A stretch of DNA of 64,000 bases, from NCBI RefSeq assembly GCF_033100135.1, contig NZ_CP136920.1, positions 1,922,001 through 1,986,000 of the forward strand. Reading direction: 5' to 3'. Below, piece by piece: positions 1-64,000 of the stretch (position 1 is the first letter of the stretch; each line of letters begins with the position of its first letter). Origin of the DNA: Rubellicoccus peritrichatus. Its GTDB lineage: Bacteria; Verrucomicrobiota; Verrucomicrobiia; Opitutales; Cerasicoccaceae. Made by a program: the position numbers and the translations under genes. The notes under the pieces are model-generated. The model made no database searches. It was not told where the DNA came from and saw only the letters and a list, made by a program, of their open reading frames with translations.

Positions 1-441
1 GGTTATTTCCTTGGTTTTGATATATCATCGAAAGCAAAATCCATTCGTGAACAGCGCCTTCAAAAGCAGGCGGACATTTTTTCCATCGAACGTATCGGGG
101 CTGGGATCTCAATGGCACTTGGACCGTGCCATACCACTATTGAAACAGTGGATGACGAGTTCTGGAAAAATATTATCCTCAAGCTCCTGCTTAATGCGCA
201 TTCGACTTTGATCATGGGCAGGCTTGAGCGTTACGAAGGTAACCTCATGACCTGGGTTAAGCCAAGTAACAACAAACTCATCGACCGCGCCATACGTTAC
301 ATCTGCCGACTCTTCGAACAGCGCCATGACACTCAGTTGGACTATCGTAAAGTTTGCTATAAGCTCTTTGATATTCGTGAGACACTTAAGCCTGATGAAC
401 CTATTGTCCTGAGAACGCTTGATGCATTGGAAAACCAATAG
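1..441 (+). CDS. C-terminal part of an unknown protein (5' end outside window)
   Basis: Frame 1 is open from the first base to a TAG at 439-441, so about 146 residues of a longer protein are visible and the start lies upstream. The visible part is polar and predicted helical, with a Glu/Lys/Arg-rich stretch near residues 12-25 and no membrane segment. An internal ATG at 112 could be taken for the start, but the reading frame continues upstream without a stop. I recognise no family motif. It ends ten bases before the end of the convergent DUF3634 gene. Confidence 0.5.
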   Translation, partial: GYFLGFDISSKAKSIREQRLQKQADIFSIERIGAGISMALGPCHTTIETVDDEFWKNIILKLLLNAHSTLIMGRLERYEGNLMTWVKPSNNKLIDRAIRYICRLFEQRHDTQLDYRKVCYKLFDIRETLKPDEPIVLRTLDALENQ

Positions 442-450
442 ACATTCAAT

Positions 451-729
451 TTAACGAAACTTTTGCTTATGGATGTGCCAGGTATTGAGCAGAGGCTGGC
501 GCATGTTCTTGGGGATTTCTTTTGAGAAAGCCAGAGTGATATTGTTGGACTGCCGGACTCCATAGATTGCCCCAGATTCGATCGCTTCGCTTTCCAGCTT
601 ATCCTTCAACGTGGATAAGAAAGGAGATGGTATTTTCTGAGAAGAATGCTGTCGGATTTCGCCTTGTCTGATTTCAATGACAAATGCGGTTCCAGGAAGA
701 AAACGACGAATTGTAGAGGCTATTTTCAT
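451..729 (-). CDS. DUF3634 family protein
   Basis: A 92-residue basic protein with no signal peptide. The order of elements fits the DUF3634 family as I remember it: a start with FVIEIRQGEIR, then a PSPFL motif near residue 35, a Gly-Ala-Ile-Tyr-Gly-Val turn, and a closing LAFSKEIPKNMRQPLLN segment. Function is unknown. The gene converges on the truncated gene at the window start. Its first codons and upstream region (699-766) recur almost unchanged at 2668-2735, where they are part of a broken relic, so this locus has been duplicated or rearranged. The start is the ATG at 727-729. Confidence 0.65.
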   Translation of the reverse strand: MKIASTIRRFLPGTAFVIEIRQGEIRQHSSQKIPSPFLSTLKDKLESEAIESGAIYGVRQSNNITLAFSKEIPKNMRQPLLNTWHIHKQKFR

Positions 730-1060
730 CTAGATCGTGGGATTCGTGAAAAAGATGTTTTCTGGATACATTGATCATTGGCACTGCCTTTTAAAGACAT
801 TTTTTTGCGACATCGCCTAAATCCGGACTATTGTTCTTTGTCATAGGAATGTGCGTCACGAAAATGCATCTCACTGGCAATGGGCCTGCGCTTGATGGAT
901 ATATCGTTACTCACTTTGAGGTGATATTGACGACCTTGCGAGAGATATGAGTTTCATTAAAAAACGTTTTGCGGTAAAATAACATATTTCTTGACTGATA
1001 GTCAAATACAGTTAAGCCTGCTACAATGCCGAACCATATGATTGATGGAGGATGGAAAAT
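730..1060. other. Divergent intergenic region
   Basis: This stretch of about 330 bases separates the divergently transcribed DUF3634 gene and sulfatase gene and must hold both promoters. I see no open reading frame worth calling. It contains an inverted repeat at 991-1005 and a TACAAT at 1022-1027 that could be a -10 element for the sulfatase, but no well-placed -35 element goes with it. Confidence 0.5.
991..1005. promoter_or_regulatory. Short perfect inverted repeat, possible operator
   Basis: The sequence TTGACT-GAT-AGTCAA is a perfect 6-bp inverted repeat with a 3-bp centre, about 55 bases before the sulfatase start. Its size and position would suit a repressor or activator site for a polysaccharide-responsive regulator. 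No regulator gene lies beside it, and a 6-bp dyad can arise by chance. Confidence 0.25.
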
Positions 1061-2611
1061 ATGAAAACAAGGCGAGCGTTTCTACGGGACAGCATGGCGG
1101 TTTCGGCCATGGCTGCCATTGGGCCAGCGTTTACTCGGGGAAAAGATAAAAAGCAGCCTAATTTGCTTTATGTTTTTCCAGACCAGTTTCGCCGGGAGGC
1201 GATGGGCTTTTGGCAAAATAGCGAATACTCGGGCGCCTTACGTACAACCACCGATCCAGTGTTTACACCGACGCTTGATAAGCTGGCGCAGGAGAGCATT
1301 GTCTTTACCCAGGCGGTTAGCACATGCCCAGTCTGTAGTCCGCATCGCGCCATGCTGATGTCTGGCATGTATCCCTGGCAAAACGGTGTAGTCAATAATT
1401 GCCATAAGAGTCGATCAGACAGTCTCCGTCATGACATTGAGTGTTTTACGGATGTACTGATGAACGCAGGTTATGAGACTGCCTATATTGGGAAAACTCA
1501 TTGGGAGCGAAATGAACCTCTTTTTGATAAGATGGGCAACTATGTCGGTTCGACAACAGCGCCTGGTGGAAATTATATGAATGATTACGACACCTATATT
1601 CCCGAGGGCGGTGGCCGCCACGGGAACGGTTATTGGTTTCAGTGTGTGAAGGATGTGCACAAGGATCCGCGAGTGTATTCCAGTGATTCTTCTCGGGTAG
1701 GTGGCAAGAGAGATGGCGAACAGTATCGGCCGAAAATCTATTCACCGCAGCTAGAGGCTGATGTATTAATTGACTACATCGGCAATGAGCAGGGCCAGCG
1801 AGATTCAGCTAAACCTTTCTGTGCAGTCTGGTCGCCGAACCCGCCTCACAATCCATATGATGCAGTCAAGGATTGTGATGAAGAGGCTTACCATGAGCAT
1901 TACGAAGGTAGAGATGATCTTTTGAATCGTCCGAATGTCGAAGTGGATGAAAAAAGCGAAGCGTTGGCAAAAAAACGAGCCCCGTTTTACTTTGCTAATG
2001 TAACAGGTGTGGACAAGCAGCTTGCTCGGATATTAGAGGCACTGGAAGCATCAGGAGAGGCGGATAACACTATTGTCGTATTCACCTCCGATCATGGTGA
2101 GATGATGGGCAGCCAGGGCAAATTTGGTAAGTTAGTCATCTACGAAGAATCTTTTTGTGTGCCGTTTATGATTCGGTTGCCTGATCAAATGGAGAACCGC
2201 TTGGAAGACCTTATGATTTCTTCTGTCGATATCATGCCAACTGTGCTTGGGTTGATGGGCCTGGGAGATCGGATACCGGATACAGTCGAAGGAAGCGATT
2301 TCTCGAGGGAGTTGATTTCGGACGACTGGTCGGAGCGGCCTAAACCTCAGTCGGCACTGTTCCTTGGTTACAACAACAAATCCAAGGGAGTGCGCACCGA
2401 ACGCTACTCATTTCAAATTGGAGAGGATCGAACCCAGCTGCTGTTTGATAACGAAAAAGACCCCTACCAGATGAACCCGATTGCGCTGGAGGATATACCG
2501 AAAGCCGAATCGGATTTTCTCCTTCAGGAATTGGGCAAATGGCTTAAGGAATCGAATGATCCGTGGTACCGGGAACTCAAATTTAAAGAGACTCTTCAAT
2601 ATCCTGCATGA
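1061..2611 (+). CDS. Formylglycine-dependent sulfatase (family S1), exported
   Basis: A 516-residue type I sulfatase that hydrolyses sulfate esters, probably on a polysaccharide. The signature Cys-Ser-Pro-His-Arg lies at residues 92-96, so Cys92 is the residue matured to formylglycine. Metal-binding segments are the FPDQFR motif near residue 33 and TSDHGEMMG near residue 345. The N-terminus has a twin-arginine-like TRRAFLR followed by a hydrophobic stretch, suggesting Tat export. I chose the ATG at 1061 because the strong Shine-Dalgarno GGAGG at 1047-1051 fits it; the ATG at 1052 would overlap that site. No sulfatase-maturating enzyme is in the window. The GH20 gene at 5.8 kb may be a functional partner, but the substrate cannot be read from sequence. 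Confidence 0.9.
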   Translation: MKTRRAFLRDSMAVSAMAAIGPAFTRGKDKKQPNLLYVFPDQFRREAMGFWQNSEYSGALRTTTDPVFTPTLDKLAQESIVFTQAVSTCPVCSPHRAMLMSGMYPWQNGVVNNCHKSRSDSLRHDIECFTDVLMNAGYETAYIGKTHWERNEPLFDKMGNYVGSTTAPGGNYMNDYDTYIPEGGGRHGNGYWFQCVKDVHKDPRVYSSDSSRVGGKRDGEQYRPKIYSPQLEADVLIDYIGNEQGQRDSAKPFCAVWSPNPPHNPYDAVKDCDEEAYHEHYEGRDDLLNRPNVEVDEKSEALAKKRAPFYFANVTGVDKQLARILEALEASGEADNTIVVFTSDHGEMMGSQGKFGKLVIYEESFCVPFMIRLPDQMENRLEDLMISSVDIMPTVLGLMGLGDRIPDTVEGSDFSRELISDDWSERPKPQSALFLGYNNKSKGVRTERYSFQIGEDRTQLLFDNEKDPYQMNPIALEDIPKAESDFLLQELGKWLKESNDPWYRELKFKETLQYPA

Positions 2612-2624
2612 AGTTTTTGTTATG

Positions 2625-2740
2625 GTGTGCTCTCAGTGCATTTCTTGATGCTTTGTCTACCAGTGAGAAAACTACGAATTGTAGTAGCTGTTTTCATCTA
2701 GATAGTGAGATTCGTGAAAAAGATGTTTCGTCTGCGCTTT
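2625..2740 (-). pseudogene. Chimeric relic of the RNase H and DUF3634 genes
   Basis: This non-coding stretch joins two recognisable fragments. Bases 2630-2669 match 3264-3303, the 3' coding part of the RNase H-fold gene, with few differences. Directly after, 2668-2735 match 699-766, the first codons and upstream region of the DUF3634 gene, including its CTAGAT box and the run GTGAAAAAGATGTTT. Both fragments are in the orientation of their intact genes. It looks like the scar of a deletion between duplicated copies of a longer block. Confidence 0.65.
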
Positions 2741-2779
2741 GAAGGATTCTGAGCAGTAGTTGCGGACCTGTGCTTTTGG

Positions 2780-3142
2780 TCACTCTTCTATTCGTGAATT
2801 GGGTTTGAGAATCAGGACAATACCTTCCAGTAATTTGAGTAATCCATAAACCCCGGGTATCAGTGTTATGGCGAGGATTTTAAAATGTATGACTCGAAGG
2901 AAGAAATAACCAACGCAGAGATAAGAAATTGGAATTAATAATAGTAAGCTTCCTGTCACAATTTTTTGCACTGCAACACCCCTGGCATGATTATTTCTTT
3001 CGCTTATAAATGTCTTTATTAATCCATCCGCTTGCAGTTCGTTGATTCCCTCACATTGCATTAGGAATTGCTTTACGGATTCTGGCTTCTCTCCCCAGAT
3101 TATTTTGGATTTTGCCTCTTGTATATGTTGTTGTGTATCCAT
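2780..3142 (-). CDS. Small membrane protein of unknown function
   Basis: A 120-residue protein. The first half is polar and helical and has the spacing of a common pattern in small bacterial membrane proteins (Ile-x-x-Gly-x-x-x-x-x-Val-x-x-x-Leu-x-x-x-Gly, then an Arg-rich helix). Two hydrophobic segments follow, near residues 65-87 and 90-110. The frame is open further upstream to a TTG at 3226, but the ATG at 3142 is the better start. It lies 87 bases downstream of the RNase H-fold gene on the same strand and may be the last gene of that unit. No function can be assigned. Confidence 0.55.
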   Translation of the reverse strand: MDTQQHIQEAKSKIIWGEKPESVKQFLMQCEGINELQADGLIKTFISERNNHARGVAVQKIVTGSLLLLIPISYLCVGYFFLRVIHFKILAITLIPGVYGLLKLLEGIVLILKPNSRIEE

Positions 3143-3229
3143 GATTGGAATGAATGGCGATTGTTTTGAATATGGAATTCTATATACTAAATTACAGTAT
3201 ATCTGGGGAATTCGCGTGGGATTCAAGAT

Positions 3230-3727
3230 CTAAAACTTAGCTGATCCGCTGCTGCTCGTTTTGTTTGCCCTCAGAGCATTTCTTGATGCCTTATCCACGA
3301 GTGAGAAAAGTCTGTCGATCCGGTTCTTTAGTTTTGATGGTAGATGGCCGGTTACTTTAAGGAAATTACAATCGACCTGATCAATCATATTGAAGAACTC
3401 CTGATACAACTCATAGTTATTGAGGCGCTTATTGTTTTTTGAGTAATAATTGTTTTGCTCAAGTCGATGACGACGTCCCGGCAGGCCAACGATGTTTTGC
3501 GAATCTGTGTAAACTGTGACTGAGCTTGTCAGAGGCTTGATTTCCTTCAGTGCCCAAAGCAGTGTTTGTAACTCCAGTTTGGTTGATGAAGTATGTTCGA
3601 ATCTCTTTAGCTTGATCTCTGCGTCAGCTGGATTCAATGAGAGGTCATTCACTACGAAATAGGCGCCGTAGCCGATCTTTCGTTGCGTGTTGACACTTCC
3701 ATCACTGAATAAAATCAAGTTATTCAT
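3230..3727 (-). CDS. RNase H-fold protein, RnhA-like
   Basis: A 165-residue protein with an RNase HI-type core: an FSDGS strand with Asp9, a KLELQTLLWAL helix with Glu52, a VYTDSQ strand with Asp75, and a VTGH motif followed by a last acidic position in LVDKASR. These are the four acidic residues and the His loop expected of an active enzyme, which would cut RNA in RNA-DNA hybrids. It is divergent from housekeeping RnhA, so a specialised role is possible. It starts inside the upstream membrane-protein gene (8-bp overlap), which implies translational coupling. A fragment of its 3' part recurs in the relic at 2.6 kb. Confidence 0.75.
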   Translation of the reverse strand: MNNLILFSDGSVNTQRKIGYGAYFVVNDLSLNPADAEIKLKRFEHTSSTKLELQTLLWALKEIKPLTSSVTVYTDSQNIVGLPGRRHRLEQNNYYSKNNKRLNNYELYQEFFNMIDQVDCNFLKVTGHLPSKLKNRIDRLFSLVDKASRNALRANKTSSSGSAKF

Positions 3728-4418
3728 TCACGTCCTGAGGTGACTGCTGGGGATCGCTTTTATGCTTCTGCTCATTGTCGATTTTGGTGACTTTATAAGC
3801 GATGCCATGTTTGTCGCGATAAGTGCCATCCTGGTTTTTTATAAGAGTTAATGCTGCTATGATCTCATGGGGCTTCTTATCCATCTTCATTAGAATGGGT
3901 ATGACGAGGGTTAACAGAACTACTACAATGGAAACCACGGATAATAGCTTATAGTATCCACTGTGGTCGACCTCGCTCCATACGGCTCCCACAATTTGAA
4001 GGGCTAAGACAGCAATGCTGATTGAGGACACGATCTGTATCCACTTATGGCTGTCGTCAAGATCGGGCATTATCAGGAGAAAGGCATGGGCGAATCCTAT
4101 GCCGAATACGATAAAAGTGATCGTGCTTTTCCAGTAGGCTTCCTGATCGAGCTCAAGCCATACACCGGTAATCACTAAAATAGCTGAGATTGCAGCAAAG
4201 CTTATCCCGATGCTGCCAAATACGCGGCTTTTCTTTTTCTCAATAAATGCTGCACATGACATTGCACAAATGCTGGCAGATGATATCGTAAATGTCGTTG
4301 CCAGGATCTTAAGCTGGAGTTTGCCAAAATCACCACTGAGGACAGAGATGATTGCGACCAGAGCGGTGAGGCTCAGGAATCCGATAAATAGCAGAAGGAA
4401 TACTTTTCGTGCTTTCAT
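3720..4418 (-). CDS. Multi-spanning membrane protein of unknown function
   Basis: A 232-residue protein with about six hydrophobic segments in residues 5-200, then a polar tail of about 45 residues with an NQDGTYRDKHGIAYKV stretch and many Lys and Gln. There is no signal peptide and no family motif I recognise. It overlaps the upstream endonuclease/exonuclease/phosphatase-family gene by 4 bp (ATGA type) and the downstream RNase H-fold gene by 8 bp, so the three are almost certainly co-translated. The start is the ATG at 4416-4418. Confidence 0.65.
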   Translation of the reverse strand: MKARKVFLLLFIGFLSLTALVAIISVLSGDFGKLQLKILATTFTISSASICAMSCAAFIEKKKSRVFGSIGISFAAISAILVITGVWLELDQEAYWKSTITFIVFGIGFAHAFLLIMPDLDDSHKWIQIVSSISIAVLALQIVGAVWSEVDHSGYYKLLSVVSIVVVLLTLVIPILMKMDKKPHEIIAALTLIKNQDGTYRDKHGIAYKVTKIDNEQKHKSDPQQSPQDVNE

Positions 4419-5374
4419 GGTTCTTTGATGGGTTTTTGATCAATAGAGAAGTCAACGATTATTGAATAATGATCCGATCCGGCACTGCCTCCAATCTTTT
4501 TATCGGTGACGAATATATCAGGAGAATGGAGGAAATGATCGAGTGGAATGAGCAATAGAGGGCTTTTGCTGGGCCATGTTGCTTGCACTCCACGGCCTTG
4601 TGAGCTGTCAATCAGTTTGCTCTGATTAAGGAGCTGTTTGAAGTAGTAATTCCATGGTGTGGTATTGAGGTCACCAATTAGAATTACTGGTTGGTTCTGT
4701 GGAATGTAGTTTGCCAGTTCCTCAAGCTGGTTGTTACGCCACTGCGAATAGGCAGCACCTGCTGGTGGTGGCGGATGCGTTGCAATGATTTGAATGGCGC
4801 CATGCTCCGTTTCTACCGTCGCAAGAATGCTCGGTACTTCCGCATCGCCTATGTAAGCAATTTCCGATTCAACGATTGGTAATTTGCTGAAGAGGCCAAT
4901 GCCGAAGTTATCACTTCTGGGTTTCACCTTGGAATTCGGATATGCCACTTTGAATTGCTCCAGGTCGCGCACCCACTTCGCATTGATTTCTTGTAGAACC
5001 AGAATGTCAGGATTGACTTCCGTGATGAGTTGCCTGACGCGCTCTACGTCACCAAAGCGAGTATTCACATTGAGGAGCATTGCTCTTATCGATGGACCAG
5101 AATTCTCCGGAAGTGCTCGATTGCCAAAGTAAAGCGGAGCGATAACGGCAAGGTTTACTAAGGCGAATGAAGTGAAGATTGCCGCCGTTTTGTAGTGCTT
5201 CGCCAATATAAGTGGCACCCCAATCAGAGCCAGGCTGATTGCATATTGAACCCGAAAGTGGGAGAACAAATCGAAAAACCAGAAGAACCTTCCAAAGAAG
5301 CCAAATACAGTTGAAAGGCATACGATGGTGCCTCCTGCAATGAGTAGGTATCGTGGTCGCAAAATTGAAGCCAT
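4415..5374 (-). CDS. Membrane-anchored endonuclease/exonuclease/phosphatase family protein
   Basis: A 319-residue protein. Residues 1-90 hold three hydrophobic segments; the rest is an endonuclease/exonuclease/phosphatase (DNase I-like) domain placed outside the cytoplasmic membrane by the predicted topology. Family motifs appear in order: MLLNVN, LQEIN with the metal-binding Glu, THPPPP, GDLNTTPW, LDHFLH and GSDHYSI with the catalytic Asp-His. Substrates in this superfamily range from DNA to phospholipids, so the target is unknown. The open frame begins at a TTG at 5377, but an ATG follows directly at 5374. It lies 13 bases after a 54-codon membrane ORF and overlaps the next gene. Confidence 0.85.
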   Translation of the reverse strand: MASILRPRYLLIAGGTIVCLSTVFGFFGRFFWFFDLFSHFRVQYAISLALIGVPLILAKHYKTAAIFTSFALVNLAVIAPLYFGNRALPENSGPSIRAMLLNVNTRFGDVERVRQLITEVNPDILVLQEINAKWVRDLEQFKVAYPNSKVKPRSDNFGIGLFSKLPIVESEIAYIGDAEVPSILATVETEHGAIQIIATHPPPPAGAAYSQWRNNQLEELANYIPQNQPVILIGDLNTTPWNYYFKQLLNQSKLIDSSQGRGVQATWPSKSPLLLIPLDHFLHSPDIFVTDKKIGGSAGSDHYSIIVDFSIDQKPIKEP

Positions 5375-5387
5375 CAATCGGGCTTAC

Positions 5388-5552
5388 TTATTGCTTATCT
5401 TTAAAGTTCGCCCAGTCGTCACTGAACCCTTTATTTGCCTTGTAGCGTTCATAGTCTACCTGGCTGAGGAAAAACCATTTCCTCTTGTGGGCGTAAAAGA
5501 GAAATCCGATGGATGCGGTTAGGATTAGAATGAACAGTATGCTATTTGTCAT
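5388..5552 (-). CDS. Very small single-pass membrane protein
   Basis: A 54-residue ORF running from the ATG at 5552 to the TAA at 5388-5390. Residues 4-21 are a hydrophobic helix, followed by a basic His-Lys-Arg-Lys-Trp junction and a polar Tyr- and Asp-rich tail ending in DDWANFKDKQ. Inside-out charge distribution suggests a cytoplasmic tail. It sits 13 bases upstream of the endonuclease/exonuclease/phosphatase-family gene in the same orientation, consistent with the first gene of that operon. There is no clear ribosome binding site, which is common for genes in this window. Confidence 0.55.
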   Translation of the reverse strand: MTNSILFILILTASIGFLFYAHKRKWFFLSQVDYERYKANKGFSDDWANFKDKQ

Positions 5553-5764
5553 GTTGAGTTGGCGTTAGTGATTTATCATATCTAAGTATAACTTCGTTTG
5601 CGCAAAGTTCACTCTCATTTCTTTAGTATTTTATGGTTTCTATGACATGGGCTTTTTTGCAAGGTTTCGGGTTTACACTATTTTCTTTTACAAAATCTGG
5701 CTGATTCGTCATTGCCAGATGGCTAAGATTGCCCCATCGACTACTTTATCAATTTAGTTTCATC

Positions 5765-7447
5765 ATGATTCTCGTCCCACAACCCAAGAAAATCTCCGAA
5801 AGAAAGGGCCGTTTTGCGGGCTCTGTTTCTTCAGTAAAGCGAACCACTAAGTCCGGTATGGGTAAGGAAGCTTATCGGCTCGAGGTTCACTCGGATGGTA
5901 TTGAGATCGTGGCAGGCGGTAAGGCTGGTGCCTTTTATGCTGATAAGACACTTCAACAGATCAAGAAGCAGTCTCGGGATGGTATCCCTTGTCTGAAGAT
6001 CGAAGATAAGCCTGACTTCGCAGAGCGGGCCTTCATGCTGGATGTGAGTCGTTGCAAGGTGCCTACGATGGATTCGCTGCGCCGGCTGGTCGATTTATTG
6101 GCAGACCTGAAGTTCAACCAGTTGCAGCTCTATATGGAGCATACATTTGCTTATGCAGGGCATGAAATTGTCTGGGGTGATGCATCGCCTTTGACTGGTG
6201 ACGATATCGAGGAGTTGGATGCTTATTGTAAGAAGCGCTTTATCGAGCTGGTTCCGAACCAGAACTCCTTTGGGCATATGGAGCGCTGGCTGCGCCACCC
6301 TGAGTATCAAGGCATGGCGGAATGTCCGGATGGGTTTATTCATCCACTGACTGGAGATAAGATTCCCTTTGGCTCCACTTTGAAGCCGGATGAGCAGAGC
6401 CTGAGTTTTCTGGAAGAACTTTACCGGGATTTGCTCCCGCATTTTTCGAGTCAGAAACTGCATGCCGGTTGTGATGAAACCTGGGAGTTAGGCACGGGTT
6501 GGAGCGAGCCTGTTGCCAAGGCTGAAGGGGTGGAGACGGTTTACCTGCGGTTTTTAAACCGTGTCAATCAGTTGGTGCAAAATCAGGGAAAGCAAATGCT
6601 TTTTTGGGCCGATGGTCTGATCAAACATCCGGAGTTGATTGCAAAAGCGCCGGAAGGGGCTTTGCCCGTAGTTTGGGGATATGAGCCCGCTCATCCTTTT
6701 GATCTGCAGTGCGGTTTCTTTGAAGAGGTCGATATCCCGTTTTATGTTGCACCAGGGGATTCGACTTGGAACAGCTTTTCCGGGAGACTCAATAATGCAG
6801 AGCATAATTTGATTACGGCGGCAAGGCATGGACATCGCCATGGAGCCCGCGGTTTGATTCACACACATTGGGGAGATAACGGGCATCCGCAGACATGGAT
6901 TACCATGCTGCCAGGATTGTTGATTGCTTCTGCCGTTTCATGGAATGCCAGTGAGCCGCCGCCACCGCTTGCCAGTGCTTTGGATAAATTGATATTTCGC
7001 GATGAGTCTTCGCTTGGCTCGGCGCTCTGTGAGTTGGCAGGTATTGATGCGGACATCCCTGTCGCGCGTCCAAATCGTAGTTTTCTTTTCGATAGTTTTT
7101 TCCAGGATGCCAAAGAGCTGAAGCCTCGCCTTGACGAGATTACTGAAGAAGCCATTTATGCTGCAACAGATAGACTCGATGGTATTGTGGATGGCATAAA
7201 TGATGCGCGGCCCAAAGCCGATGATGGCGCATGGCTGATTGATGAGCTGCAACTTGCCCATGATATGTGTTCGCTGGGGCTTGGAAGATTGATCGCTTTA
7301 AAGCATGGGCGAAACCTTAATTCACTTCGCCCAAGCATGATCGAACTGATTGGGCGTTATGAAGAAATCTGGCTGCGCCGTAATCGTCCCGGTGGCCTGC
7401 ATGAAAGTTCCGAGCGTTTGAGGAATGTGCTTCGGACATTGTCATGA
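5765..7447 (+). CDS. GH20-type beta-N-acetylhexosaminidase-like glycoside hydrolase
   Basis: A 560-residue enzyme with a GH20 layout: a small N-terminal domain (residues 1-85) starting with the typical VPQPKKI strand, then a TIM barrel from about residue 90. The barrel opens with FMLDVSRCKVP and has the paired acids in HAGCDETWELG, with Asp237-Glu238 as polarising residue and general acid for substrate-assisted release of N-acetylhexosamine. The His-Ala-Gly-Cys before Asp-Glu differs from the usual His-x-Gly-Gly. No signal peptide is seen, so it may act in the cytoplasm on imported oligosaccharides. The frame opens at a TTG at 5729, but the ATG at 5765 gives the family N-terminus. Confidence 0.85.
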   Translation: MILVPQPKKISERKGRFAGSVSSVKRTTKSGMGKEAYRLEVHSDGIEIVAGGKAGAFYADKTLQQIKKQSRDGIPCLKIEDKPDFAERAFMLDVSRCKVPTMDSLRRLVDLLADLKFNQLQLYMEHTFAYAGHEIVWGDASPLTGDDIEELDAYCKKRFIELVPNQNSFGHMERWLRHPEYQGMAECPDGFIHPLTGDKIPFGSTLKPDEQSLSFLEELYRDLLPHFSSQKLHAGCDETWELGTGWSEPVAKAEGVETVYLRFLNRVNQLVQNQGKQMLFWADGLIKHPELIAKAPEGALPVVWGYEPAHPFDLQCGFFEEVDIPFYVAPGDSTWNSFSGRLNNAEHNLITAARHGHRHGARGLIHTHWGDNGHPQTWITMLPGLLIASAVSWNASEPPPPLASALDKLIFRDESSLGSALCELAGIDADIPVARPNRSFLFDSFFQDAKELKPRLDEITEEAIYAATDRLDGIVDGINDARPKADDGAWLIDELQLAHDMCSLGLGRLIALKHGRNLNSLRPSMIELIGRYEEIWLRRNRPGGLHESSERLRNVLRTLS

Positions 7448-7474
7448 TTGAATTGTATTTAAATCAATCCGATT

Positions 7475-8155
7475 TTACTGGCAAAGCATTTCTCCGAACT
7501 CACCGCCACTTGCAATCATCCGCCAGGAAATAATAGCGGCTGCAATCAGGGCCAGACTGCCTTGAATCCAGCGGAGTATGTTGGGTGAAATTTGTTTGCG
7601 GTAATGCAGAAATGCCGCTTGCCCAATCCATAGCAACGGTATCGTCCCCAGGGCAAACCCGAGAGCCAGCTCTGCGCCAAGGATTGGAGATCCGGAAAAG
7701 AGGCAAAGTAGGAGAATCAGATATAATGGACCACAAGGCAGGAGTGGAGTTATCAGCCCGAGCCCTGCACCAAGCGATGCGCCGGACATCTCCCTGAGTC
7801 GGTTTGTTAGCTTGTGATAGAAGCGATTCCACGCTGCTGGTTTGGGCAGATAGCGGTCCAGCCTGAGACCTATCATGACCAGGACTGTAACCATGACCCA
7901 GGGGAGAATCCTGGCCGGTGTGGATTGGAGCAGCTCAACGACTTTACTCCCGAGAGCACCCATGATCGCCCCAAGCACCGTATAAGTGAGTGCGCGTGTT
8001 CCGTGGTAAAGTGCAAGGTTCGTGCTGGTGGTTCCGCCTTTACCCATTGGGATGACGGCGCAGCCGATTGGTCCGCACATGCCCACGCAATGCGGGCTTG
8101 TTGCCAGCCCGGCCATAAACGCTGTGAGCGCTCCAGTGATGGCTTGGAATTCCAT
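7475..8155 (-). CDS. TauE/SafE-like sulfite exporter family membrane protein
   Basis: A 226-residue protein with six to seven hydrophobic segments. The first helix holds SPHCVGMCGP, the Cys-x-x-x-Cys motif of the branch of this superfamily often linked to cytochrome oxidase or copper handling. A second half-repeat carries TPLLPCGPLY with a matching Cys-Gly-Pro. Likely role: transport of a small anion, metal or reducing equivalents across the inner membrane. No cytochrome oxidase genes are in the window, so the usual context is missing. It lies 22 bases downstream of aroQ on the same strand. Confidence 0.75.
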   Translation of the reverse strand: MEFQAITGALTAFMAGLATSPHCVGMCGPIGCAVIPMGKGGTTSTNLALYHGTRALTYTVLGAIMGALGSKVVELLQSTPARILPWVMVTVLVMIGLRLDRYLPKPAAWNRFYHKLTNRLREMSGASLGAGLGLITPLLPCGPLYLILLLCLFSGSPILGAELALGFALGTIPLLWIGQAAFLHYRKQISPNILRWIQGSLALIAAAIISWRMIASGGEFGEMLCQ

Positions 8156-8177
8156 GCCTTGCGGCCTATTTCAATGT

Positions 8178-8609
8178 TTAGCGTTTTGCCAGAAACTCCA
8201 TGGCTGCTTCATAGCCGTAGAAGCCAAGACCAGAGATGACGCCTTTGCAGACGGGAGCCGTCAGCGATGTGTGGCGAAATGGTTCACGCTGGTATATGTG
8301 TGAGATATGGACTTCGACAACGGGAAGGTCCGATGCGGCAATGGCATCGCGCAGGGCAACACTGGTATGCGTCAGCCCGGCACCATTGAGGACAACTGCG
8401 GAAACTCCGCTATCGACCCATTCGGCCAGTTTGTCAATGAGCTCGCCTTCGTGATTGGATTGGAAGAAAGCGATTTCATAGTCGAGATCAGTTGCCTTTG
8501 CTTTGAGGCGCTCCTCCAGATCGGCCAGTGTTTCGCTGCCGTAAACCTCAGGTTCGCGCTTGCCCAGTCTGTCCAGATTCGGTCCGTTAAGAATGCCGAT
8601 AGTTTTCAT
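8178..8609 (-). CDS. aroQ: 3-dehydroquinate dehydratase, type II
   Basis: A 143-residue enzyme, the usual length for type II dehydroquinases, which convert 3-dehydroquinate to 3-dehydroshikimate in the shikimate pathway. Family motifs are LNGPNLDRLGKREPEVYG at the N-terminus with the flexible-loop Arg and catalytic Tyr, QSNHEGELID, NGAGLTHTSVALRDA, and EVHISHIYQREPFRH with the catalytic His. The Gly-Leu in GAGLTHTS is a small variation from the common GAYTHTS. It stands alone, without other aromatic pathway genes, between the glycosyltransferase and the TauE/SafE-like gene on the same strand. Confidence 0.95.
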   Translation of the reverse strand: MKTIGILNGPNLDRLGKREPEVYGSETLADLEERLKAKATDLDYEIAFFQSNHEGELIDKLAEWVDSGVSAVVLNGAGLTHTSVALRDAIAASDLPVVEVHISHIYQREPFRHTSLTAPVCKGVISGLGFYGYEAAMEFLAKR

Positions 8610-8661
8610 TTGTTTTCAGTTAAGCCGATTTCCGAGAAATTACCAAGACAAAGCGCGGTTT

Positions 8662-9795
8662 TCAAAGATTAGCCAGGCGCTCAATGATAGCGGACGGTTC
8701 GCCGGGTGGTTTGGCGGATTTCATTCTTTCTTTGGCTTCATCAAGAGATTTCGGGCTCTCCGTCCAACTCTTGATTAGCTTGGGAAGGTCACGTGCGCTA
8801 GCAATTTTCTCAGTTATGCCAAAGTGCCTCAGATACTTCAGGGTAATCATTTCCTGTGGCATGACACCTCCAATCCCATTGGCAATCAAAGGACAGCCCG
8901 CTAGGATTGCTTCACTGGTTGTCCCGGTTCCGCCGCGCGCAACCAGTGCCGATGCACTGGCAAGCATCAACGGCATTTCGTCGATGTAGGGGAGGGCTTT
9001 AAGCAAGATTTTTGAATGCCTGGGCTTCCATGCATTCAGTTCGTCCAGGACGGTTTGGCCTTTACCGCACAAGGCTACGACTTGCATGTCCAGTTGAGTC
9101 CAATCCAGTGCTTCGAGTAGCTTCTGGTGGTTATTCGCTCCAACCGCGCCGGTGGCCAGGAGCAGTGTAAAGCGCTTGGGGTCAAGCCCGTGGTTTTCCA
9201 GACAGGCAGCTTTTTCTGTTTCAGTATACGCTTTGTAACTGGAGGGGCGCAGCATGAAGCCGCCGAGCATGTTTTTTTCATCCACCATGCCGATGCGCTT
9301 GGCGGCGCCACAACAGTATTCAGATGCTCCAATAAAGATGTCGGCCTTAGGATTGACCCAGTGTCGGCTAAAGCCATAACCGTCTTCCAATTCACCGCAG
9401 TAGGTGCCCACTTTGACTTTGTTTTGCCCCAATGTACGTCGGGCGAGCTCCATATAGCCGTGGTTCAAATGGGCATGGACACTGATAATCAGGTCGGGTC
9501 GAAAGGATTCCAGTTTACTGACGAAGGGCTGGACACCACTGAGCTGCCAGGGGCGACGGTGCAGTCCGGCGAGTTCTAGAAAAGACCAGTATGCATGATG
9601 AGCCGCCGGCATTTTCCGTTGGATTTGATTGTAGAGGTTTACCCCGAAGTCATTTAGCGCACCGGAAGCCTCAAGCGGACGAAATATTTCCGTCTCAACT
9701 CCAAGGTCCTGTCTCTCCTTTGCCCAGGCAGCAATGGCATTTGCCCTTAGGTCATGGCCTCCGCCGGTGCTGGATGTGAGAATCAGAAGTTTCAT
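8662..9795 (-). CDS. MGDG synthase/MurG-like glycosyltransferase (GT28)
   Basis: A 377-residue two-domain GT-B glycosyltransferase. The N-terminal domain begins LLILTSSTGGGH, the glycine loop of diacylglycerol glucosyl/galactosyltransferases. The C-terminal donor-binding domain has LLATGAVGANN and the ALVARGGTGTTSEAILAGCP motif that contacts the nucleotide-sugar. By family, it would move a sugar from UDP- or CDP-sugar to a lipid acceptor, making a membrane glycolipid. I chose the ATG at 9795 over the upstream GTG at 9813. The 111-base spacer to the upstream gene is almost entirely an inverted repeat. Acceptor and sugar cannot be told from sequence. Confidence 0.8.
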   Translation of the reverse strand: MKLLILTSSTGGGHDLRANAIAAWAKERQDLGVETEIFRPLEASGALNDFGVNLYNQIQRKMPAAHHAYWSFLELAGLHRRPWQLSGVQPFVSKLESFRPDLIISVHAHLNHGYMELARRTLGQNKVKVGTYCGELEDGYGFSRHWVNPKADIFIGASEYCCGAAKRIGMVDEKNMLGGFMLRPSSYKAYTETEKAACLENHGLDPKRFTLLLATGAVGANNHQKLLEALDWTQLDMQVVALCGKGQTVLDELNAWKPRHSKILLKALPYIDEMPLMLASASALVARGGTGTTSEAILAGCPLIANGIGGVMPQEMITLKYLRHFGITEKIASARDLPKLIKSWTESPKSLDEAKERMKSAKPPGEPSAIIERLANL

Positions 9796-9797
9796 GG

Positions 9798-9906
9798 TTT
9801 GCCACAGGGGCACAGGGGGCGCAGAGCAGAATCAATTCAGATTAATATCTATATTCTTAAACACGTATTTTGGGGGACTCTGTGTCCTCTGTGCGCCTGT
9901 GGCAAA
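9798..9906. repeat. Inverted repeat of the CACAGAGG-type filling a spacer
   Basis: Two 27-bp arms, 9798-9824 and 9880-9906, are inverted copies of one another with about 23 of 27 positions paired. The unit is built from short steps such as CCACAGGGGCACAGG and resembles a dispersed intergenic repeat. The arms begin 2 bases before the glycosyltransferase start codon and end at the base before the stop codon of the transporter gene upstream, so they occupy the whole spacer. The RNA could fold into a long hairpin in the intercistronic region. Confidence 0.7.
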
Positions 9907-10812
9907 TTACTTATTCACTTTCCCCCGCTCACTCCACCAGCTGGCCAGGGCAACGCCTGACAGGTTGTGCCAGAGGCTGAAGATGGCGCCGGGGAGGGCG
10001 GCGATTGGGGTGAAGAACTTCGTAGCCAACGCCGCAGCAAGTCCGCTGTTTTGCATGCCGACTTCGATGGCGAGTGTGCGGCAATCTGTTTCATTTGCTT
10101 TCAGGATTTTACCCCAGCCGTAGCCTGCAGCGAGCCCTACCGCATTGTGGAAGACTACTGCGAGCGCGATTAGCCATGGAAGAGCGAGGATGGTGGATTG
10201 GTTCTTTGCGATCACGATTGCGATGACAAAAACAATGGTGAACATTGAAAGGTAGGGGAAAACCCGGATAACACCTTTGAGCCGGTCTCCCATCACCTTC
10301 CTGACAATAAGCCCCATGATGACCGGGAAGAGGACTATTTTTGAGACAGCCCACATCATGCTGCCGATCGGGACGTCGATACGTTCGCCGACAAGTAATG
10401 CAATCAGTAGAGGCGTAAGCAATGGCGCGGCCAAAGTCGAACACATGGTCAGTGTGACTGAGAGCGCGACATTCCCTCGGGCGAGGTAAGTGATCACATT
10501 CGAAGCGGTGCCTCCAGGGCAACTCCCGACTAAAACCATTCCGATGGTTACCGCTGGTGCAAGGGCCAGCATTTCGCTTAGGCCCAGGGCGACCAATGGC
10601 ATGATGGTGAATTGGGCTGCTAGGCCCGCGAGAACCAAATGTTTGTGTTTCCAGACGTCACGAAAGTTCTCAGGGGTCAGTGTCAGGCCCATGCCAAACA
10701 TGATAATTCCAAGCAATGTCCCGATCCAGGGAAGAGCCCAGGTAAAGCCATTGGGCAGTATCAGTGCCAGGACGGAAAATATAAGCGCGCTAGGAAAAAA
10801 AATACGAAGCAT
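9907..10812 (-). CDS. Bile acid:sodium symporter family transporter
   Basis: A 301-residue protein with nine to ten membrane helices, typical of the BASS family. Diagnostic segments are GSCPGGTASNVITYLARGN near residue 96, the crossing helix that forms one sodium site, and EVGMQNSGLA near residue 252, the second crossing helix. Such proteins import organic anions with sodium; bacterial substrates include pantoate, pyruvate and other keto acids. The start is the ATG at 10810-10812. It is followed on the same strand by the glycosyltransferase gene across a repeat-filled spacer. Confidence 0.85.
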   Translation of the reverse strand: MLRIFFPSALIFSVLALILPNGFTWALPWIGTLLGIIMFGMGLTLTPENFRDVWKHKHLVLAGLAAQFTIMPLVALGLSEMLALAPAVTIGMVLVGSCPGGTASNVITYLARGNVALSVTLTMCSTLAAPLLTPLLIALLVGERIDVPIGSMMWAVSKIVLFPVIMGLIVRKVMGDRLKGVIRVFPYLSMFTIVFVIAIVIAKNQSTILALPWLIALAVVFHNAVGLAAGYGWGKILKANETDCRTLAIEVGMQNSGLAAALATKFFTPIAALPGAIFSLWHNLSGVALASWWSERGKVNK

Positions 10813-10886
10813 GATTCAGAAGCGGGGTATTCAGCTTATTAGGCTATGAAGAGGCGAGCCTGGAATGCACTTCGGTGAAGACACAA

Positions 10887-10915
10887 AAAAGCCGGGCAAT
10901 AAACGCCCGGCTTTT
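10887..10915 (-). terminator. Rho-independent terminator of the pseudopilin gene
   Basis: The stem GCCGGGC (10891-10897) and GCCCGGC (10905-10911), extended by A and T tracts on both sides, forms an 11-bp hairpin with a 7-base loop. Read on the minus strand it is followed by a run of T, so it ends transcripts from the pseudopilin gene 29 bases upstream. The tracts are symmetrical, so it could also work on the plus strand. Confidence 0.85.
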
Positions 10916-10943
10916 CTTTTGTTAAACGAAAAAGTTGAAAGGA

Positions 10944-11657
<714 letters not shown>

Positions 11658-11841
11658 GTCTGGAGTAATATATCTGAGATTAAGTTGTTTTCTTGTCGTG
11701 GATCAAGCTTCTCCAACTTGGATTCGCACCGTTTGTGTATTTTATGAATATCACTTCCAGTGCCCTGCAAAGCTAAAAATCGGCTTTTTCTATTAAATTA
11801 GTTCTATTTTTGTGATTTGAGTTCCATTTACAGGCAAATAA

Positions 11842-13116
<1,275 letters not shown>

Positions 13117-13606
13117 TGGAAGCTAGGAAGGAAAGTCGTGATCAGCGAAAAGGCAACTCCTGAGATGTGCTATCCGGTTTTTTCCTCTACGTGTGGGCTG
13201 TTTGGAAGCGGTAGGCCTAAGTCAGTAAACTCACGCTAAGTTGCAAAACCGCCAAAAAGGTAAGGTTAGGTAAAAGCTTAGCGTCTTTGCGCCTTGGCGT
13301 GAGCCATATCGTAGAGTCAGCCCTCTGTGTCGCCGTGTCTCTGCGAAAAATCCTCTGCGCGAATCCTCGTAATCTGCGGATAGCACCCTGCGTATTCTCC
13401 CAGGTTCATCCCGTTTGCGCCCCTGTAAGCCGCCCAGTTTGTAAATAAAATGTAAAAGTGCACCCAATATATCCAAATGATCAAACCGATCAAAGGGATC
13501 AAGTCTATCAATCGAAAAGCCTTCCCACGCATGTTATAATAGATGTCTGCCTTGGCAAAGCCGGTCCGGGGCGGACGATCTTTAATCCAAAACAAACGAA
13601 ACCATC
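13117..13606. other. Repeat-rich intergenic stretch upstream of glyA
   Basis: About 490 bases without a convincing gene. From left to right it holds the glyA leader, an inverted repeat of the CGCAAAGACGC type (13230-13303), a CACAGAGG-type copy at 13318-13350, and a low-complexity tract of TTGATC-like steps (13476-13518 on the minus strand). The ORFs seen here translate repeat sequence. A TATAAT at 13535-13540 may be the -10 element for the heptad-repeat ORF at 13607. Confidence 0.55.
13230..13303. repeat. Inverted repeat of the CGCAAAGACGCC type
   Basis: Arms 13230-13256 and 13277-13303 are inverted copies with about 20 of 27 positions paired. The right arm carries the better preserved unit, which on the minus strand reads CTCACGCCAAGGCGC then AAAGACGCTAAG. 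The same unit forms a near-perfect hairpin at 31134-31204. Confidence 0.65.
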
Positions 13607-13948
13607 ATGACTGTATTAGAAACCACCTTTACCGCATTCATTAGCGGGAAGCCCGCATTCCAAATTTCAGATGAGACATTCGGTAATTCGATCATCGCAT
13701 TTGATCTTTCAAATGCCTTACCCGAGACATCGAATGCCGTATTCGAAAGATCAAATGCGTCACTTGAAACATCGAATGCCTCATTTGAAGTGTCGAATGA
13801 GACAAACGAAGTACCGAATGCTTCATTCCATGTTTTGAATGCCGCATTTCAAATATCAAATACGTCATTCCAAACATCGAATGCGACGGGTGGAAGCGGG
13901 CGTGAGTTATATACGGAGTCAGTTTCCGTGCTTCTGTGTCCTCCGTGA
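13607..13948 (+). CDS. ORF built of twelve exact heptad repeats
   Basis: A 113-residue ORF starting at the ATG at 13607. Bases 13635-13886 are twelve units of exactly 21 nt without a single indel, encoding heptads of the form Ala/Ser-Phe-x-x-Ser-Asn-Ala. The hydrophobic position is held in almost every unit while bases drift. The last 20 residues run into a CACGGAGG-type repeat copy and look accidental. The opposite strand is also open across the repeats, so the tandem array may be a DNA-level element and not a gene. A heptad Phe/Asn pattern could form a coiled or solenoid fold. I recognise no family. Confidence 0.35.
   Translation: MTVLETTFTAFISGKPAFQISDETFGNSIIAFDLSNALPETSNAVFERSNASLETSNASFEVSNETNEVPNASFHVLNAAFQISNTSFQTSNATGGSGRELYTESVSVLLCPP
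13635..13886. repeat. 21-nt tandem repeat, 12 units
   Basis: Twelve consecutive 21-base units with a consensus near CATTYGAAACATCGAATGCST keep exact register. Each unit contains CATT-TGAA and CGAATG blocks that are near inverted copies, so the array is rich in small dyads and reads similarly on both strands. There are no spacers, which excludes a CRISPR array. Confidence 0.85.
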
Positions 13949-14215
13949 TGAGTTGTATCTATGGATTTATGTTTTCTTTTTGTGATTTTTAGTGCCTTTT
14001 TGTGGCTAAGGTCTTTTATGCCTTCTGTAGTTTACTCATTCGTCACGACAAGCCCGTCTGCTCATTCTTCGATTGAGGGAAATATTAAATATGAGGAGTT
14101 GCTCTCATATGACGTGATAATTCTGCCGATAAGGTGTTTTCAGGTTGCATTTAAATTCGATTTTTGAATTATGCCGTAACCATCTCTATAACGCCAAAAG
14201 ACAAAACGCCATCTC
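13887..14215. other. Spacer before the surface-module operon
   Basis: About 330 bases. The first part (13916-13950) is a repeat-like segment of the CACGGAGGACACAGAAG type on the minus strand. The rest has a high AT content and holds only a short hydrophobic ORF (13961-14167) with no sign of selection. The promoter of the ECF sigma gene should lie here; I see no clear consensus. Confidence 0.4.
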
Positions 14216-14824
14216 ATGCCGCCGAAGAAAGTAGCAACGACGAAGTCTCTTACTAGCGGTGCACACAGTTCAATGTCCGATGAATCTCTGATTCAGGCGA
14301 TGAATGATGGCGAATATCAGGCTTTTGATGCGTTGTATCTACGTTACCGAAAATGGGTTGTTGGGGTGGCTTATCGCCTGACTAGAGATCAGGAAAGTGC
14401 CGAGGATGTTTTACAGGAGACTTTTCTATATTTTTTCAACAAATTTCCAGGGTTTGAGCTGATCTGCCGCTTGAAAAGTTTTCTTTACCCGGTCGTTCGC
14501 AGCTTTTCGCTCAATATACAGAGAAGGCAGGCAAAGACGGAAGCTGGGCTTGACCCTGATGCTTTGACTGAGGTTTGTGAGCCGAAAGATTCGCCCGATT
14601 TTGCCATGGAGGACTTGGATTATGCTTTAGCTGATCTGCCGCAGAAGCAGCGAGAAATTCTTTTACTGCGTTTTGTGGATGATTTCAGCTTGGAGGAAAT
14701 CAGCCAGTCGCTGGATTTACCTCTGAGTACCGTGAAAACACGGCTTTACTCGACTTTAAAGGCACTTCGAAGGAATAAACGCTTGCATCAGCTCTTCCCT
14801 GGGAAAAGCAGAGAATACACGTAA
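14216..14824 (+). CDS. ECF-type RNA polymerase sigma factor
   Basis: A 202-residue sigma-70 family protein of ECF type. Region 2 covers about residues 25-95 with LYLRYRKWVVGVAYRLT and ESAEDVLQETFLYFF, the core-binding and -10 recognition helices. Region 4 covers about 140-190 with LPQKQREILLLRFVDDFSLEEI and a helix-turn-helix in LDLPLSTVKTRLYSTLKALR. It starts a run of same-strand genes: a single-pass membrane protein that fits an anti-sigma factor, then the giant surface proteins. It probably controls them in answer to an envelope signal. Confidence 0.9.
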   Translation: MPPKKVATTKSLTSGAHSSMSDESLIQAMNDGEYQAFDALYLRYRKWVVGVAYRLTRDQESAEDVLQETFLYFFNKFPGFELICRLKSFLYPVVRSFSLNIQRRQAKTEAGLDPDALTEVCEPKDSPDFAMEDLDYALADLPQKQREILLLRFVDDFSLEEISQSLDLPLSTVKTRLYSTLKALRRNKRLHQLFPGKSREYT

Positions 14825-14913
14825 TCAGTCTAACTTTAGCTCGTTCCTTTGGCGATTTTGAAAAAAAAAACAAACTTTTTGGCCCGCTGAATTGCTTAAT
14901 ACATTAGAAGCAT

Positions 14914-15516
14914 ATGAAATCAGCCGACGAAAACGATATTCCTGAATCCGAACTTGAAGCTCCTGAGGAGTTGGTTCGGGCTCTAAAAGAATACGCTGGG
15001 GGCATGAAGCCTTCGGTTTCGTCGGATACGGATCGCCTGATCCTGGCTCGGGCAAAGGCCGTGTCTCAGGAATGCCGGAAAACGACCAACAAGACTGTCG
15101 CCTTCTATCCATGGATGGGGGTTGCTGCCACCGTTGTTCTTATTCTCGGCCTCTCGATCATGGTAATTCTGAATTTTCAGTCGGCCAAGATATTACCTCA
15201 GGCAGATCAGGCATTTACTGGTCATACATCCAAAGTAGAACAAATTGCCGTACCTCTGGACGAGCCCATTCCGTTTGTAGTGGGCCAGCAATCGGCTGAA
15301 ATTCTCAATAATGATTACCATGCAAATCTCGCTACTGGTGATTTTGTCCCATCGGATATTCCGATGATTGCCTCCACTCAGCCTTCAACGTTATTGAAAG
15401 AAATGAAAGCTGATTCCTCGGATGCCCTTGGAGGTTTAATTAACCCTTATGATGCCAGCCCTCATAGCCCTGAAGAGACTTCATCTTCCGCTCAAGGAGG
15501 CCTCTACTCGCTGTAA
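14914..15516 (+). CDS. Single-pass membrane protein, probable anti-sigma factor
   Basis: A 200-residue protein with a cytoplasmic N-terminal helical region (residues 1-65), one membrane helix (about 68-88, GVAATVVLILGLSIMVIL) and a periplasmic region with a Gly/Ser-rich end. This topology and its place 89 bases after an ECF sigma gene suggest an anti-sigma factor, although no zinc-binding anti-sigma motif is present. A run of ten A lies at about 14863-14872 between the two genes. The giant RCC1 gene starts 27 bases downstream, so the three are probably one transcript. Confidence 0.6.
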   Translation: MKSADENDIPESELEAPEELVRALKEYAGGMKPSVSSDTDRLILARAKAVSQECRKTTNKTVAFYPWMGVAATVVLILGLSIMVILNFQSAKILPQADQAFTGHTSKVEQIAVPLDEPIPFVVGQQSAEILNNDYHANLATGDFVPSDIPMIASTQPSTLLKEMKADSSDALGGLINPYDASPHSPEETSSSAQGGLYSL

Positions 15517-15543
15517 CTTTGACTCCCCAATTTTCTTATCCAA

Positions 15544-18500
15544 ATGAGCTTAACCAGAACTTTTTCAATGCGACCTTTGCCATTAATCACTTTTCTAGCG
15601 GGTGTTTTCCTTTTTTCCTCATGGGCTCAGGCACAGTTGCCAGCAAATTGGCCAGCTAACTATCCGGAGTGGTGGTATCATCAGGGCGTGATGAATACGA
15701 CGGATCTCGATAATCCGATGAATCACGCTCCTGTCAATCAGGGCCAGGTATTCTGGATGGCGGATCGTGCAATTCATGAGCTGAATACTCAACTTGAATC
15801 CATTGGTGGAGCCGGATTTACCGTAGATGATTTTCGTGATCCTGCCCAAACGATTAATTATTTCGCCCCGGTTAACACGGGCCAACTGAAGTTCGTCGCT
15901 TCGAAATTCTTTCAGCGCTTCGCTGAAATTGGTTTTACAGAAACATCCTTAGGTTGGCCTGCGGGGATCGTTCTGGATACAGGAGCGGGTGATAACTCGC
16001 CCACTATGCCCTGGCTCGAAGACACAGGGCCGCAGAACTTTACCCCGGTCAACATCGGACAAGTCAAATTTTTGTTCTCATGGGATTTGAGCTCATGGGC
16101 TGGAGGGTTACCAATCGTTGATGCGGGTCCAGATCAAATCATTTCCACTCTTTCTACAACTTTGGCCGGGTCTGCGAGTGATCCCGATAGTGGCCCGAAT
16201 GCGCTAGTGACAACGTGGAGCCTGGTCAGCGGCCCCGGAACAGTAACCTTCGACGATGCCAACAGCCTGACAGCGACCGTGACATTCAGCACTCAAGGCA
16301 CCTACGTTTTAAAACTGAGCGCCGACGACGGTATGTCTTTGATTCCTGCTTCGGATGAGGTGAGTATTATTGTTGATACTGAGGATCCAACAATCCCAGG
16401 GGGGCTCATTGTAGACAATGCCTTGGGAGGTCCAATTTCTGTCTCTTGGGATGCTTCTACGGATAATAATCCTGGCATCACGTACGAAGTTTATCGTAAC
16501 GGTGTTCTGGTTTCGGATCCTGATTTAGGTGATACGACATTTACTGATTCTGATCTCAAGTCATTTACATTCTACACCTATAAAATTGTAGCGAAAGACA
16601 TCGCAGGCAATGTATCGCCTGATAGCGTTGAAATAAAAGTATATTACCAAGCTGGCAGTCCACTTGCTGCAGGTGATGATCATTCCCATGCTGTAGATGC
16701 GGCTGGGCAACTTTGGAGCTGGGGGCATGCAAAATTGGGAGCTTTGGGCATCTCCTCTGTAACGATTGGAGGCAACTATGCATTTCCTGTTGAGCAGCCT
16801 ACTTTATCAGATGTCATTGATATTTCATCTGGCATTGCATTTAGTGTGGCCCTGTTGGGAGATGGATCGGTCTACAGTTGGGGCGATAATGGCCAATACA
16901 ATCTCGGTTTAGGTGCTGGCTATGGAACAGGCGACGAGCAAGCGCTTCCACAATTGCTTACGGCACTGTCTTCTGAGACAATCGTAAAGGTGGCAACTGG
17001 AACCCTTCATGGCATGGCTCTGGCGGATAATGGTCGTCTCTACACCTGGGGCGATAACAGCCATGGAGAACTAGGTCATTCTCCAAGTCCAACGGATGTG
17101 CATACTCCAGCCTTAGTGCAATGGGACAGTAACGATGATGGTAGTCTCGATTCAGATCTGGAGAATATCGTTTCCATTGCCGCTGGTGTTAATTTCAGTG
17201 TGGCCTTAGACGTGAATGGTGATGTCTGGACATGGGGAGAAGGGCGTAAACTTGGTCGCAATATTATTAGTGCGAGTGTAACAGCTGCTGGACTAGTTAC
17301 GGGGCTGAGTGATGTAACTCAAATTGCAGCTGGCCGTTATCACTCTTACGCAGTTTCAAATGGCAAGGTATGGGCTTGGGGGTATGATGCTAATGCTGAT
17401 GGGCAGCTTGGTAATAATGCAAGTAGTGGTTCTTCATCTGCTCCTGTTCAAGTCTTGGCTGACGCTGATGCTGATGTAGGCACGGCACCTATCGATTTAG
17501 AGAACATACTTTCAGTGTCTTCAGGGTTGAATTTTGCTGTAGCTCTTAAGGGCGACGGAACAGTGTGGTCATGGGGAGATGGCGCGAAAGGTCAATTGGG
17601 TTATAGCCCAATTACACACACTGACCATCAGACTGTTGCTGCACAGGTTCCTGGATTGAGTAATATCGTTTGGATTGAAGCAGGTGATGACTTTGTCATG
17701 GCTATGGATTCTACAGGAAACCTCTGGTCATGGGGGGATAATTCAGAGGGCCAACTTGGCCAGGGAAATGTGAGTATGCTAAGTGTGCCTACTGTCGTTG
17801 AGGATTTTTGGCTTAATGGACGTGCTGAAGCTCCACGTTACACTGTCACGAATGGAGTCTATCCAAGCGGTTTCGATACTTTTGTCAGTTCAGCCACTGT
17901 TGATGCTGTTGTCGTTTATACGACAAATGGAAATGAGCCAGCTTATGACTTTGCTACTTCTACCGCATCTGAAGGTTTTGTTGTGACTCCTACTACCCCT
18001 ATACCAGTCACGGCGACTTTACTTCATCCCATCCGTGCACGTGCATTCAAGGATGGTCTTGCACCAAGTATGATCTCAGAGGCTTACTATCATATTGGTA
18101 GACCTTTTTCTGCTGGACGTGATCATGCTCATGCTGTGGACGATGCAGGTCGATTATGGAGTTGGGGTAATGCCAATTATGGAGCTCTAGGTGTTGCTGC
18201 TGATACTTTGTCGGGTGATTATCCTATTGCAGTAGAGGCAACCAGTATTTCTGACGTAAAAGACTTATCATCCGGAGCATCCTTTAGCTTGGCTTTGTTG
18301 AATGGTGGATCTGTTTATAGTTGGGGTGACAATAGTGACTTCAGGCTTGGTTTGGGGGATGGCTATACCGCCAGTGAGGATCAAGGATTACCAGTATTCG
18401 TTTCCAGTCTTTCCGCCGAAACGGTCGTTCAAGTTGAAGCAGGTTTGGTTCACGGCTTAGCACTCACTGACAGTAGACACGTCTATGCTTGGGGGGATAA

Positions 18501-21500
18501 TTATCGTGGTCAGTTGGGTCGGTCCGATGTTTCCGAATGGCATACTCCGACCTTAGTCCAGTGGGATAGTGATGCGAATGGTGTTCTAGATTCAAATTTG
18601 GATAATATTGTTTCAATTGCTGCAGGTAACTATTTTAGTGTCGCTTTGGATAGTAGTGGTGATGTGTGGAGTTGGGGGAGCGACAGCAGGTTAGGACGCG
18701 GAAATATTGACTCAACTAATAATGAGACCTCGACTTATAAGGCAGCCGGTTTAATTCCGGGACTTTCAAATATTAGTCAAGTTTCGGCAAACTGGGATCA
18801 CACTTATGCATTGCGTGCGGATGGCACAGTGTGGGCATGGGGGTATGATTGGCCTAATAGTCATCGAAATGACGGCCAATTGGGTAATGGCACTAATTTG
18901 CATTATTCTTTTGCGCCAGCTCAAGTCCAGGAAGATGATGATGGTGATCTAGCGACTGATGAGAAAAGGACGCTAAGTGGAGTTGTTGCGATTTCTGCAG
19001 GTAATAATTTTTGTATCGCATTAAAAAGTGACGGGACCGTCTGGTCTTGGGGGCGTCAGGATGAGGGGCGTCTTGGTTACACTCCATCAAATAGTCTTTA
19101 TCAATCAATTGCATTCCAGATACCTGGTTTAAGTGACATCGTCTGGATTGAAGCGGGAGAAGATTTCGCTATGGCTCTCGATCGAAGTGGCAACTACTGG
19201 ACTTGGGGGCATAACGATCATGGTCAGCTTGGTCAGGGAGGTATCGATACAGATACGACCAATCAAGTTGCTTTGGTGAAATTGCCTTGGGACCAGGATA
19301 CCGATGGTATCGAGGACTGGTGGGAGGCTTTTTACGACTTGGATGATCCCAATGCTGATCTGGAAAACGGTGGTATTGGAGATGGATTAACTAACCTTGA
19401 AGAATTCATTGCAGGAAGTGACCCAACCGTTTCAGACACCGATGGAGATGGGCTTTCGGATGTTTACGAAGTTAACACTATTTTCACAAAGCCGTATCTG
19501 GTTGATACTGATAGTGATGGAATGGGTGATTATATTGAAGACTTCTATGGCCTGAATCCATTGGTTGATGACCGTTTTGAGGATCTCGATGGAGACCGTT
19601 ACCCGAATATCTACGAAGTTGCTGCATCCACGCTTACCGATCCATCCGATGATACTGTATTCCCATCAACAAACTTTGTTGTTTCACAAGATGGTTCAAC
19701 CAGCTACAGCACAATTGCCTCAGGAATACAGGCTGCAGTTGATGACGCATCAGTGACCTATCCAATAGTTAAGGTAAAGGATGGAGTCTATAATGAGGGA
19801 CTTACTATTAATTCAACGAAACCTTTGTTAATCCTTTCTGAAAATGGACCCAAAACGACCATTATTTCCCGCGCTCTTGAAACGACACGTGCGTTATTAG
19901 TATATCGCTTTGTTGTTTTTGATGGGTTTACCATCTCCGACTACAATGGAACTGCGTTAGGTGCGGCGATTTATTGTGATGTGAGGACAGATGTAAGCCC
20001 TCATTTTAAAAGACTGATTATCGAAAACAATACGACGACGAATAGTAGTGTTGTTTTTATGCAATATACGGCACCCCTTTTTCAGCGTGTATTATTCAGG
20101 AACAACGTTGCTAATTCTGCAGTCCTGAATTGTGGGGTGGGTTCAGGAGCAGATCTGGAATTTTGCACTTTTGTCGATAACAGTATAGGCGCTATTATAG
20201 GCCAGTCGGACACGCCTATTACCCTGAAAAACAGTGTTCTTTGGGATTCTGTGGGAGATGGATCCACACTGATTGAAAGTGGTCTCAATGAATTGGTGCT
20301 TACTAATTCTATCGTCAAAGGTGGTTACTATGGAGGAACAGACTTAGACCCTGTGACTGATGCTTTTGGTTTCCTCTCAGTTAACTCAGTGCCAGCCTTC
20401 AATCAGGTAACACTTGCTCATCCTGAAATGGATATTCATCTCGAACGAGTGGAGACTACTGCGGGCATCGCTGATTTGGGAGCTGACGAATGGATCGATA
20501 ATGACAATGGCAATGGAACAGGCGATGGGATTCCTGACTGGTGGGAAAAAGCATCATTTGCAGGGGATTTGACTGCCGTCAATAGTTGGACTGGAGATGA
20601 AGATAATGATGCATCTTCGGTTCTTGATGAATACTTGGGTGAGACTGATCCAACCTATTGGAATATGCCAGCATCAGTTGATTTTGTATCTCAAGGGCAG
20701 TTAGTCGACGGGTTTACAGAGAGTCCAATACTTGTTGATGTTGTAGCTAACCAGGATTTTGACCTCCAAGTTTCTTTTTATGAAATGAACTTTGCTTTAG
20801 ATGCTAATGATGAGCTTGTTGATTCGCTTGTAAGTAATCCCATCAGCCAGACTCCGATTTATACTACGCCGGTATTTTCGATAAATGCAGGATCGACGAC
20901 CGGGTTGGAAATCTGGGACGGAAAGATTGATGGTAATTATCATTCGTCAAGTATTCTGCTTTATAAGATTACTGCGCATAGAACTGTTGCCGCTGGGACA
21001 CTTGGATCAAATACTAGTGATGTTGCCGTTGATATCCCGGCTATATATGTCGATAGACCTATCACAAATGGAAGCTTTTCGGCTGTGCTAACGGGTTTTA
21101 TTGGTGATGTTGATACGTATACCATTTATCAGAACCGTCAGGGTAAGCTTACGTTTACTTCGACACATGACTTTGCTAGCAGAAATATTCTAATTCATAA
21201 TGCTAATCATACGGATTTGACTGATCGAGAGCCGGTTGTCTCCGGATCTTTTGAATCAGATAATTGGATTCCTGTGGGCAAACAAGGCGCTATGGTTGGT
21301 GGCGCATATCATCCTACGGATATTGATAGTCGAATCCTTCCTGAGAATAGTCTCGTATTCAATAATCAGTACGCACGTGCACTCAATTTCTCTGTTGAGG
21401 GTTATCATGCAAATACCAGTTATAATGAGACTGGCACAGCAATGTTTGATTTGAGTCGTCCAGCAACGGTTACGTTGGAAATTATTAAGCCTGGTTCTTC

Positions 21501-21789
21501 ATTGCCGGAACCTCTCTATTTCTATGATGCAAGTAGCGATAGCAGTGATACGCCAGTGAACAGTTTAAGTCTGTCGACTGCTGGTAGTTATCGATTGCAT
21601 TTTCTGCCAGTCGATTATTCTAGTGGCGATGCGAATGACTGGAAAGTATTTGGAGAGTCGACAGTGAATGCTGCTTCTGGGACGGCCAATGATGGTTATT
21701 TCCGAATTCGAATTTCGGTCGTAGATGCAGTTTCTGGCCGGGCTTCTTACCGTTACGCCTATCTATTTGTGAATGATTTACTTTGGTGA
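15544..21789 (+). CDS. Giant secreted RCC1-repeat and parallel beta-helix protein
   Basis: A 2081-residue exported protein. Signal peptide: residues 1-30 ending in AQA. Residues 31-190 hold three copies of a PVNxGQ motif. Then follow a PKD-like domain (about 193-280), an FN3-like domain (280-370), a first RCC1 block (370-755) with repeated WSWGDN motifs, a chitobiase-type beta domain (763-850), a second RCC1 block (854-1250), calcium-binding DTDGDGLSD-type repeats (1250-1350), a right-handed beta-helix (about 1373-1650), a second Asp-rich linker and an unrecognised beta-rich C-terminus. The two RCC1 blocks are an internal duplication. There is no sorting tag of PEP-CTERM type. It looks like a large surface protein for binding or adhesion; no catalytic residues are evident. 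Confidence 0.85.
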   Translation: MSLTRTFSMRPLPLITFLAGVFLFSSWAQAQLPANWPANYPEWWYHQGVMNTTDLDNPMNHAPVNQGQVFWMADRAIHELNTQLESIGGAGFTVDDFRDPAQTINYFAPVNTGQLKFVASKFFQRFAEIGFTETSLGWPAGIVLDTGAGDNSPTMPWLEDTGPQNFTPVNIGQVKFLFSWDLSSWAGGLPIVDAGPDQIISTLSTTLAGSASDPDSGPNALVTTWSLVSGPGTVTFDDANSLTATVTFSTQGTYVLKLSADDGMSLIPASDEVSIIVDTEDPTIPGGLIVDNALGGPISVSWDASTDNNPGITYEVYRNGVLVSDPDLGDTTFTDSDLKSFTFYTYKIVAKDIAGNVSPDSVEIKVYYQAGSPLAAGDDHSHAVDAAGQLWSWGHAKLGALGISSVTIGGNYAFPVEQPTLSDVIDISSGIAFSVALLGDGSVYSWGDNGQYNLGLGAGYGTGDEQALPQLLTALSSETIVKVATGTLHGMALADNGRLYTWGDNSHGELGHSPSPTDVHTPALVQWDSNDDGSLDSDLENIVSIAAGVNFSVALDVNGDVWTWGEGRKLGRNIISASVTAAGLVTGLSDVTQIAAGRYHSYAVSNGKVWAWGYDANADGQLGNNASSGSSSAPVQVLADADADVGTAPIDLENILSVSSGLNFAVALKGDGTVWSWGDGAKGQLGYSPITHTDHQTVAAQVPGLSNIVWIEAGDDFVMAMDSTGNLWSWGDNSEGQLGQGNVSMLSVPTVVEDFWLNGRAEAPRYTVTNGVYPSGFDTFVSSATVDAVVVYTTNGNEPAYDFATSTASEGFVVTPTTPIPVTATLLHPIRARAFKDGLAPSMISEAYYHIGRPFSAGRDHAHAVDDAGRLWSWGNANYGALGVAADTLSGDYPIAVEATSISDVKDLSSGASFSLALLNGGSVYSWGDNSDFRLGLGDGYTASEDQGLPVFVSSLSAETVVQVEAGLVHGLALTDSRHVYAWGDNYRGQLGRSDVSEWHTPTLVQWDSDANGVLDSNLDNIVSIAAGNYFSVALDSSGDVWSWGSDSRLGRGNIDSTNNETSTYKAAGLIPGLSNISQVSANWDHTYALRADGTVWAWGYDWPNSHRNDGQLGNGTNLHYSFAPAQVQEDDDGDLATDEKRTLSGVVAISAGNNFCIALKSDGTVWSWGRQDEGRLGYTPSNSLYQSIAFQIPGLSDIVWIEAGEDFAMALDRSGNYWTWGHNDHGQLGQGGIDTDTTNQVALVKLPWDQDTDGIEDWWEAFYDLDDPNADLENGGIGDGLTNLEEFIAGSDPTVSDTDGDGLSDVYEVNTIFTKPYLVDTDSDGMGDYIEDFYGLNPLVDDRFEDLDGDRYPNIYEVAASTLTDPSDDTVFPSTNFVVSQDGSTSYSTIASGIQAAVDDASVTYPIVKVKDGVYNEGLTINSTKPLLILSENGPKTTIISRALETTRALLVYRFVVFDGFTISDYNGTALGAAIYCDVRTDVSPHFKRLIIENNTTTNSSVVFMQYTAPLFQRVLFRNNVANSAVLNCGVGSGADLEFCTFVDNSIGAIIGQSDTPITLKNSVLWDSVGDGSTLIESGLNELVLTNSIVKGGYYGGTDLDPVTDAFGFLSVNSVPAFNQVTLAHPEMDIHLERVETTAGIADLGADEWIDNDNGNGTGDGIPDWWEKASFAGDLTAVNSWTGDEDNDASSVLDEYLGETDPTYWNMPASVDFVSQGQLVDGFTESPILVDVVANQDFDLQVSFYEMNFALDANDELVDSLVSNPISQTPIYTTPVFSINAGSTTGLEIWDGKIDGNYHSSSILLYKITAHRTVAAGTLGSNTSDVAVDIPAIYVDRPITNGSFSAVLTGFIGDVDTYTIYQNRQGKLTFTSTHDFASRNILIHNANHTDLTDREPVVSGSFESDNWIPVGKQGAMVGGAYHPTDIDSRILPENSLVFNNQYARALNFSVEGYHANTSYNETGTAMFDLSRPATVTLEIIKPGSSLPEPLYFYDASSDSSDTPVNSLSLSTAGSYRLHFLPVDYSSGDANDWKVFGESTVNAASGTANDGYFRIRISVVDAVSGRASYRYAYLFVNDLLW

Positions 21790-21811
21790 AACTTTGAAGA
21801 TAACTTATATT

Positions 21812-22723
21812 ATGCGATTTAAGTTCTCAGTATTTGCTATTCTACTCGTCCTCTTTTTTTCGACTGCATATGGAAAGCAAGAGGGTAAGCTGCTTTTTCT
21901 TGGATTGACGGATCTTGGTTGGCAAATCTTTGCTTATGACCTCACGGAAGGTGAACCATATCAACTGACATACAGTGTTGGCGATAAGCGTTCACCCAAG
22001 ATTCATGGTGGCCAACTCTATTTTCGCGATACTTTAGGGAAAATTAAAATGCTCAGCGACAATGGTAAGGAGCTAGACTTTCCTGTCAAAATTGGACCAT
22101 GCTTTGATTTCGCTTTTGGGCCTGATAATACATTGTTTTATGTCGCGCATGGACCACAAGGAAATCTTAAGTTCTGGCTCTATCGCAAGGAGATGGCTAA
22201 AGACACACCATCAAAAGTTTTTTTCAGGCCAGAGGTTGGCTCCGTTTCTCAAATCGCTTATTCCGAGAATGAGCATGCGTTTGTGACTTCTCAAATTTTG
22301 AGAAGTCGTGAAGAGCGAATTCTTTGGATACCTGTTTCGAATCCAGATCTGACATTGCCAATTTCTCCTGTTGGTGAATTGTGCTTCGCGCCTTCATTTG
22401 GTAATGAGGCTAATATGATATATTGTGCATTTGAGAAAAGTTCTGGCCATTATGAAATAGCTAGAATCAATAAGCAGAATGGAGTAATGGAAACTGTAGT
22501 ATCAATGCCGGATGCTTCTGTTGTAGCTCCTTCTGTGGACGCAGATGGCAAGTCAGTCTATTTTGAAGTCAGATCGGTATTATCTGAAAGTTCAATCGGT
22601 TTTCAGGAGCTTAATAGCAAGGAAGTTCAACAGATTGATTTGCCTTACGCAGCCAAGGAGCCCGTCTGGATCTCGGGTGAAAGTTTATCGGCATATGGCG
22701 ATTTAATGAAAGGCAACCAATGA
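21812..22723 (+). CDS. Exported beta-propeller-like protein (TolB/WD40-like)
   Basis: A 303-residue protein with a signal peptide (residues 1-21, hydrophobic core FAILLVLFFSTAYG). The mature part has about six repeats of a pattern like SPKIHGGQLYF or APSVDADGKSVYFEV, each a PD40-type beta-sheet blade, so a small propeller is likely. Such domains bind partners instead of catalysing. I chose the ATG at 21812, which puts the signal peptide at the N-terminus; an ATG at 21773 would overlap the preceding gene. Its stop overlaps the next start by 4 bp. Confidence 0.65.
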   Translation: MRFKFSVFAILLVLFFSTAYGKQEGKLLFLGLTDLGWQIFAYDLTEGEPYQLTYSVGDKRSPKIHGGQLYFRDTLGKIKMLSDNGKELDFPVKIGPCFDFAFGPDNTLFYVAHGPQGNLKFWLYRKEMAKDTPSKVFFRPEVGSVSQIAYSENEHAFVTSQILRSREERILWIPVSNPDLTLPISPVGELCFAPSFGNEANMIYCAFEKSSGHYEIARINKQNGVMETVVSMPDASVVAPSVDADGKSVYFEVRSVLSESSIGFQELNSKEVQQIDLPYAAKEPVWISGESLSAYGDLMKGNQ

Positions 22724-23742
22724 GCCTTGTACGTCGTCAACTTGGATTATTACTTGCAGTAGCGCTTTGTTGCTTTGGACATCGCTTGCTAGCGCTTGAA
22801 CTTGATTACGATTATGATGGGGCGGAAGTTGTTTTCCATCTTATTGGCACTAAGCCTGAATCACGTTATAATTTAAGAATTATTGATCTGGTAACAGATC
22901 AACAGATTGCCGAAATTACAGAATTTGAAGCAGGTTCGGTTAGCGGTGTAAGAAATTCAAAGTGGAATCCTGACATTGATGAGGGGATTTTTCGTTTGGT
23001 TTTGGAAGTGAATGGAGAAAAATTCCATTTAGATGACGATGAGCTTGATTTTCGCACTGTTCAAACTGAGTTTATCCCAGTAAAGATAAACCGTAGGTTG
23101 GGAAAATTGCACTGGAGTCTGCCCGTTGCTGCACTTACGCGAGTCATTGCATATACGGATACTGGCCTCAAGGTTGCTTCAATCAGGCCATGGACCTTTT
23201 TACCACCTGGTAATTATACGGAATCCTGGAGCTTTAAAGATGCAGATGGCGTGAAAGATTACCGTGATGACCCGCAACTTAATCTCTACGCTCAAGCTTA
23301 TCCATTGCCTAGCAATATACTTATTATTGGAGAGCCTTTGCTTGATGGTTTTCAAGCCATAGATGACTTTAAGAATCTTGAGTTAACTAATGAACGTTAT
23401 GAGTTTGATGTGACTCTATTATCTCAAGGTGAAGGCTCACAATCATCCATCCAGGAGATGCAAGGTTTACCTGTGCTTCGCCCTGGTGATGCAGTTCGAG
23501 TTTCTCTCAAGGAATCCACAAAGCATGCGATGGGTAGTAAGCGCTTTGAGGTTCTTTTTTATTGGGATGATCAGTTTCTACATGAAGAAACTGACAGCCT
23601 GAACCCATGCACATTTATTTTCCCGAATGTTCCGGATTTCTCTGGAAAACAGTACCTGACCGTTAACGTGAAAGATCTTGTTGGTGGTTGGGGAGTGAAA
23701 ACAATTCCTGTCTATTATCTGCCTTCAAAAACTTTACAATGA
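22720..23742 (+). CDS. Exported beta-rich protein of unknown function
   Basis: A 340-residue protein with a signal peptide (about residues 1-25, ending LLALE) and a mature part of alternating beta strands that may form two or three Ig-like domains. Recognisable bits are a SKWNPDIDEGIFRLVLEV segment and an ESWSFKDADG turn. Both flanking junctions are 4-bp ATGA overlaps, so it is translationally coupled to the propeller protein before it and the RHS protein after it. That coupling suggests a chaperone, adaptor or surface partner of the RHS protein. I know no family for it. Confidence 0.6.
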   Translation: MSLVRRQLGLLLAVALCCFGHRLLALELDYDYDGAEVVFHLIGTKPESRYNLRIIDLVTDQQIAEITEFEAGSVSGVRNSKWNPDIDEGIFRLVLEVNGEKFHLDDDELDFRTVQTEFIPVKINRRLGKLHWSLPVAALTRVIAYTDTGLKVASIRPWTFLPPGNYTESWSFKDADGVKDYRDDPQLNLYAQAYPLPSNILIIGEPLLDGFQAIDDFKNLELTNERYEFDVTLLSQGEGSQSSIQEMQGLPVLRPGDAVRVSLKESTKHAMGSKRFEVLFYWDDQFLHEETDSLNPCTFIFPNVPDFSGKQYLTVNVKDLVGGWGVKTIPVYYLPSKTLQ

Positions 23743-26700
23743 ATATGAGTTACTTCAGCAAACTTCGCCAATATCTATTGGTCGGCATTTCTTTATTGGC
23801 TGTTACAGCCATGAGTTTTGCTGCGCATGATCCGGGCGATACACCAGCACCGCAGCCTGGGCCAGAACAGCCTAATTGTCCTGAAGATGACGGAGACGAG
23901 GGAGATCGTGAAGAGCCCAAGTGTAAAGAAGACAACACGGAGTATCCTGACAACGATGAAGAAGACAAGGGATGTGATGATAGTCAGGCAGGTGACCCTT
24001 TCTATCTCTTCTCCGGTGAGTTTTACTACGAGAAAGCTTTTCTTTCGCAACCCGAGCAACAAGTCCCGTTCAGAGTAGAATTTCGATATAGTACTTATTC
24101 GAGTTATAACGGCCCGTTTGGTTCACGTTGGTCGATGAACTACAATATGCGTATCTACGAGACGGATGATTCTCCTGCGCGGCTTATTTTTCGCGATGAC
24201 AAGGCCGTTCTTAATGAATTTGAATACAATAGTGCAGATGACGTCTATGAATTAGCGGACAGCTATGTCATGGACAAAATTACCTTTGATTCTGGGCGCC
24301 CTTACCCATACATATTGCGCCGACAAGGGGCTGGTTCGATTCGCTATTATTTTGATGCTCAAGGCTTACTCCGTGTCATTAGTCAGGGGGATCTCTACGG
24401 CACGACCCCGGTCAATGGAGTTTACATTGATTATGTCGAGTCGGCAGGTTTAGCGCAGAAGCTTCCAGTGAAAGGGCTGCCATTGCTGACTAATCTGAAA
24501 GATCAATCCACAGTTGAGCTTGTCACAGTGATACGTGACTACCGTATTACCAGTGTACGTGAATTCGAGGCTGCGCCGACACCAGTGGCTTTGGCTTCTG
24601 ATATGGTTGGAACAGGCTCAGGTGCACCTCTGACCGGGCGAGAATTCAATATGCTTTATTACCCTTCCGGACACTTGAAATCTGTTACTGATCAATCGAT
24701 GCGCACACTCTTTTTGGAATATGACTCGAATGGTTATGGTGAGTTGGTCAAGCTGACAACAGGCCTTTCTGACGGTACTTCTGCTCCAACTGATGGTGTC
24801 AGCTACGACTATAGCTATTATAGTGATGCATCTACTGAGGCTACGAAATCCTACTTCCGCTATATGAAAACGTTTAGCGGTGAAGGTTGTGGGGATTGCA
24901 CACAACGTGCACTAACTTACTATGATGAAATTGATGATAGCACCACCGATTACGCTGGTTGGGTGAAAACTCAGATTCAAGCTCAAGGAGCAGGTGAGTC
25001 TATTGCTGTTGCCTATCACATGGTGGGAGAAACGATTCCCTACACGGATGTTACATTTACCATTAATACTGAAGATGTTAGTGGGAATGCGCTCACACAG
25101 TATCGCGAAGAACGCAGCTATTGGATGCAGGACACTTTCGACACATACCGTTTGCGTCGCAAGGAGATATTGCGCCCAACAGATACAAATCCAAATCCTG
25201 CTTTTAACGATCCTACTTCAACGACCTTGAGCAATGACAATTATGCAGTGCAGTACTTCTACTATGGGGATGGCTTGGGAGGCCCCAATTCGAGTACTGA
25301 TGGATATTCAGCCTGGCGAGCACGGAGAAAGATTCTTCCAAATGGATCGGATGTTTATTACTATTACGACACGAACGATTATCTTAAAAAACGCACGCGA
25401 ACAGTTGATGCTGATACCATACTAGTGCAGCAGTATGCCCGCGATGATTCTGGAGATCTTTTGCGTGAAGCAATGTATTTGACCACTGCGGCAGGAGTAC
25501 TCAAGGGAACGGTAAGTCTGATGGCATATGAATATGATAGTGCCGGGCAAAATACTTTTAAGCACAGACTGAAGACTGATTATACGAATGTCAGCGGTGA
25601 CATTGCGAATTGGCCAATTCCGGCCTTCTCAACGGCTGACACTTATACCACTACTGAAATGCGGTATAACAGCGCAGGTCTCATGATTGCAGATATTGAT
25701 GCCAATGGAATTGCCACACTTTACGAATATAATCCGCCCGCTAGTGCAGTCGACTATCCTTGGGCACCTTCAGCGGAGTATCGTGATATGAACGGTAATT
25801 ATCTGATTGATGTCGGTGATATCCTCATCGCATCATATACATACGACGCATATGGCTATTTAGATACAAAAACGGATGCGAACGGTGGTGTCTACGATTA
25901 CGACTACAATGAATTTGGCGATATTGAACGCATTGAAGACCCACTGGGCTTTGTGACCATTCGTGAGTATGATACGACTACGCGGAAGTTGATCTCAGAA
26001 GAAACAGGTGTTAAATTCAGCGCTCCAGGAGTTCGCGACACAAATGTTGTATCTCGTAAGACAAAATTCACCTATGACGGCCTCTATCGTTTAGATACAG
26101 TTTTCCGTTTCGATGAGAGCGACAATCAGGTGCCACAGGTGAGGTACACTTACGACAATGAGGGCAACAGATTGACCATTCAACAAGTCACTACGCTTGG
26201 AGCCTTAACTGCCGGCGAATACTCGATTGGAAGCACATTCATCGAACGCTCAACTTACAGTGTCATGGGATGGATGACGGCTGCTGTTACTCCATTTCCT
26301 GCTTATGACGGACAGGGTGGAGCAACGGAAGTTGTGGTTAATTACGAATATGATGCTGGTGGGCGTATGATTAAAATGGTCGCTCCAAATCCTGATACCG
26401 ATGCGGCCTCCGCTACGGTTACCACAAAGTACGAATATGATGGGCGTGATCAGAGAACACTGGAAACTCAAGCCTTCGGTGATCCACTAGAACGTTCGAT
26501 GGCATATGATTACGATGTTTTTGGGAATACCACAAAAATCACTTATACCAGTGGTAGTGATACTGCGCTTACTCGTTTTTACTATGATAATCTCGGGCGT
26601 CAGGTCGGTATCAATTGGGATCCGGATAATGCCACTCCCGATCCTGATGGTGCCCGGCAATTGCCGAAGCTTATGACTTATGATGATGTTGGTAATATGC

Positions 26701-29687
26701 TGACTCAAACCGATGGTGGTGGCTTTTCCATTGATTCAAATGGTGCAATTGTTGAGCGTAGCGGTGGTGGCGGTAACACAACTGTTTATCAAATTGATAA
26801 ATTTAATCGAATCAAAGGCATCAATTGGGATTTTAGCTCAGACGCACCATTGGCAAGCTACGAAGGCTTACTTCCACAGAAGATGGTATATGATAATGTA
26901 GGTAATGCTCTTTCTGCGACTGATGGAGAAGGCAACACAACTTATCTTCGCTATGATGCCATGAACCAACCGACAGAAATTTCTGTGCCTAAAGGAAATG
27001 ATTTTGGGGCCTCTGCATTAAGCGGGAATTGGTGGGAAATAGCGACTAATGTTCTGCAATCTGTGGCTTATGATGCCTGGGGGCAACGGTTGAACGTTAC
27101 TCAACTCGCTGGAGGTATAGATACATCTACTTATGACCGCTTTGGTCGACTTAAGACAAATACTGATCTTGCCGGACTCTTTTTGACCTATACTTATGAT
27201 AATCTAGACCAAATTGATAGTGTTATATATCCAGAGGTTGTGGGGACGACTGCAGGGACGACTACAATTGTGAATACTTATAACAGTGTTAATCCAAGGC
27301 TGATCGATAGCCTTACAGACAGGGCGGGTTTAAGTACTGATTTTACCTATATCACTAGCTTTCGGCGTGAAACCGTCAACAGCTCGCAAAATGCAACCAC
27401 CACTTACACATACAATGCATTAGGTCAGTTAGAATCGGAAAAGAATGACTTGAATCAAACGACTTCATACACATACGATCAGTTCAACCAAAGGCTCACC
27501 ATTACTTATCCGGATCATAGCGCTCAAGCCGAACGTGTGCAGGTCCTGGCCTATGATGCCTTCGGTCAGCTTTCCTCCCAGCGGGGTGCCGCTACTTATG
27601 ATGTCGATTATGATTACGATCTGGCTGGGAATCGTGCTGCAATGACAACGTATTATGGTGACAATGATCCATTGGATACTTCTGTTACCACTTGGGGATT
27701 CAATGTGCGTAACCAGATGACCCAAAAAACATATGCTGATAACACTTATTATGACTATGCTTACGACGATGCTGGTAATTTGTCGGAACGCACGGATGGC
27801 AAGCAAAGGCTGACAAAATATTACTATGATGCATTTAATAATTTGACGATCACTGATTATCAGAATGATGGTGATGTTCTGCTGGAGTATGATGATTTCG
27901 GTAGGCTGATCAAAATGTGGGAAGGTGGTACAACTACCGCTGGAGTTTATGCCCCGGCAGAGCCAGCGGCAGACCAGGAATGGACCTACTTCCCGAGTAA
28001 CTTGATTGATACACATACACAGCGTTCCGTTGGTTATGAAGTGGCTTACACTTATACCAGCGAAAGTCAGCGAGATACCAGGAAGGTTCGCCCCATCGGC
28101 GGCTCTGATTGGACACTTGATTACAGTTATGATTCAGCGGGGCGGATGGATTCCATTAAGGATACTGCAATTAGTAGTACCGCTTTCAGTTATACCTACA
28201 AATCTGATGCGAATTTAATAGAAGACTTGGTGAATCCAAGTAATTCAAAAATTAAGCGTACTTACGATATCCTTGGACGGCTTAAGAAAATTGAGACTCT
28301 GGATCAAAGTCTAGGCGTCATAGATTCCTATGCTTACAACTATAATGACGTTGGTTTGAGAGAAGATGAGACACTCGCTAATAACGACGTTCGAGTTTTT
28401 ACTTATGATGAGCGACGGCAACTTACTGATGCAGTGATTGCTTCATCATCCTATAACTATGGTTGGGGTTATGACCCAATTGGTAATCGTTTGGGCTATG
28501 ACAATGATGGTGATGACCAATATGATGTGATCTATGATCCAAATAAGCTTAATCAGTATGGTAATGTTACGGGCTTGGGCGACATGACTTACAATGATAA
28601 TGGTAGTTTGACCAATACTCAAAATGGCGGGATTACATACGTATGGGATGAGGAAAACCGTCTTGTGGAAGTTTACGATAGTGCTAAAAGGTCCGTGTAT
28701 ACTTATGACGGATTGAGTAAGCGGATTCGTAAGCAGGATTATGTTGATTCCAGTGGGAGTTGGGTCCTTGATTCCGATACACAGTATGTCTACGATGATA
28801 AGCTAGTGATTGTCGATCTTGTTGACGATGATCTTGGTGGGGCTAGCCTGCATACGCCCAAGCGTTACTATACCCGAGGACTTGATATTACCCAGACACT
28901 TAATGGCGCAGGCGGTGTTGGTAGCCTGATTGCTTTGCGAGAAATCGGGGCAGATAGCTACTTTTACTATTATGATGGCAATGGCAATGTGACTGGTCTC
29001 ATTAAAACTGATGATACTGTTGCGGCTTCTTACAGCTATGACCCTTTCGGCAATGTCCTCTCTTCAAGTGTCGGCCTGGGGCAAACCAATCCCTATCAAT
29101 TCTCAACCAAAGAATATGAAAAAGACTGGGATCTGAATTACTACCTATATCGATTTTATTCACCGGAGCTGGGGAGATGGCTAAGTCGCGATCCGATTAT
29201 GGAAAATGGAGGCTATAATCTATATTCATTCGTGAGAAATCAGCCGATCAATTTGTATGACATACTAGGGTTACAGGCGTGTTGTAAGGGTGGCAAATCT
29301 GTGCACCCAATTGATCACTGTTGTCGTCCACAATTCAATGCACACGCAGATGCTCAAGTGAGATTGGATCAATTACATGAAGCAATTGATACTGTTCAGG
29401 AGCAGCTGGAAGATGCTATTACTGGTTTACTTGCTGTGGCTGAACTGAAGCGTCGTGCCGATAACTTCCGGGATGCAATGTGTCGTAGCTGGAGAGCGAT
29501 ATTGCCTAGTTGCCGTGCTGCTGTGGCACTTGCTATGGCCATGGATTTGCAACAAGACGCTGCAAAAGCAGAAGTTGATCGACAAAGAGCAGGTTTGGAG
29601 CGTTTATTAGACGATCTTCCTGATCTTACGGAGAATAAAAATATAAAATACAAAGCACTTCAAGATTGCCTCAAAAAATATGATTAG
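23739..29687 (+). CDS. Secreted RHS/YD-repeat protein with variable C-terminal tail
   Basis: A 1982-residue protein. A signal peptide (about 1-28, SLLAVTAMSFA) is followed by a Pro/Asp/Glu-rich linker and an RHS N-terminal domain from about residue 85. YD repeats such as YEYDAGGRM fill most of the chain and would form the hollow RHS cocoon. The conserved core near residues 1805-1845 has YRFYSPELGRWLSRDPI, then NQPINLYDILGL, in which the usual Asp-Pro-x-Gly-Leu cleavage motif is altered to Asp-Ile-Leu-Gly-Leu. The last 137 residues are unrelated: two Cys-Cys pairs, His, then a long coiled-coil. The frame opens at 23688, but the ATG at 23739 overlaps the previous stop and gives the signal peptide. 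Confidence 0.9.
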   Translation: MNMSYFSKLRQYLLVGISLLAVTAMSFAAHDPGDTPAPQPGPEQPNCPEDDGDEGDREEPKCKEDNTEYPDNDEEDKGCDDSQAGDPFYLFSGEFYYEKAFLSQPEQQVPFRVEFRYSTYSSYNGPFGSRWSMNYNMRIYETDDSPARLIFRDDKAVLNEFEYNSADDVYELADSYVMDKITFDSGRPYPYILRRQGAGSIRYYFDAQGLLRVISQGDLYGTTPVNGVYIDYVESAGLAQKLPVKGLPLLTNLKDQSTVELVTVIRDYRITSVREFEAAPTPVALASDMVGTGSGAPLTGREFNMLYYPSGHLKSVTDQSMRTLFLEYDSNGYGELVKLTTGLSDGTSAPTDGVSYDYSYYSDASTEATKSYFRYMKTFSGEGCGDCTQRALTYYDEIDDSTTDYAGWVKTQIQAQGAGESIAVAYHMVGETIPYTDVTFTINTEDVSGNALTQYREERSYWMQDTFDTYRLRRKEILRPTDTNPNPAFNDPTSTTLSNDNYAVQYFYYGDGLGGPNSSTDGYSAWRARRKILPNGSDVYYYYDTNDYLKKRTRTVDADTILVQQYARDDSGDLLREAMYLTTAAGVLKGTVSLMAYEYDSAGQNTFKHRLKTDYTNVSGDIANWPIPAFSTADTYTTTEMRYNSAGLMIADIDANGIATLYEYNPPASAVDYPWAPSAEYRDMNGNYLIDVGDILIASYTYDAYGYLDTKTDANGGVYDYDYNEFGDIERIEDPLGFVTIREYDTTTRKLISEETGVKFSAPGVRDTNVVSRKTKFTYDGLYRLDTVFRFDESDNQVPQVRYTYDNEGNRLTIQQVTTLGALTAGEYSIGSTFIERSTYSVMGWMTAAVTPFPAYDGQGGATEVVVNYEYDAGGRMIKMVAPNPDTDAASATVTTKYEYDGRDQRTLETQAFGDPLERSMAYDYDVFGNTTKITYTSGSDTALTRFYYDNLGRQVGINWDPDNATPDPDGARQLPKLMTYDDVGNMLTQTDGGGFSIDSNGAIVERSGGGGNTTVYQIDKFNRIKGINWDFSSDAPLASYEGLLPQKMVYDNVGNALSATDGEGNTTYLRYDAMNQPTEISVPKGNDFGASALSGNWWEIATNVLQSVAYDAWGQRLNVTQLAGGIDTSTYDRFGRLKTNTDLAGLFLTYTYDNLDQIDSVIYPEVVGTTAGTTTIVNTYNSVNPRLIDSLTDRAGLSTDFTYITSFRRETVNSSQNATTTYTYNALGQLESEKNDLNQTTSYTYDQFNQRLTITYPDHSAQAERVQVLAYDAFGQLSSQRGAATYDVDYDYDLAGNRAAMTTYYGDNDPLDTSVTTWGFNVRNQMTQKTYADNTYYDYAYDDAGNLSERTDGKQRLTKYYYDAFNNLTITDYQNDGDVLLEYDDFGRLIKMWEGGTTTAGVYAPAEPAADQEWTYFPSNLIDTHTQRSVGYEVAYTYTSESQRDTRKVRPIGGSDWTLDYSYDSAGRMDSIKDTAISSTAFSYTYKSDANLIEDLVNPSNSKIKRTYDILGRLKKIETLDQSLGVIDSYAYNYNDVGLREDETLANNDVRVFTYDERRQLTDAVIASSSYNYGWGYDPIGNRLGYDNDGDDQYDVIYDPNKLNQYGNVTGLGDMTYNDNGSLTNTQNGGITYVWDEENRLVEVYDSAKRSVYTYDGLSKRIRKQDYVDSSGSWVLDSDTQYVYDDKLVIVDLVDDDLGGASLHTPKRYYTRGLDITQTLNGAGGVGSLIALREIGADSYFYYYDGNGNVTGLIKTDDTVAASYSYDPFGNVLSSSVGLGQTNPYQFSTKEYEKDWDLNYYLYRFYSPELGRWLSRDPIMENGGYNLYSFVRNQPINLYDILGLQACCKGGKSVHPIDHCCRPQFNAHADAQVRLDQLHEAIDTVQEQLEDAITGLLAVAELKRRADNFRDAMCRSWRAILPSCRAAVALAMAMDLQQDAAKAEVDRQRAGLERLLDDLPDLTENKNIKYKALQDCLKKYD

Positions 29688-30078
29688 AATTATGAATAGA
29701 ATATATTTAAGTATGTTAGTTTTGCTCTTTGTTGGATGCGGAGAATCTAATCAGCAAGGATCTATCCATGATAAGGTTTTTGATGTTACTATTAAAAACG
29801 AAATTAAGGACAGATTGAGTCTGTTTTTTGATCAGTATGATTTAAGCGAGAGTGATGAAGCTTTTTTGGTCAATCAAGTTTATAGAATATCTCTCGCAAT
29901 AGATGAAACCTCTGATTCTTCAGATGAAGGCAGGCTTTTTAGCATGAGAGAACTTATGGAACGAAAGCTTTTGAAGGACGTGAAGGAGAAATTTGGTGAA
30001 TCTTTTGCGGAAAAATTCATGAGTTTTTTGAATGAAAACAAAGTGATTGATGATACTATGAAGATGTTTGATGATTGA
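29680..30078 (+). CDS. Small AT-rich lipoprotein, candidate immunity partner of the RHS protein
   Basis: A 132-residue protein with a lipoprotein signal: hydrophobic MLVLLFVGC, with the lipid-bearing Cys near residue 20. The mature part is acidic and helical (SESDEAFLVNQVYRIS, ESFAEKFMSFLNEN) with no motif I know. It starts inside the end of the RHS gene (8-bp overlap; an alternative ATG is at 29692) and is visibly richer in A and T than its neighbours. A small gene directly after an RHS variable tail is the usual place for an immunity gene. That function is inference only. Confidence 0.65.
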   Translation: MIRIMNRIYLSMLVLLFVGCGESNQQGSIHDKVFDVTIKNEIKDRLSLFFDQYDLSESDEAFLVNQVYRISLAIDETSDSSDEGRLFSMRELMERKLLKDVKEKFGESFAEKFMSFLNENKVIDDTMKMFDD

Positions 30079-30136
30079 AGCTTTGTCGTATCGCATTCAG
30101 TATACCTTAATCATTTAGAGATCCGTTTTTAGGATC

Positions 30137-31090
30137 ATGCCGTCATTGAGAATTTGGGAAAGAGAAATCGCATCTTGTCTGCTTGGGTATGGCATTTTAT
30201 TTGCTATACTATTATCTCCTGTATTAAACGCAGATTCTACAAACTTGAATCCGGTGGATCTGGCCAATCTCGAAAACACATACCTTTACGCTGATGGCAT
30301 TTACGGAGGCTCGGGGCCGTATGGGGAAGCGGACTTCGCGGCTTTGCAGGATGCAGGGATCAAGACGGTGGTCAGCGTGGATGGGGCTTATCCGAAGATA
30401 GAATTAGCGCGGAAATATGGCTTGGAATATATCCATGTTCCGATTGGTTACGATCAAGTCTCGGAAGAAAAGACTGCGCAGTTGGTCAAGGCGATGCAGA
30501 CACGTGAAGGGCCGTTTTATGTGCACTGTCATCATGGGAAGCACCGCGGTCCGGCGGCGGCGGTTTGTATGCTGGTTGGCGCTGGAAAGATTTCCAATGA
30601 CTCAGCTGTCGCGATCATGAAGCAGGTGGGCACCTCTGCAGATTACACCGGTCTTTATGCTGATGCTCAAAATATGACCGTGCTTGAGCAGGCAACGATT
30701 GATGCCGCACCGGAATTGCGGGAAGTCGCCGAAGTTTCCGAGCTGGCCGCCGTCATGGCGCAAATCGATATCGCCTGGGACAACCTCGTCCTGGTCCGTG
30801 AAGCCGGTTGGGGGCCAGTTCCCGGGCATCCGGATATCGATCCAGCCCATGAAGCCCTCATGCTGAATGAATTCTTCCGTGAGCTGGTGCGTCAACGCGA
30901 AGACGTTGATTTGACCGAAGAAGAAATGGAACCATTTACCGAGTACAACGAATGGATGGATGAATCCGCTCGTCTCTCAGGAGAACTGGAGCAGGGAATC
31001 CGTCTCGATAAAGACGGCGTTTTTCTCGAAACCCAGTTCAAGGGCTTGAAGCAGTCTTGTGTTCTCTGCCACGAGGCTTACCGTAACTAA
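30137..31090 (+). CDS. Dual-specificity-phosphatase-like domain fused to cytochrome c'-like domain
   Basis: A 317-residue exported protein. A hydrophobic segment at residues 14-30 acts as signal or anchor. Residues 40-185 resemble the dual-specificity phosphatase fold; the phosphate-binding loop is VHCHHGKHRGPAA near residue 130, with Cys and Arg spaced as in His-Cys-x5-Arg. Residues 200-317 are helical and end in SCVLCHEAYRN, a heme c motif placed close to the C-terminus as in cytochrome c'/c556 four-helix bundles. So phosphatase and electron-carrier or ligand-sensing parts appear joined in the periplasm. The general acid Asp of phosphatases is not evident to me. An ABC importer operon follows after a hairpin repeat. 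Confidence 0.75.
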   Translation: MPSLRIWEREIASCLLGYGILFAILLSPVLNADSTNLNPVDLANLENTYLYADGIYGGSGPYGEADFAALQDAGIKTVVSVDGAYPKIELARKYGLEYIHVPIGYDQVSEEKTAQLVKAMQTREGPFYVHCHHGKHRGPAAAVCMLVGAGKISNDSAVAIMKQVGTSADYTGLYADAQNMTVLEQATIDAAPELREVAEVSELAAVMAQIDIAWDNLVLVREAGWGPVPGHPDIDPAHEALMLNEFFRELVRQREDVDLTEEEMEPFTEYNEWMDESARLSGELEQGIRLDKDGVFLETQFKGLKQSCVLCHEAYRN

Positions 31091-31133
31091 GGTAATGTTA
31101 ATAATTTCCTTGTTTACTCGTGATGAAAAATGT

Positions 31134-31204
31134 CTCTCGCAAAGACGCCAAGGGCGCTAAGTTTTTATTTTCCAAGCTTTGCGCCCTTGGCGTCTTTGCG
31201 AGAG
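31134..31204. repeat. Near-perfect 28-bp inverted repeat, CTCTCGCAAAGACGCC type
   Basis: Arms 31134-31161 and 31177-31204 pair over 27 of 28 positions around a 15-base AT-rich loop. It is the best preserved copy of the repeat also seen at 13230-13303. It lies 43 bases after the phosphatase-cytochrome gene and 25 bases before the binding-protein gene; as RNA it would be a very stable hairpin that could attenuate transcription or protect mRNA ends. Confidence 0.85.
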
Positions 31205-31229
31205 AAAGAATTCAGTGACTTTAAGCATC

Positions 31230-32258
31230 ATGGCAACACAGAAGAAAATATGGGTATTTATCCCGCTACTGATTACACTCTTATTTGGCTGTGGGCCGAA
31301 GGATAATAACGGCGAATCAAACCGGGTGGTTGTTTATACCTCATGGGATCAGCCGCATTCACGTCCCATTCTCCAGAAGTTTGAGGAGCAAACCGGAATT
31401 AAGGTCGATGCAGTTTACGATGCGGAAGCCTCCAAGACCGCCGGTCTCGTTAATCGCCTGATTGCGGAGAAGAACAATCCCAGAGCCGACGTGTTTTGGA
31501 ACTCCGAAATCGTTCGCACCCTTGTTTTGAAGGAGAAGGAAGTGCTCGCTCCCTACAAGCCACCGGCTTGGGAAGAGACGCCATCATCGTTCCGTGATCC
31601 CGAGGGTTATTGGACAGGTTTTGCGGGACGTGCGCGTGTGCTCATTTACAACACCGATCTTATCACCAATCCACCGACCGAGCTCAAGGCATTGACTGAG
31701 TCCGAGTGGAAGGGTAGGGCAACAATCGCGAACCCTCTCTTTGGCACAACTTCAACCGAAGTGGCCACCTGGTTCAGCCTTTGGGGATCGGAAAAAGCCG
31801 AGGGTTTCCTCATGGCTTTGAAAAACAACGACGTGATTATCTCGACCGGAAACGCGACGGCGAAAGATGCAGTCGCGAGCGGTGAAGTGCCGATTGGCTT
31901 GACGGACACCGACGATGCCTGGGGGGCGATGCAGAATAATAAGCCAGTCGATATGGTTTTTCTCGATCAGGCAGGTGAGGGAGCATTGTTGATTCCTAAT
32001 ACGGTCTGTCTGATCAAAGGCGCTCCCAATGAAACGAACGCCAAGAAGCTGATCGATTTTTTGACCAGCCGCGAAGTTTCTGAAATGCTGGCCAACTCTC
32101 GCGCCGGTCAGATTCCTTTGAAGAAGGATATTCCCGCTCCATCTCATGTTGAAGCCTGGGCTTCAAAGAAGTTCAAGCAGGTGGATTTTGAAGCGGCCTA
32201 CAAAGAGCTCGATCCTGCGATGCAGTTTGTCCGTGACGAGTTCCTGGAGGCTCGTTAG
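31230..32258 (+). CDS. ABC transporter substrate-binding lipoprotein (iron/phosphonate/thiamine type)
   Basis: A 342-residue lipoprotein: lipobox LLFGC near residue 18, then VVVYTSWDQPHSRPILQKFEEQTGI, the opening of the FbpA/PhnS/ThiB group of binding proteins. Other family parts are RADVFWNSE, GYWTGFAGRARVLIYN and GLTDTDDAWGA. The tandem tyrosines that bind ferric iron in FbpA are not present at the usual place, so the ligand need not be iron. I chose the ATG at 31230; the frame extends upstream only into repeat sequence. It starts a three-gene importer operon with the permease 6 bases downstream. Confidence 0.85.
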   Translation: MATQKKIWVFIPLLITLLFGCGPKDNNGESNRVVVYTSWDQPHSRPILQKFEEQTGIKVDAVYDAEASKTAGLVNRLIAEKNNPRADVFWNSEIVRTLVLKEKEVLAPYKPPAWEETPSSFRDPEGYWTGFAGRARVLIYNTDLITNPPTELKALTESEWKGRATIANPLFGTTSTEVATWFSLWGSEKAEGFLMALKNNDVIISTGNATAKDAVASGEVPIGLTDTDDAWGAMQNNKPVDMVFLDQAGEGALLIPNTVCLIKGAPNETNAKKLIDFLTSREVSEMLANSRAGQIPLKKDIPAPSHVEAWASKKFKQVDFEAAYKELDPAMQFVRDEFLEAR

Positions 32259-32264
32259 TTCTCC

Positions 32265-33866
32265 ATGAGTGTCGGATATCGAGTCACGGCTTGGGTATTG
32301 GCAGCCGTCATCTGTGTTTTCTTTGCTCTTCCGATCTATGGAATGGTCGCCGGATGGTTCGAAGCAACAGCAAGCTCGGATACTACGAGTTGGCAGATCT
32401 GGAAGAATCCGCGCAGTTGGGAATTGTTTTTGAAAACACTATGGGTCGCGGTGATAGTTGCTGCGATCACGACATTTGTGGGCTGGTTTACTGCTTATTG
32501 CCTGGAGGCTTTCTCTTTCAAATGGAGGGCAGTTATCTTGGCCTTTATGGTCGCAGCCTATTTGCTATCACCGTATATCGTCGTGCAGTCTCTAATTGGG
32601 CTGCTGGGAACAAATGGTTCACTGTGGCAGTTTATCCCTAATATGGGGTTTGATTTATATTCCACGACTGGCCTTGTTGTTCTGGAAGTGCTTTGGCTGT
32701 TTCCCCTGTCCGTAACTATTTGTGTGGTAGGTTCATCTTTCTTTCCCGCCAAGGTGGCAGACGAAGTGCGTATTTATCGTTTCAAAGGTTGGCGTTGGTT
32801 CCAATGTTATGCTTGGCCGAAATACCGGTGGTCCGTGTTTTTGAGCTTTTGTATGATTTCCATTCTGGCCTTCTGGAATTATGAAATTCCATCCATGCTT
32901 CGTCAGAATATGTATCCCATCGAGATCATGGCGGCGTTTGGTTCCTTCTATGATTATCGGCAGGCGGTCTCATTGGTCTTGGTGCCTTTAGTGGGTGCTC
33001 TCTTTGTATTTCTGCCATGGATGGTATTGTCGTTTAAAGTCCGTGCTGAATGGACAACCCGCCGAATCCAGGCAATTCATTCTACGACTCGCAGATGGTT
33101 GCTTATAATCATTGGAATTGTATTTGCTCTAATCGTGTGGGGCGTGCCTCTGTTTTCATTATTGGAGCAGATTTCCGGGTGGTCTGTTTTTAAGGAAAAT
33201 TTTGTCTCCTTCAAAAACGATATTTGGAATACTCTGCAGAATGGATTGATTGTTGCTTTGCTGGCATCTCTCTTTGCTTTCTTTCTAGCCTTAGTGTGTC
33301 GAATTAGTAGCTCTGTACACCTTGAGAGAGCTATTTGGGCCATGGCTATTCTTGTCTGGGTGATTCCATCAAGCTTGTGGGGTATGGGCTTTGTTCATTT
33401 GTTTGGTTTGCCAGCATTCGCTTTTGTGCGTCAAATGAAAGCCGAACTGATGATGGTTGAGCTTTACGCTGCTTTGCCACTTGCGATCGTTTTATTGGGG
33501 CTCTTATCCCAGCAGTGGACACTTCGTCAAAGTGAAGAGCTTGAACAATATCATACTCCCCTGGGACAGCGGTTAAGACTTTTCTGGTGTCAATTCTGGC
33601 CGAATTTGATTGGGATTCAGATATTCACTTTTGTCCTCGCAATCCGCGAAGTACCAGCGAGCTTGCTTAATGTTCCTCCTGGTGGGGCGACTCTGGCTCT
33701 GACGATTGAAACCCTGTTGCACTTTGAGCAACCTGAACGGGTTGCTTCTTTATGCCTTTTCCAGCTGACAATCAGCCTTTTCGCTGTCCTAATTCTAATT
33801 GCTTTCGTATTAATCGTTACTTCGCGTTTCCGCTGGCACAGCCATCCTGCATCAAACCTTCAATGA
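32265..33866 (+). CDS. ABC transporter permease, two-repeat FbpB type
   Basis: A 533-residue inner membrane protein with about twelve hydrophobic helices in two halves, each a binding-protein-dependent permease domain. The second-half coupling loop region reads LEQYHTPLGQRLRLFWCQFWP, and the first has VADEVRIYRFKGWRWFQCYAWP, the EAA-type contacts to the ATPase. This fused arrangement is typical of ferric-iron and 2-aminoethylphosphonate importers. Its stop overlaps the ATPase start by 4 bp. Confidence 0.85.
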   Translation: MSVGYRVTAWVLAAVICVFFALPIYGMVAGWFEATASSDTTSWQIWKNPRSWELFLKTLWVAVIVAAITTFVGWFTAYCLEAFSFKWRAVILAFMVAAYLLSPYIVVQSLIGLLGTNGSLWQFIPNMGFDLYSTTGLVVLEVLWLFPLSVTICVVGSSFFPAKVADEVRIYRFKGWRWFQCYAWPKYRWSVFLSFCMISILAFWNYEIPSMLRQNMYPIEIMAAFGSFYDYRQAVSLVLVPLVGALFVFLPWMVLSFKVRAEWTTRRIQAIHSTTRRWLLIIIGIVFALIVWGVPLFSLLEQISGWSVFKENFVSFKNDIWNTLQNGLIVALLASLFAFFLALVCRISSSVHLERAIWAMAILVWVIPSSLWGMGFVHLFGLPAFAFVRQMKAELMMVELYAALPLAIVLLGLLSQQWTLRQSEELEQYHTPLGQRLRLFWCQFWPNLIGIQIFTFVLAIREVPASLLNVPPGGATLALTIETLLHFEQPERVASLCLFQLTISLFAVLILIAFVLIVTSRFRWHSHPASNLQ

Positions 33867-34831
33867 GTATTTTAAAAGCGCAACATATAAGCAAACGACT
33901 GGGTAAAGTTCAGGTTTTGGCGGATGTATCCCTGGAACTAGTTACTGGTAGGAGCCATGCGCTCTTGGGCAAAAGTGGTTCTGGCAAGACGACACTGGCG
34001 CGTATTCTGAGTTCATTGGACAAGGCTGATTCCGGTGATATGAAGATCGAAAAGGACAAACGGGTTGTCCTTGTTCAGCAGGATTTTGTCATCTGGCCGA
34101 GTTTGACTGTCAGAGAAAACGTTGCTCTGGGAGTAACACCAGGTGTGAATAAAAAAGAAATAGCTAACATCGTGTTGGATTCACTTTCAAAGGTGAGACT
34201 CGATGGTTTGGCTGAACGTAAAGCTGGTGAATTATCTTACGGACAGCAACAACGTGTTGCCTTGGCTCGTGCACTGGTTTCCGGAGCTGATGTTCTTATT
34301 TTGGACGAACCCTTCGCTCACCTTGATCCACAAGGTCGCCGGGCAATATGGCGAGAATTAGCGTTTTCATTCGGCGAGAGTGGAGTGACCAGCCTCTGGA
34401 TTACGCATAATCCTGCTGACGCTTTTCCGGTAGCTGATATGGTTTTTTGTTTAGAAGATGGAAAAATTATTCAGCAAGGCATACCAGCAGATATTTACCT
34501 TCATCCGGTTAACCGCTCGATCGCGGAATTCAGCGGTCGGCTGAATATCTTGGAATATGAAGACTGGAAGGAGCTCGGACTGTCGCCCCCTGATTCCGTC
34601 AAAAATGGTCAGTCTGTTGGAATACGACCTGAGTCACTGACTCTCGTGTCTGACGAAAGCGGGCTATGGTTAGGCTCGGATACAAACGAGAGTTTTGCTG
34701 GTCTTGGTTATTCTTATTCAATACCGCTGAAGCAGGGGCGTGAATGCCTGGTGACGATGCTTGATCGTATTGATTCAGATAAACGTTATCGCCTCAAATT
34801 TTCAGGTATGCTTTGCTGGCAAGATAAATAA
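33863..34831 (+). CDS. ABC transporter ATP-binding protein
   Basis: A 322-residue ATPase with Walker A GKSGSGKTT near residue 35, Q-loop VQQDFVIWP, signature LSYGQQQRVALARAL, Walker B VLILDEPFAHLD and the switch His in WITHNP. The last 100 residues have the feel of a TOBE domain, as in FbpC/PotA-type importers. The frame is open upstream, but the ATG at 33863, overlapping the permease stop by 4 bp, gives the right N-terminus (MSILKAQHISKRLG). It energises the permease encoded just before it. Confidence 0.93.
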   Translation: MSILKAQHISKRLGKVQVLADVSLELVTGRSHALLGKSGSGKTTLARILSSLDKADSGDMKIEKDKRVVLVQQDFVIWPSLTVRENVALGVTPGVNKKEIANIVLDSLSKVRLDGLAERKAGELSYGQQQRVALARALVSGADVLILDEPFAHLDPQGRRAIWRELAFSFGESGVTSLWITHNPADAFPVADMVFCLEDGKIIQQGIPADIYLHPVNRSIAEFSGRLNILEYEDWKELGLSPPDSVKNGQSVGIRPESLTLVSDESGLWLGSDTNESFAGLGYSYSIPLKQGRECLVTMLDRIDSDKRYRLKFSGMLCWQDK

Positions 34832-34833
34832 TC

Positions 34834-35643
34834 ATGAGATGTTGTCTATTACTCTTGCCGATTCTATTATTTGCTTCACTTGAAGCTAAGACTTACGTCA
34901 CTTTGGAGAAAGTAGATCTGGATCGCTGTGCCTCGGCCTGGCTTTTTACGCGTTTTTTAGATGAATCACCGAAGTTTCTCTTTTTTGAGCAAGGCGGCGA
35001 GCCACCGGAAGGTGTATCATATGATTTTTTTGGCGCACAATATTTCCATCATGGCTCGGATTGCACATTTACTACTTTGATTAAAACATTTGGCTTGTCT
35101 GACGAAAAGGCTCTTCAAAAGATTAACAACGACGTGAACGACGTTTTCGCCTGGCGTTGGTCACCTGGTTCATTTCCAATCGAACTGCGTGAGCATATTG
35201 CTCGATTACGAGAGTTAACCAATAATGATGCTGAAGTATATGAAATGATCTTCCCCGTATTTGATCTTCTCTATCTTAAATATGGAGGAAATGCTGAACG
35301 CTTTCATGCGAAAGCGGAGCACGAGATGCAATTTCTCCCATTGGATGTAGTTACTCCAGGTCTTAGCGAGATCACTAAAGGAAATATAGCTGCCTTGAGA
35401 AAAGGACAAATTGAACTGCCGACTCTATCGGAGTATAGTGATTCAACACAGCTTTTAGGAATTATCCAACAACCTTATTCTGAATGGTCGGATGACGATT
35501 TACAGATCATTTCAGGGCAGCTTTATAATGGATCAACCTCGACGACTGAAGAGCTCCTTACAGAAGTCATTGGTGATCTTCCCGAAGAGAATGAGCTCGC
35601 TATAGAGGCACTGAACTTTCGTCAGGCCATATTAGTTAAATGA
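34834..35643 (+). CDS. Exported ChrB-like (chromate resistance C-domain) protein
   Basis: A 269-residue protein with a signal peptide (about residues 1-18). Residues 23-110 resemble the C-terminal domain of chromate resistance protein ChrB: KVDLDRCASAWLFTRFLDE, YDFFGAQYFHHGSDCTF and a following TLIKTFGLSDEKAL. In ChrB these segments carry conserved His and Cys residues. The rest is helical and unassigned. The start codon lies 2 bases after the ATPase stop, so it belongs to the importer operon. ChrA itself is absent. A role in periplasmic oxyanion or metal handling is inference; the domain match is by memory of family motifs. Confidence 0.6.
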   Translation: MRCCLLLLPILLFASLEAKTYVTLEKVDLDRCASAWLFTRFLDESPKFLFFEQGGEPPEGVSYDFFGAQYFHHGSDCTFTTLIKTFGLSDEKALQKINNDVNDVFAWRWSPGSFPIELREHIARLRELTNNDAEVYEMIFPVFDLLYLKYGGNAERFHAKAEHEMQFLPLDVVTPGLSEITKGNIAALRKGQIELPTLSEYSDSTQLLGIIQQPYSEWSDDDLQIISGQLYNGSTSTTEELLTEVIGDLPEENELAIEALNFRQAILVK

Positions 35644-35676
35644 AATTGCGCTATTATTGCAGATTTTTAATTGATA

Positions 35677-35694
35677 GATACTTATGTAAGTATC
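35677..35694. other. Perfect palindrome between convergent genes
   Basis: GATACTTA and TAAGTATC pair around a 2-base centre. It lies in the 87-base gap between two converging operons and could help end transcription, but no T-run follows on either strand, so it is not a standard terminator. Confidence 0.3.
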
Positions 35695-35730
35695 GACCGG
35701 AGGATCCAATCTCGCCTTGACCACTATTAT

Positions 35731-36945
35731 TTATCGGCTATTCCGGCGCAATTGGTAAATCCACAGCATTCCGCCTGCGATGACCAGGGTAAAGAGTATG
35801 GCACCAGGCATGAAGCCGATAGTGGTCGAAGTCCAACCGGCTAAGGGGTAGAAGAGTCCCCAGGCTGCGTGGCTGAAAGAAAACTGTGCGGCAAATACAT
35901 GGGGGCGTTCTGATTCCGTCGCATGTTCTGCCAGCATTTGATTGACGCCGACATTGGCCATTCCATAGCCGAGGCCACTGATGATCCAGGCAAGGGCCAG
36001 CATTGTTACGGACTCGCCAAGTCCGCTTATGCCGAGACCCAACGCCATTGCCAGCGGGCTGAGCCGAAACAGGGTGTGTCTTGTGTGTTCATTCATCCAG
36101 CCAAAGAGGAGTGCACCTAAAGTGGAGCCAAGACCAAAGGCCGCCATGATCCATGCATAGCCCACAGCACTTAAGTTGAGTGGGCCCATAGCGTAGGAAA
36201 TTGTTGCGACTATGACATAGCTCCCGGCCAATGCCGTGATCCATGAGTATATTAGCGACAGGCGTAAAGGGATACGTTTCCACATCATACGGAACCCTGT
36301 CATCGCTCCTGATCTTTCCTTTTCTTTTGTCTTGATGGCAGGTTGCTTTAACTCGCGTATCGAGCCAATCGCGATGGCAACTAAAAGAAAGGTCAGGGCA
36401 TCGAGAACAAAGTTTGTCCGAAAACCGAACCATGCAATAGCCAGGGCGGCCAGGGCTGGGGCAGCGACATTGGAAAGCTCATAGGATACGGTTCCCAGAG
36501 CTTGGGCTTTGGGATAGAGCCTGGTGCCGACGAGACCTGGAATCACACTCTTGTAGAGTGGAACGAAAACTGCGTCCACGAGGTTGAGCCCCAGAACAAC
36601 AAGATAGATCTGCCAAACGGAATTGACCCCAATGAACGTTAGCGTGATGCCTGCGCTCAGGAGCGCGGCACTTGCCAGTAAGATACGCGATCCAAACTTC
36701 TCAGCTAATAACGGAGAAAAAGGTGAAGCGACGACGCGGCCGATTATCCTGATGGTGAGGGCTATCCCGAAAATCATCGAAGCCTCTCCGCCAACTAGTT
36801 GGTGAGCCAGCAGGGCCAAGGCCGCCGAAGTCAGGCCATTTCCCAAGAGGCTGACTGAGTAACTCGACCATAAAACTAGAAACGGCCGATTTCGTGCCAA
36901 GGCTCTGATCGATGTCGAACGATCAATGACACCGTCTGGAGACAT
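35731..36945 (-). CDS. Major facilitator superfamily transporter
   Basis: A 404-residue protein with about twelve hydrophobic helices. The loop between helices 2 and 3 has SPLLAEKFGSRILL, a loose MFS motif A, and the N-terminal half starts RNRPFLVLWSSYSVSLLGNGL, as in the MFS_3/enterobactin-exporter-like branch. A solute or drug exporter is likely, substrate unknown. The frame opens at a TTG at 36951; the ATG at 36945 is preferred. It lies 50 bases downstream of rpiB on the same strand. Confidence 0.85.
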   Translation of the reverse strand: MSPDGVIDRSTSIRALARNRPFLVLWSSYSVSLLGNGLTSAALALLAHQLVGGEASMIFGIALTIRIIGRVVASPFSPLLAEKFGSRILLASAALLSAGITLTFIGVNSVWQIYLVVLGLNLVDAVFVPLYKSVIPGLVGTRLYPKAQALGTVSYELSNVAAPALAALAIAWFGFRTNFVLDALTFLLVAIAIGSIRELKQPAIKTKEKERSGAMTGFRMMWKRIPLRLSLIYSWITALAGSYVIVATISYAMGPLNLSAVGYAWIMAAFGLGSTLGALLFGWMNEHTRHTLFRLSPLAMALGLGISGLGESVTMLALAWIISGLGYGMANVGVNQMLAEHATESERPHVFAAQFSFSHAAWGLFYPLAGWTSTTIGFMPGAILFTLVIAGGMLWIYQLRRNSR

Positions 36946-36995
36946 GGCCAAAAGCTAGAGGAAGAAGAATATTTCGTAGACCCTCGCTTATCTCA

Positions 36996-37445
36996 TCAAT
37001 CGGAAGTTCCTTCGATTTTCGCTATCTTATTGATCCGGCGATCGTGGCGCCCTCCGCCTTCAAATTCTGTTTCGAGGAAGATTTTCGTCATCTTGGCAGC
37101 CATGTAAGGGGTGTCATACTTTTGGCCAAAGCAAATGACATTGGCTTTGTTATGGCGGCGGCAGAACTCGGCAGCGTCTTCATTGTGGCAAACCGCCCCC
37201 CTGGCTCCTCGGACTTTGTTGACCGCCATGCTGATTCCGATGCCGGTAGTGCAGATGGCGACACCACGATCTGCAACACCATTGACGACATCCCAGGCCA
37301 CAGCCTCTCCGTAATCCGGATAGTCCACGCTTTCGGTGCTGTTCGTGCCGTGGTCAATGACCTCATGGCCCTCTGCAAGAAGGCTTTGCTTGACAGCTTC
37401 TTTCAGCCCAAAGCCTCCGTGGTCCGCTCCAATGGAAATTTTCAT
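36996..37445 (-). CDS. rpiB: Ribose-5-phosphate isomerase B
   Basis: A 149-residue enzyme of the RpiB/LacAB family that interconverts ribose 5-phosphate and ribulose 5-phosphate in the pentose phosphate pathway. Motifs are the N-terminal IGADHGGFGLKE, the active-site CTTGIGISMAVNKVRG with catalytic Cys, and HNEDAAEFCRRHNKANVICFG. The middle Thr of CTTGIG replaces the commoner Gly (CGTGIG or CGSGIG). The length is normal. It follows dxr on the same strand after a 90-base gap. Confidence 0.93.
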   Translation of the reverse strand: MKISIGADHGGFGLKEAVKQSLLAEGHEVIDHGTNSTESVDYPDYGEAVAWDVVNGVADRGVAICTTGIGISMAVNKVRGARGAVCHNEDAAEFCRRHNKANVICFGQKYDTPYMAAKMTKIFLETEFEGGGRHDRRINKIAKIEGTSD

Positions 37446-37535
37446 GTCGAGAATCTATTCGTAAATCTCAAAAGCGAAAGCCAAGAATCAAAAAAAGCGA
37501 GATGGCCTGGACTCATGCTGGTCCGAAAATGAACT

Positions 37536-38720
37536 TCACGCTTTAGCCGTGAGAGATTCGGCTATCTCACCTGCGATACGCCTTGCCTCGGCGTCGGACT
37601 CCAGGATTTCGTCGAGGACTTGGGGATCCCGTGAAGGCACCGTTTCGAGTGCACCTTCAACGACGCGAGCTATATCCAGGTAGCCAATCTTTTCATCAAG
37701 GAAGGCATCCACGGCCACTTCGTTGGCTGCATTGAAAACCGCGGGCGCAATGCCCTCGGCGGCCATGGCTTCCATTGCCAGACGCAGACAAGGGAATTTC
37801 CCATAGTCTGGTGGTCTGAAATCAAGCTGAAGTGCTTCTGTGAAGTCGATTGGCTTGTCGACGCCGATAGCCCGGTCCGGATAGAGTAGGGCATGCTGAA
37901 TCGCGAATGTCATTATGGGAGGTGACATGTGTGCGATGACCGAGCCGTCCACATGTTGGACCATTGAATGGACAATACTTTGGGGGTGAACCACCACGCT
38001 GATCTGGTCACGGCCCAGGCCGAAGAGCCAGTGAGCTTCAATGACCTCAAGCCCCTTGTTTGCCATGGTCGATGAATCTACCGTGACTTTGGGGCCCATA
38101 TCCCAGTTTGGGTGTTTTAGTGCTTGTTCCCGAGTTACGGAGGCCATTTGCTCCGTTGTAAAGTCGCGGAATGGGCCTCCGGACGCTGTCAGGATGAGTT
38201 TGGCAACACTCTCAATCTCCTCGCCCTGCAGGCATTGGAAAATTGCATTATGCTCACTGTCCAACGGGAGGATACGGCAGTTGTTGGCCTTTGCTGCGCG
38301 GGTAACGAATTTTCCGGCCATGACCAGAATTTCCTTACTGGCAAGGGCAAGGTCTTTCCCGCATTCCAATGCAGCCAGCGCAGGTTTGAGCGAAAGGGTT
38401 CCGACGATTGCATCGGCGACCAGGTTGGCTTCCGGGAGGCAGGCGAGCTCGATCAGGCCTTCGACTCCTTCGTAAAAGATGGTATCGGCGGGAAAAGCAT
38501 CGGATTTGCGTGCTTTATCGAGAGCGTCGCTATCGAAAATACCAACATGGCGAACGCCAAATTCGCGGGCGATTTCGGCCAGAGGTTCCCAGCGGCTTTT
38601 CCCGGCAATAGCCAGCAGACTGAGTCGTTCAGGATGTTGACGGACGATTCGCAAGGTGCTTTCGCCGATGGATCCGGTTGCGCCAAGGAGGACGAGTTTT
38701 TTTGAAATCAATTGAGACAC
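37536..38720 (-). CDS. dxr: 1-deoxy-D-xylulose 5-phosphate reductoisomerase
   Basis: A 394-residue enzyme of the MEP isoprenoid pathway that makes 2-C-methylerythritol 4-phosphate with NADPH and a divalent metal. Motifs: LLGATGSIGESTL for NADPH binding, LPLDSEHNAIFQCLQG with the metal ligands, TASGGPFRDF, and HPNWDMGPKVTVDSSTMANKGLE. The start is a GTG at 38718-38720, since no ATG lies before the nucleotide-binding loop. It is the last gene of the uppS-cdsA-dxr run, 19 bases after cdsA. Confidence 0.97.
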   Translation of the reverse strand: MSQLISKKLVLLGATGSIGESTLRIVRQHPERLSLLAIAGKSRWEPLAEIAREFGVRHVGIFDSDALDKARKSDAFPADTIFYEGVEGLIELACLPEANLVADAIVGTLSLKPALAALECGKDLALASKEILVMAGKFVTRAAKANNCRILPLDSEHNAIFQCLQGEEIESVAKLILTASGGPFRDFTTEQMASVTREQALKHPNWDMGPKVTVDSSTMANKGLEVIEAHWLFGLGRDQISVVVHPQSIVHSMVQHVDGSVIAHMSPPIMTFAIQHALLYPDRAIGVDKPIDFTEALQLDFRPPDYGKFPCLRLAMEAMAAEGIAPAVFNAANEVAVDAFLDEKIGYLDIARVVEGALETVPSRDPQVLDEILESDAEARRIAGEIAESLTAKA

Positions 38721-38739
38721 GTGTGTTTCTTATGATGCT

Positions 38740-39537
38740 TTAGAAAAAATACTTAATCAGAAGGTAGCCAACTGGAGCTGAGAGAATCAAACTGTCCGTC
38801 AGGTCAAATGCACCGCCGATTCCTGGGATCAGGTTTCCTGAGTCTTTGACGCCTGCCTGGCGTTTGATTGTGGATTCGATAAGGTCGGAAACAATGGCAA
38901 CTGTTCCGATGCAGGCGGCAACAAAACCTGCTTTAACCATGCCGAAACCAACGGGGTATTTCCCACTGAACAAAAGGATCAGGAGTAGGCCGACGAGGAC
39001 GGAAGTCAGTATGCCTCCTGCGGCGCCTTCAACTGTTTTTCCAGGGCTGATCTTGGGAGCGAGTTTAATGCGCCCGAATTTGGAGCCAATAAGGAGAGCG
39101 CCCACGTCTGAAAATTTGGCCACGGCAATAATCCAGATTGGCAGTATGAGTGTACCATGGAGTTGAAGCAGGAACCCGAAGAACTGAAACATGAAGGGGA
39201 CATAGACGATCCCGACCAAGGTCGGCAAAAATACTTTGCCGAAGTTTGGGCGATAAAGGACACTGGCGGATAGTAGCAATACGCAGACGACGAAAATATC
39301 CGTGTGGCTTGTGCCTGCGGTTATATAGTAACTGCCAAGCAACAGAGCGGCGCCGAGAATGACACCATAAATTTTCAGTGGTTTTTCACCTGTGCGCTCG
39401 AGGAGCGTGTAGAATTCCCATTGGGTCAGGCAGGAGAGGGCGACAATGAGAAGCACGCCGCCCGTGTTACCGAGGACCAGCAATATGATGATGACGGCAG
39501 CCCAGAGTGCTACCGTGCTGAGGATTCGGTTTTTCAC
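38740..39537 (-). CDS. cdsA: Phosphatidate cytidylyltransferase
   Basis: A 265-residue integral membrane enzyme that makes CDP-diacylglycerol from phosphatidate and CTP. It has about seven hydrophobic helices and the family signature in the C-terminal part, here KDSGNLIPGIGGAFDLTDSL, where the last Asp is usually within SxxxKRxxxxKDxxxxxPGHGGxxDRxD; the His of PGHGG and the Arg of DR are replaced by Ile and Leu. An ISPGKTVEGAAGG segment is conserved. The start is GTG at 39535-39537 and overlaps the uppS stop by 4 bp. Confidence 0.92.
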   Translation of the reverse strand: MKNRILSTVALWAAVIIILLVLGNTGGVLLIVALSCLTQWEFYTLLERTGEKPLKIYGVILGAALLLGSYYITAGTSHTDIFVVCVLLLSASVLYRPNFGKVFLPTLVGIVYVPFMFQFFGFLLQLHGTLILPIWIIAVAKFSDVGALLIGSKFGRIKLAPKISPGKTVEGAAGGILTSVLVGLLLILLFSGKYPVGFGMVKAGFVAACIGTVAIVSDLIESTIKRQAGVKDSGNLIPGIGGAFDLTDSLILSAPVGYLLIKYFF

Positions 39538-40307
39538 CTTTCCAGTGTGGCGGCTTCGGGCGAATCCGCCTGTACCTGTTCGCCGGTTTTGCCGAAACGC
39601 CGTTCCCGGCGTTTAAACGTCTCGACTGCTTCGATGAATTCGTTTCGACCGAATTCTGGCCAGTTTACAGGACTAAAATACATTTCGGAATAAGCACATT
39701 GCAGGAGTAGAAAGTTGCTGACCCGGGTTTCACCCGAGGTGCGGATCAATAAGTCAGGATCAGGTATGCCGTCGGTATATAAGTAAGATGTGAAGCCTGG
39801 CCAGTCGAGCTGTTGAGGGTCTTCTTCGCCTCTGACGACTGCTTCGGCATAGGCGCGGGCAGCATCCAGAACCTCGGTTCTGGAGCCATAATTCAGCGCC
39901 ACGTTCAGTTGGTGGTCGGTAAAGTCTTTGGTAGCCTCCAGCGCTTTCTTCAGCTGGACCTGGACACGATCGGGCAATTGCTCAGGCCGACCAATGACGC
40001 GCAACCTTATCTTGTTTTTGACGAGATCCTTCAAATTGCGGCTCAAAAAGAGCTCCAAGAGGTTCATCAAGGCCGAGATCTCCTCGGCTGGTCGTTGCCA
40101 GTTTTCTACCGAGAAGGCAAAAAGTGTTAAATGTTGGATTTGTAGCTCCTGTGCCGCCTTGAGGATTTCACGGACATTTTCCACGCCACGCCGATGGCCT
40201 TCGATCCGAGGCAAGCCACGACTTTTTGCCCAGCGACCATTGCCATCCATGATAATGGCGACATGCCGTAAGGGAGGTGTCTGGCTGATTTGCCTTTGAG
40301 CGCACAT
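39534..40307 (-). CDS. uppS: Isoprenyl transferase (undecaprenyl diphosphate synthase)
   Basis: A 257-residue cis-prenyltransferase that builds the C55 lipid carrier for cell-wall synthesis. Conserved segments: IIMDGNGRWAKSRGLPR with the catalytic Asp, LFAFSVENWQRP, and IRTSGETRVSNFLLLQCAYSE with the diphosphate-binding residues. The usual Trp of SNFLLWQ is Leu here. It is the first gene of an operon with cdsA and dxr, a conserved bacterial arrangement joining lipid carrier and phospholipid synthesis. The start is the ATG at 40307. Confidence 0.96.
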   Translation of the reverse strand: MCAQRQISQTPPLRHVAIIMDGNGRWAKSRGLPRIEGHRRGVENVREILKAAQELQIQHLTLFAFSVENWQRPAEEISALMNLLELFLSRNLKDLVKNKIRLRVIGRPEQLPDRVQVQLKKALEATKDFTDHQLNVALNYGSRTEVLDAARAYAEAVVRGEEDPQQLDWPGFTSYLYTDGIPDPDLLIRTSGETRVSNFLLLQCAYSEMYFSPVNWPEFGRNEFIEAVETFKRRERRFGKTGEQVQADSPEAATLER

Positions 40308-40468
40308 AGTAATTCTATCTCTGATTTCTCAGATAGATCGATTACCTTATGTCATTTGATCGGTCAATTTCAACCGGAATCGTTGGCGGTTATGAAACGA
40401 GGTTAATTTTTGAAATCACTTCCAGAGCATTTGACCTCTTTGCAGGCAGGCTGCATACTGGAATGATT

Positions 40469-40753
40469 ATGTCTTCTGCACTTACAGAGTCTGAAATTGG
40501 AACTGCTCTCGACGCATTGCCTGGCTGGGCTTTTGCTGACGATAAAATTTCGAAGTCTTTCAAATTGAAAGACTTCTCAGCGGCTTTGGGCTTCATCGTC
40601 CGCATTGGTATCGCTGCAGAAAAGGCTGATCATCATCCTGAATTGTTCAACATCTACAACAAGGTCGAAATTTCTCTCAATACCCACGATGCCGGATCGA
40701 AGGTAACCCAGAAGGATATCGATCTGGCTCTGGTGATCGAAGGGCTGGTTTAG
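40469..40753 (+). CDS. 4a-hydroxytetrahydrobiopterin dehydratase (pterin-4a-carbinolamine dehydratase)
   Basis: A 94-residue enzyme of the PCD/DCoH family that recycles the pterin cofactor of aromatic amino acid hydroxylases. Motifs: LPGWAFADDKISKSFKLKDF, then AEKADHHPELFNIYNKVEI with the His-His-Pro active site, and LNTHDAGSKVTQKDI. The frame is open from 40349, but the family N-terminus MSSALTESEI fits the ATG at 40469, with GGA spaced in front of it. No hydroxylase gene is in the window. It converges on the membrane regulator gene. Confidence 0.93.
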   Translation: MSSALTESEIGTALDALPGWAFADDKISKSFKLKDFSAALGFIVRIGIAAEKADHHPELFNIYNKVEISLNTHDAGSKVTQKDIDLALVIEGLV

Positions 40754-40776
40754 ATCACTCGCCTGGTTTGTGATCT

Positions 40777-41463
40777 TTATGCTGCGCCTGATAGGTATTC
40801 ATCGACTGTTACGTCAGGTTCGGAGCCAACTAGCAAATGGACACGATTGTTGCTTTCCCATCCGCCAGTCTGGAGGCCATGGGAAATTGCGACTTGTTGA
40901 ATGTCGATGAATGCGTCGCTCGACCCTGGCGCTTTATCTATTATAAAGAGGTGCACGATTTTGTTATCTTCTCGATGGAAGCATACGAGTGACACAACCT
41001 GGTCTTTCCATTGGAGTCTTTTGCACCCAATCGGCTCTTTGGCCATAAGCGTGGCTGGTAATTGGTCAAAGCGAGGTGCGTCGTTTTCATCGAGCCATGT
41101 TGAGATTTTGCCAAGGTCGTTGATGTTGTAGTCCAACAGGAAGTAAGAACCGTCGACATAGTAGGCCATCGCATCGCGAAAGTCTGAAAACTTGGATATT
41201 TTGCTGTTGTAGTTGGAAACGTAAATAAACGCGCTGATCCCAACGAATAACGTGAGTATTGCGGCCATTGAGCCCCAGTAGACGACATGCCGGAGTCGTG
41301 AAGACCCTTCGCGTTCGCAAGTTTGCCGGATAGAGTCTTCCAGATTTGCCGGTATCGGAGTGGAGGAAATGGCTTCGCGCATGTATCGATCAAATCGAAT
41401 TTGCTCTTCTGGTTCGATCTTGCACCCCTCGTTTTCTTCGTCTCTTGGTTGGTTTCTTTTCAT
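40777..41463 (-). CDS. Single-pass membrane protein, probable anti-sigma factor
   Basis: A 228-residue protein with a cytoplasmic N-terminal region (1-60), one membrane helix (about 62-82, WGSMAAILTLFVGISAFIYV) and a periplasmic C-terminal domain. The outer domain has KRLQWKDQVVSLVCFHREDNKIVHLFII, a strand pattern I have seen in small periplasmic sensor domains of such regulators. It lies 30 bases after an ECF sigma gene on the same strand, so it is most likely its regulator. There is no zinc anti-sigma motif. Confidence 0.65.
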   Translation of the reverse strand: MKRNQPRDEENEGCKIEPEEQIRFDRYMREAISSTPIPANLEDSIRQTCEREGSSRLRHVVYWGSMAAILTLFVGISAFIYVSNYNSKISKFSDFRDAMAYYVDGSYFLLDYNINDLGKISTWLDENDAPRFDQLPATLMAKEPIGCKRLQWKDQVVSLVCFHREDNKIVHLFIIDKAPGSSDAFIDIQQVAISHGLQTGGWESNNRVHLLVGSEPDVTVDEYLSGAA

Positions 41464-41493
41464 TGAAATTGGAATATACGTATAGTTTTTCTT

Positions 41494-42015
41494 TTATAGA
41501 GCTGATGAATTGGCGAATGGGGCTCTCGTTTTTTTCTTCATGAGCTTGTCATAGAGGAGCTCTTTTCCACGATGCAGGCGTGACATTACGGTTCCGATTG
41601 GGATGTCCAGAACCTTGGCGATTTCTTTGTAGGAATAGTCTTCAAGATAAAACAGCGTTAGGGGAATTCGATATTCATCCTGAAGGTCGATAAGTGCCTG
41701 GACGGCTATTTCGGAATCATGTTTGTCGGCAGCTTCGGTGGATTCGAAACTGATCTCTCTCGAAATGGTTTCAATCTGAACATCGGACTCAAATTTTCTC
41801 TTTCGCTTTCGGTCGATGAAGTCCCGGTAAAGGGTTGAGAATAGCCAGCTTTTGACTTTGCTGGGATTTTTTATTTTAACCCAGTGTTTGGCCAATTTCA
41901 AGTAAGCGTGCTGAGTTAAGTCAGCTGCGTCGGCTTCATTGCGTGAAAGGCTGAGGGCGAAGTAATACAAATTTCTGTAATGGTCCCCCACATGCACATC
42001 AAAGTTGGGCATCAT
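41494..42015 (-). CDS. ECF-type RNA polymerase sigma factor
   Basis: A 173-residue sigma factor with region 2 (about residues 10-80: LYYFALSLSRNEADAADLTQHAYLK, then KVKSWLFSTLYRDFIDRKRK) and region 4 (about 105-160: LQDEYRIPLTLFYLEDYSYKEIAKVLDIPIGTV, split helix-turn-helix). It pairs with the downstream membrane protein. It is not closely similar to the sigma factor at 14.2 kb. Target genes are not apparent nearby; autoregulation from the spacer at 42.0-42.8 kb is possible. Confidence 0.9.
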   Translation of the reverse strand: MMPNFDVHVGDHYRNLYYFALSLSRNEADAADLTQHAYLKLAKHWVKIKNPSKVKSWLFSTLYRDFIDRKRKRKFESDVQIETISREISFESTEAADKHDSEIAVQALIDLQDEYRIPLTLFYLEDYSYKEIAKVLDIPIGTVMSRLHRGKELLYDKLMKKKTRAPFANSSAL

Positions 42016-42359
42016 ATGCTAGTTCCTGGCAGTGTTCTTTAGGCCTGTTTCAGGGCAAGGAAGTCGCTATATCTGAGTGGGACTGCTGATTGATGCAACG
42101 AGAGAGTTTTTTGCATGGATTCAAGTGATTGATATATTCAAAGGCATGAAGTTGGACCCGCCGCTTCTGGGGGTTCTGAAGTCTGACGAACGAAGCCGAT
42201 CTTTATTCACTTTTTTCTGACTTTTTTTGAATAAGGCGCCAATTGTCCCGTCATAGTTCCATTCCTTCACATCAAAAAATGCTTTAGAACTTACAACTTG
42301 CAATTCATGAAAAGTATTACAAGCGCCGCAAGCGTTCTCGATCTTACCCTACTAGAATA

Positions 42360-42495
42360 AGCAGAGAAGAACTTACCTTTTGGTGGGTGTGGTCCAGGCA
42401 CGCAACTCAGCCTGATTGATGGCACCTATTGATGTAGATAGTTCGAAGGCAGTAGCGCGGTATGGTCTCTTATGGCCATACCGCGCTCTTTTTTT
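42360..42495 (+). ncRNA. Candidate small RNA ending in a terminator
   Basis: A strong plus-strand terminator stands here with no coding gene before it on that strand, so something non-coding is probably transcribed. A TAGAAT at 42353-42358 could be the -10 box, giving an RNA of about 130 bases. The body has a GGTG...CACC closing pair around 42380-42431. It does not match tmRNA, SRP RNA, RNase P RNA or tRNA as I know them; a divergent 6S-like or unknown RNA remains open. Confidence 0.35.
42454..42495 (+). terminator. Rho-independent terminator
   Basis: AGCGCGGTATGG (42454-42465) pairs perfectly with CCATACCGCGCT (42476-42487) around a 10-base loop and is followed by C and eight T. The 12-bp GC-rich stem and T-run make it a textbook plus-strand terminator. 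No protein gene precedes it on this strand. Confidence 0.9.
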
Positions 42496-42766
42496 GCGGA
42501 TAGATCGAAAGGCAGGGGGCAGTCTGCCCTTGGATGTTTGAGTGTTAAGGTGGTGTCAATAAACGCTTTAGGGCGGGTGTTCCTGTTGGAATGCCAAAGC
42601 ATTTTTTGGCGGAGTTTTTCACAGGTGCTTGCGACGGTATCGGCATTGATTGTCTACACGAGCGTTTGAAAAAACTATATGTTCCGTTCTTACCCCTGCT
42701 TGACCACTACATCTAGTTGTTCACAGATATAATTTTTTGTTTGGCGATTGGCAAAAATCCACCTAG

Positions 42767-45280
<2,514 letters not shown>

Positions 45281-45378
45281 AAACAGGCAGAAGCAAGAAG
45301 ACAGAAGTGAGAAGATAAGCACTTCCGCTTTTGTTTTTGAAACCGTCTGCCGCCTGACTTCTAACTTCCCTTTCCAAA
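45281..45378. repeat. AGAAGTGAGAAG-type repeat pair filling the gyrB-gyrA spacer
   Basis: The left part (45285-45314) is built from AGAAG steps, including GACAGAAGTGAGAAG, and the right part (45345-45370) is the opposite orientation of the same theme, GCCGCCTGACTTCTAACTTCC. Together they take up most of the 98 bases between gyrB and gyrA. The same repeat type occurs at 53941-54065. Confidence 0.6.
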
Positions 45379-47829
45379 ATGTATACAGAAAACGAACGCC
45401 TCGAGCCCCGTTCCATTACCGATATTATGGAGACCGCTTACATCGATTATTCGATGTCGGTTATTGTCTCCCGTGCCTTGCCCGATGCCCGTGACGGTTT
45501 AAAGCCCGTCCAGCGTCGTATCCTTTACGCAATGCAACAAGAGGGACTGCTTCACAATCGTCCCTTTGACAAGTGTGCTGGTGTCGTCGGTGAAGTTCTG
45601 AAGAACTACCACCCGCATGGTGATATCTCAGTTTATGATGCCTTGGTGCGTATGGCTCAAAAATGGGTCATGCGTTATCCGCTGATTGATCCACAAGGTA
45701 ACTTTGGTAGCGTCGATGGTGACCCACCGGCGGCTTATCGTTATACGGAAGCACGTCTCCATGCCATGGCTGAAGAGTTGATGCGTGACATCGACATGGA
45801 CACGGTCGACTTTGTCCCGAATTATAAGGAGTCGACCACCGAGCCAAGCGTGGTTCCTGCTGGATTGCCGAATCTCTTGATGAACGGTTCAACGGGGATT
45901 GCCGTGGGGATGACGACAAACATTCCACCACATAACCTGACAGAACTTATCAATGGAATTAACCTGATCATCGATAAGCCGAACTGTACGATCGATGAGC
46001 TTATGCTCCTGATCCCAGGGCCTGACTTTCCAACAGGTGGCACCATTTCCGGCACAACTGGTATTGAGCAGTATATGCGGACTGGACGTGGTATTGTTCG
46101 TGTGCGTGGTTCAGCCCATACTGAAGAGCTGAAGAACGGCAAGGAACAGGTCGTCATCACTGAGATCCCTTACAATGTTAACCGCGCAAACCTCACCGTT
46201 AAGATTGCTGAGTTGGTTAACAACAAAACCTTTGATGAAGTCAGCGATTTACGTGATGAGTCTGATGAAAACACGCGCATCGTCATTGAGTTGAAGCGTG
46301 GTGAGTCCTCGCGTGTGGTCATTAATAAGGTGGCCAAGCATACGGCTTTTGAATCCTCGTTTGGTGTCATCATGCTGGCGTTGGATGACCGTCGTCCAAA
46401 GCAGATGAATATCAAGGAAATGCTCGAGTGCTATATTGAGCATCGCCGTGATGTTGTTTATCGCCGCACCCAGTATCTTTTGAAGAAGGCTGAAGATCGT
46501 GCTCACATACTTGAGGGGTACAAGATCGCGCTCAACAACCTCGATGACTTTGTAAAAATCATTCGTGCATCGCAGAATCGTGATGAAGCCCGCACGCGTA
46601 TCATGGAGAAATATCCATTGAGCGAGCGTCAGACAAATGCGATTCTTGATATGCGACTCTACCAGTTGACTGGACTGGAGCGCGAAAAGATCGAAGAGGA
46701 ATACCGCCAGCTGATGGAGAAGATCGAGTACTATCGTTCTATCCTAAGTAATGAACAGGTCCTTCTCGGTGTGATTAAAGAAGAACTGGAAGCACTTAAG
46801 GAAAAGTTTGAGACTCCTCGCCGCACTCAAATCCTTCCGGCTGAAGGTGAGTTCCGGATGGAAGACGTTATTGCCAATGAAGGTTGCATAATCACGGTTT
46901 CTCATGGTGGTTTTATCAAACGCACCGCAGTCAGCAGTTACCGTTCGCAGAAGCGTGGTGGTAAGGGTGTGATTGGCAGTGGTCAGCATGATGAAGATTT
47001 TGTTGAACACCTTTTCACGGCATCAACGCATGACTATATTATGTTCTTCATGAACAATGGCCGGGTATACGTTGAAAAGGTTTACGAAATTCCCGAAGGT
47101 ACGCGTATTTCGAAGGGACGTTCCGTTGTCAATGTGCTTCAAATGCAGAAGGACGAGCGTATTGCTTCCATGATTTGTGTGAAGGAGTTTTCTGATTCCC
47201 ATCACCTTGTGATGTGCACGAAGAAGGGCATCATCAAGAAGACAAATCTGGCCGCCTACCAGAACTACCGCAAGGGTGGGACTATTGGTATCAAGATTGA
47301 CGAAGATGATGAATTGATCGGCTCGAAGTTGACCAATGGTGAAAACGAATTGGTCCTTGTGACCCGCGAAGGTATGTCCATCCGCTTCCAGGAAACTGAT
47401 TTGCGTGACCAGGGGCGTGCGACCCGCGGAGTCAAAGGTGTTACACTGAAGAAAGAGAACGATTGTGTGAAAGCAATCGAAGTGGTTGATACCAATGCCA
47501 CACTTCTTATCGCTGGTGAAAACGGCCAGGGCAAGCGGACGGAATATTCTGAATATCGGACGCAGAGCCGTGGTGGCTCAGGCATTATTGCACTCAAGAC
47601 CGCATCGGTCGTGGCTGGCGCACTGAGCGTTCATGAGGGCGATGAAGTTATGATGCTTACTGTCGGGGGACAGGCCGTTCGCTCACCGGTTAAGGATATT
47701 CGTGTGATCGGTCGTGCGACCCAAGGCGTCCGTCTCATCAATCTCGCAGAAGGCGATCGTCTCGTTGGTATCTGCCGTGTTGTTGAGGTTGAGGATAGTG
47801 ATGCCGAAGGCGGCGAAGCCGAGGAATAA
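45379..47829 (+). CDS. gyrA: DNA gyrase subunit A
   Basis: An 816-residue subunit that cleaves and rejoins DNA. The catalytic Tyr is Tyr122 in AAYRYTEARL, and the GyrA box QKRGGKG near residue 525 shows gyrase and not topoisomerase IV. The C-terminal domain has the usual beta-pinwheel repeats. In the quinolone-determining region, HPHGDISVYD, residue 83 is Ile (codon ATC at 45625-45627) where sensitive bacteria usually have Ser; Asp87 is kept. The C-terminus ends in an acidic tail. It forms an operon with gyrB. Confidence 0.97.
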   Translation: MYTENERLEPRSITDIMETAYIDYSMSVIVSRALPDARDGLKPVQRRILYAMQQEGLLHNRPFDKCAGVVGEVLKNYHPHGDISVYDALVRMAQKWVMRYPLIDPQGNFGSVDGDPPAAYRYTEARLHAMAEELMRDIDMDTVDFVPNYKESTTEPSVVPAGLPNLLMNGSTGIAVGMTTNIPPHNLTELINGINLIIDKPNCTIDELMLLIPGPDFPTGGTISGTTGIEQYMRTGRGIVRVRGSAHTEELKNGKEQVVITEIPYNVNRANLTVKIAELVNNKTFDEVSDLRDESDENTRIVIELKRGESSRVVINKVAKHTAFESSFGVIMLALDDRRPKQMNIKEMLECYIEHRRDVVYRRTQYLLKKAEDRAHILEGYKIALNNLDDFVKIIRASQNRDEARTRIMEKYPLSERQTNAILDMRLYQLTGLEREKIEEEYRQLMEKIEYYRSILSNEQVLLGVIKEELEALKEKFETPRRTQILPAEGEFRMEDVIANEGCIITVSHGGFIKRTAVSSYRSQKRGGKGVIGSGQHDEDFVEHLFTASTHDYIMFFMNNGRVYVEKVYEIPEGTRISKGRSVVNVLQMQKDERIASMICVKEFSDSHHLVMCTKKGIIKKTNLAAYQNYRKGGTIGIKIDEDDELIGSKLTNGENELVLVTREGMSIRFQETDLRDQGRATRGVKGVTLKKENDCVKAIEVVDTNATLLIAGENGQGKRTEYSEYRTQSRGGSGIIALKTASVVAGALSVHEGDEVMMLTVGGQAVRSPVKDIRVIGRATQGVRLINLAEGDRLVGICRVVEVEDSDAEGGEAEE

Positions 47830-47856
47830 AGATTCTACAGTGTGAGCAGAGATAAG

Positions 47857-48384
47857 ATGAGTGTGAGAAAGCGTAACGACAGTTTGCTTTTTCATTTCTT
47901 CTGCCTGCTCATATCTGTCTTCTTTTTATTCGGGTGCACCTCTGCTGTCGGTCTTTACAAAGATACTCGAATTGATCCAGAGAGCACGAGTCGTGCTGAG
48001 GAGAATTTGGAGAAACAGTCTTCGTCGGAAGGTGTTTTCAAAATCATACCTCCAGCGGTGATTAATCCAAAAAATCTTGAGGTCAATGATCCGCGTCTAA
48101 TAACAATCGATTTCCAGAGCGGCTTCAATGGCCTGCCTGCTGAGGTTATCTATCAAGGTGAGATAATCTTTAGCGAACGTATCCGTTCGAATCTTCAAGG
48201 TTTTGCCGATACGGTTTCCTTCGTCTTTACGGAAGAGCCAGTCAGCTTCACCATTCGTTTCCCAACAATGGGTGAAGAAACCTTTACGATTGATCCGGAG
48301 GATGGCCGTTTTTTCGGTCTTGCGATCCAAGGCAACCAGCTCGTTGTGACTTTTCAAGACAGTCCTTTCTTCTACTCGAAGTGA
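47857..48384 (+). CDS. Lipoprotein of unknown function
   Basis: A 175-residue protein with a lipoprotein signal: hydrophobic FCLLISVFFLFGC with the lipid Cys near residue 27. The mature part is beta-rich (LITIDFQSGFNGLPAEVIYQGEIIF) and may be one Ig-like domain. No family is recognised. The open frame begins at a GTG at 47842; I prefer the ATG at 47857. It follows gyrA by 27 bases and could be cotranscribed, although nothing links it to DNA topology. Confidence 0.6.
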   Translation: MSVRKRNDSLLFHFFCLLISVFFLFGCTSAVGLYKDTRIDPESTSRAEENLEKQSSSEGVFKIIPPAVINPKNLEVNDPRLITIDFQSGFNGLPAEVIYQGEIIFSERIRSNLQGFADTVSFVFTEEPVSFTIRFPTMGEETFTIDPEDGRFFGLAIQGNQLVVTFQDSPFFYSK

Positions 48385-48392
48385 CATAGATT

Positions 48393-48426
48393 CTTTATTT
48401 GCGACTTTCGTGGTTTCCATTTTTCC
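48393..48426. repeat. Single copy of the GGAAACCACGAAAGTCGC-type repeat
   Basis: On the minus strand this reads GGAAAAATGGAAACCACGAA followed by AGTCGCAAATAAAG. It resembles a dispersed intergenic repeat type (CCACGAAAGACGCGAAA) but stands alone here, in the 66-base spacer before the pyruvate decarboxylase gene, without an inverted partner. Confidence 0.35.
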
Positions 48427-48450
48427 ACAATCGATTTATTCGTTTTTGCA

Positions 48451-50145
48451 ATGAAGCCTGCAACGACCACTCTCGGCTCCTATCTTGCCACTCGGCTGGA
48501 GCAAATCGGAATCCGTCACTACTTTGCTGTCCCTGGTGATTACAATCTGGTCCTGCTTGATCAGCTGCTTGAGAATGAAAACCTCGAGTTCATTGGCTGC
48601 TGTAATGAGTTGAACCTTGGTTATGCCTGTGATGGTTATGCGCGTGCCAATGGTGTCGCTGCTGGCTTTGTTACTTTTTCTGTTGGTGGTTTGAGTGCGA
48701 TTAATGCGATTGCCGGAGCATATGCAGAAGACCTGCCGATTATCTTTGTTTCCGGTGGCCCCAATACCAATGCCGGACCAGAGAATCGCCCCTTGCATCA
48801 TACGCTTGGCGAAGTGCGCTATCGATATCAACTGGAGATGTTTCGCGAGGTTACTGCCTATGCTGCCTCGATTGAACATCTAGAGGATGCGCCTGAGAAG
48901 ATTGATCGCGCGATTCATGTCGCCCTTCGGCATAGAAAGCCGGTTTATCTTGAGATCGCCTGTAATCTGGCGGGACTTGATTTGCCAGCTGCTCCGAACC
49001 AGCAACTCGCCGCTCCGGTTCCACTCGATGAAGCAGCGCTGGATGCTGCTGTAGAGAATGCAGCTGAGCGGCTCAACAATGCTGTCAAGCCAGTGCTTGT
49101 GGCTGGAGTTAAGCTGCGTCCTTGGGATGCGACAAAAGAGTTCCTCGAACTGGCCGAAGCAACTGGTTATGCGGTTGCGGTTATGCCAAATGCCAAGGGG
49201 CTTTTTCCCGAGAATCATCCTCAATACATTGGGACCTATTGGGGGCCGGTCAGTAGTCCGGGTTGTGGTGAAGTTGTTGAAAGTGCTGACGCCTACCTCT
49301 TTGCCGGTCCGACTTTTACGGATTATACCACCGCTGGTTATACTGCTCTTATTAATAGCAATAAGTTGCTGGAAGCTGGCCCTGAACGGGTTAAATTGCC
49401 TGGTCAGAGCTACAACAACGTTCCGCTTCCGCTTTTCCTGGGAAAATTAGCAGGGCGGATGAAAAAGAACGACACGTCGTTGACCGCATTTGAACGTTTT
49501 CGTCCGGCACCGGAGCAAGAAGAAGACATTGTTGCTGACCGCCCATTATTGACGCGCCGTGTGGTCAAACGAGTCGAGAAGATGCTGACGCCAGACATGG
49601 CACTCATTGCCGAAACAGGAGATTCCTGGTTCAATGGTATCAAGACGAAGCTTCCCGAAGGTACGGCCTTTGAAATACAGATGCAGTACGGCTCCATTGG
49701 TTGGAGTGTTGGTGCAACTCTTGGTTATGCTTTGGCAGAGAGGGGAAAGCGACGAGTTGTGTCACTGATTGGTGACGGGTCATTTCAGCTAACTGCCCAA
49801 GAGGTTTCGACCATCATTCGTTATGGTCTCGATCCCATTATTTTTCTGATTAACAACCGCGGTTATACCATCGAAGTCGAAATTCACGATGGGCCGTACA
49901 ATCTGATCAAGAACTGGGATTATGCCGGGCTGATTGACGTTTTCAACGCGGAAGACGGCAAAGGATGGGGCGTTCGTGTCTCAACCGAAGGTGAGTTGGA
50001 TGCCGCCATCGCCAAGGCATTGGCCCATACCGGTGGGCCATCACTCATAGAGCTGACGATTGACCGAGATGATTGCTCAAAAGAGCTACTGGAATGGGGA
50101 AGTCGCGTCGCTGCCGTCAACGGAGCACCGCCGAAGCTGGGGTGA
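48451..50145 (+). CDS. pdc: Pyruvate decarboxylase (thiamine diphosphate-dependent)
   Basis: A 564-residue TPP enzyme, close in length and motifs to Zymomonas and plant pyruvate decarboxylase, which makes acetaldehyde from pyruvate. Active-site residues are present: Asp30 in [11 protein letters not shown], Glu53 in [16 protein letters not shown], His116-His117 in PLHHTLG, the TPP motif GDGSFQ...INNRGYTIE, and the Glu of [12 protein letters not shown]. The HH pair and the [13 protein letters not shown] segment separate it from indolepyruvate decarboxylase and acetolactate synthase. Whether an alcohol dehydrogenase acts with it cannot be seen here. No neighbouring gene belongs to its pathway. 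Confidence 0.9.
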
Positions 50146-50161
50146 TCTAGTGCTTTGCGCT

Positions 50162-50728
50162 TTAATTGAGTCCCAGCTTTTCTTTGCCCGCTTCTGAAAT
50201 CATCGATGGATTCCAGGGTGGGTCCCAAACGATGTTGACGTTGGCAAATTCGACATCGTCCAGTTGCTCGATCTTCTCTTTCGCATCAGCAGCTATGGCT
50301 GGCCCCATGCCACATCCCTGAGCGGTAAGCGTCATTTGGACGTCCACATGATGCTTTCCGGAGTCGAGCTTTTCGGTTTGAAGACTATAAATGAGGCCGA
50401 GGTCGACGATATTGACTGGGATTTCGGGATCAAAGCAGTTTTTGAGCGAATACCAGACCTGTTCTTCGGAAAAAGGCCCTTTCAGGATCTCGTCATCGTT
50501 GCTCTGAGCTTCCAACTGCTGGTCAACATAAGACTGTGCTTCTTCGCCAAGTGCGTCCAGATGCTCACGATCTATGCGGAAAAGGCCAGTTGGCGTGGTC
50601 ACAGTGACTGAGCCGCCTAAGGCTTGATTGATTGACACAGGGCTGCCTTTTTCAAGTGTAGCCTCATGTCCAGCAGGAATCAGTGTGGCTGGGCAGTCAC
50701 GAGTCAGGTAAAGTGTTTCATCCATCAT
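50162..50728 (-). CDS. sufT: Iron-sulfur assembly factor SufT (MIP18/DUF59 family)
   Basis: A 188-residue protein. The first 75 residues match the N-terminal extension of SufT (LTRDCPATLIPAGHEATLEKG). The DUF59 domain follows from about residue 85 with CFDPEIPVNIVDLGLIYSL and the conserved Cys in MTLTAQGCGMG. SufT helps iron-sulfur cluster maturation. It is usually near suf genes, but none are seen here, and it converges on the pyruvate decarboxylase gene. Start ATG at 50728, or the next codon, also ATG. Confidence 0.9.
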   Translation of the reverse strand: MMDETLYLTRDCPATLIPAGHEATLEKGSPVSINQALGGSVTVTTPTGLFRIDREHLDALGEEAQSYVDQQLEAQSNDDEILKGPFSEEQVWYSLKNCFDPEIPVNIVDLGLIYSLQTEKLDSGKHHVDVQMTLTAQGCGMGPAIAADAKEKIEQLDDVEFANVNIVWDPPWNPSMISEAGKEKLGLN

Positions 50729-50899
50729 TTGTTAAGAGGATTGCCATTCACGTCTCATTGTCAATGGAGAGAAATACCCCGGTTTAGGTGATATATGTAA
50801 CTTGAGGTTTGCGCAACAGCCTCACCATTGTCATTTTAAAGTGTTTATAGAATCATCGTTTGCTTACCTTATAACCGACTTACTAACCATAGCCTTTCT

Positions 50900-52333
50900 A
50901 TGATACGCCCTAAAGTACTTGCTTTCGCCCTTCTTGGATTGATGCCTGTATTCGCCTTCAGCGCGCGCAAAAAAGCCGTCGAAGAAGTCCCGCAAATCAG
51001 CGACCAAGCTGCTCTCAGGCTGCTTAGTACCCCTGATGTTTATCAATGGGAGCGAGCGAAAGAGCAGGAAAAGATCGCCAAATCGCAGATTGAAACCGGT
51101 AACCGGATGGTCAATCGACCTGCTTCGCTTCTGAAGAGTCCTGAAGAAATTGCTCAGGAGAAAAAGGACGGGAAGGTCATGGTTGAGGAAGGTGAGGCGA
51201 AGCTCGCTGCCGCCATGGCGACGCTCAATCGGTTGCGTCGGACGGCAATTGCCTCACAAAAGGACCAGACCGTGGTTAAGGACGAGACCGTTGTCTACCC
51301 GTTTGAATTCAATCCCGAGGTTTTGGATGAGGCAGTATTCAACACAACTGAGAAGTTGCTGTTTAGTCTCTGGAATAAAGGGTATGGACGCATTTATTTC
51401 GGCGGCGCTTACTTCATTGATACCGCTGCGGATCTCCCGATTTTCATTGAAGACCCTGTCCTGACTGACGGGATCAGAGGAGATATCGCAAGGCTTGATG
51501 GAACTCGCTTCACTTTCGTAGGTGACGAAAATACGACCTATGCTTTGAAGACGGAGAACGGCCGTACGGTGATTGATTTTCCCGAACGCACACAAATCCT
51601 CAGGCACTTTAAAAGTGTCTTTGTTGTGGCTGAATTAGTCTACGATTCCCGTACAGATAGTGCACTATTGTCAATGCGTGGTATCGATTTGGCTTCGATG
51701 AACGTCGTTTCCGCCCAGTTGTCAGTTATTGCGGTGGATGAAGATCTGAGGCAACTATCTGTGACTGCGCAGATGGACGAATCGGAAACTCCAGCTTCTG
51801 ATGATGCTGAGGCAGCCGATCAAGAGGCAGGAACTGAAGTCGCGTCTGCTGACAATGCTTCCGAGGAGGTTACCATTGCCGAATCGACCGAAGATGAAGT
51901 TAAAGCTTTGGCGACTGTTTACAAGCGCCTGGCAATTCAGTTGAAGGATAATAACAATTTCCTTGAGCGCGTTTCCAGCAGCGGAACGCCTTTCGTCTTT
52001 TCATTTGAATACTTGGGTGACACTAAAGGCTTCGATAGCCGTGCGGCCTCCATGATTTCGAAAGTAATTCTTCTCGAAAGTAACTTAAGTGTATCAGACT
52101 CAGATTTCCTTCCACAAGTTCTGCAGTTTTCGGAAATTGGAGCAGGAACAGAAATGGAAGATACATCTAACGCGATCTGGAAGGTGACGCCTCTTGGGGG
52201 TGGACGTTCCGGTACCGTTGCTTATGATGTTGAGGCGGTTAGTTTGCTTCGGGCAGAGCCATTGGTCGTCCCGGTTGGTTTGATGCAAACGGCTTTAGTC
52301 GTTGATGCTGAGCCTAAAATCGGTGGAAGCTGA
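50900..52333 (+). CDS. Exported protein of unknown function with an acidic linker
   Basis: A 477-residue protein with a signal peptide (about 1-21, LAFALLGLMPVFAFSA). Residues 40-130 are a charged helical region with a Lys/Glu coiled-coil character. A beta-rich domain follows (about 130-290), an acidic Ala/Glu/Asp-rich linker (about 292-335, ASDDAEAADQEAGTEVASAD) and a last domain with VFSFEYLGDTKGF. I recognise no family. It stands alone between converging or diverging neighbours. The visible domain pattern suggests a periplasmic structural or binding role only by inference. Confidence 0.65.
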   Translation: MIRPKVLAFALLGLMPVFAFSARKKAVEEVPQISDQAALRLLSTPDVYQWERAKEQEKIAKSQIETGNRMVNRPASLLKSPEEIAQEKKDGKVMVEEGEAKLAAAMATLNRLRRTAIASQKDQTVVKDETVVYPFEFNPEVLDEAVFNTTEKLLFSLWNKGYGRIYFGGAYFIDTAADLPIFIEDPVLTDGIRGDIARLDGTRFTFVGDENTTYALKTENGRTVIDFPERTQILRHFKSVFVVAELVYDSRTDSALLSMRGIDLASMNVVSAQLSVIAVDEDLRQLSVTAQMDESETPASDDAEAADQEAGTEVASADNASEEVTIAESTEDEVKALATVYKRLAIQLKDNNNFLERVSSSGTPFVFSFEYLGDTKGFDSRAASMISKVILLESNLSVSDSDFLPQVLQFSEIGAGTEMEDTSNAIWKVTPLGGGRSGTVAYDVEAVSLLRAEPLVVPVGLMQTALVVDAEPKIGGS

Positions 52334-52342
52334 TTCCTGGTT

Positions 52343-53938
52343 TCAAGCAGGTGCCGTTAAAAGTTTTTTCACGCTCATCAGTGTGTCAGCTTCGCAGGCT
52401 TGTTTGTCCTCGCGCCAACGTGCGATTCGAGGGAAACGGACAGCAATGCCGGAACGATGACGCGTGCTTTCAGCAATGCCTTCAAAGTGGAGTTCGAAAA
52501 CAAGCTCAGGCTCTACGATCCTAACGGGGCCTTTTTTATCGAGCGTATTCTTTTTTATCCAACTGTCGAGACGGGCGATTTCCTTGTCGGTCAAGCCACT
52601 GTAAGCTTTGGCGAATGGCACAAGTTTGTCTTCATCCCAAACAGCAAAGGTGTAGTCAGTGAATAGTCCTGCGCGCCTCCCATGTCCGGCCTGGGCATAA
52701 ATCATAACTGCATCGACTGAGTAAGGGTCGATTTTCCATTTCCACCAGTCGCCACGAATGCGTCCCACCTTGTAAGGCGAATCATACCGCTTGAGCATCA
52801 GCCCTTCCACGCGTTTTTCTCTGGAAAGCATTCGAGTCGCCTCAAGCTCGTTCCAGGATTTCGCTTTGATAGCCTCTCCGAGTAATAAGACATTGGAATT
52901 GGCGCCCTCAACTGTCTCCTCCAGCAATTCAACTCTTTGTCTTAAGTTTACCTCGCGTTGATCGTTACCCAAAAATTCAAGGCAGTCATATGCTAAAAAT
53001 ACCGCAGGTGCGTCATTCAGAATTTGTTTGGTGACATTCTTTCTTCCAATACGTTTTTGTAACGATGCAAAAGACAGTGGTATGCCAGCTTTCCAACACA
53101 GAATTTCTCCATCCAACACCGTTCCCTCAGGAAGTCTTGATGCGGCTTCGGTGATTTCAGGAAAACGCTCATTCATGATTTCTTCGCCACGAGACCAGAT
53201 AACAACAACCCCTTTTCGGCAAATGAGTTGAGCGCGGATGCCATCCCATTTCCATTCTGCACGCCAGTCTTCAACTTTACCGAGTGTATCCGGTGCATCT
53301 TCAAGTGGTGATGCCAAGTAAAAGGGGTAGGGTTGAGCTGGATCGCAGTAGTCACTATCGACTTCAAGCAGGCGTCGATAGGCTTCCGGTGATGGTGTCC
53401 AGTTACCTATCAGTCGATGCTCCATTACGGCAGGGTCAATCCCGGCGACTTGCGAAAGCGCACGGACGACGAGTCGCCGGCTGACTCCAACTCGAAATGC
53501 TCCGGTTATTAATTTGTTGTAGACAAAGCGACTTCGCACATCGAGTTGAGCCCAGACCTTGCGGACCATCTGAAATTGTATGGGTTCATCCCAATCTCTA
53601 AGTGCTACAACGTGTTCATCGACAAACTCATCCAGTGAGGTATCAAGCATGCCTGCTTGAGGTTCAGGTAAAAGCAGGGCCACAGTTTCTGCAAGATCGC
53701 CAACGTGGTCATAGGTTTCCTTTACCAGCCATTCGGGCAAACCTGATAGCTGAGAGGCCCAGATGCGCAGGGTTTTCGTTTGCAGGGGTGCCGGTAGTCT
53801 CTTGCCGCAAAGGAAGAACAGTGCCCAGGCGGCTTCACTCGCTTCGGCTGTTGAAAAATAATCACGCATTGCCGCGATTTTGTCATTCGTGCGATTCGAA
53901 TCATCAAGATCCGTAAAGAGCTGGACGAAGCGCTTCAT
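52343..53938 (-). CDS. ATP-dependent DNA ligase
   Basis: A 531-residue ligase of the type found with the ligase-associated exonuclease. An N-terminal helical DNA-binding domain (about 1-200) precedes the adenylation domain with the nucleotidyl Lys in EWKWDGIRAQ, motif III DGEILCWK, and motif V GLMLKRYDSPYKVGRIRGDWWKWK; an OB-fold domain closes the protein. It is an accessory DNA repair ligase in addition to the NAD-dependent housekeeping enzyme, which is not in this window. The exonuclease gene lies directly upstream across a repeat. The helicase and the phosphoesterase that often complete this cassette are not adjacent. Confidence 0.92.
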   Translation of the reverse strand: MKRFVQLFTDLDDSNRTNDKIAAMRDYFSTAEASEAAWALFFLCGKRLPAPLQTKTLRIWASQLSGLPEWLVKETYDHVGDLAETVALLLPEPQAGMLDTSLDEFVDEHVVALRDWDEPIQFQMVRKVWAQLDVRSRFVYNKLITGAFRVGVSRRLVVRALSQVAGIDPAVMEHRLIGNWTPSPEAYRRLLEVDSDYCDPAQPYPFYLASPLEDAPDTLGKVEDWRAEWKWDGIRAQLICRKGVVVIWSRGEEIMNERFPEITEAASRLPEGTVLDGEILCWKAGIPLSFASLQKRIGRKNVTKQILNDAPAVFLAYDCLEFLGNDQREVNLRQRVELLEETVEGANSNVLLLGEAIKAKSWNELEATRMLSREKRVEGLMLKRYDSPYKVGRIRGDWWKWKIDPYSVDAVMIYAQAGHGRRAGLFTDYTFAVWDEDKLVPFAKAYSGLTDKEIARLDSWIKKNTLDKKGPVRIVEPELVFELHFEGIAESTRHRSGIAVRFPRIARWREDKQACEADTLMSVKKLLTAPA

Positions 53939-53940
53939 GG

Positions 53941-54065
53941 ATAAGAGGGAGTGAGAAGGCAGAAGTGAGAAGTAAGAAATGAGTGCTGATCTTTATTCGC
54001 ATTCATAGGATTTATAGGTTTAAGCATTTAGCTCTTCTGCCTTCCCATTTCTATCTTTTGACTCT
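53941..54065. repeat. Inverted AGAAGGCAGAAG repeat spanning the ligase-exonuclease junction
   Basis: The left arm has GTGAGAAGGCAGAAGTGAG (about 53951-53969), the right arm GCTCTTCTGCCTTCCC (about 54031-54046) in opposite orientation, sharing an 11-base core, GAAGGCAGAAG. Between them lies an ATAGGATTTATAGG-type tract. The right arm overlaps the end of the exonuclease gene. Confidence 0.65.
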
Positions 54066-55066
54066 AACTGCGCTTCACCTTCGAAGTGAGTTGGGACAGT
54101 GTAGGCTTTCAAGCCAAGCACTTCGTTCGCATAGCGAACAAATGGTTCAGTGTATCCATGAGTCACACCGATTTGCTCGGCTCTGGTTGCTTTCACGGCA
54201 TCGATCAACCCAGTCCAGTCGACATGGTCGGAAAGAACAAATCCCCGGTCAAGGGCCTGTCGCCTTCGGTTGCCGCGGATTGCCATCCAACCGGATGCAA
54301 AGGCGAGTGAGCATGGCGCCAGTTTTTTCATCCACGGCGTGTTGGCGGCTGACCCAGGAGCGACGATGAGTGCTTTGCCTTTAAGAGACTTTGCATTCTC
54401 GACAGTCACTTTCTCAGCGTCGGGTAAACGGATTCCCTGTTCGCGATAAAGTGGAAGGAAAGGGGCAACTGATCCATGGACCCCGATTGGGCCGATGCTG
54501 GAATTGATGCCAGCAAGCACACGTTGCGCCTTTCCCAGTGAGTAAGCAAAGAGCATGCTGGTGCGGTTCTGTTCCTGATTGCGTCGCCACCAGTTATTGA
54601 TCTCTGAAAAAACGGTTTCAGTCGGCAGCCAACGATAAGCAGGAAGGCCGAAGGTGCATTCAGTGATAAAGGTGTGACAAGGGACTGGTTCAAATGCCTC
54701 GCAGGAAATATCTGCGACCGTTTTGTAGTCTCCCGACACAACCCAGACTTCGCCGCGATGTTCAACCCGAACCTGTGCCGAGCCGAGAATATGCCCGGCC
54801 GGGTGAAGCGAGACACGAACGTCGCCGAAGCTACGCACTTCACCAAAAGGGACACCAGTGATGTCGGATTCTATCCCAATGCGATGCCGAAGAATGTTTT
54901 CACCTGACTTTGCACAAAGATAACTCCGACTGCCACTACGGGCATGATCACTGTGCGCATGAGTGATGACTGCTCGATCCACCGCTCGCCATGGGTCGAT
55001 AAAAAAATCTCCCGCTTCGCAGTAAAGCCCTTCCTTGGTTGGTACTATCAGTGGAGGCTTGGGCAT
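54020..55066 (-). CDS. Ligase-associated DNA damage response exonuclease (metallo-beta-lactamase fold)
   Basis: A 348-residue metallo-beta-lactamase/beta-CASP-like nuclease. The metal motif is THAHSDHARSG near residue 36, then HPAGHILGSAQV and VSGDYK, and later a DHVDW motif with the last His. The protein belongs to the exonuclease family encoded beside ATP-dependent ligases. I chose the ATG at 55066; a TTG at 55078 is in frame upstream. The last 15 or so codons, QLESKDRNGKAEELNA, are read from the dispersed repeat at 53941-54065 and so are probably a later addition to the C-terminus. Confidence 0.9.
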   Translation of the reverse strand: MPKPPLIVPTKEGLYCEAGDFFIDPWRAVDRAVITHAHSDHARSGSRSYLCAKSGENILRHRIGIESDITGVPFGEVRSFGDVRVSLHPAGHILGSAQVRVEHRGEVWVVSGDYKTVADISCEAFEPVPCHTFITECTFGLPAYRWLPTETVFSEINNWWRRNQEQNRTSMLFAYSLGKAQRVLAGINSSIGPIGVHGSVAPFLPLYREQGIRLPDAEKVTVENAKSLKGKALIVAPGSAANTPWMKKLAPCSLAFASGWMAIRGNRRRQALDRGFVLSDHVDWTGLIDAVKATRAEQIGVTHGYTEPFVRYANEVLGLKAYTVPTHFEGEAQLESKDRNGKAEELNA

Positions 55067-55074
55067 GTTTGCAA

Positions 55075-55197
55075 TCAAAGCATTTCCTCAATCGTGCCCA
55101 ATACCAGAATCAGCATGGCAATAATCAGGATCAGACCAAAAAACCAGGAGAAGGCGTCTATCGCTTTTAGCAACTTGTAATGGAAGTCTTTTGTCAT
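55075..55197 (-). CDS. Tiny single-pass membrane protein before the exonuclease
   Basis: A 40-residue ORF from the ATG at 55197 to the TGA at 55075-55077. Residues 1-10 are basic and polar, residues 14-34 are a hydrophobic helix (WFFGLILIIAMLILVLG) and the end is acidic. An AGG lies just before the start codon. The stop is 8 bases before the exonuclease ATG, so the two would be translationally coupled. Small proteins of this shape are easily missed; whether it is expressed is unknown. Confidence 0.5.
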   Translation of the reverse strand: MTKDFHYKLLKAIDAFSWFFGLILIIAMLILVLGTIEEML

Positions 55198-55394
55198 CCT
55201 GAACCAGGATATTTGTTTCCATATTTAAGTGTCAATGCATACCGCATTTTGGTGATTTGTTTATGTAGAATGTTTTGAATGTAATACTATAAATTTTTAT
55301 AGTCTTTCGTAAGAAAATATAACTTGTGTTTACGCAACTCAAAGATTCTTCTTACTACTTCTAATCGACATATCAATAGTATCAAAACTACCCC

Positions 55395-55787
55395 ATGAAA
55401 AAGCTTAAGAAAAGAAAAGTCGGTATGTTCTTTGTCATATTGATTGTTCTATTTCTATTAGGGACAGAGGCTTTTACTTATTTTATAAACGTATCCTATC
55501 GGCCGGACAGTTTGCCTCAGCAGTATTTCAGGATTATTTTGACGATTCCTTTGGCCATTGGTTTGTTGCTGGGTTATACATGGGCACGCTGGTTGACTGG
55601 ACTTTTATCTGTATTTGCTACTTGGGGGGCTGCTGTTACTGCGATCATGTTATTGAGACTTTCTGAGAATACATTTCTCGGTGGCTTCTATTTGTTTCTA
55701 TGCGCTGGATATCTCTTTGCGGCCTGGGCTTTGTTGATGTCTGAGTCTGTCAAATCATACATCAGATACATGCGCAGGCATGGCTAG
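55395..55787 (+). CDS. Small integral membrane protein of unknown function
   Basis: A 130-residue protein with a basic start (MKKLKKRK) and four hydrophobic helices (about 11-30, 45-62, 65-85, 92-113), ending in a basic tail. It is not related to any family I recognise. The next gene, for a DUF445 protein, begins 96 bases downstream on the same strand. The upstream region (55198-55394) is rich in A and T and probably holds its promoter. Confidence 0.6.
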   Translation: MKKLKKRKVGMFFVILIVLFLLGTEAFTYFINVSYRPDSLPQQYFRIILTIPLAIGLLLGYTWARWLTGLLSVFATWGAAVTAIMLLRLSENTFLGGFYLFLCAGYLFAAWALLMSESVKSYIRYMRRHG

Positions 55788-55883
55788 GTGCAGGGGCTTT
55801 ATTGAGCCTTCGCGCTACTAGTGCATTGTGCGTTTGCGATTTTTCTCGCAGCGGTAGACACATCCTCCATTTTGAGAGGTTTC

Positions 55884-56498
55884 ATGACTGCCGAAGCCAT
55901 ATTAAAACTTTCCTGGATTCCATTTGTGACAGCCTTGATCGGTTGGCTGACCAACTGGGTGGCTATTCGTATGCTCTTTCGGCCGCGTCAACCTATCCGG
56001 GTCTTTTTTTGGCAATGGCAAGGCTTGTTGCCAAGGCGGCATATGGACATTGCCGAGAAAATTGCCGAGTTGGTTGAGAAGGAGTTACTAAGTCAGCATG
56101 TAATTCGTGCTGAGTTAGAGCGGTTGGATGTGAAGGGTTATCTTGATGGTTTTATTCATCGTATTGTAAGGGAAAAGCTCGGGCAGAAGCTGAAGAGTAT
56201 ACCGCTGATCGGAAACATGATTAACGATGCATCACTTGGTATGCTTGAGAAAGCCGCCAAGGACGCGGTTCACGAAGAAATCGTCCCGATGCGTAAACGC
56301 CTTGCCGATGATTTGGAAGGCCATCTACAGGTCAAAGAGTTGGTGCGCGACCGTATCGAAGCCTTCGAGATGGAGCAGTTGGAAAGTATGGTCAAGGCTG
56401 TGGCTGCAAAAGAGTTGAGGGCGATCGAATGGCTTGGCGGCGTACTGGGCTTTATTGTTGGTGTCGTTCAGGTTGTGATTCTGCTTTGGGTCGTTTGA
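55884..56498 (+). CDS. DUF445 family membrane protein
   Basis: A 204-residue protein of the DUF445 (YheB/YjiN-like) family. It starts with the family helix WIPFVTALIGWLTNWVAIRMLFRP, then GLLPRRHMDIAEKIAELVEKELL, a long helical region and a C-terminal hydrophobic helix (GGVLGFIVGVVQVVILLWVV). Function in the family is not known; a structural or envelope role is thought likely. The frame opens at a GTG at 55821, but the ATG at 55884 has GAGAGG in front of it and gives the family start. Confidence 0.85.
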   Translation: MTAEAILKLSWIPFVTALIGWLTNWVAIRMLFRPRQPIRVFFWQWQGLLPRRHMDIAEKIAELVEKELLSQHVIRAELERLDVKGYLDGFIHRIVREKLGQKLKSIPLIGNMINDASLGMLEKAAKDAVHEEIVPMRKRLADDLEGHLQVKELVRDRIEAFEMEQLESMVKAVAAKELRAIEWLGGVLGFIVGVVQVVILLWVV

Positions 56499-56522
56499 TA
56501 TCTGCATGAAGGAGTCACTCTT

Positions 56523-57299
56523 CTAGCCAAGCCAGGTTGCAAGGGCGCGCTGAATGTGTTGATCCCAGTATCCCCAGTCATGAGAGCCCGGATGTTCTTC
56601 GTAAGTATGAGGGATGCTCTTTTCATTCAACGCGGCATGCAGAAACTGCGAGTGCCCGAAAATGAAATCATCGGTTCCGCAAGTGATGAACAGTTCGGGC
56701 AGTTCTGCCTTACGATGGTGGCAGCGGTTGATTAACTCCTGGATATCGTTTTCGCCGCCCGTGAATTTCTCGAGTGATCCGTAAATCGAGACCAGATCGC
56801 GGTCTGCATTTCCGTTGTCCTGCATTCTCCAGAAATCTGCGATATCATAAGCACCGGATAAACCAGCAGCAAAGCAGAAGCGTTCAGGTTGGGTAAGAGC
56901 CCATTTGATTGCCCCATAGCCGCCCATGCTCAGGCCGGCTACAGCACAATGTTCTTTGGCAGGCTTTAGCCCAAAGAGCTTGGAGATTTTCTCCGAAATT
57001 TCTTCAAAAATAAAATCCTGATATCGCCCGCCCTGAGCCATATTTGTGTAAAAGCTCAGATGTGCGTTTGGCATGACTACTGCGATCCCATAGGCCGCTG
57101 CGTAACGCTCAATCGAAGTCCGGCGGGTCCAGGTTGTATTGTCGTCCGATCTGCCATGAAGCAAATAGAGCACCTTTGTCTCATCCTGACTGACGTTTTG
57201 CTGGCCGATTTGTCCGACGGTTTCCTCGGGCAGGATTACCGTCATTTCTGTGCTGAGTCCCAGAACGGATGAGAAGAATTTGCAGTCAATAAGTGCCAT
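56523..57299 (-). CDS. Esterase of the S-formylglutathione hydrolase/CE1-like family
   Basis: A 258-residue alpha/beta-hydrolase without signal peptide. The nucleophile Ser lies in VAGLSMGGYGA near residue 127, the acid in CGTDDFIFG and the His in GSHDWGYWD. An LLHGRSDDNTTW oxyanion region precedes them. This layout suits the small esterases (acetylesterase/tributyrin-esterase type) related to esterase D. Substrates in the family include acetylated sugars and short-chain esters; the exact one cannot be told. It stands alone, converging on the DUF445 gene. Confidence 0.85.
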   Translation of the reverse strand: MALIDCKFFSSVLGLSTEMTVILPEETVGQIGQQNVSQDETKVLYLLHGRSDDNTTWTRRTSIERYAAAYGIAVVMPNAHLSFYTNMAQGGRYQDFIFEEISEKISKLFGLKPAKEHCAVAGLSMGGYGAIKWALTQPERFCFAAGLSGAYDIADFWRMQDNGNADRDLVSIYGSLEKFTGGENDIQELINRCHHRKAELPELFITCGTDDFIFGHSQFLHAALNEKSIPHTYEEHPGSHDWGYWDQHIQRALATWLG

Positions 57300-57447
57300 G
57301 AGACTATCCGCTAGTGAAAACAGGAGCCTTGGGCGAGTACAAGAAATTTTTTCGATCTAATAACTGATCTACTTAACCGGGGTAGTATATTAGCCAGTTG
57401 TCAACGAAGAGCTTGCTGCAAATAATAAAAGCCAGATGAAACAGAAA

Positions 57448-58191
57448 CTACTGTACTCCCCAAAAGGGATGATTTGAGTCTTCGTTTATTAATTGGACGG
57501 TATCCTGATCCAGCATCTCTGTATGGCCATCAAGATATACAACGGCAGCCTTGGCATCATTGGCATGATCCTCTGATGCGCCATTACGCCCATTAATGAG
57601 CCCAGTCTGAAAGCTCGGGGTTAATATATGTGTCTTACCACTGTTGTCAGCCAGCATGCCGGTTTTTGCGGGATTAAAAAGTAATCCATATTGAGTAGCA
57701 TTGGCTTTTTTGAAGACATGATTGTATCCGTACGATGTTACATGGTCTAGGTAATCTTCCTCGCGATTTGGAGAATGAAGGACTGTCCCTTTATAGCCTC
57801 TCTCATAGCCTGCAAAGGCGCCCCACATCCAAGGTGTATTCGCTTCCTTCGATGCCTTGTAGCGATCACTATACAGATACTTCCCTGCTGCAACGTACCA
57901 GATTCGATCTGTCTCAACCGGCTCTTGCGGGGTGGACGCATAATAATTGACAGGATAATTTCCTCCATTTTCGGCAGAGTAGAGCGTGATCGCCTGGTGA
58001 ATCTGCCTTAAGTTCGATATTGACTGGCTGGCATTGGCTTTTGAGCGAGTCGTTCCAATGACAGGCAAGAGTATGGAACCAATAATGCCAATCACAGCAA
58101 TGACAACTAATAGCTCCACAAGGCTAAACGCCAAGTGACTTCGAACTGCGATATGAGTGCTTTTGTATGCAACTGATTGTGTGTTTGTCAT
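57448..58191 (-). CDS. Type II pseudopilin-like protein (prepilin-type N-terminus)
   Basis: A 247-residue protein. After a 20-residue leader, residues 21-42 are AFSLVELLVVIAVIGIIGS, a prepilin helix with Glu at position 5, although the usual Gly before the cleavage site is Ala here. The mature domain has LRQIHQAITLYSAENGGNYP and ends with VVYLDGHTEML, the DG-H motif shared with the pseudopilin at 10.9 kb. As there, no secretion genes are near. The two proteins differ in sequence beyond the N-terminus. The Ala could hinder processing, which requires a Gly in typical prepilin peptidases. Confidence 0.8.
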   Translation of the reverse strand: MTNTQSVAYKSTHIAVRSHLAFSLVELLVVIAVIGIIGSILLPVIGTTRSKANASQSISNLRQIHQAITLYSAENGGNYPVNYYASTPQEPVETDRIWYVAAGKYLYSDRYKASKEANTPWMWGAFAGYERGYKGTVLHSPNREEDYLDHVTSYGYNHVFKKANATQYGLLFNPAKTGMLADNSGKTHILTPSFQTGLINGRNGASEDHANDAKAAVVYLDGHTEMLDQDTVQLINEDSNHPFWGVQ

Positions 58192-58404
58192 GAGGTATGA
58201 GGTTGTTTGTTCGGATGAATCAAGCTTACAACGTAGATCGTCACACTTTTAAGAGTTTACCATGGGCGGAGTGGTATGCATACCGCGATTTGCACAAAAT
58301 ATATTTACTTTTGCGCCAGGTAGAGCGGACTAAGAAAACTAGGATCACAAACTTATCCTCTGGTTTGGCTTGGAGATTTCAAAAAGCCGTGTACTGTTGC
58401 CGAT

Positions 58405-60447
58405 GTGTTTGATCTACAGGCAGAATTCGGTCCAATGGGTGATCAACCCGAGGCCATCGGAAAGCTGATTGATTCCATCAAGGCGGGGAACCAATATCAG
58501 ACCTTGCTTGGGGTGACGGGATCCGGGAAAACGTTTACCATGGCCAATCTGATCCAGCGCCTGCAACGGCCGACTTTGATTATCAGCCACAATAAGACGC
58601 TAGCGGCTCAACTTTACAGTGAGTTCAAAGGCTTTTTCCCTAACAATGCGGTCGAGTATTTCGTCAGTTATTACGACTACTATCAGCCGGAGGCATATGT
58701 CCCGCAGACTGACACTTATATTGAGAAGGATTCGTCAATCAATGACGAGATCGAACGTCTTCGTATTGCCGCGACCAGTGCCTTGATCTCGCGCCGCGAT
58801 GTGATTGTTGTGGCCAGTGTTTCCTGCATATACGGCCTGGGCTCACCGGAGGATTTCCGGGAAATGATGATTCCGTTGCGGGAAGGCGATGAGCTTGGCC
58901 GCGATAAGTTTTTGGAACGCCTGATCGAGAACATCTATGAGCGGAACGATATCAACCTGACTCGAGGGAAATTCCGGGTAAGGGGTGACATCGTCGATGT
59001 TTTTCCGGCCTATCTGGAGAGTGCAATCCGGGTAGAATTTTGGGGAGATGAAGTTGAGGCGATTTATGAATTGGATCCACTGACTGGTAACACAGGGGAA
59101 CGCTTGCAGTTTTTTCATCTGTACCCTGCTAATCAATATGTGACGCCACGCAATAAGCTGGAGGATGCAATTGGTGCCATTCGAACGGAGTTGGATCAGC
59201 GGGTTGCAGACTTTGAAAAGGATCGCCGCCTGATCGAAGCTCAGCGTATTCGCATGCGAACTGATTACGACCTGGAGCTGTTGCAGGAGATCGGTTTTTG
59301 TAGCGGTATTGAGAATTACTCAAGGCATCTAAGTGGCCGTAAGCCTGGTGATCGTCCTTTCTGTCTCATTGATTTCTTCCCCGATGACTTCATTACGATC
59401 CTTGATGAAAGTCATGCGACTGTCCCACAAATTGGTGCAATGTACAATGGCGACCGAGCGCGAAAAAGCCGACTGGTTGACTTTGGTTTCCGTTTGCCTT
59501 CGGCTTTGGATAACAGGCCGTTGAAGCCAGAGGAATTTGCAGAGGTTACCGGGCAGACAGTCTTTGTGTCGGCTACGCCGGCCAGTTTCGAGTTTGAGCA
59601 CTCTTCGGTTATTGCCCATCAGGTTATTCGTCCGACTGGATTACTTGACCCAATCATGGAGATTCGACCGGCCAAAGGACAGGTGGAAAATCTGATCGGG
59701 GAAATCCATACGGCGGTGGCCAAGAAGGAGCGCGTTCTTGTCACGACATTGACCAAACGCATGAGTGAGGACCTTTCAAGTTTCCTTCGTGAAGAGAACG
59801 TGAAAGTGGAATACCTTCACAGCGATATTGATGCAATTGAGCGAGTTGAGATACTCCGTAATTTGCGCCGTGGCGAATTCGACGTGCTCGTTGGGGTCAA
59901 TCTTTTGCGTGAAGGACTGGATCTACCTGAGGTTGCTTTGGTCGGTATTCTGGATGCTGACAAGGAAGGATTCCTTCGCAGTGAAACCAGTCTGACTCAG
60001 ACTGCTGGTCGTGCCGCTCGTCACGAAAAGGGTCGCGTTATTCTTTATGCCGACAATATTACGGACTCCATTCGCAAGACCCTTGAAGTGACGAACGGTC
60101 GCCGCGAAAAGCAGGAAGCCTACAACGCTGAACATGGTATAACGCCCAAAAGTGTTCGTCGTGCTGTTCAGGCCAGTCTGCATTATGGCAATAAGGAAGC
60201 TGATGCAGTTAATGTTGCTGAGGCTGCGGGAGATGAGGATGTCGCCGCAGTATTAGCAGAGTTGGAAACCGAGATGCTCGAGGCCTCGGAAAATCTGGAA
60301 TTCGAACGGGCGGCGGTTTTACGTGACCAGATTGATGCCCTGAAAAAAGGTGAAACGACAGGAATCAAACGTGGCGCAGCCAAGCCAGCTCGCCGAAAGA
60401 AACGTTATCAAAAAGGCAAAAATGTGAAGTGGGGGCGTAAGAAATAG
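58405..60447 (+). CDS. uvrB: Excinuclease ABC subunit B
   Basis: A 680-residue damage-recognition helicase of nucleotide excision repair. Motifs: GVTGSGKTFTMAN (Walker A, near residue 39), the YYDYYQPEAYVPQTDTYIEKD beta-hairpin region that clamps DNA, ILDESH (DEAD-box equivalent), VGVNLLREGLDLPEV and the Arg fingers in TQTAGRAARH. The C-terminal UVR motif (NLEFERAAVLRDQIDALKK) binds UvrC. The end is Lys/Arg-rich. The start is a GTG at 58405. uvrA lies 1.8 kb away on the opposite strand, so both excision genes are close but not in one operon. Confidence 0.97.
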   Translation: MFDLQAEFGPMGDQPEAIGKLIDSIKAGNQYQTLLGVTGSGKTFTMANLIQRLQRPTLIISHNKTLAAQLYSEFKGFFPNNAVEYFVSYYDYYQPEAYVPQTDTYIEKDSSINDEIERLRIAATSALISRRDVIVVASVSCIYGLGSPEDFREMMIPLREGDELGRDKFLERLIENIYERNDINLTRGKFRVRGDIVDVFPAYLESAIRVEFWGDEVEAIYELDPLTGNTGERLQFFHLYPANQYVTPRNKLEDAIGAIRTELDQRVADFEKDRRLIEAQRIRMRTDYDLELLQEIGFCSGIENYSRHLSGRKPGDRPFCLIDFFPDDFITILDESHATVPQIGAMYNGDRARKSRLVDFGFRLPSALDNRPLKPEEFAEVTGQTVFVSATPASFEFEHSSVIAHQVIRPTGLLDPIMEIRPAKGQVENLIGEIHTAVAKKERVLVTTLTKRMSEDLSSFLREENVKVEYLHSDIDAIERVEILRNLRRGEFDVLVGVNLLREGLDLPEVALVGILDADKEGFLRSETSLTQTAGRAARHEKGRVILYADNITDSIRKTLEVTNGRREKQEAYNAEHGITPKSVRRAVQASLHYGNKEADAVNVAEAAGDEDVAAVLAELETEMLEASENLEFERAAVLRDQIDALKKGETTGIKRGAAKPARRKKRYQKGKNVKWGRKK

Positions 60448-60777
60448 TTGCCACTCGGTACAGGACGAGCTGAAAGCATATTCTTAGCCGCGGATGAAAC
60501 GCGGATTTTCACGGATAATAAAAAGGATAACTTGAATCCAATCTGCGTCAATCCGTGGCTAAACTTCATTGCCTTAGCTGATTTCTTTATTAAACGAATT
60601 TACGAGACACCAGCTTGGGCATTGAAGAGAAGTTTTACAATTTTTTGTAGGGTCTTTCTCTGTGTTTTTTGATCGGTGATGTGCTTTAGGGTTGCCGTGC
60701 GTGCAAAGAGCTGACATAACATTTCGTGTTTTACTCACTGCACCTTATATACACAAACCTCTAATACTTGCATACTC
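60448..60777. other. Spacer after uvrB with an inverted repeat
   Basis: 330 bases without a credible gene. It holds the GCCACGGATGAACACGGAT-type inverted repeat at 60484-60562; the rest is AT-rich and presumably contains the promoter of the membrane-protein pair that follows. Confidence 0.5.
60484..60562. repeat. Inverted repeat of the AGCCACGGATGAACACGGAT type
   Basis: The left arm begins TTAGCCGCGGATGAAACGCG, and the right arm, read on the minus strand, begins TTAGCCACGGATTGACGC. The arms pair imperfectly with a one-base shift over about 23 bases. It lies 36 bases after the uvrB stop codon and may act as a transcript end structure. Confidence 0.6.
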
Positions 60778-61470
60778 ATGGCTGAGGAATCTGCTACGAA
60801 CGGCGAAGTAAATCGTCTCATTGAGTCATACGCTAAGGCCCAGAAGGACCGTCGAACGGCGCGCTACCTGATGACGGCTTTGATCGCGATCATTGTTCTT
60901 GTTTTTATTTTTCTGGGAGTGGCTACAGTCAAAAGCTTCCATGAAGAACAGGTCGATGAGTTTGCCGAAGCCTTGGCGGAGGAAGCCGCCGATATTTCTC
61001 CCATGGTATGGGAGCACCTAAATGATGCGACGAATCGGGCGCTTCCAAAAATTGAAGATGCTTTCGTCAGCACATTCGTTAATAACAGCGAGACATATGT
61101 AGAAGTGCTGTCGGACAATTATTTGGATTTGCAGTCATATGCACAGTTGCAATGGCCACAGATCGAAGAGGCACTAGCTGGAATGGTGATGGCCCAGGAA
61201 GATACAGCCAAGGCTTCACTGGCCAAATATGTCCCAGAGGACAAACTGGTAAATCTTAGTGAAAGCTATCGTGCCGCAATGGAGAATTACCTGGAGCGTT
61301 TCTTTGAAGACAATTTTGCAGGTGATATGGCCACCGCTCAAGACGTGGTGGATAAGCTTCATCAGATTGCCGAGACGGAGTCTGATATGCCACCAGCGGA
61401 TAGTCAGTACATCATCGGTATGTTTTTAGAACTCCTGGGAATGGAGATGCAACTCGACGCCCAGGAATAA
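60778..61470 (+). CDS. Single-pass membrane protein of unknown function (first of a pair)
   Basis: A 230-residue acidic protein. A polar N-terminus (1-28) with Arg-Arg is followed by a membrane helix (about 30-50, ALIAIIVLVFIFLGVATV) and a long Glu/Asp-rich helical periplasmic part. The topology and size match the next gene, 27 bases downstream, although direct sequence similarity is weak. I recognise no family. The pair sits between the two excision-repair genes but shares nothing visible with them. Confidence 0.65.
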   Translation: MAEESATNGEVNRLIESYAKAQKDRRTARYLMTALIAIIVLVFIFLGVATVKSFHEEQVDEFAEALAEEAADISPMVWEHLNDATNRALPKIEDAFVSTFVNNSETYVEVLSDNYLDLQSYAQLQWPQIEEALAGMVMAQEDTAKASLAKYVPEDKLVNLSESYRAAMENYLERFFEDNFAGDMATAQDVVDKLHQIAETESDMPPADSQYIIGMFLELLGMEMQLDAQE

Positions 61471-61497
61471 CAAACACTTTTCAGGAAAGGATTTATC

Positions 61498-62214
61498 ATG
61501 AGCGAAGATGAAAATCAGAAGCTAATCGAATTTGTCGAAGAACAAACCAAAAAGGCACAACGTGGTGTTAAGACGACGTATGTTTTGGGAATTATCGCCG
61601 CAGTACTTATCGGGGGTTATTTGAGTTTCATTCTATACATGGAACGAACCTTTCTGAATCCCCAGAACCTTGCCTACCTCATACGGCTCGAAACTGAGGC
61701 TGCCATGCCTCAATTGATTCGTGATACAGAAGATGCCTTGGTAGAAAAAGCCCGCTCTGGCGCACAAAGCCTAAGTGACGAGTTTATTGAACTGGTGCCA
61801 CGTATCGCCGCGGCTGGGAAAGAACAAATCGATATCGCTTATCAAGAGCAGATTCCCTTTCTATCGGAAGAGTTTTCGCTCATCGTTGAGGAATATATCG
61901 ATCAAAATGGTGAAGAGTTGGCCGCGTTTGCCGAAGAGCATTCCAGCCAGGAGTTTGCCAATTATTTTACGGCTGAAATGATGGATGAACTGCACCGTCA
62001 GCTGGATACAAGAATGGCACAGGAATACGAGGGTCGTGGTGTTGCTTACTTTAAGGAAAATATTGTCGATGCAATGGTGGCCATGGATTACACGGTCAGT
62101 GATTTGTTGACGAAAAATCCTGAAGACATGAATCGCCGCGAACGTCTGCAACGCAGGCTTTTGGCAAGACTGGTGACTTCGGCGATTGATTCAAGCGACC
62201 TTGAAAATCAATAG
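61498..62214 (+). CDS. Single-pass membrane protein of unknown function (second of a pair)
   Basis: A 238-residue protein with a cytoplasmic start (1-25, EFVEEQTKKAQRGVKT), a membrane helix (about 28-47) and an acidic, helical outer region that ends in a basic stretch (NRRERLQRRLLARL). A strong Shine-Dalgarno AGGAAAGGA precedes the ATG at 61498. It shares topology, length and acidic coiled character with the preceding gene, so they may be distant paralogues and may form a complex. No known domain is seen. Confidence 0.65.
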   Translation: MSEDENQKLIEFVEEQTKKAQRGVKTTYVLGIIAAVLIGGYLSFILYMERTFLNPQNLAYLIRLETEAAMPQLIRDTEDALVEKARSGAQSLSDEFIELVPRIAAAGKEQIDIAYQEQIPFLSEEFSLIVEEYIDQNGEELAAFAEEHSSQEFANYFTAEMMDELHRQLDTRMAQEYEGRGVAYFKENIVDAMVAMDYTVSDLLTKNPEDMNRRERLQRRLLARLVTSAIDSSDLENQ

Positions 62215-62246
62215 TCCTCTTGTTGCGGTCGGAAGTTTGAATTTCA

Positions 62247-64000
62247 TCAGCCTCCTTTCAGTTTATCTTTAAGGAAAGGGGCAGACGGGCTGGCATTATT
62301 TTTTAGAATGCCGATGGGCTCACCCTGGAAAAGGATATGGCCTCCGGCTTCGCCTCCCTCCGGGCCGACTTCAACCAGGTAATCTGCTTCGGCGATGACA
62401 TCGAGATGATGTTCGATCACGACGACAGTGTGGCCCTGGTCAACGAGCCGATGAAGTAGTTCGATCAATCGGCGACAATCACTCAGGTGTAGCCCAATGG
62501 TTGGCTCTTCAAGTAAATATAAATTATGGCGTAAGATTCCACGTGACTTCTCTTTGAAAGATGGCAGTCCCTTGGCCAATTCACTGACGAGTTTCAAGCG
62601 TTGTGCTTCACCACCGGACAAAGTCGGGCTGCTTTGCCCCAAGGTTAAATAGCCCAGGCCGGTTTCGACCATGAGGCCAAGCATGTCCTTGAGGCGCGAA
62701 TGAAAATCAAAGAATTCCGCCGCTTCCTCGAAGCTCATTTTGAGGACATCAGCGATGTTTTTTCCATTCCAGCGAATATCCGTCAACTCAGACCCATAAC
62801 GACTGCCGCCGCAATCCTCACAGTCGGTGTAAGTATCCGGCAGGAAGTTCATTTCCAGTTTGATGCGGCCGGCGCCTTTGCAGGTTTCACAACGTCCACC
62901 CTTCGTATTGAATGAAAAAGTACCAGGAGAGAAGCCACGCATTTTTGCTTCCGGCAAATTGGCAAAGACCTCCCGTATGATATCATAAGCACCGATATAA
63001 GTGGCAGGTGTCGATCGTGGTGTTTTCCCAATGGGCTCCTGGTCAACTTCCACGCACTGGCGAAAGACATTGCCGTTGCGAAGTTCGCCAAAGTGCTTGC
63101 CTGATCCACTTAGCTTCTCCTGCTTGCCTTTGATCGCATCGGTGACCGCAGGTTTTAGCATATCACGGATTAGGGTTGATTTACCCGCACCAGAAATACC
63201 ACAGACTACGTTCAGTCGCTTGAGTGGTAAGTGAAAATCGTCGCCTTTCAAATTGCGCAAAGCAGGCTTTTTCAAGACGAGCCAGTCTTTGGCTTTGCTT
63301 CGTGGTGTCCATTTGCTGGGGAGTGTTCTTCGTTCTCCCCGTAGTGGATGAGGCATGCCTTTAGACAAATATTCTCCGGTCAGTGAATCAGGATTCTTGC
63401 AAATGCTGTCCCAGGTGCCATTGGCCAGAACTTCTCCACCGTGAATGCCGGCGCCAGGTCCCAGGTCGACGATGCGGTCGGCTGCCATCATGGTTTCGTC
63501 GTCGTGTTCAACGATGAGCAGGGTGTTCGATTTGTCCCGCAAAGCTTTTAGTGATTCGATCAAGGCGGCGTTATCCCTTGCATGCAATCCGATGGATGGT
63601 TCATCGAGCACATAGAGGACGCCGGATAGATTCGAACCAAGCTGGGCGGCCAGACGAATGCGCTGTGCTTCGCCTCCGGAAAGTGTGGCCGAAGCCCGAT
63701 CAAGACTAAGATAACTCAGTCCGACTTGGCCGAGAAATTTTAAACGCTCTTCGACCTCGGGGATGATTTCGGCTGCGATCAGTTTTCCACGTTTGTCGAG
63801 TTTGAGTTGTGTCAGGGTTTTAAGGACTTCCGTTGGTGGGAGGGCAAGGAGCTGCGGCAGGGAAATGCCATTCACTTTCTTTGGCAAAGCTGCTTTCTTC
63901 CGCAAACTGGAAACTGCCTTCTCTGTCAGCGGCAATTGCACTGCCGAGCTTGTTGGGTTAAGCCGTGCGCCGTGACAATCCGGACAAGGGGCTCCATCTT
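62247..64000 (-). CDS. uvrA: Excinuclease ABC subunit A, C-terminal part (5' end outside window)
   Basis: About 584 residues of UvrA are visible and the frame is open to the window edge, so the start lies beyond 64000. At the edge is CPDCHGARL, the zinc-binding motif of the first half. Then follow the first signature ATLSGGEAQRIRLAAQLG with Walker B LYVLDEPSIGLHARDN, the second Walker A GISGAGKSTLIRD, the second zinc site CETCKGAGR...CEDCGGSRY, and the second signature PTLSGGEAQRLKL with Walker B LYLLEEPTIGLHLSD. The last has Glu-Glu-Pro where Asp-Glu-Pro is usual, keeping the catalytic Glu. Length before the edge suggests about 400 residues are missing. Confidence 0.93.
   Translation of the reverse strand, partial: DGAPCPDCHGARLNPTSSAVQLPLTEKAVSSLRKKAALPKKVNGISLPQLLALPPTEVLKTLTQLKLDKRGKLIAAEIIPEVEERLKFLGQVGLSYLSLDRASATLSGGEAQRIRLAAQLGSNLSGVLYVLDEPSIGLHARDNAALIESLKALRDKSNTLLIVEHDDETMMAADRIVDLGPGAGIHGGEVLANGTWDSICKNPDSLTGEYLSKGMPHPLRGERRTLPSKWTPRSKAKDWLVLKKPALRNLKGDDFHLPLKRLNVVCGISGAGKSTLIRDMLKPAVTDAIKGKQEKLSGSGKHFGELRNGNVFRQCVEVDQEPIGKTPRSTPATYIGAYDIIREVFANLPEAKMRGFSPGTFSFNTKGGRCETCKGAGRIKLEMNFLPDTYTDCEDCGGSRYGSELTDIRWNGKNIADVLKMSFEEAAEFFDFHSRLKDMLGLMVETGLGYLTLGQSSPTLSGGEAQRLKLVSELAKGLPSFKEKSRGILRHNLYLLEEPTIGLHLSDCRRLIELLHRLVDQGHTVVVIEHHLDVIAEADYLVEVGPEGGEAGGHILFQGEPIGILKNNASPSAPFLKDKLKGG

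Follow-up and report, generated by a model that had tools for sequence, protein, structure and literature searches.

PTP-type cysteines are redox-sensitive, and we know of none that is built together with an electron-transfer heme; a literature search of open-licence full texts found no published phosphatase-cytochrome fusion. Siw14 and PFA-DSP1, which are inositol-pyrophosphate phosphatases, carry no heme, and Siw14-type loops keep a Thr after the loop Arg. The DUF442 or Blh domain (3gxg, 3gxh, TIGR01244) is, in the NCBIfam Blh protein, joined to a dioxygenase and not to a cytochrome. TpbA of Pseudomonas aeruginosa (4r0s, 2m3v), the best structural and sequence match to the protein described here, is likewise a periplasmic DSP domain, but it has no heme domain and its loop reads HCKHGNNR followed by Thr. 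In TpbA, Asp105 is the proposed general acid/base, and 53% of efficiency is reported lost in D105A (PMC4409338). PRL (PTP4A) phosphatases have no Ser/Thr after the loop Arg, and PMC12192612 explains a phosphocysteine lifetime of more than 1 hour by the Ala that replaces it, with a phosphocysteine stable for weeks on additional loss of the Asp; the same paper describes this Asp as dispensable for the first step, and gives PRLs a second, disulfide-capable Cys and binding to CNNM. For PFA-DSP1, PMC9038691 proposes a cycle in which no residue serves as general acid, the enzyme working without a WPD-loop acid.

Among the cytochromes, b562, engineered cb562 and c556 are free-standing proteins that share a four-helix bundle with a Met on helix 1 and a His on helix 4 (positions aligned on b562). 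The heme ligands of b562 we take to be Met7 and His102, and the heme of natural b562 is not covalently bound. A C-terminal CxxCH is typical of class II cytochromes c. Cytochromes c' (PF01322) have the same fold, a C-terminal CxxCH and an Arg four residues past the His. In those described in PMC5368077, the sixth place is Tyr16, or Leu in AXCP, and the heme is five-coordinate.

A single gene in the window (the whole 64,000-nucleotide stretch of Rubellicoccus peritrichatus DNA that was analysed) joins a domain of each kind in one protein (Table 1). The initial annotation had described an exported protein of 317 residues with His-Cys-x5-Arg near residue 130, CxxCH at about residues 307-312, five residues from the C-terminus, and a helical segment after residue 200. 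All of this was recovered: the open reading frame is intact on the + strand, the motifs are H130-C131-x5-R137 and C308-V-L-C311-H312, and four helices are modelled beyond residue 200 (202-222, 236-256, 261-289 and 294-315), the check for a non-bundle fold having found a bundle. The whole-protein model, with an 11-sequence alignment as input, has a pLDDT of 88.8 and a pTM of 0.79. By simple pattern searches, 130/141 homologues have a hydrophobic run ahead of the domain and 73/141 a lipobox-like motif; the protein would be periplasmic, and in some relatives it is probably lipid-anchored. The gene is single-copy in the window's genome, where cytochrome c assembly proteins are represented by two above-cut-off matches to PF01578. 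Searches for a defence system (PADLOC, E<=0.01) and for phage origin (E<=1e-5 among 50,697 phage records) each gave 0 matches.

Table 1. Features of the phosphatase-cytochrome gene and of the genes downstream of it, in window coordinates.
Feature	Position	Strand	Basis
Exported DSP-type phosphatase domain + class II cytochrome c, whole gene (317 aa)	30137..31090	+	ORF, ATG start, Pfam, alignment, model
N-terminal export signal, residues 1-32, cleavage site approximate	30137..30232	+	Hydrophobic helix 5-26 (model)
DSP/PTP-fold domain, residues 38-195	30248..30721	+	VIA-align Z 16.6 to TpbA 4r0s, 155 residues, rmsd 2.9
General-acid loop P102-I-G-Y105-D106-Q107	30440..30457	+	P102, Y105 invariant; D106 variable
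Phosphate-binding loop H130-C131-H-H-G-K-H136-R137-G138	30524..30550	+	Sequence, alignment; HCHHGKHR = residues 130-137, 30524-30547
Class II cytochrome c four-helix bundle, residues 198-317	30728..31087	+	Profiles, models, structure comparison
M207, proposed sixth heme ligand	30755..30757	+	144/144; on b562 Met7 if helix 1 is ungapped
Heme attachment motif C308-V-L-C311-H312	31058..31072	+	144/144, set chosen for CxxCH; five residues before C-terminus
R316, four residues past heme His	31082..31084	+	142/144, remaining two gapped
Terminator-like hairpin, 73 bases, 25-bp arms	31133..31205	+	-59.9 kcal/mol, z -12.8
FbpA-superfamily substrate-binding protein; true start probably ATG 31231	31179..32258	+	Sequence matches
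ABC importer permease	32265..33866	+	Position; matches to same gene in L224, L206, L225
ABC importer ATPase, ORF, probable start internal	33752..34831	+	PF00005 E 7e-29
Exported ChrB C-terminal-domain protein	34834..35643	+	PF09828 E 7e-24; after importer in L224 too

The protein belongs to a family with a wide but uneven distribution. A first scan by pattern, with each species represented by one genome, found 11 relatives in Verrucomicrobia, Planctomycetes and Hydrogenedentota, ten of them full-length and one (L041) with its frame lost near a contig end. The same architecture is present in 12 relatives with 29-39% identity, both motifs are invariant in a 13-row alignment, and in a 95-row alignment the homologues are 24-44% identical to the window protein. 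With a family profile, 154/392 sampled Planctomycetota genomes match at E<=1e-20. Of these, 138 are classed as heme-linked (fused, split or contig-cut) and 16 as having a heme-less phosphatase only, a class assigned on match coverage, with a sequence check in 10/16 heme-less genomes and G416, G463, G606, G667, G682 and G783 heme-less by coverage alone. Individual places from the Planctomycetota scans with the family profile and with the binding protein discussed below are among the matches listed. The window's own phylum (Verrucomicrobiota) has 3/387 sampled genomes positive, the window's included, and the phylum of the Hydrogenedentota locus 5/60. Two planctomycete plasmids also have the gene, under the names 'dual specificity protein phosphatase' and 'hypothetical protein'. 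When 95 members were placed in a tree, four sequences from verrucomicrobial MAGs clustered together (support 0.954) and the place of the window protein was weakly supported (0.128); the tree speaks neither for nor against horizontal transfer of the window gene.

The set of 144 homologues, mostly from Planctomycetota, consists of 141 distinct proteins with a downstream CxxCH and three added sequences (G587, G594 and G649). Motif conservation across this set rules out a chance pairing or a frame artefact, and the central claim of the initial annotation, a DSP/PTP domain fused to a class II c-type cytochrome with the two motifs co-conserved in many genomes, is borne out. Homologues without CxxCH were sought as evidence against that claim. 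There are 26 profile matches without a C-terminal CxxCH: three lie at contig ends (L041, L183 and L191), three are unfused with a cytochrome as the next gene, and 20 form a different subgroup with a conventional loop, having Asp/Glu before the Arg and Thr after it. There is thus good support for a real two-domain family that is widespread and in which both centres are co-selected.

Joint working of the two parts is indicated most strongly by the split cases, which keep the cytochrome next door, while none was found beside control phosphatases. Each of the three unfused relatives (L192, L193 and L195) is directly followed, on the same strand, by a gene for a class II cytochrome that has a C-terminal CxxCH and matches the heme-domain profile (E 4e-10, 4e-8 and 5e-5). 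As read from the sequences, the helix-1 Met is kept in the L192 and L193 cytochromes and is not obvious in that of L195. Beside the control phosphatases, a class II cytochrome was found at 0/40 distinct places at E<=0.01, in flanks of about 0.9-1.5 kb; the controls are 45 loci representing 38 distinct places, plus two, most of them found by likeness to the window protein. Three heme-less controls (L004, L008 and L013) have the loop HC[NK]GGSHR[GA], in which His precedes the loop Arg and Thr does not follow it, and thus a loop of this type does not alone predict a heme partner. The other 37/40 distinct controls have Asp/Glu before the Arg and Thr after it.

A profile check of the phosphatase part, suggested with the initial annotation, gave above-cut-off matches to PF22785 (Tc-R-P, E 8e-8) and PF22784 (PTP-SAK, E 6e-7), and a match to Pfam DSPc below the cut-off (E 9e-5). 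Against the DUF442/Blh domain, the window protein scores far below the NCBIfam cut-offs. A PDB sequence search matched TpbA and other DSPs to the N-terminal part, and the family profile matches TpbA (2m3v) at E 4e-14. In structure comparison, the model is closest to TpbA (Z 16.6), followed at Z 14-16 by VHZ, an archaeal PTP, DUF442 (about 15), Siw14 and PFA-DSP1 (about 15) and PRL (about 14-15).

Within this domain, C131, G134, R137, P102 and Y105 are identical in 144/144 homologues, H130 is kept in 143/144, H133 in 140/144 and H136 in 141/144, and D82 in 139/141. The remark in the initial annotation that the general acid is not evident needs correction: D106 is a candidate, standing in a HMMER alignment opposite the first Asp of the TpbA PTHADRVDD stretch, which is Asp105, although residue 106 is Asp in 83/144 and Lys, Ser, Arg, Asn or another residue in 61/144. 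Position 138, directly after the loop Arg, is Gly in 114 homologues, Ser in 26, Ala in four and Thr in none (n=144), with Gly in the window protein; the Ser/Thr that standard DSPs have here is absent in 118/144. Neither Asp at 106 nor Ser/Thr at 138 is present in 52/140 (34+15+3, a pattern count over members with a standard HC loop). A departure from standard DSP catalysis is likely. By analogy with PRLs, which also miss the Ser/Thr after the Arg, the family should be slow in turnover or hold its ligand, and among members that keep Ser138 (26/144) or D106 (83/144), some may, to judge from these residues, be competent phosphatases.

A disulfide switch with a second Cys was considered and rejected. 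Unlike PRLs, the family has no second conserved Cys: no other column of the 141-protein alignment has Cys in more than 33/141, and there is no conserved partner.

Phe or Tyr occupies loop position 132 in 39/140 members (L064, L071, L072 and others), 38/39 of which are without Asp106; this is a coupled active-site change. In L115, the loop is degenerate (TCETGRDR), yet the Cys, the Arg and the CxxCH are intact. At this locus (5986-7977, - strand), the open frame continues from an apparent Na/Ca-exchanger protein into the phosphatase domain, and this long frame may be a real fusion or two genes sharing one frame.

For the heme domain, a proposed profile check against cytochrome c' gave a divided result. 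The window protein alone matches Cytochrom_C_2 (PF01322) below the cut-off (E 0.009), whereas 86/95 family members match it at E<=0.01; six match the cytochrome b562 family. Searching the PDB with the heme-domain profile gave cytochromes c' (E 1e-7) and cytochrome b562 (E 7e-7). Modelled alone, the domain has a pLDDT of 94.3. Its best three Foldseek matches are cytochromes c' (E 0.04-0.1), with 0 matches at <=0.001, and in VIA-align the top six rows are designed bundles (Z about 13), with cytochromes c'/b562 at Z 11-12. As designed bundles score above natural cytochromes, sequence outranks fold as evidence for this domain. A PF01322 genome search was non-discriminating, with nothing in the window's genome and nothing in the control genomes.

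M207, C308, C311 and H312 are identical in 144/144 homologues, the invariance of CxxCH following from selection of the set. With residues 4..119 of the domain model aligned to 1..106 of b562, M207 (domain residue 10) falls on Met7 and H312 (domain residue 115) on His102, a pairing that assumes no gap shifting these two helices. R316 presumably stands at the place of the cytochrome c' proximal Arg. An invariant Met at the sixth place, against Tyr or Leu in cytochromes c', favours a six-coordinate electron-transfer heme. On this alignment, the heme is probably six-coordinate through His312 and Met207, c556/cb562-like, and not that of a gas-binding cytochrome c'. Of the cytochrome c'-like domain first annotated, the class II bundle stands, and the c' label is better replaced by c556/cb562-like given the invariant Met.

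Downstream of the gene in the window are the genes of an ABC importer (Table 1). The search for this importer at other loci was targeted, prompted by a neighbour common to the window and L002 (39% identical). The binding protein lies within 5 kb in 9/148 loci: the window, G289, G584, G472 (where it is 4.7 kb away), G521, G450, G398 (one of the split cases), G504 and G750. The 148 loci are made up of 98 (L002 and L224 being one place), 48 with about 0.9 kb of flank, and three; near the three added loci L233-L235, the importer search gave no match. The 62 genomes searched contain 66 copies of the binding protein, roughly one each, and about 0.3 adjacent pairs would be expected if 10 kb is taken out of a genome of about 5.5 Mb. 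At an expectation of 0.27, nine or more adjacent pairs have a Poisson probability of 2e-11, a figure that ignores kinship; the phosphatase-cytochrome proteins of 8/9 importer-linked loci (the window's excluded) are 31-46% identical to one another, with one pair at 64%. Among Planctomycetota genomes, the binding protein is found in 127/138 that are family-positive versus 97/254 that are family-negative (Fisher p 1e-27, ignoring phylogeny). In G584, the binding protein, permease, ATPase and phosphatase-cytochrome genes follow in this order on one strand, and the first in-frame ATG of the last is 27 bases past the ATPase stop. The family is likely tied to an FbpA-superfamily importer. In the window, co-transcription of the gene with the importer is doubtful because a strong hairpin separates them (Table 1).

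A 20-base stretch of the hairpin arm is found nowhere else in the genome as an exact match, and once with two mismatches. L115 has a weak importer match (E 9e-7) on the opposite strand, which was excluded from the count.

The binding protein matches the iron-utilization periplasmic protein chain 3kn8 at E 8e-23. FbpA binds iron through a tandem Tyr pair. This pair is absent here: a TDTDD stretch, without Tyr, and several other acidic residues are invariant in 9/9 binding proteins, and Asp246-Ala247 stands opposite Tyr-Ala of 3kn8 in a single alignment to a chain that is perhaps a site mutant. Because the Tyr pair is missing, a cargo other than iron is possible, and the residues present suggest that it may be another cation or a phosphorylated compound.

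Neighbours were otherwise diverse. No common operon emerged from clustering 660 neighbours, taken up to five genes away at each of 95 loci (the window's neighbours excluded), the clusters spanning at most nine loci, and no recurrent family was found by Pfam on 131 immediate neighbours, the commonest occurring in 3/131. These are 131 of 157 immediate neighbours, 19 short or overlapping ORFs having been left out. NCBIfam on the same neighbours was uninformative because ABC ATPases match many models.

Building on the observed architecture, conservation, co-selection of the modules and genomic link to the importer, the reading tentatively favoured is a two-module periplasmic unit in which an oxyanion-binding Cys domain of slow turnover is redox-coupled to an electron-transfer heme and serves an FbpA-type importer. 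In the first module, the Cys-x5-Arg loop would grip phosphate or a similar oxyanion and probably form a Cys adduct, the release of which would be slow because Gly replaces the usual Ser/Thr after the loop Arg. The second module would be a class II cytochrome c with a six-coordinate His312/Met207 heme, suited to electron transfer rather than gas binding. We infer from the pairing a coupling of oxyanion binding or Cys chemistry to one-electron transfer via the heme; redox or heme control of the catalytic Cys is possible. The unit would serve the FbpA-superfamily ABC importer, and in the simplest role its substrate would be a phosphate-bound or redox-sensitive metal, or the phosphorylated carrier of such a metal, handled before uptake. 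Against this explanation, the importer is within 5 kb in only 9/148 loci and the neighbours share no common operon. The hairpin ahead of the importer in the window, the members that keep Ser138 or D106, and the three heme-less controls with a loop of similar type also count against it.

The first alternative, which is unlikely, is an ordinary TpbA-like periplasmic phosphatase acting on proteins or small molecules, with a heme domain that merely docks to a respiratory partner or tunes the enzyme. TpbA is the closest solved structure (Z 16.6, and E 4e-14 with the family profile) and D106, aligned with the TpbA Asp105 proposed as general acid/base in PMC4409338, is kept in 83/144; however, 118/144 are without Ser/Thr after the Arg, 61/144 are without Asp106, and M207 never varies. 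As M207 is invariant and D106 is lost in 61/144, the heme pocket is under tighter constraint than the phosphatase acid. This same pattern, in which neither the Cys and Arg of the P-loop nor the heme ligands vary but the phosphatase-specific residues do, would suit an oxidoreductase on a PTP scaffold, with C131 binding an oxyanion of S, As or another element, or forming a persulfide, and the heme exchanging electrons. The DUF442 fold, that of sulfur transferases as named by NCBIfam, is a close structural match. Such an enzyme is also unlikely and is placed second: a single heme can carry just one electron, neither a second redox centre nor a partner Cys is conserved, and the 25 neighbour families listed include no sulfur- or arsenic-redox family, with sulfatases occurring twice and no family in more than 3/131. 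Quite unlikely is a scheme in which the P-loop would hold the phosphate of a metal-phosphate complex or phosphorylated metal carrier, the His/Met heme would exchange an electron with the metal or with the Cys adduct, and the cargo would then go to the FbpA-type importer.

A phosphatase of phosphoanhydrides or polyphosphorylated ligands, working in the manner of Siw14 and PFA-DSP1 with no need of a protein general acid, is improbable. The GKHR loop of the window protein resembles that of Siw14, but Siw14-type loops presumably retain Thr after the Arg, the heme would be unexplained, and to our knowledge there are no periplasmic inositol pyrophosphates. PFA-DSP1, with its acid-free cycle as proposed in PMC9038691, is a structural neighbour (Z about 15). 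Least probable is an NO/CO sensor in which a five-coordinate cytochrome c' gates the phosphatase, since, although 86/95 bundles match the Pfam cytochrome c' family, the three best Foldseek matches are cytochromes c' and R316 is kept, Met is present in 144/144 at the place of the b562 Met ligand, where PMC5368077 gives Tyr or Leu for the cytochromes c' it describes.

With respect to the favoured two-module unit, the pairing occurs in 138/392 sampled Planctomycetota genomes, persists as neighbouring genes where it is unfused, and is accompanied by loss of residues that give PTPs fast turnover. It hints that phosphate and redox chemistry may be linked outside the cell membrane in a way not known before. 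If the two centres communicate, the protein would be a small soluble one on which redox control over phosphate chemistry could be measured directly, and the gene, called 'dual specificity protein phosphatase' or 'hypothetical protein' in the two plasmid annotations, would gain a role. On the quite unlikely metal-phosphate scheme described above, these would be the first phosphatase-superfamily proteins with an active-site Cys working with a covalently bound heme, and a redox-driven branch of PTP chemistry would be spread through Planctomycetota.

Directly upstream of the gene in the window lies a 1999-residue RHS-repeat protein (23688-29687, + strand; PF05593 and PF20148). After it comes a small ORF (29680-30078, + strand) of 132 residues, lipoprotein-like and with no family match. 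An RHS-like fragment and a small lipoprotein-like ORF, as read from the ORFs, are also present in the vicinity of L002.
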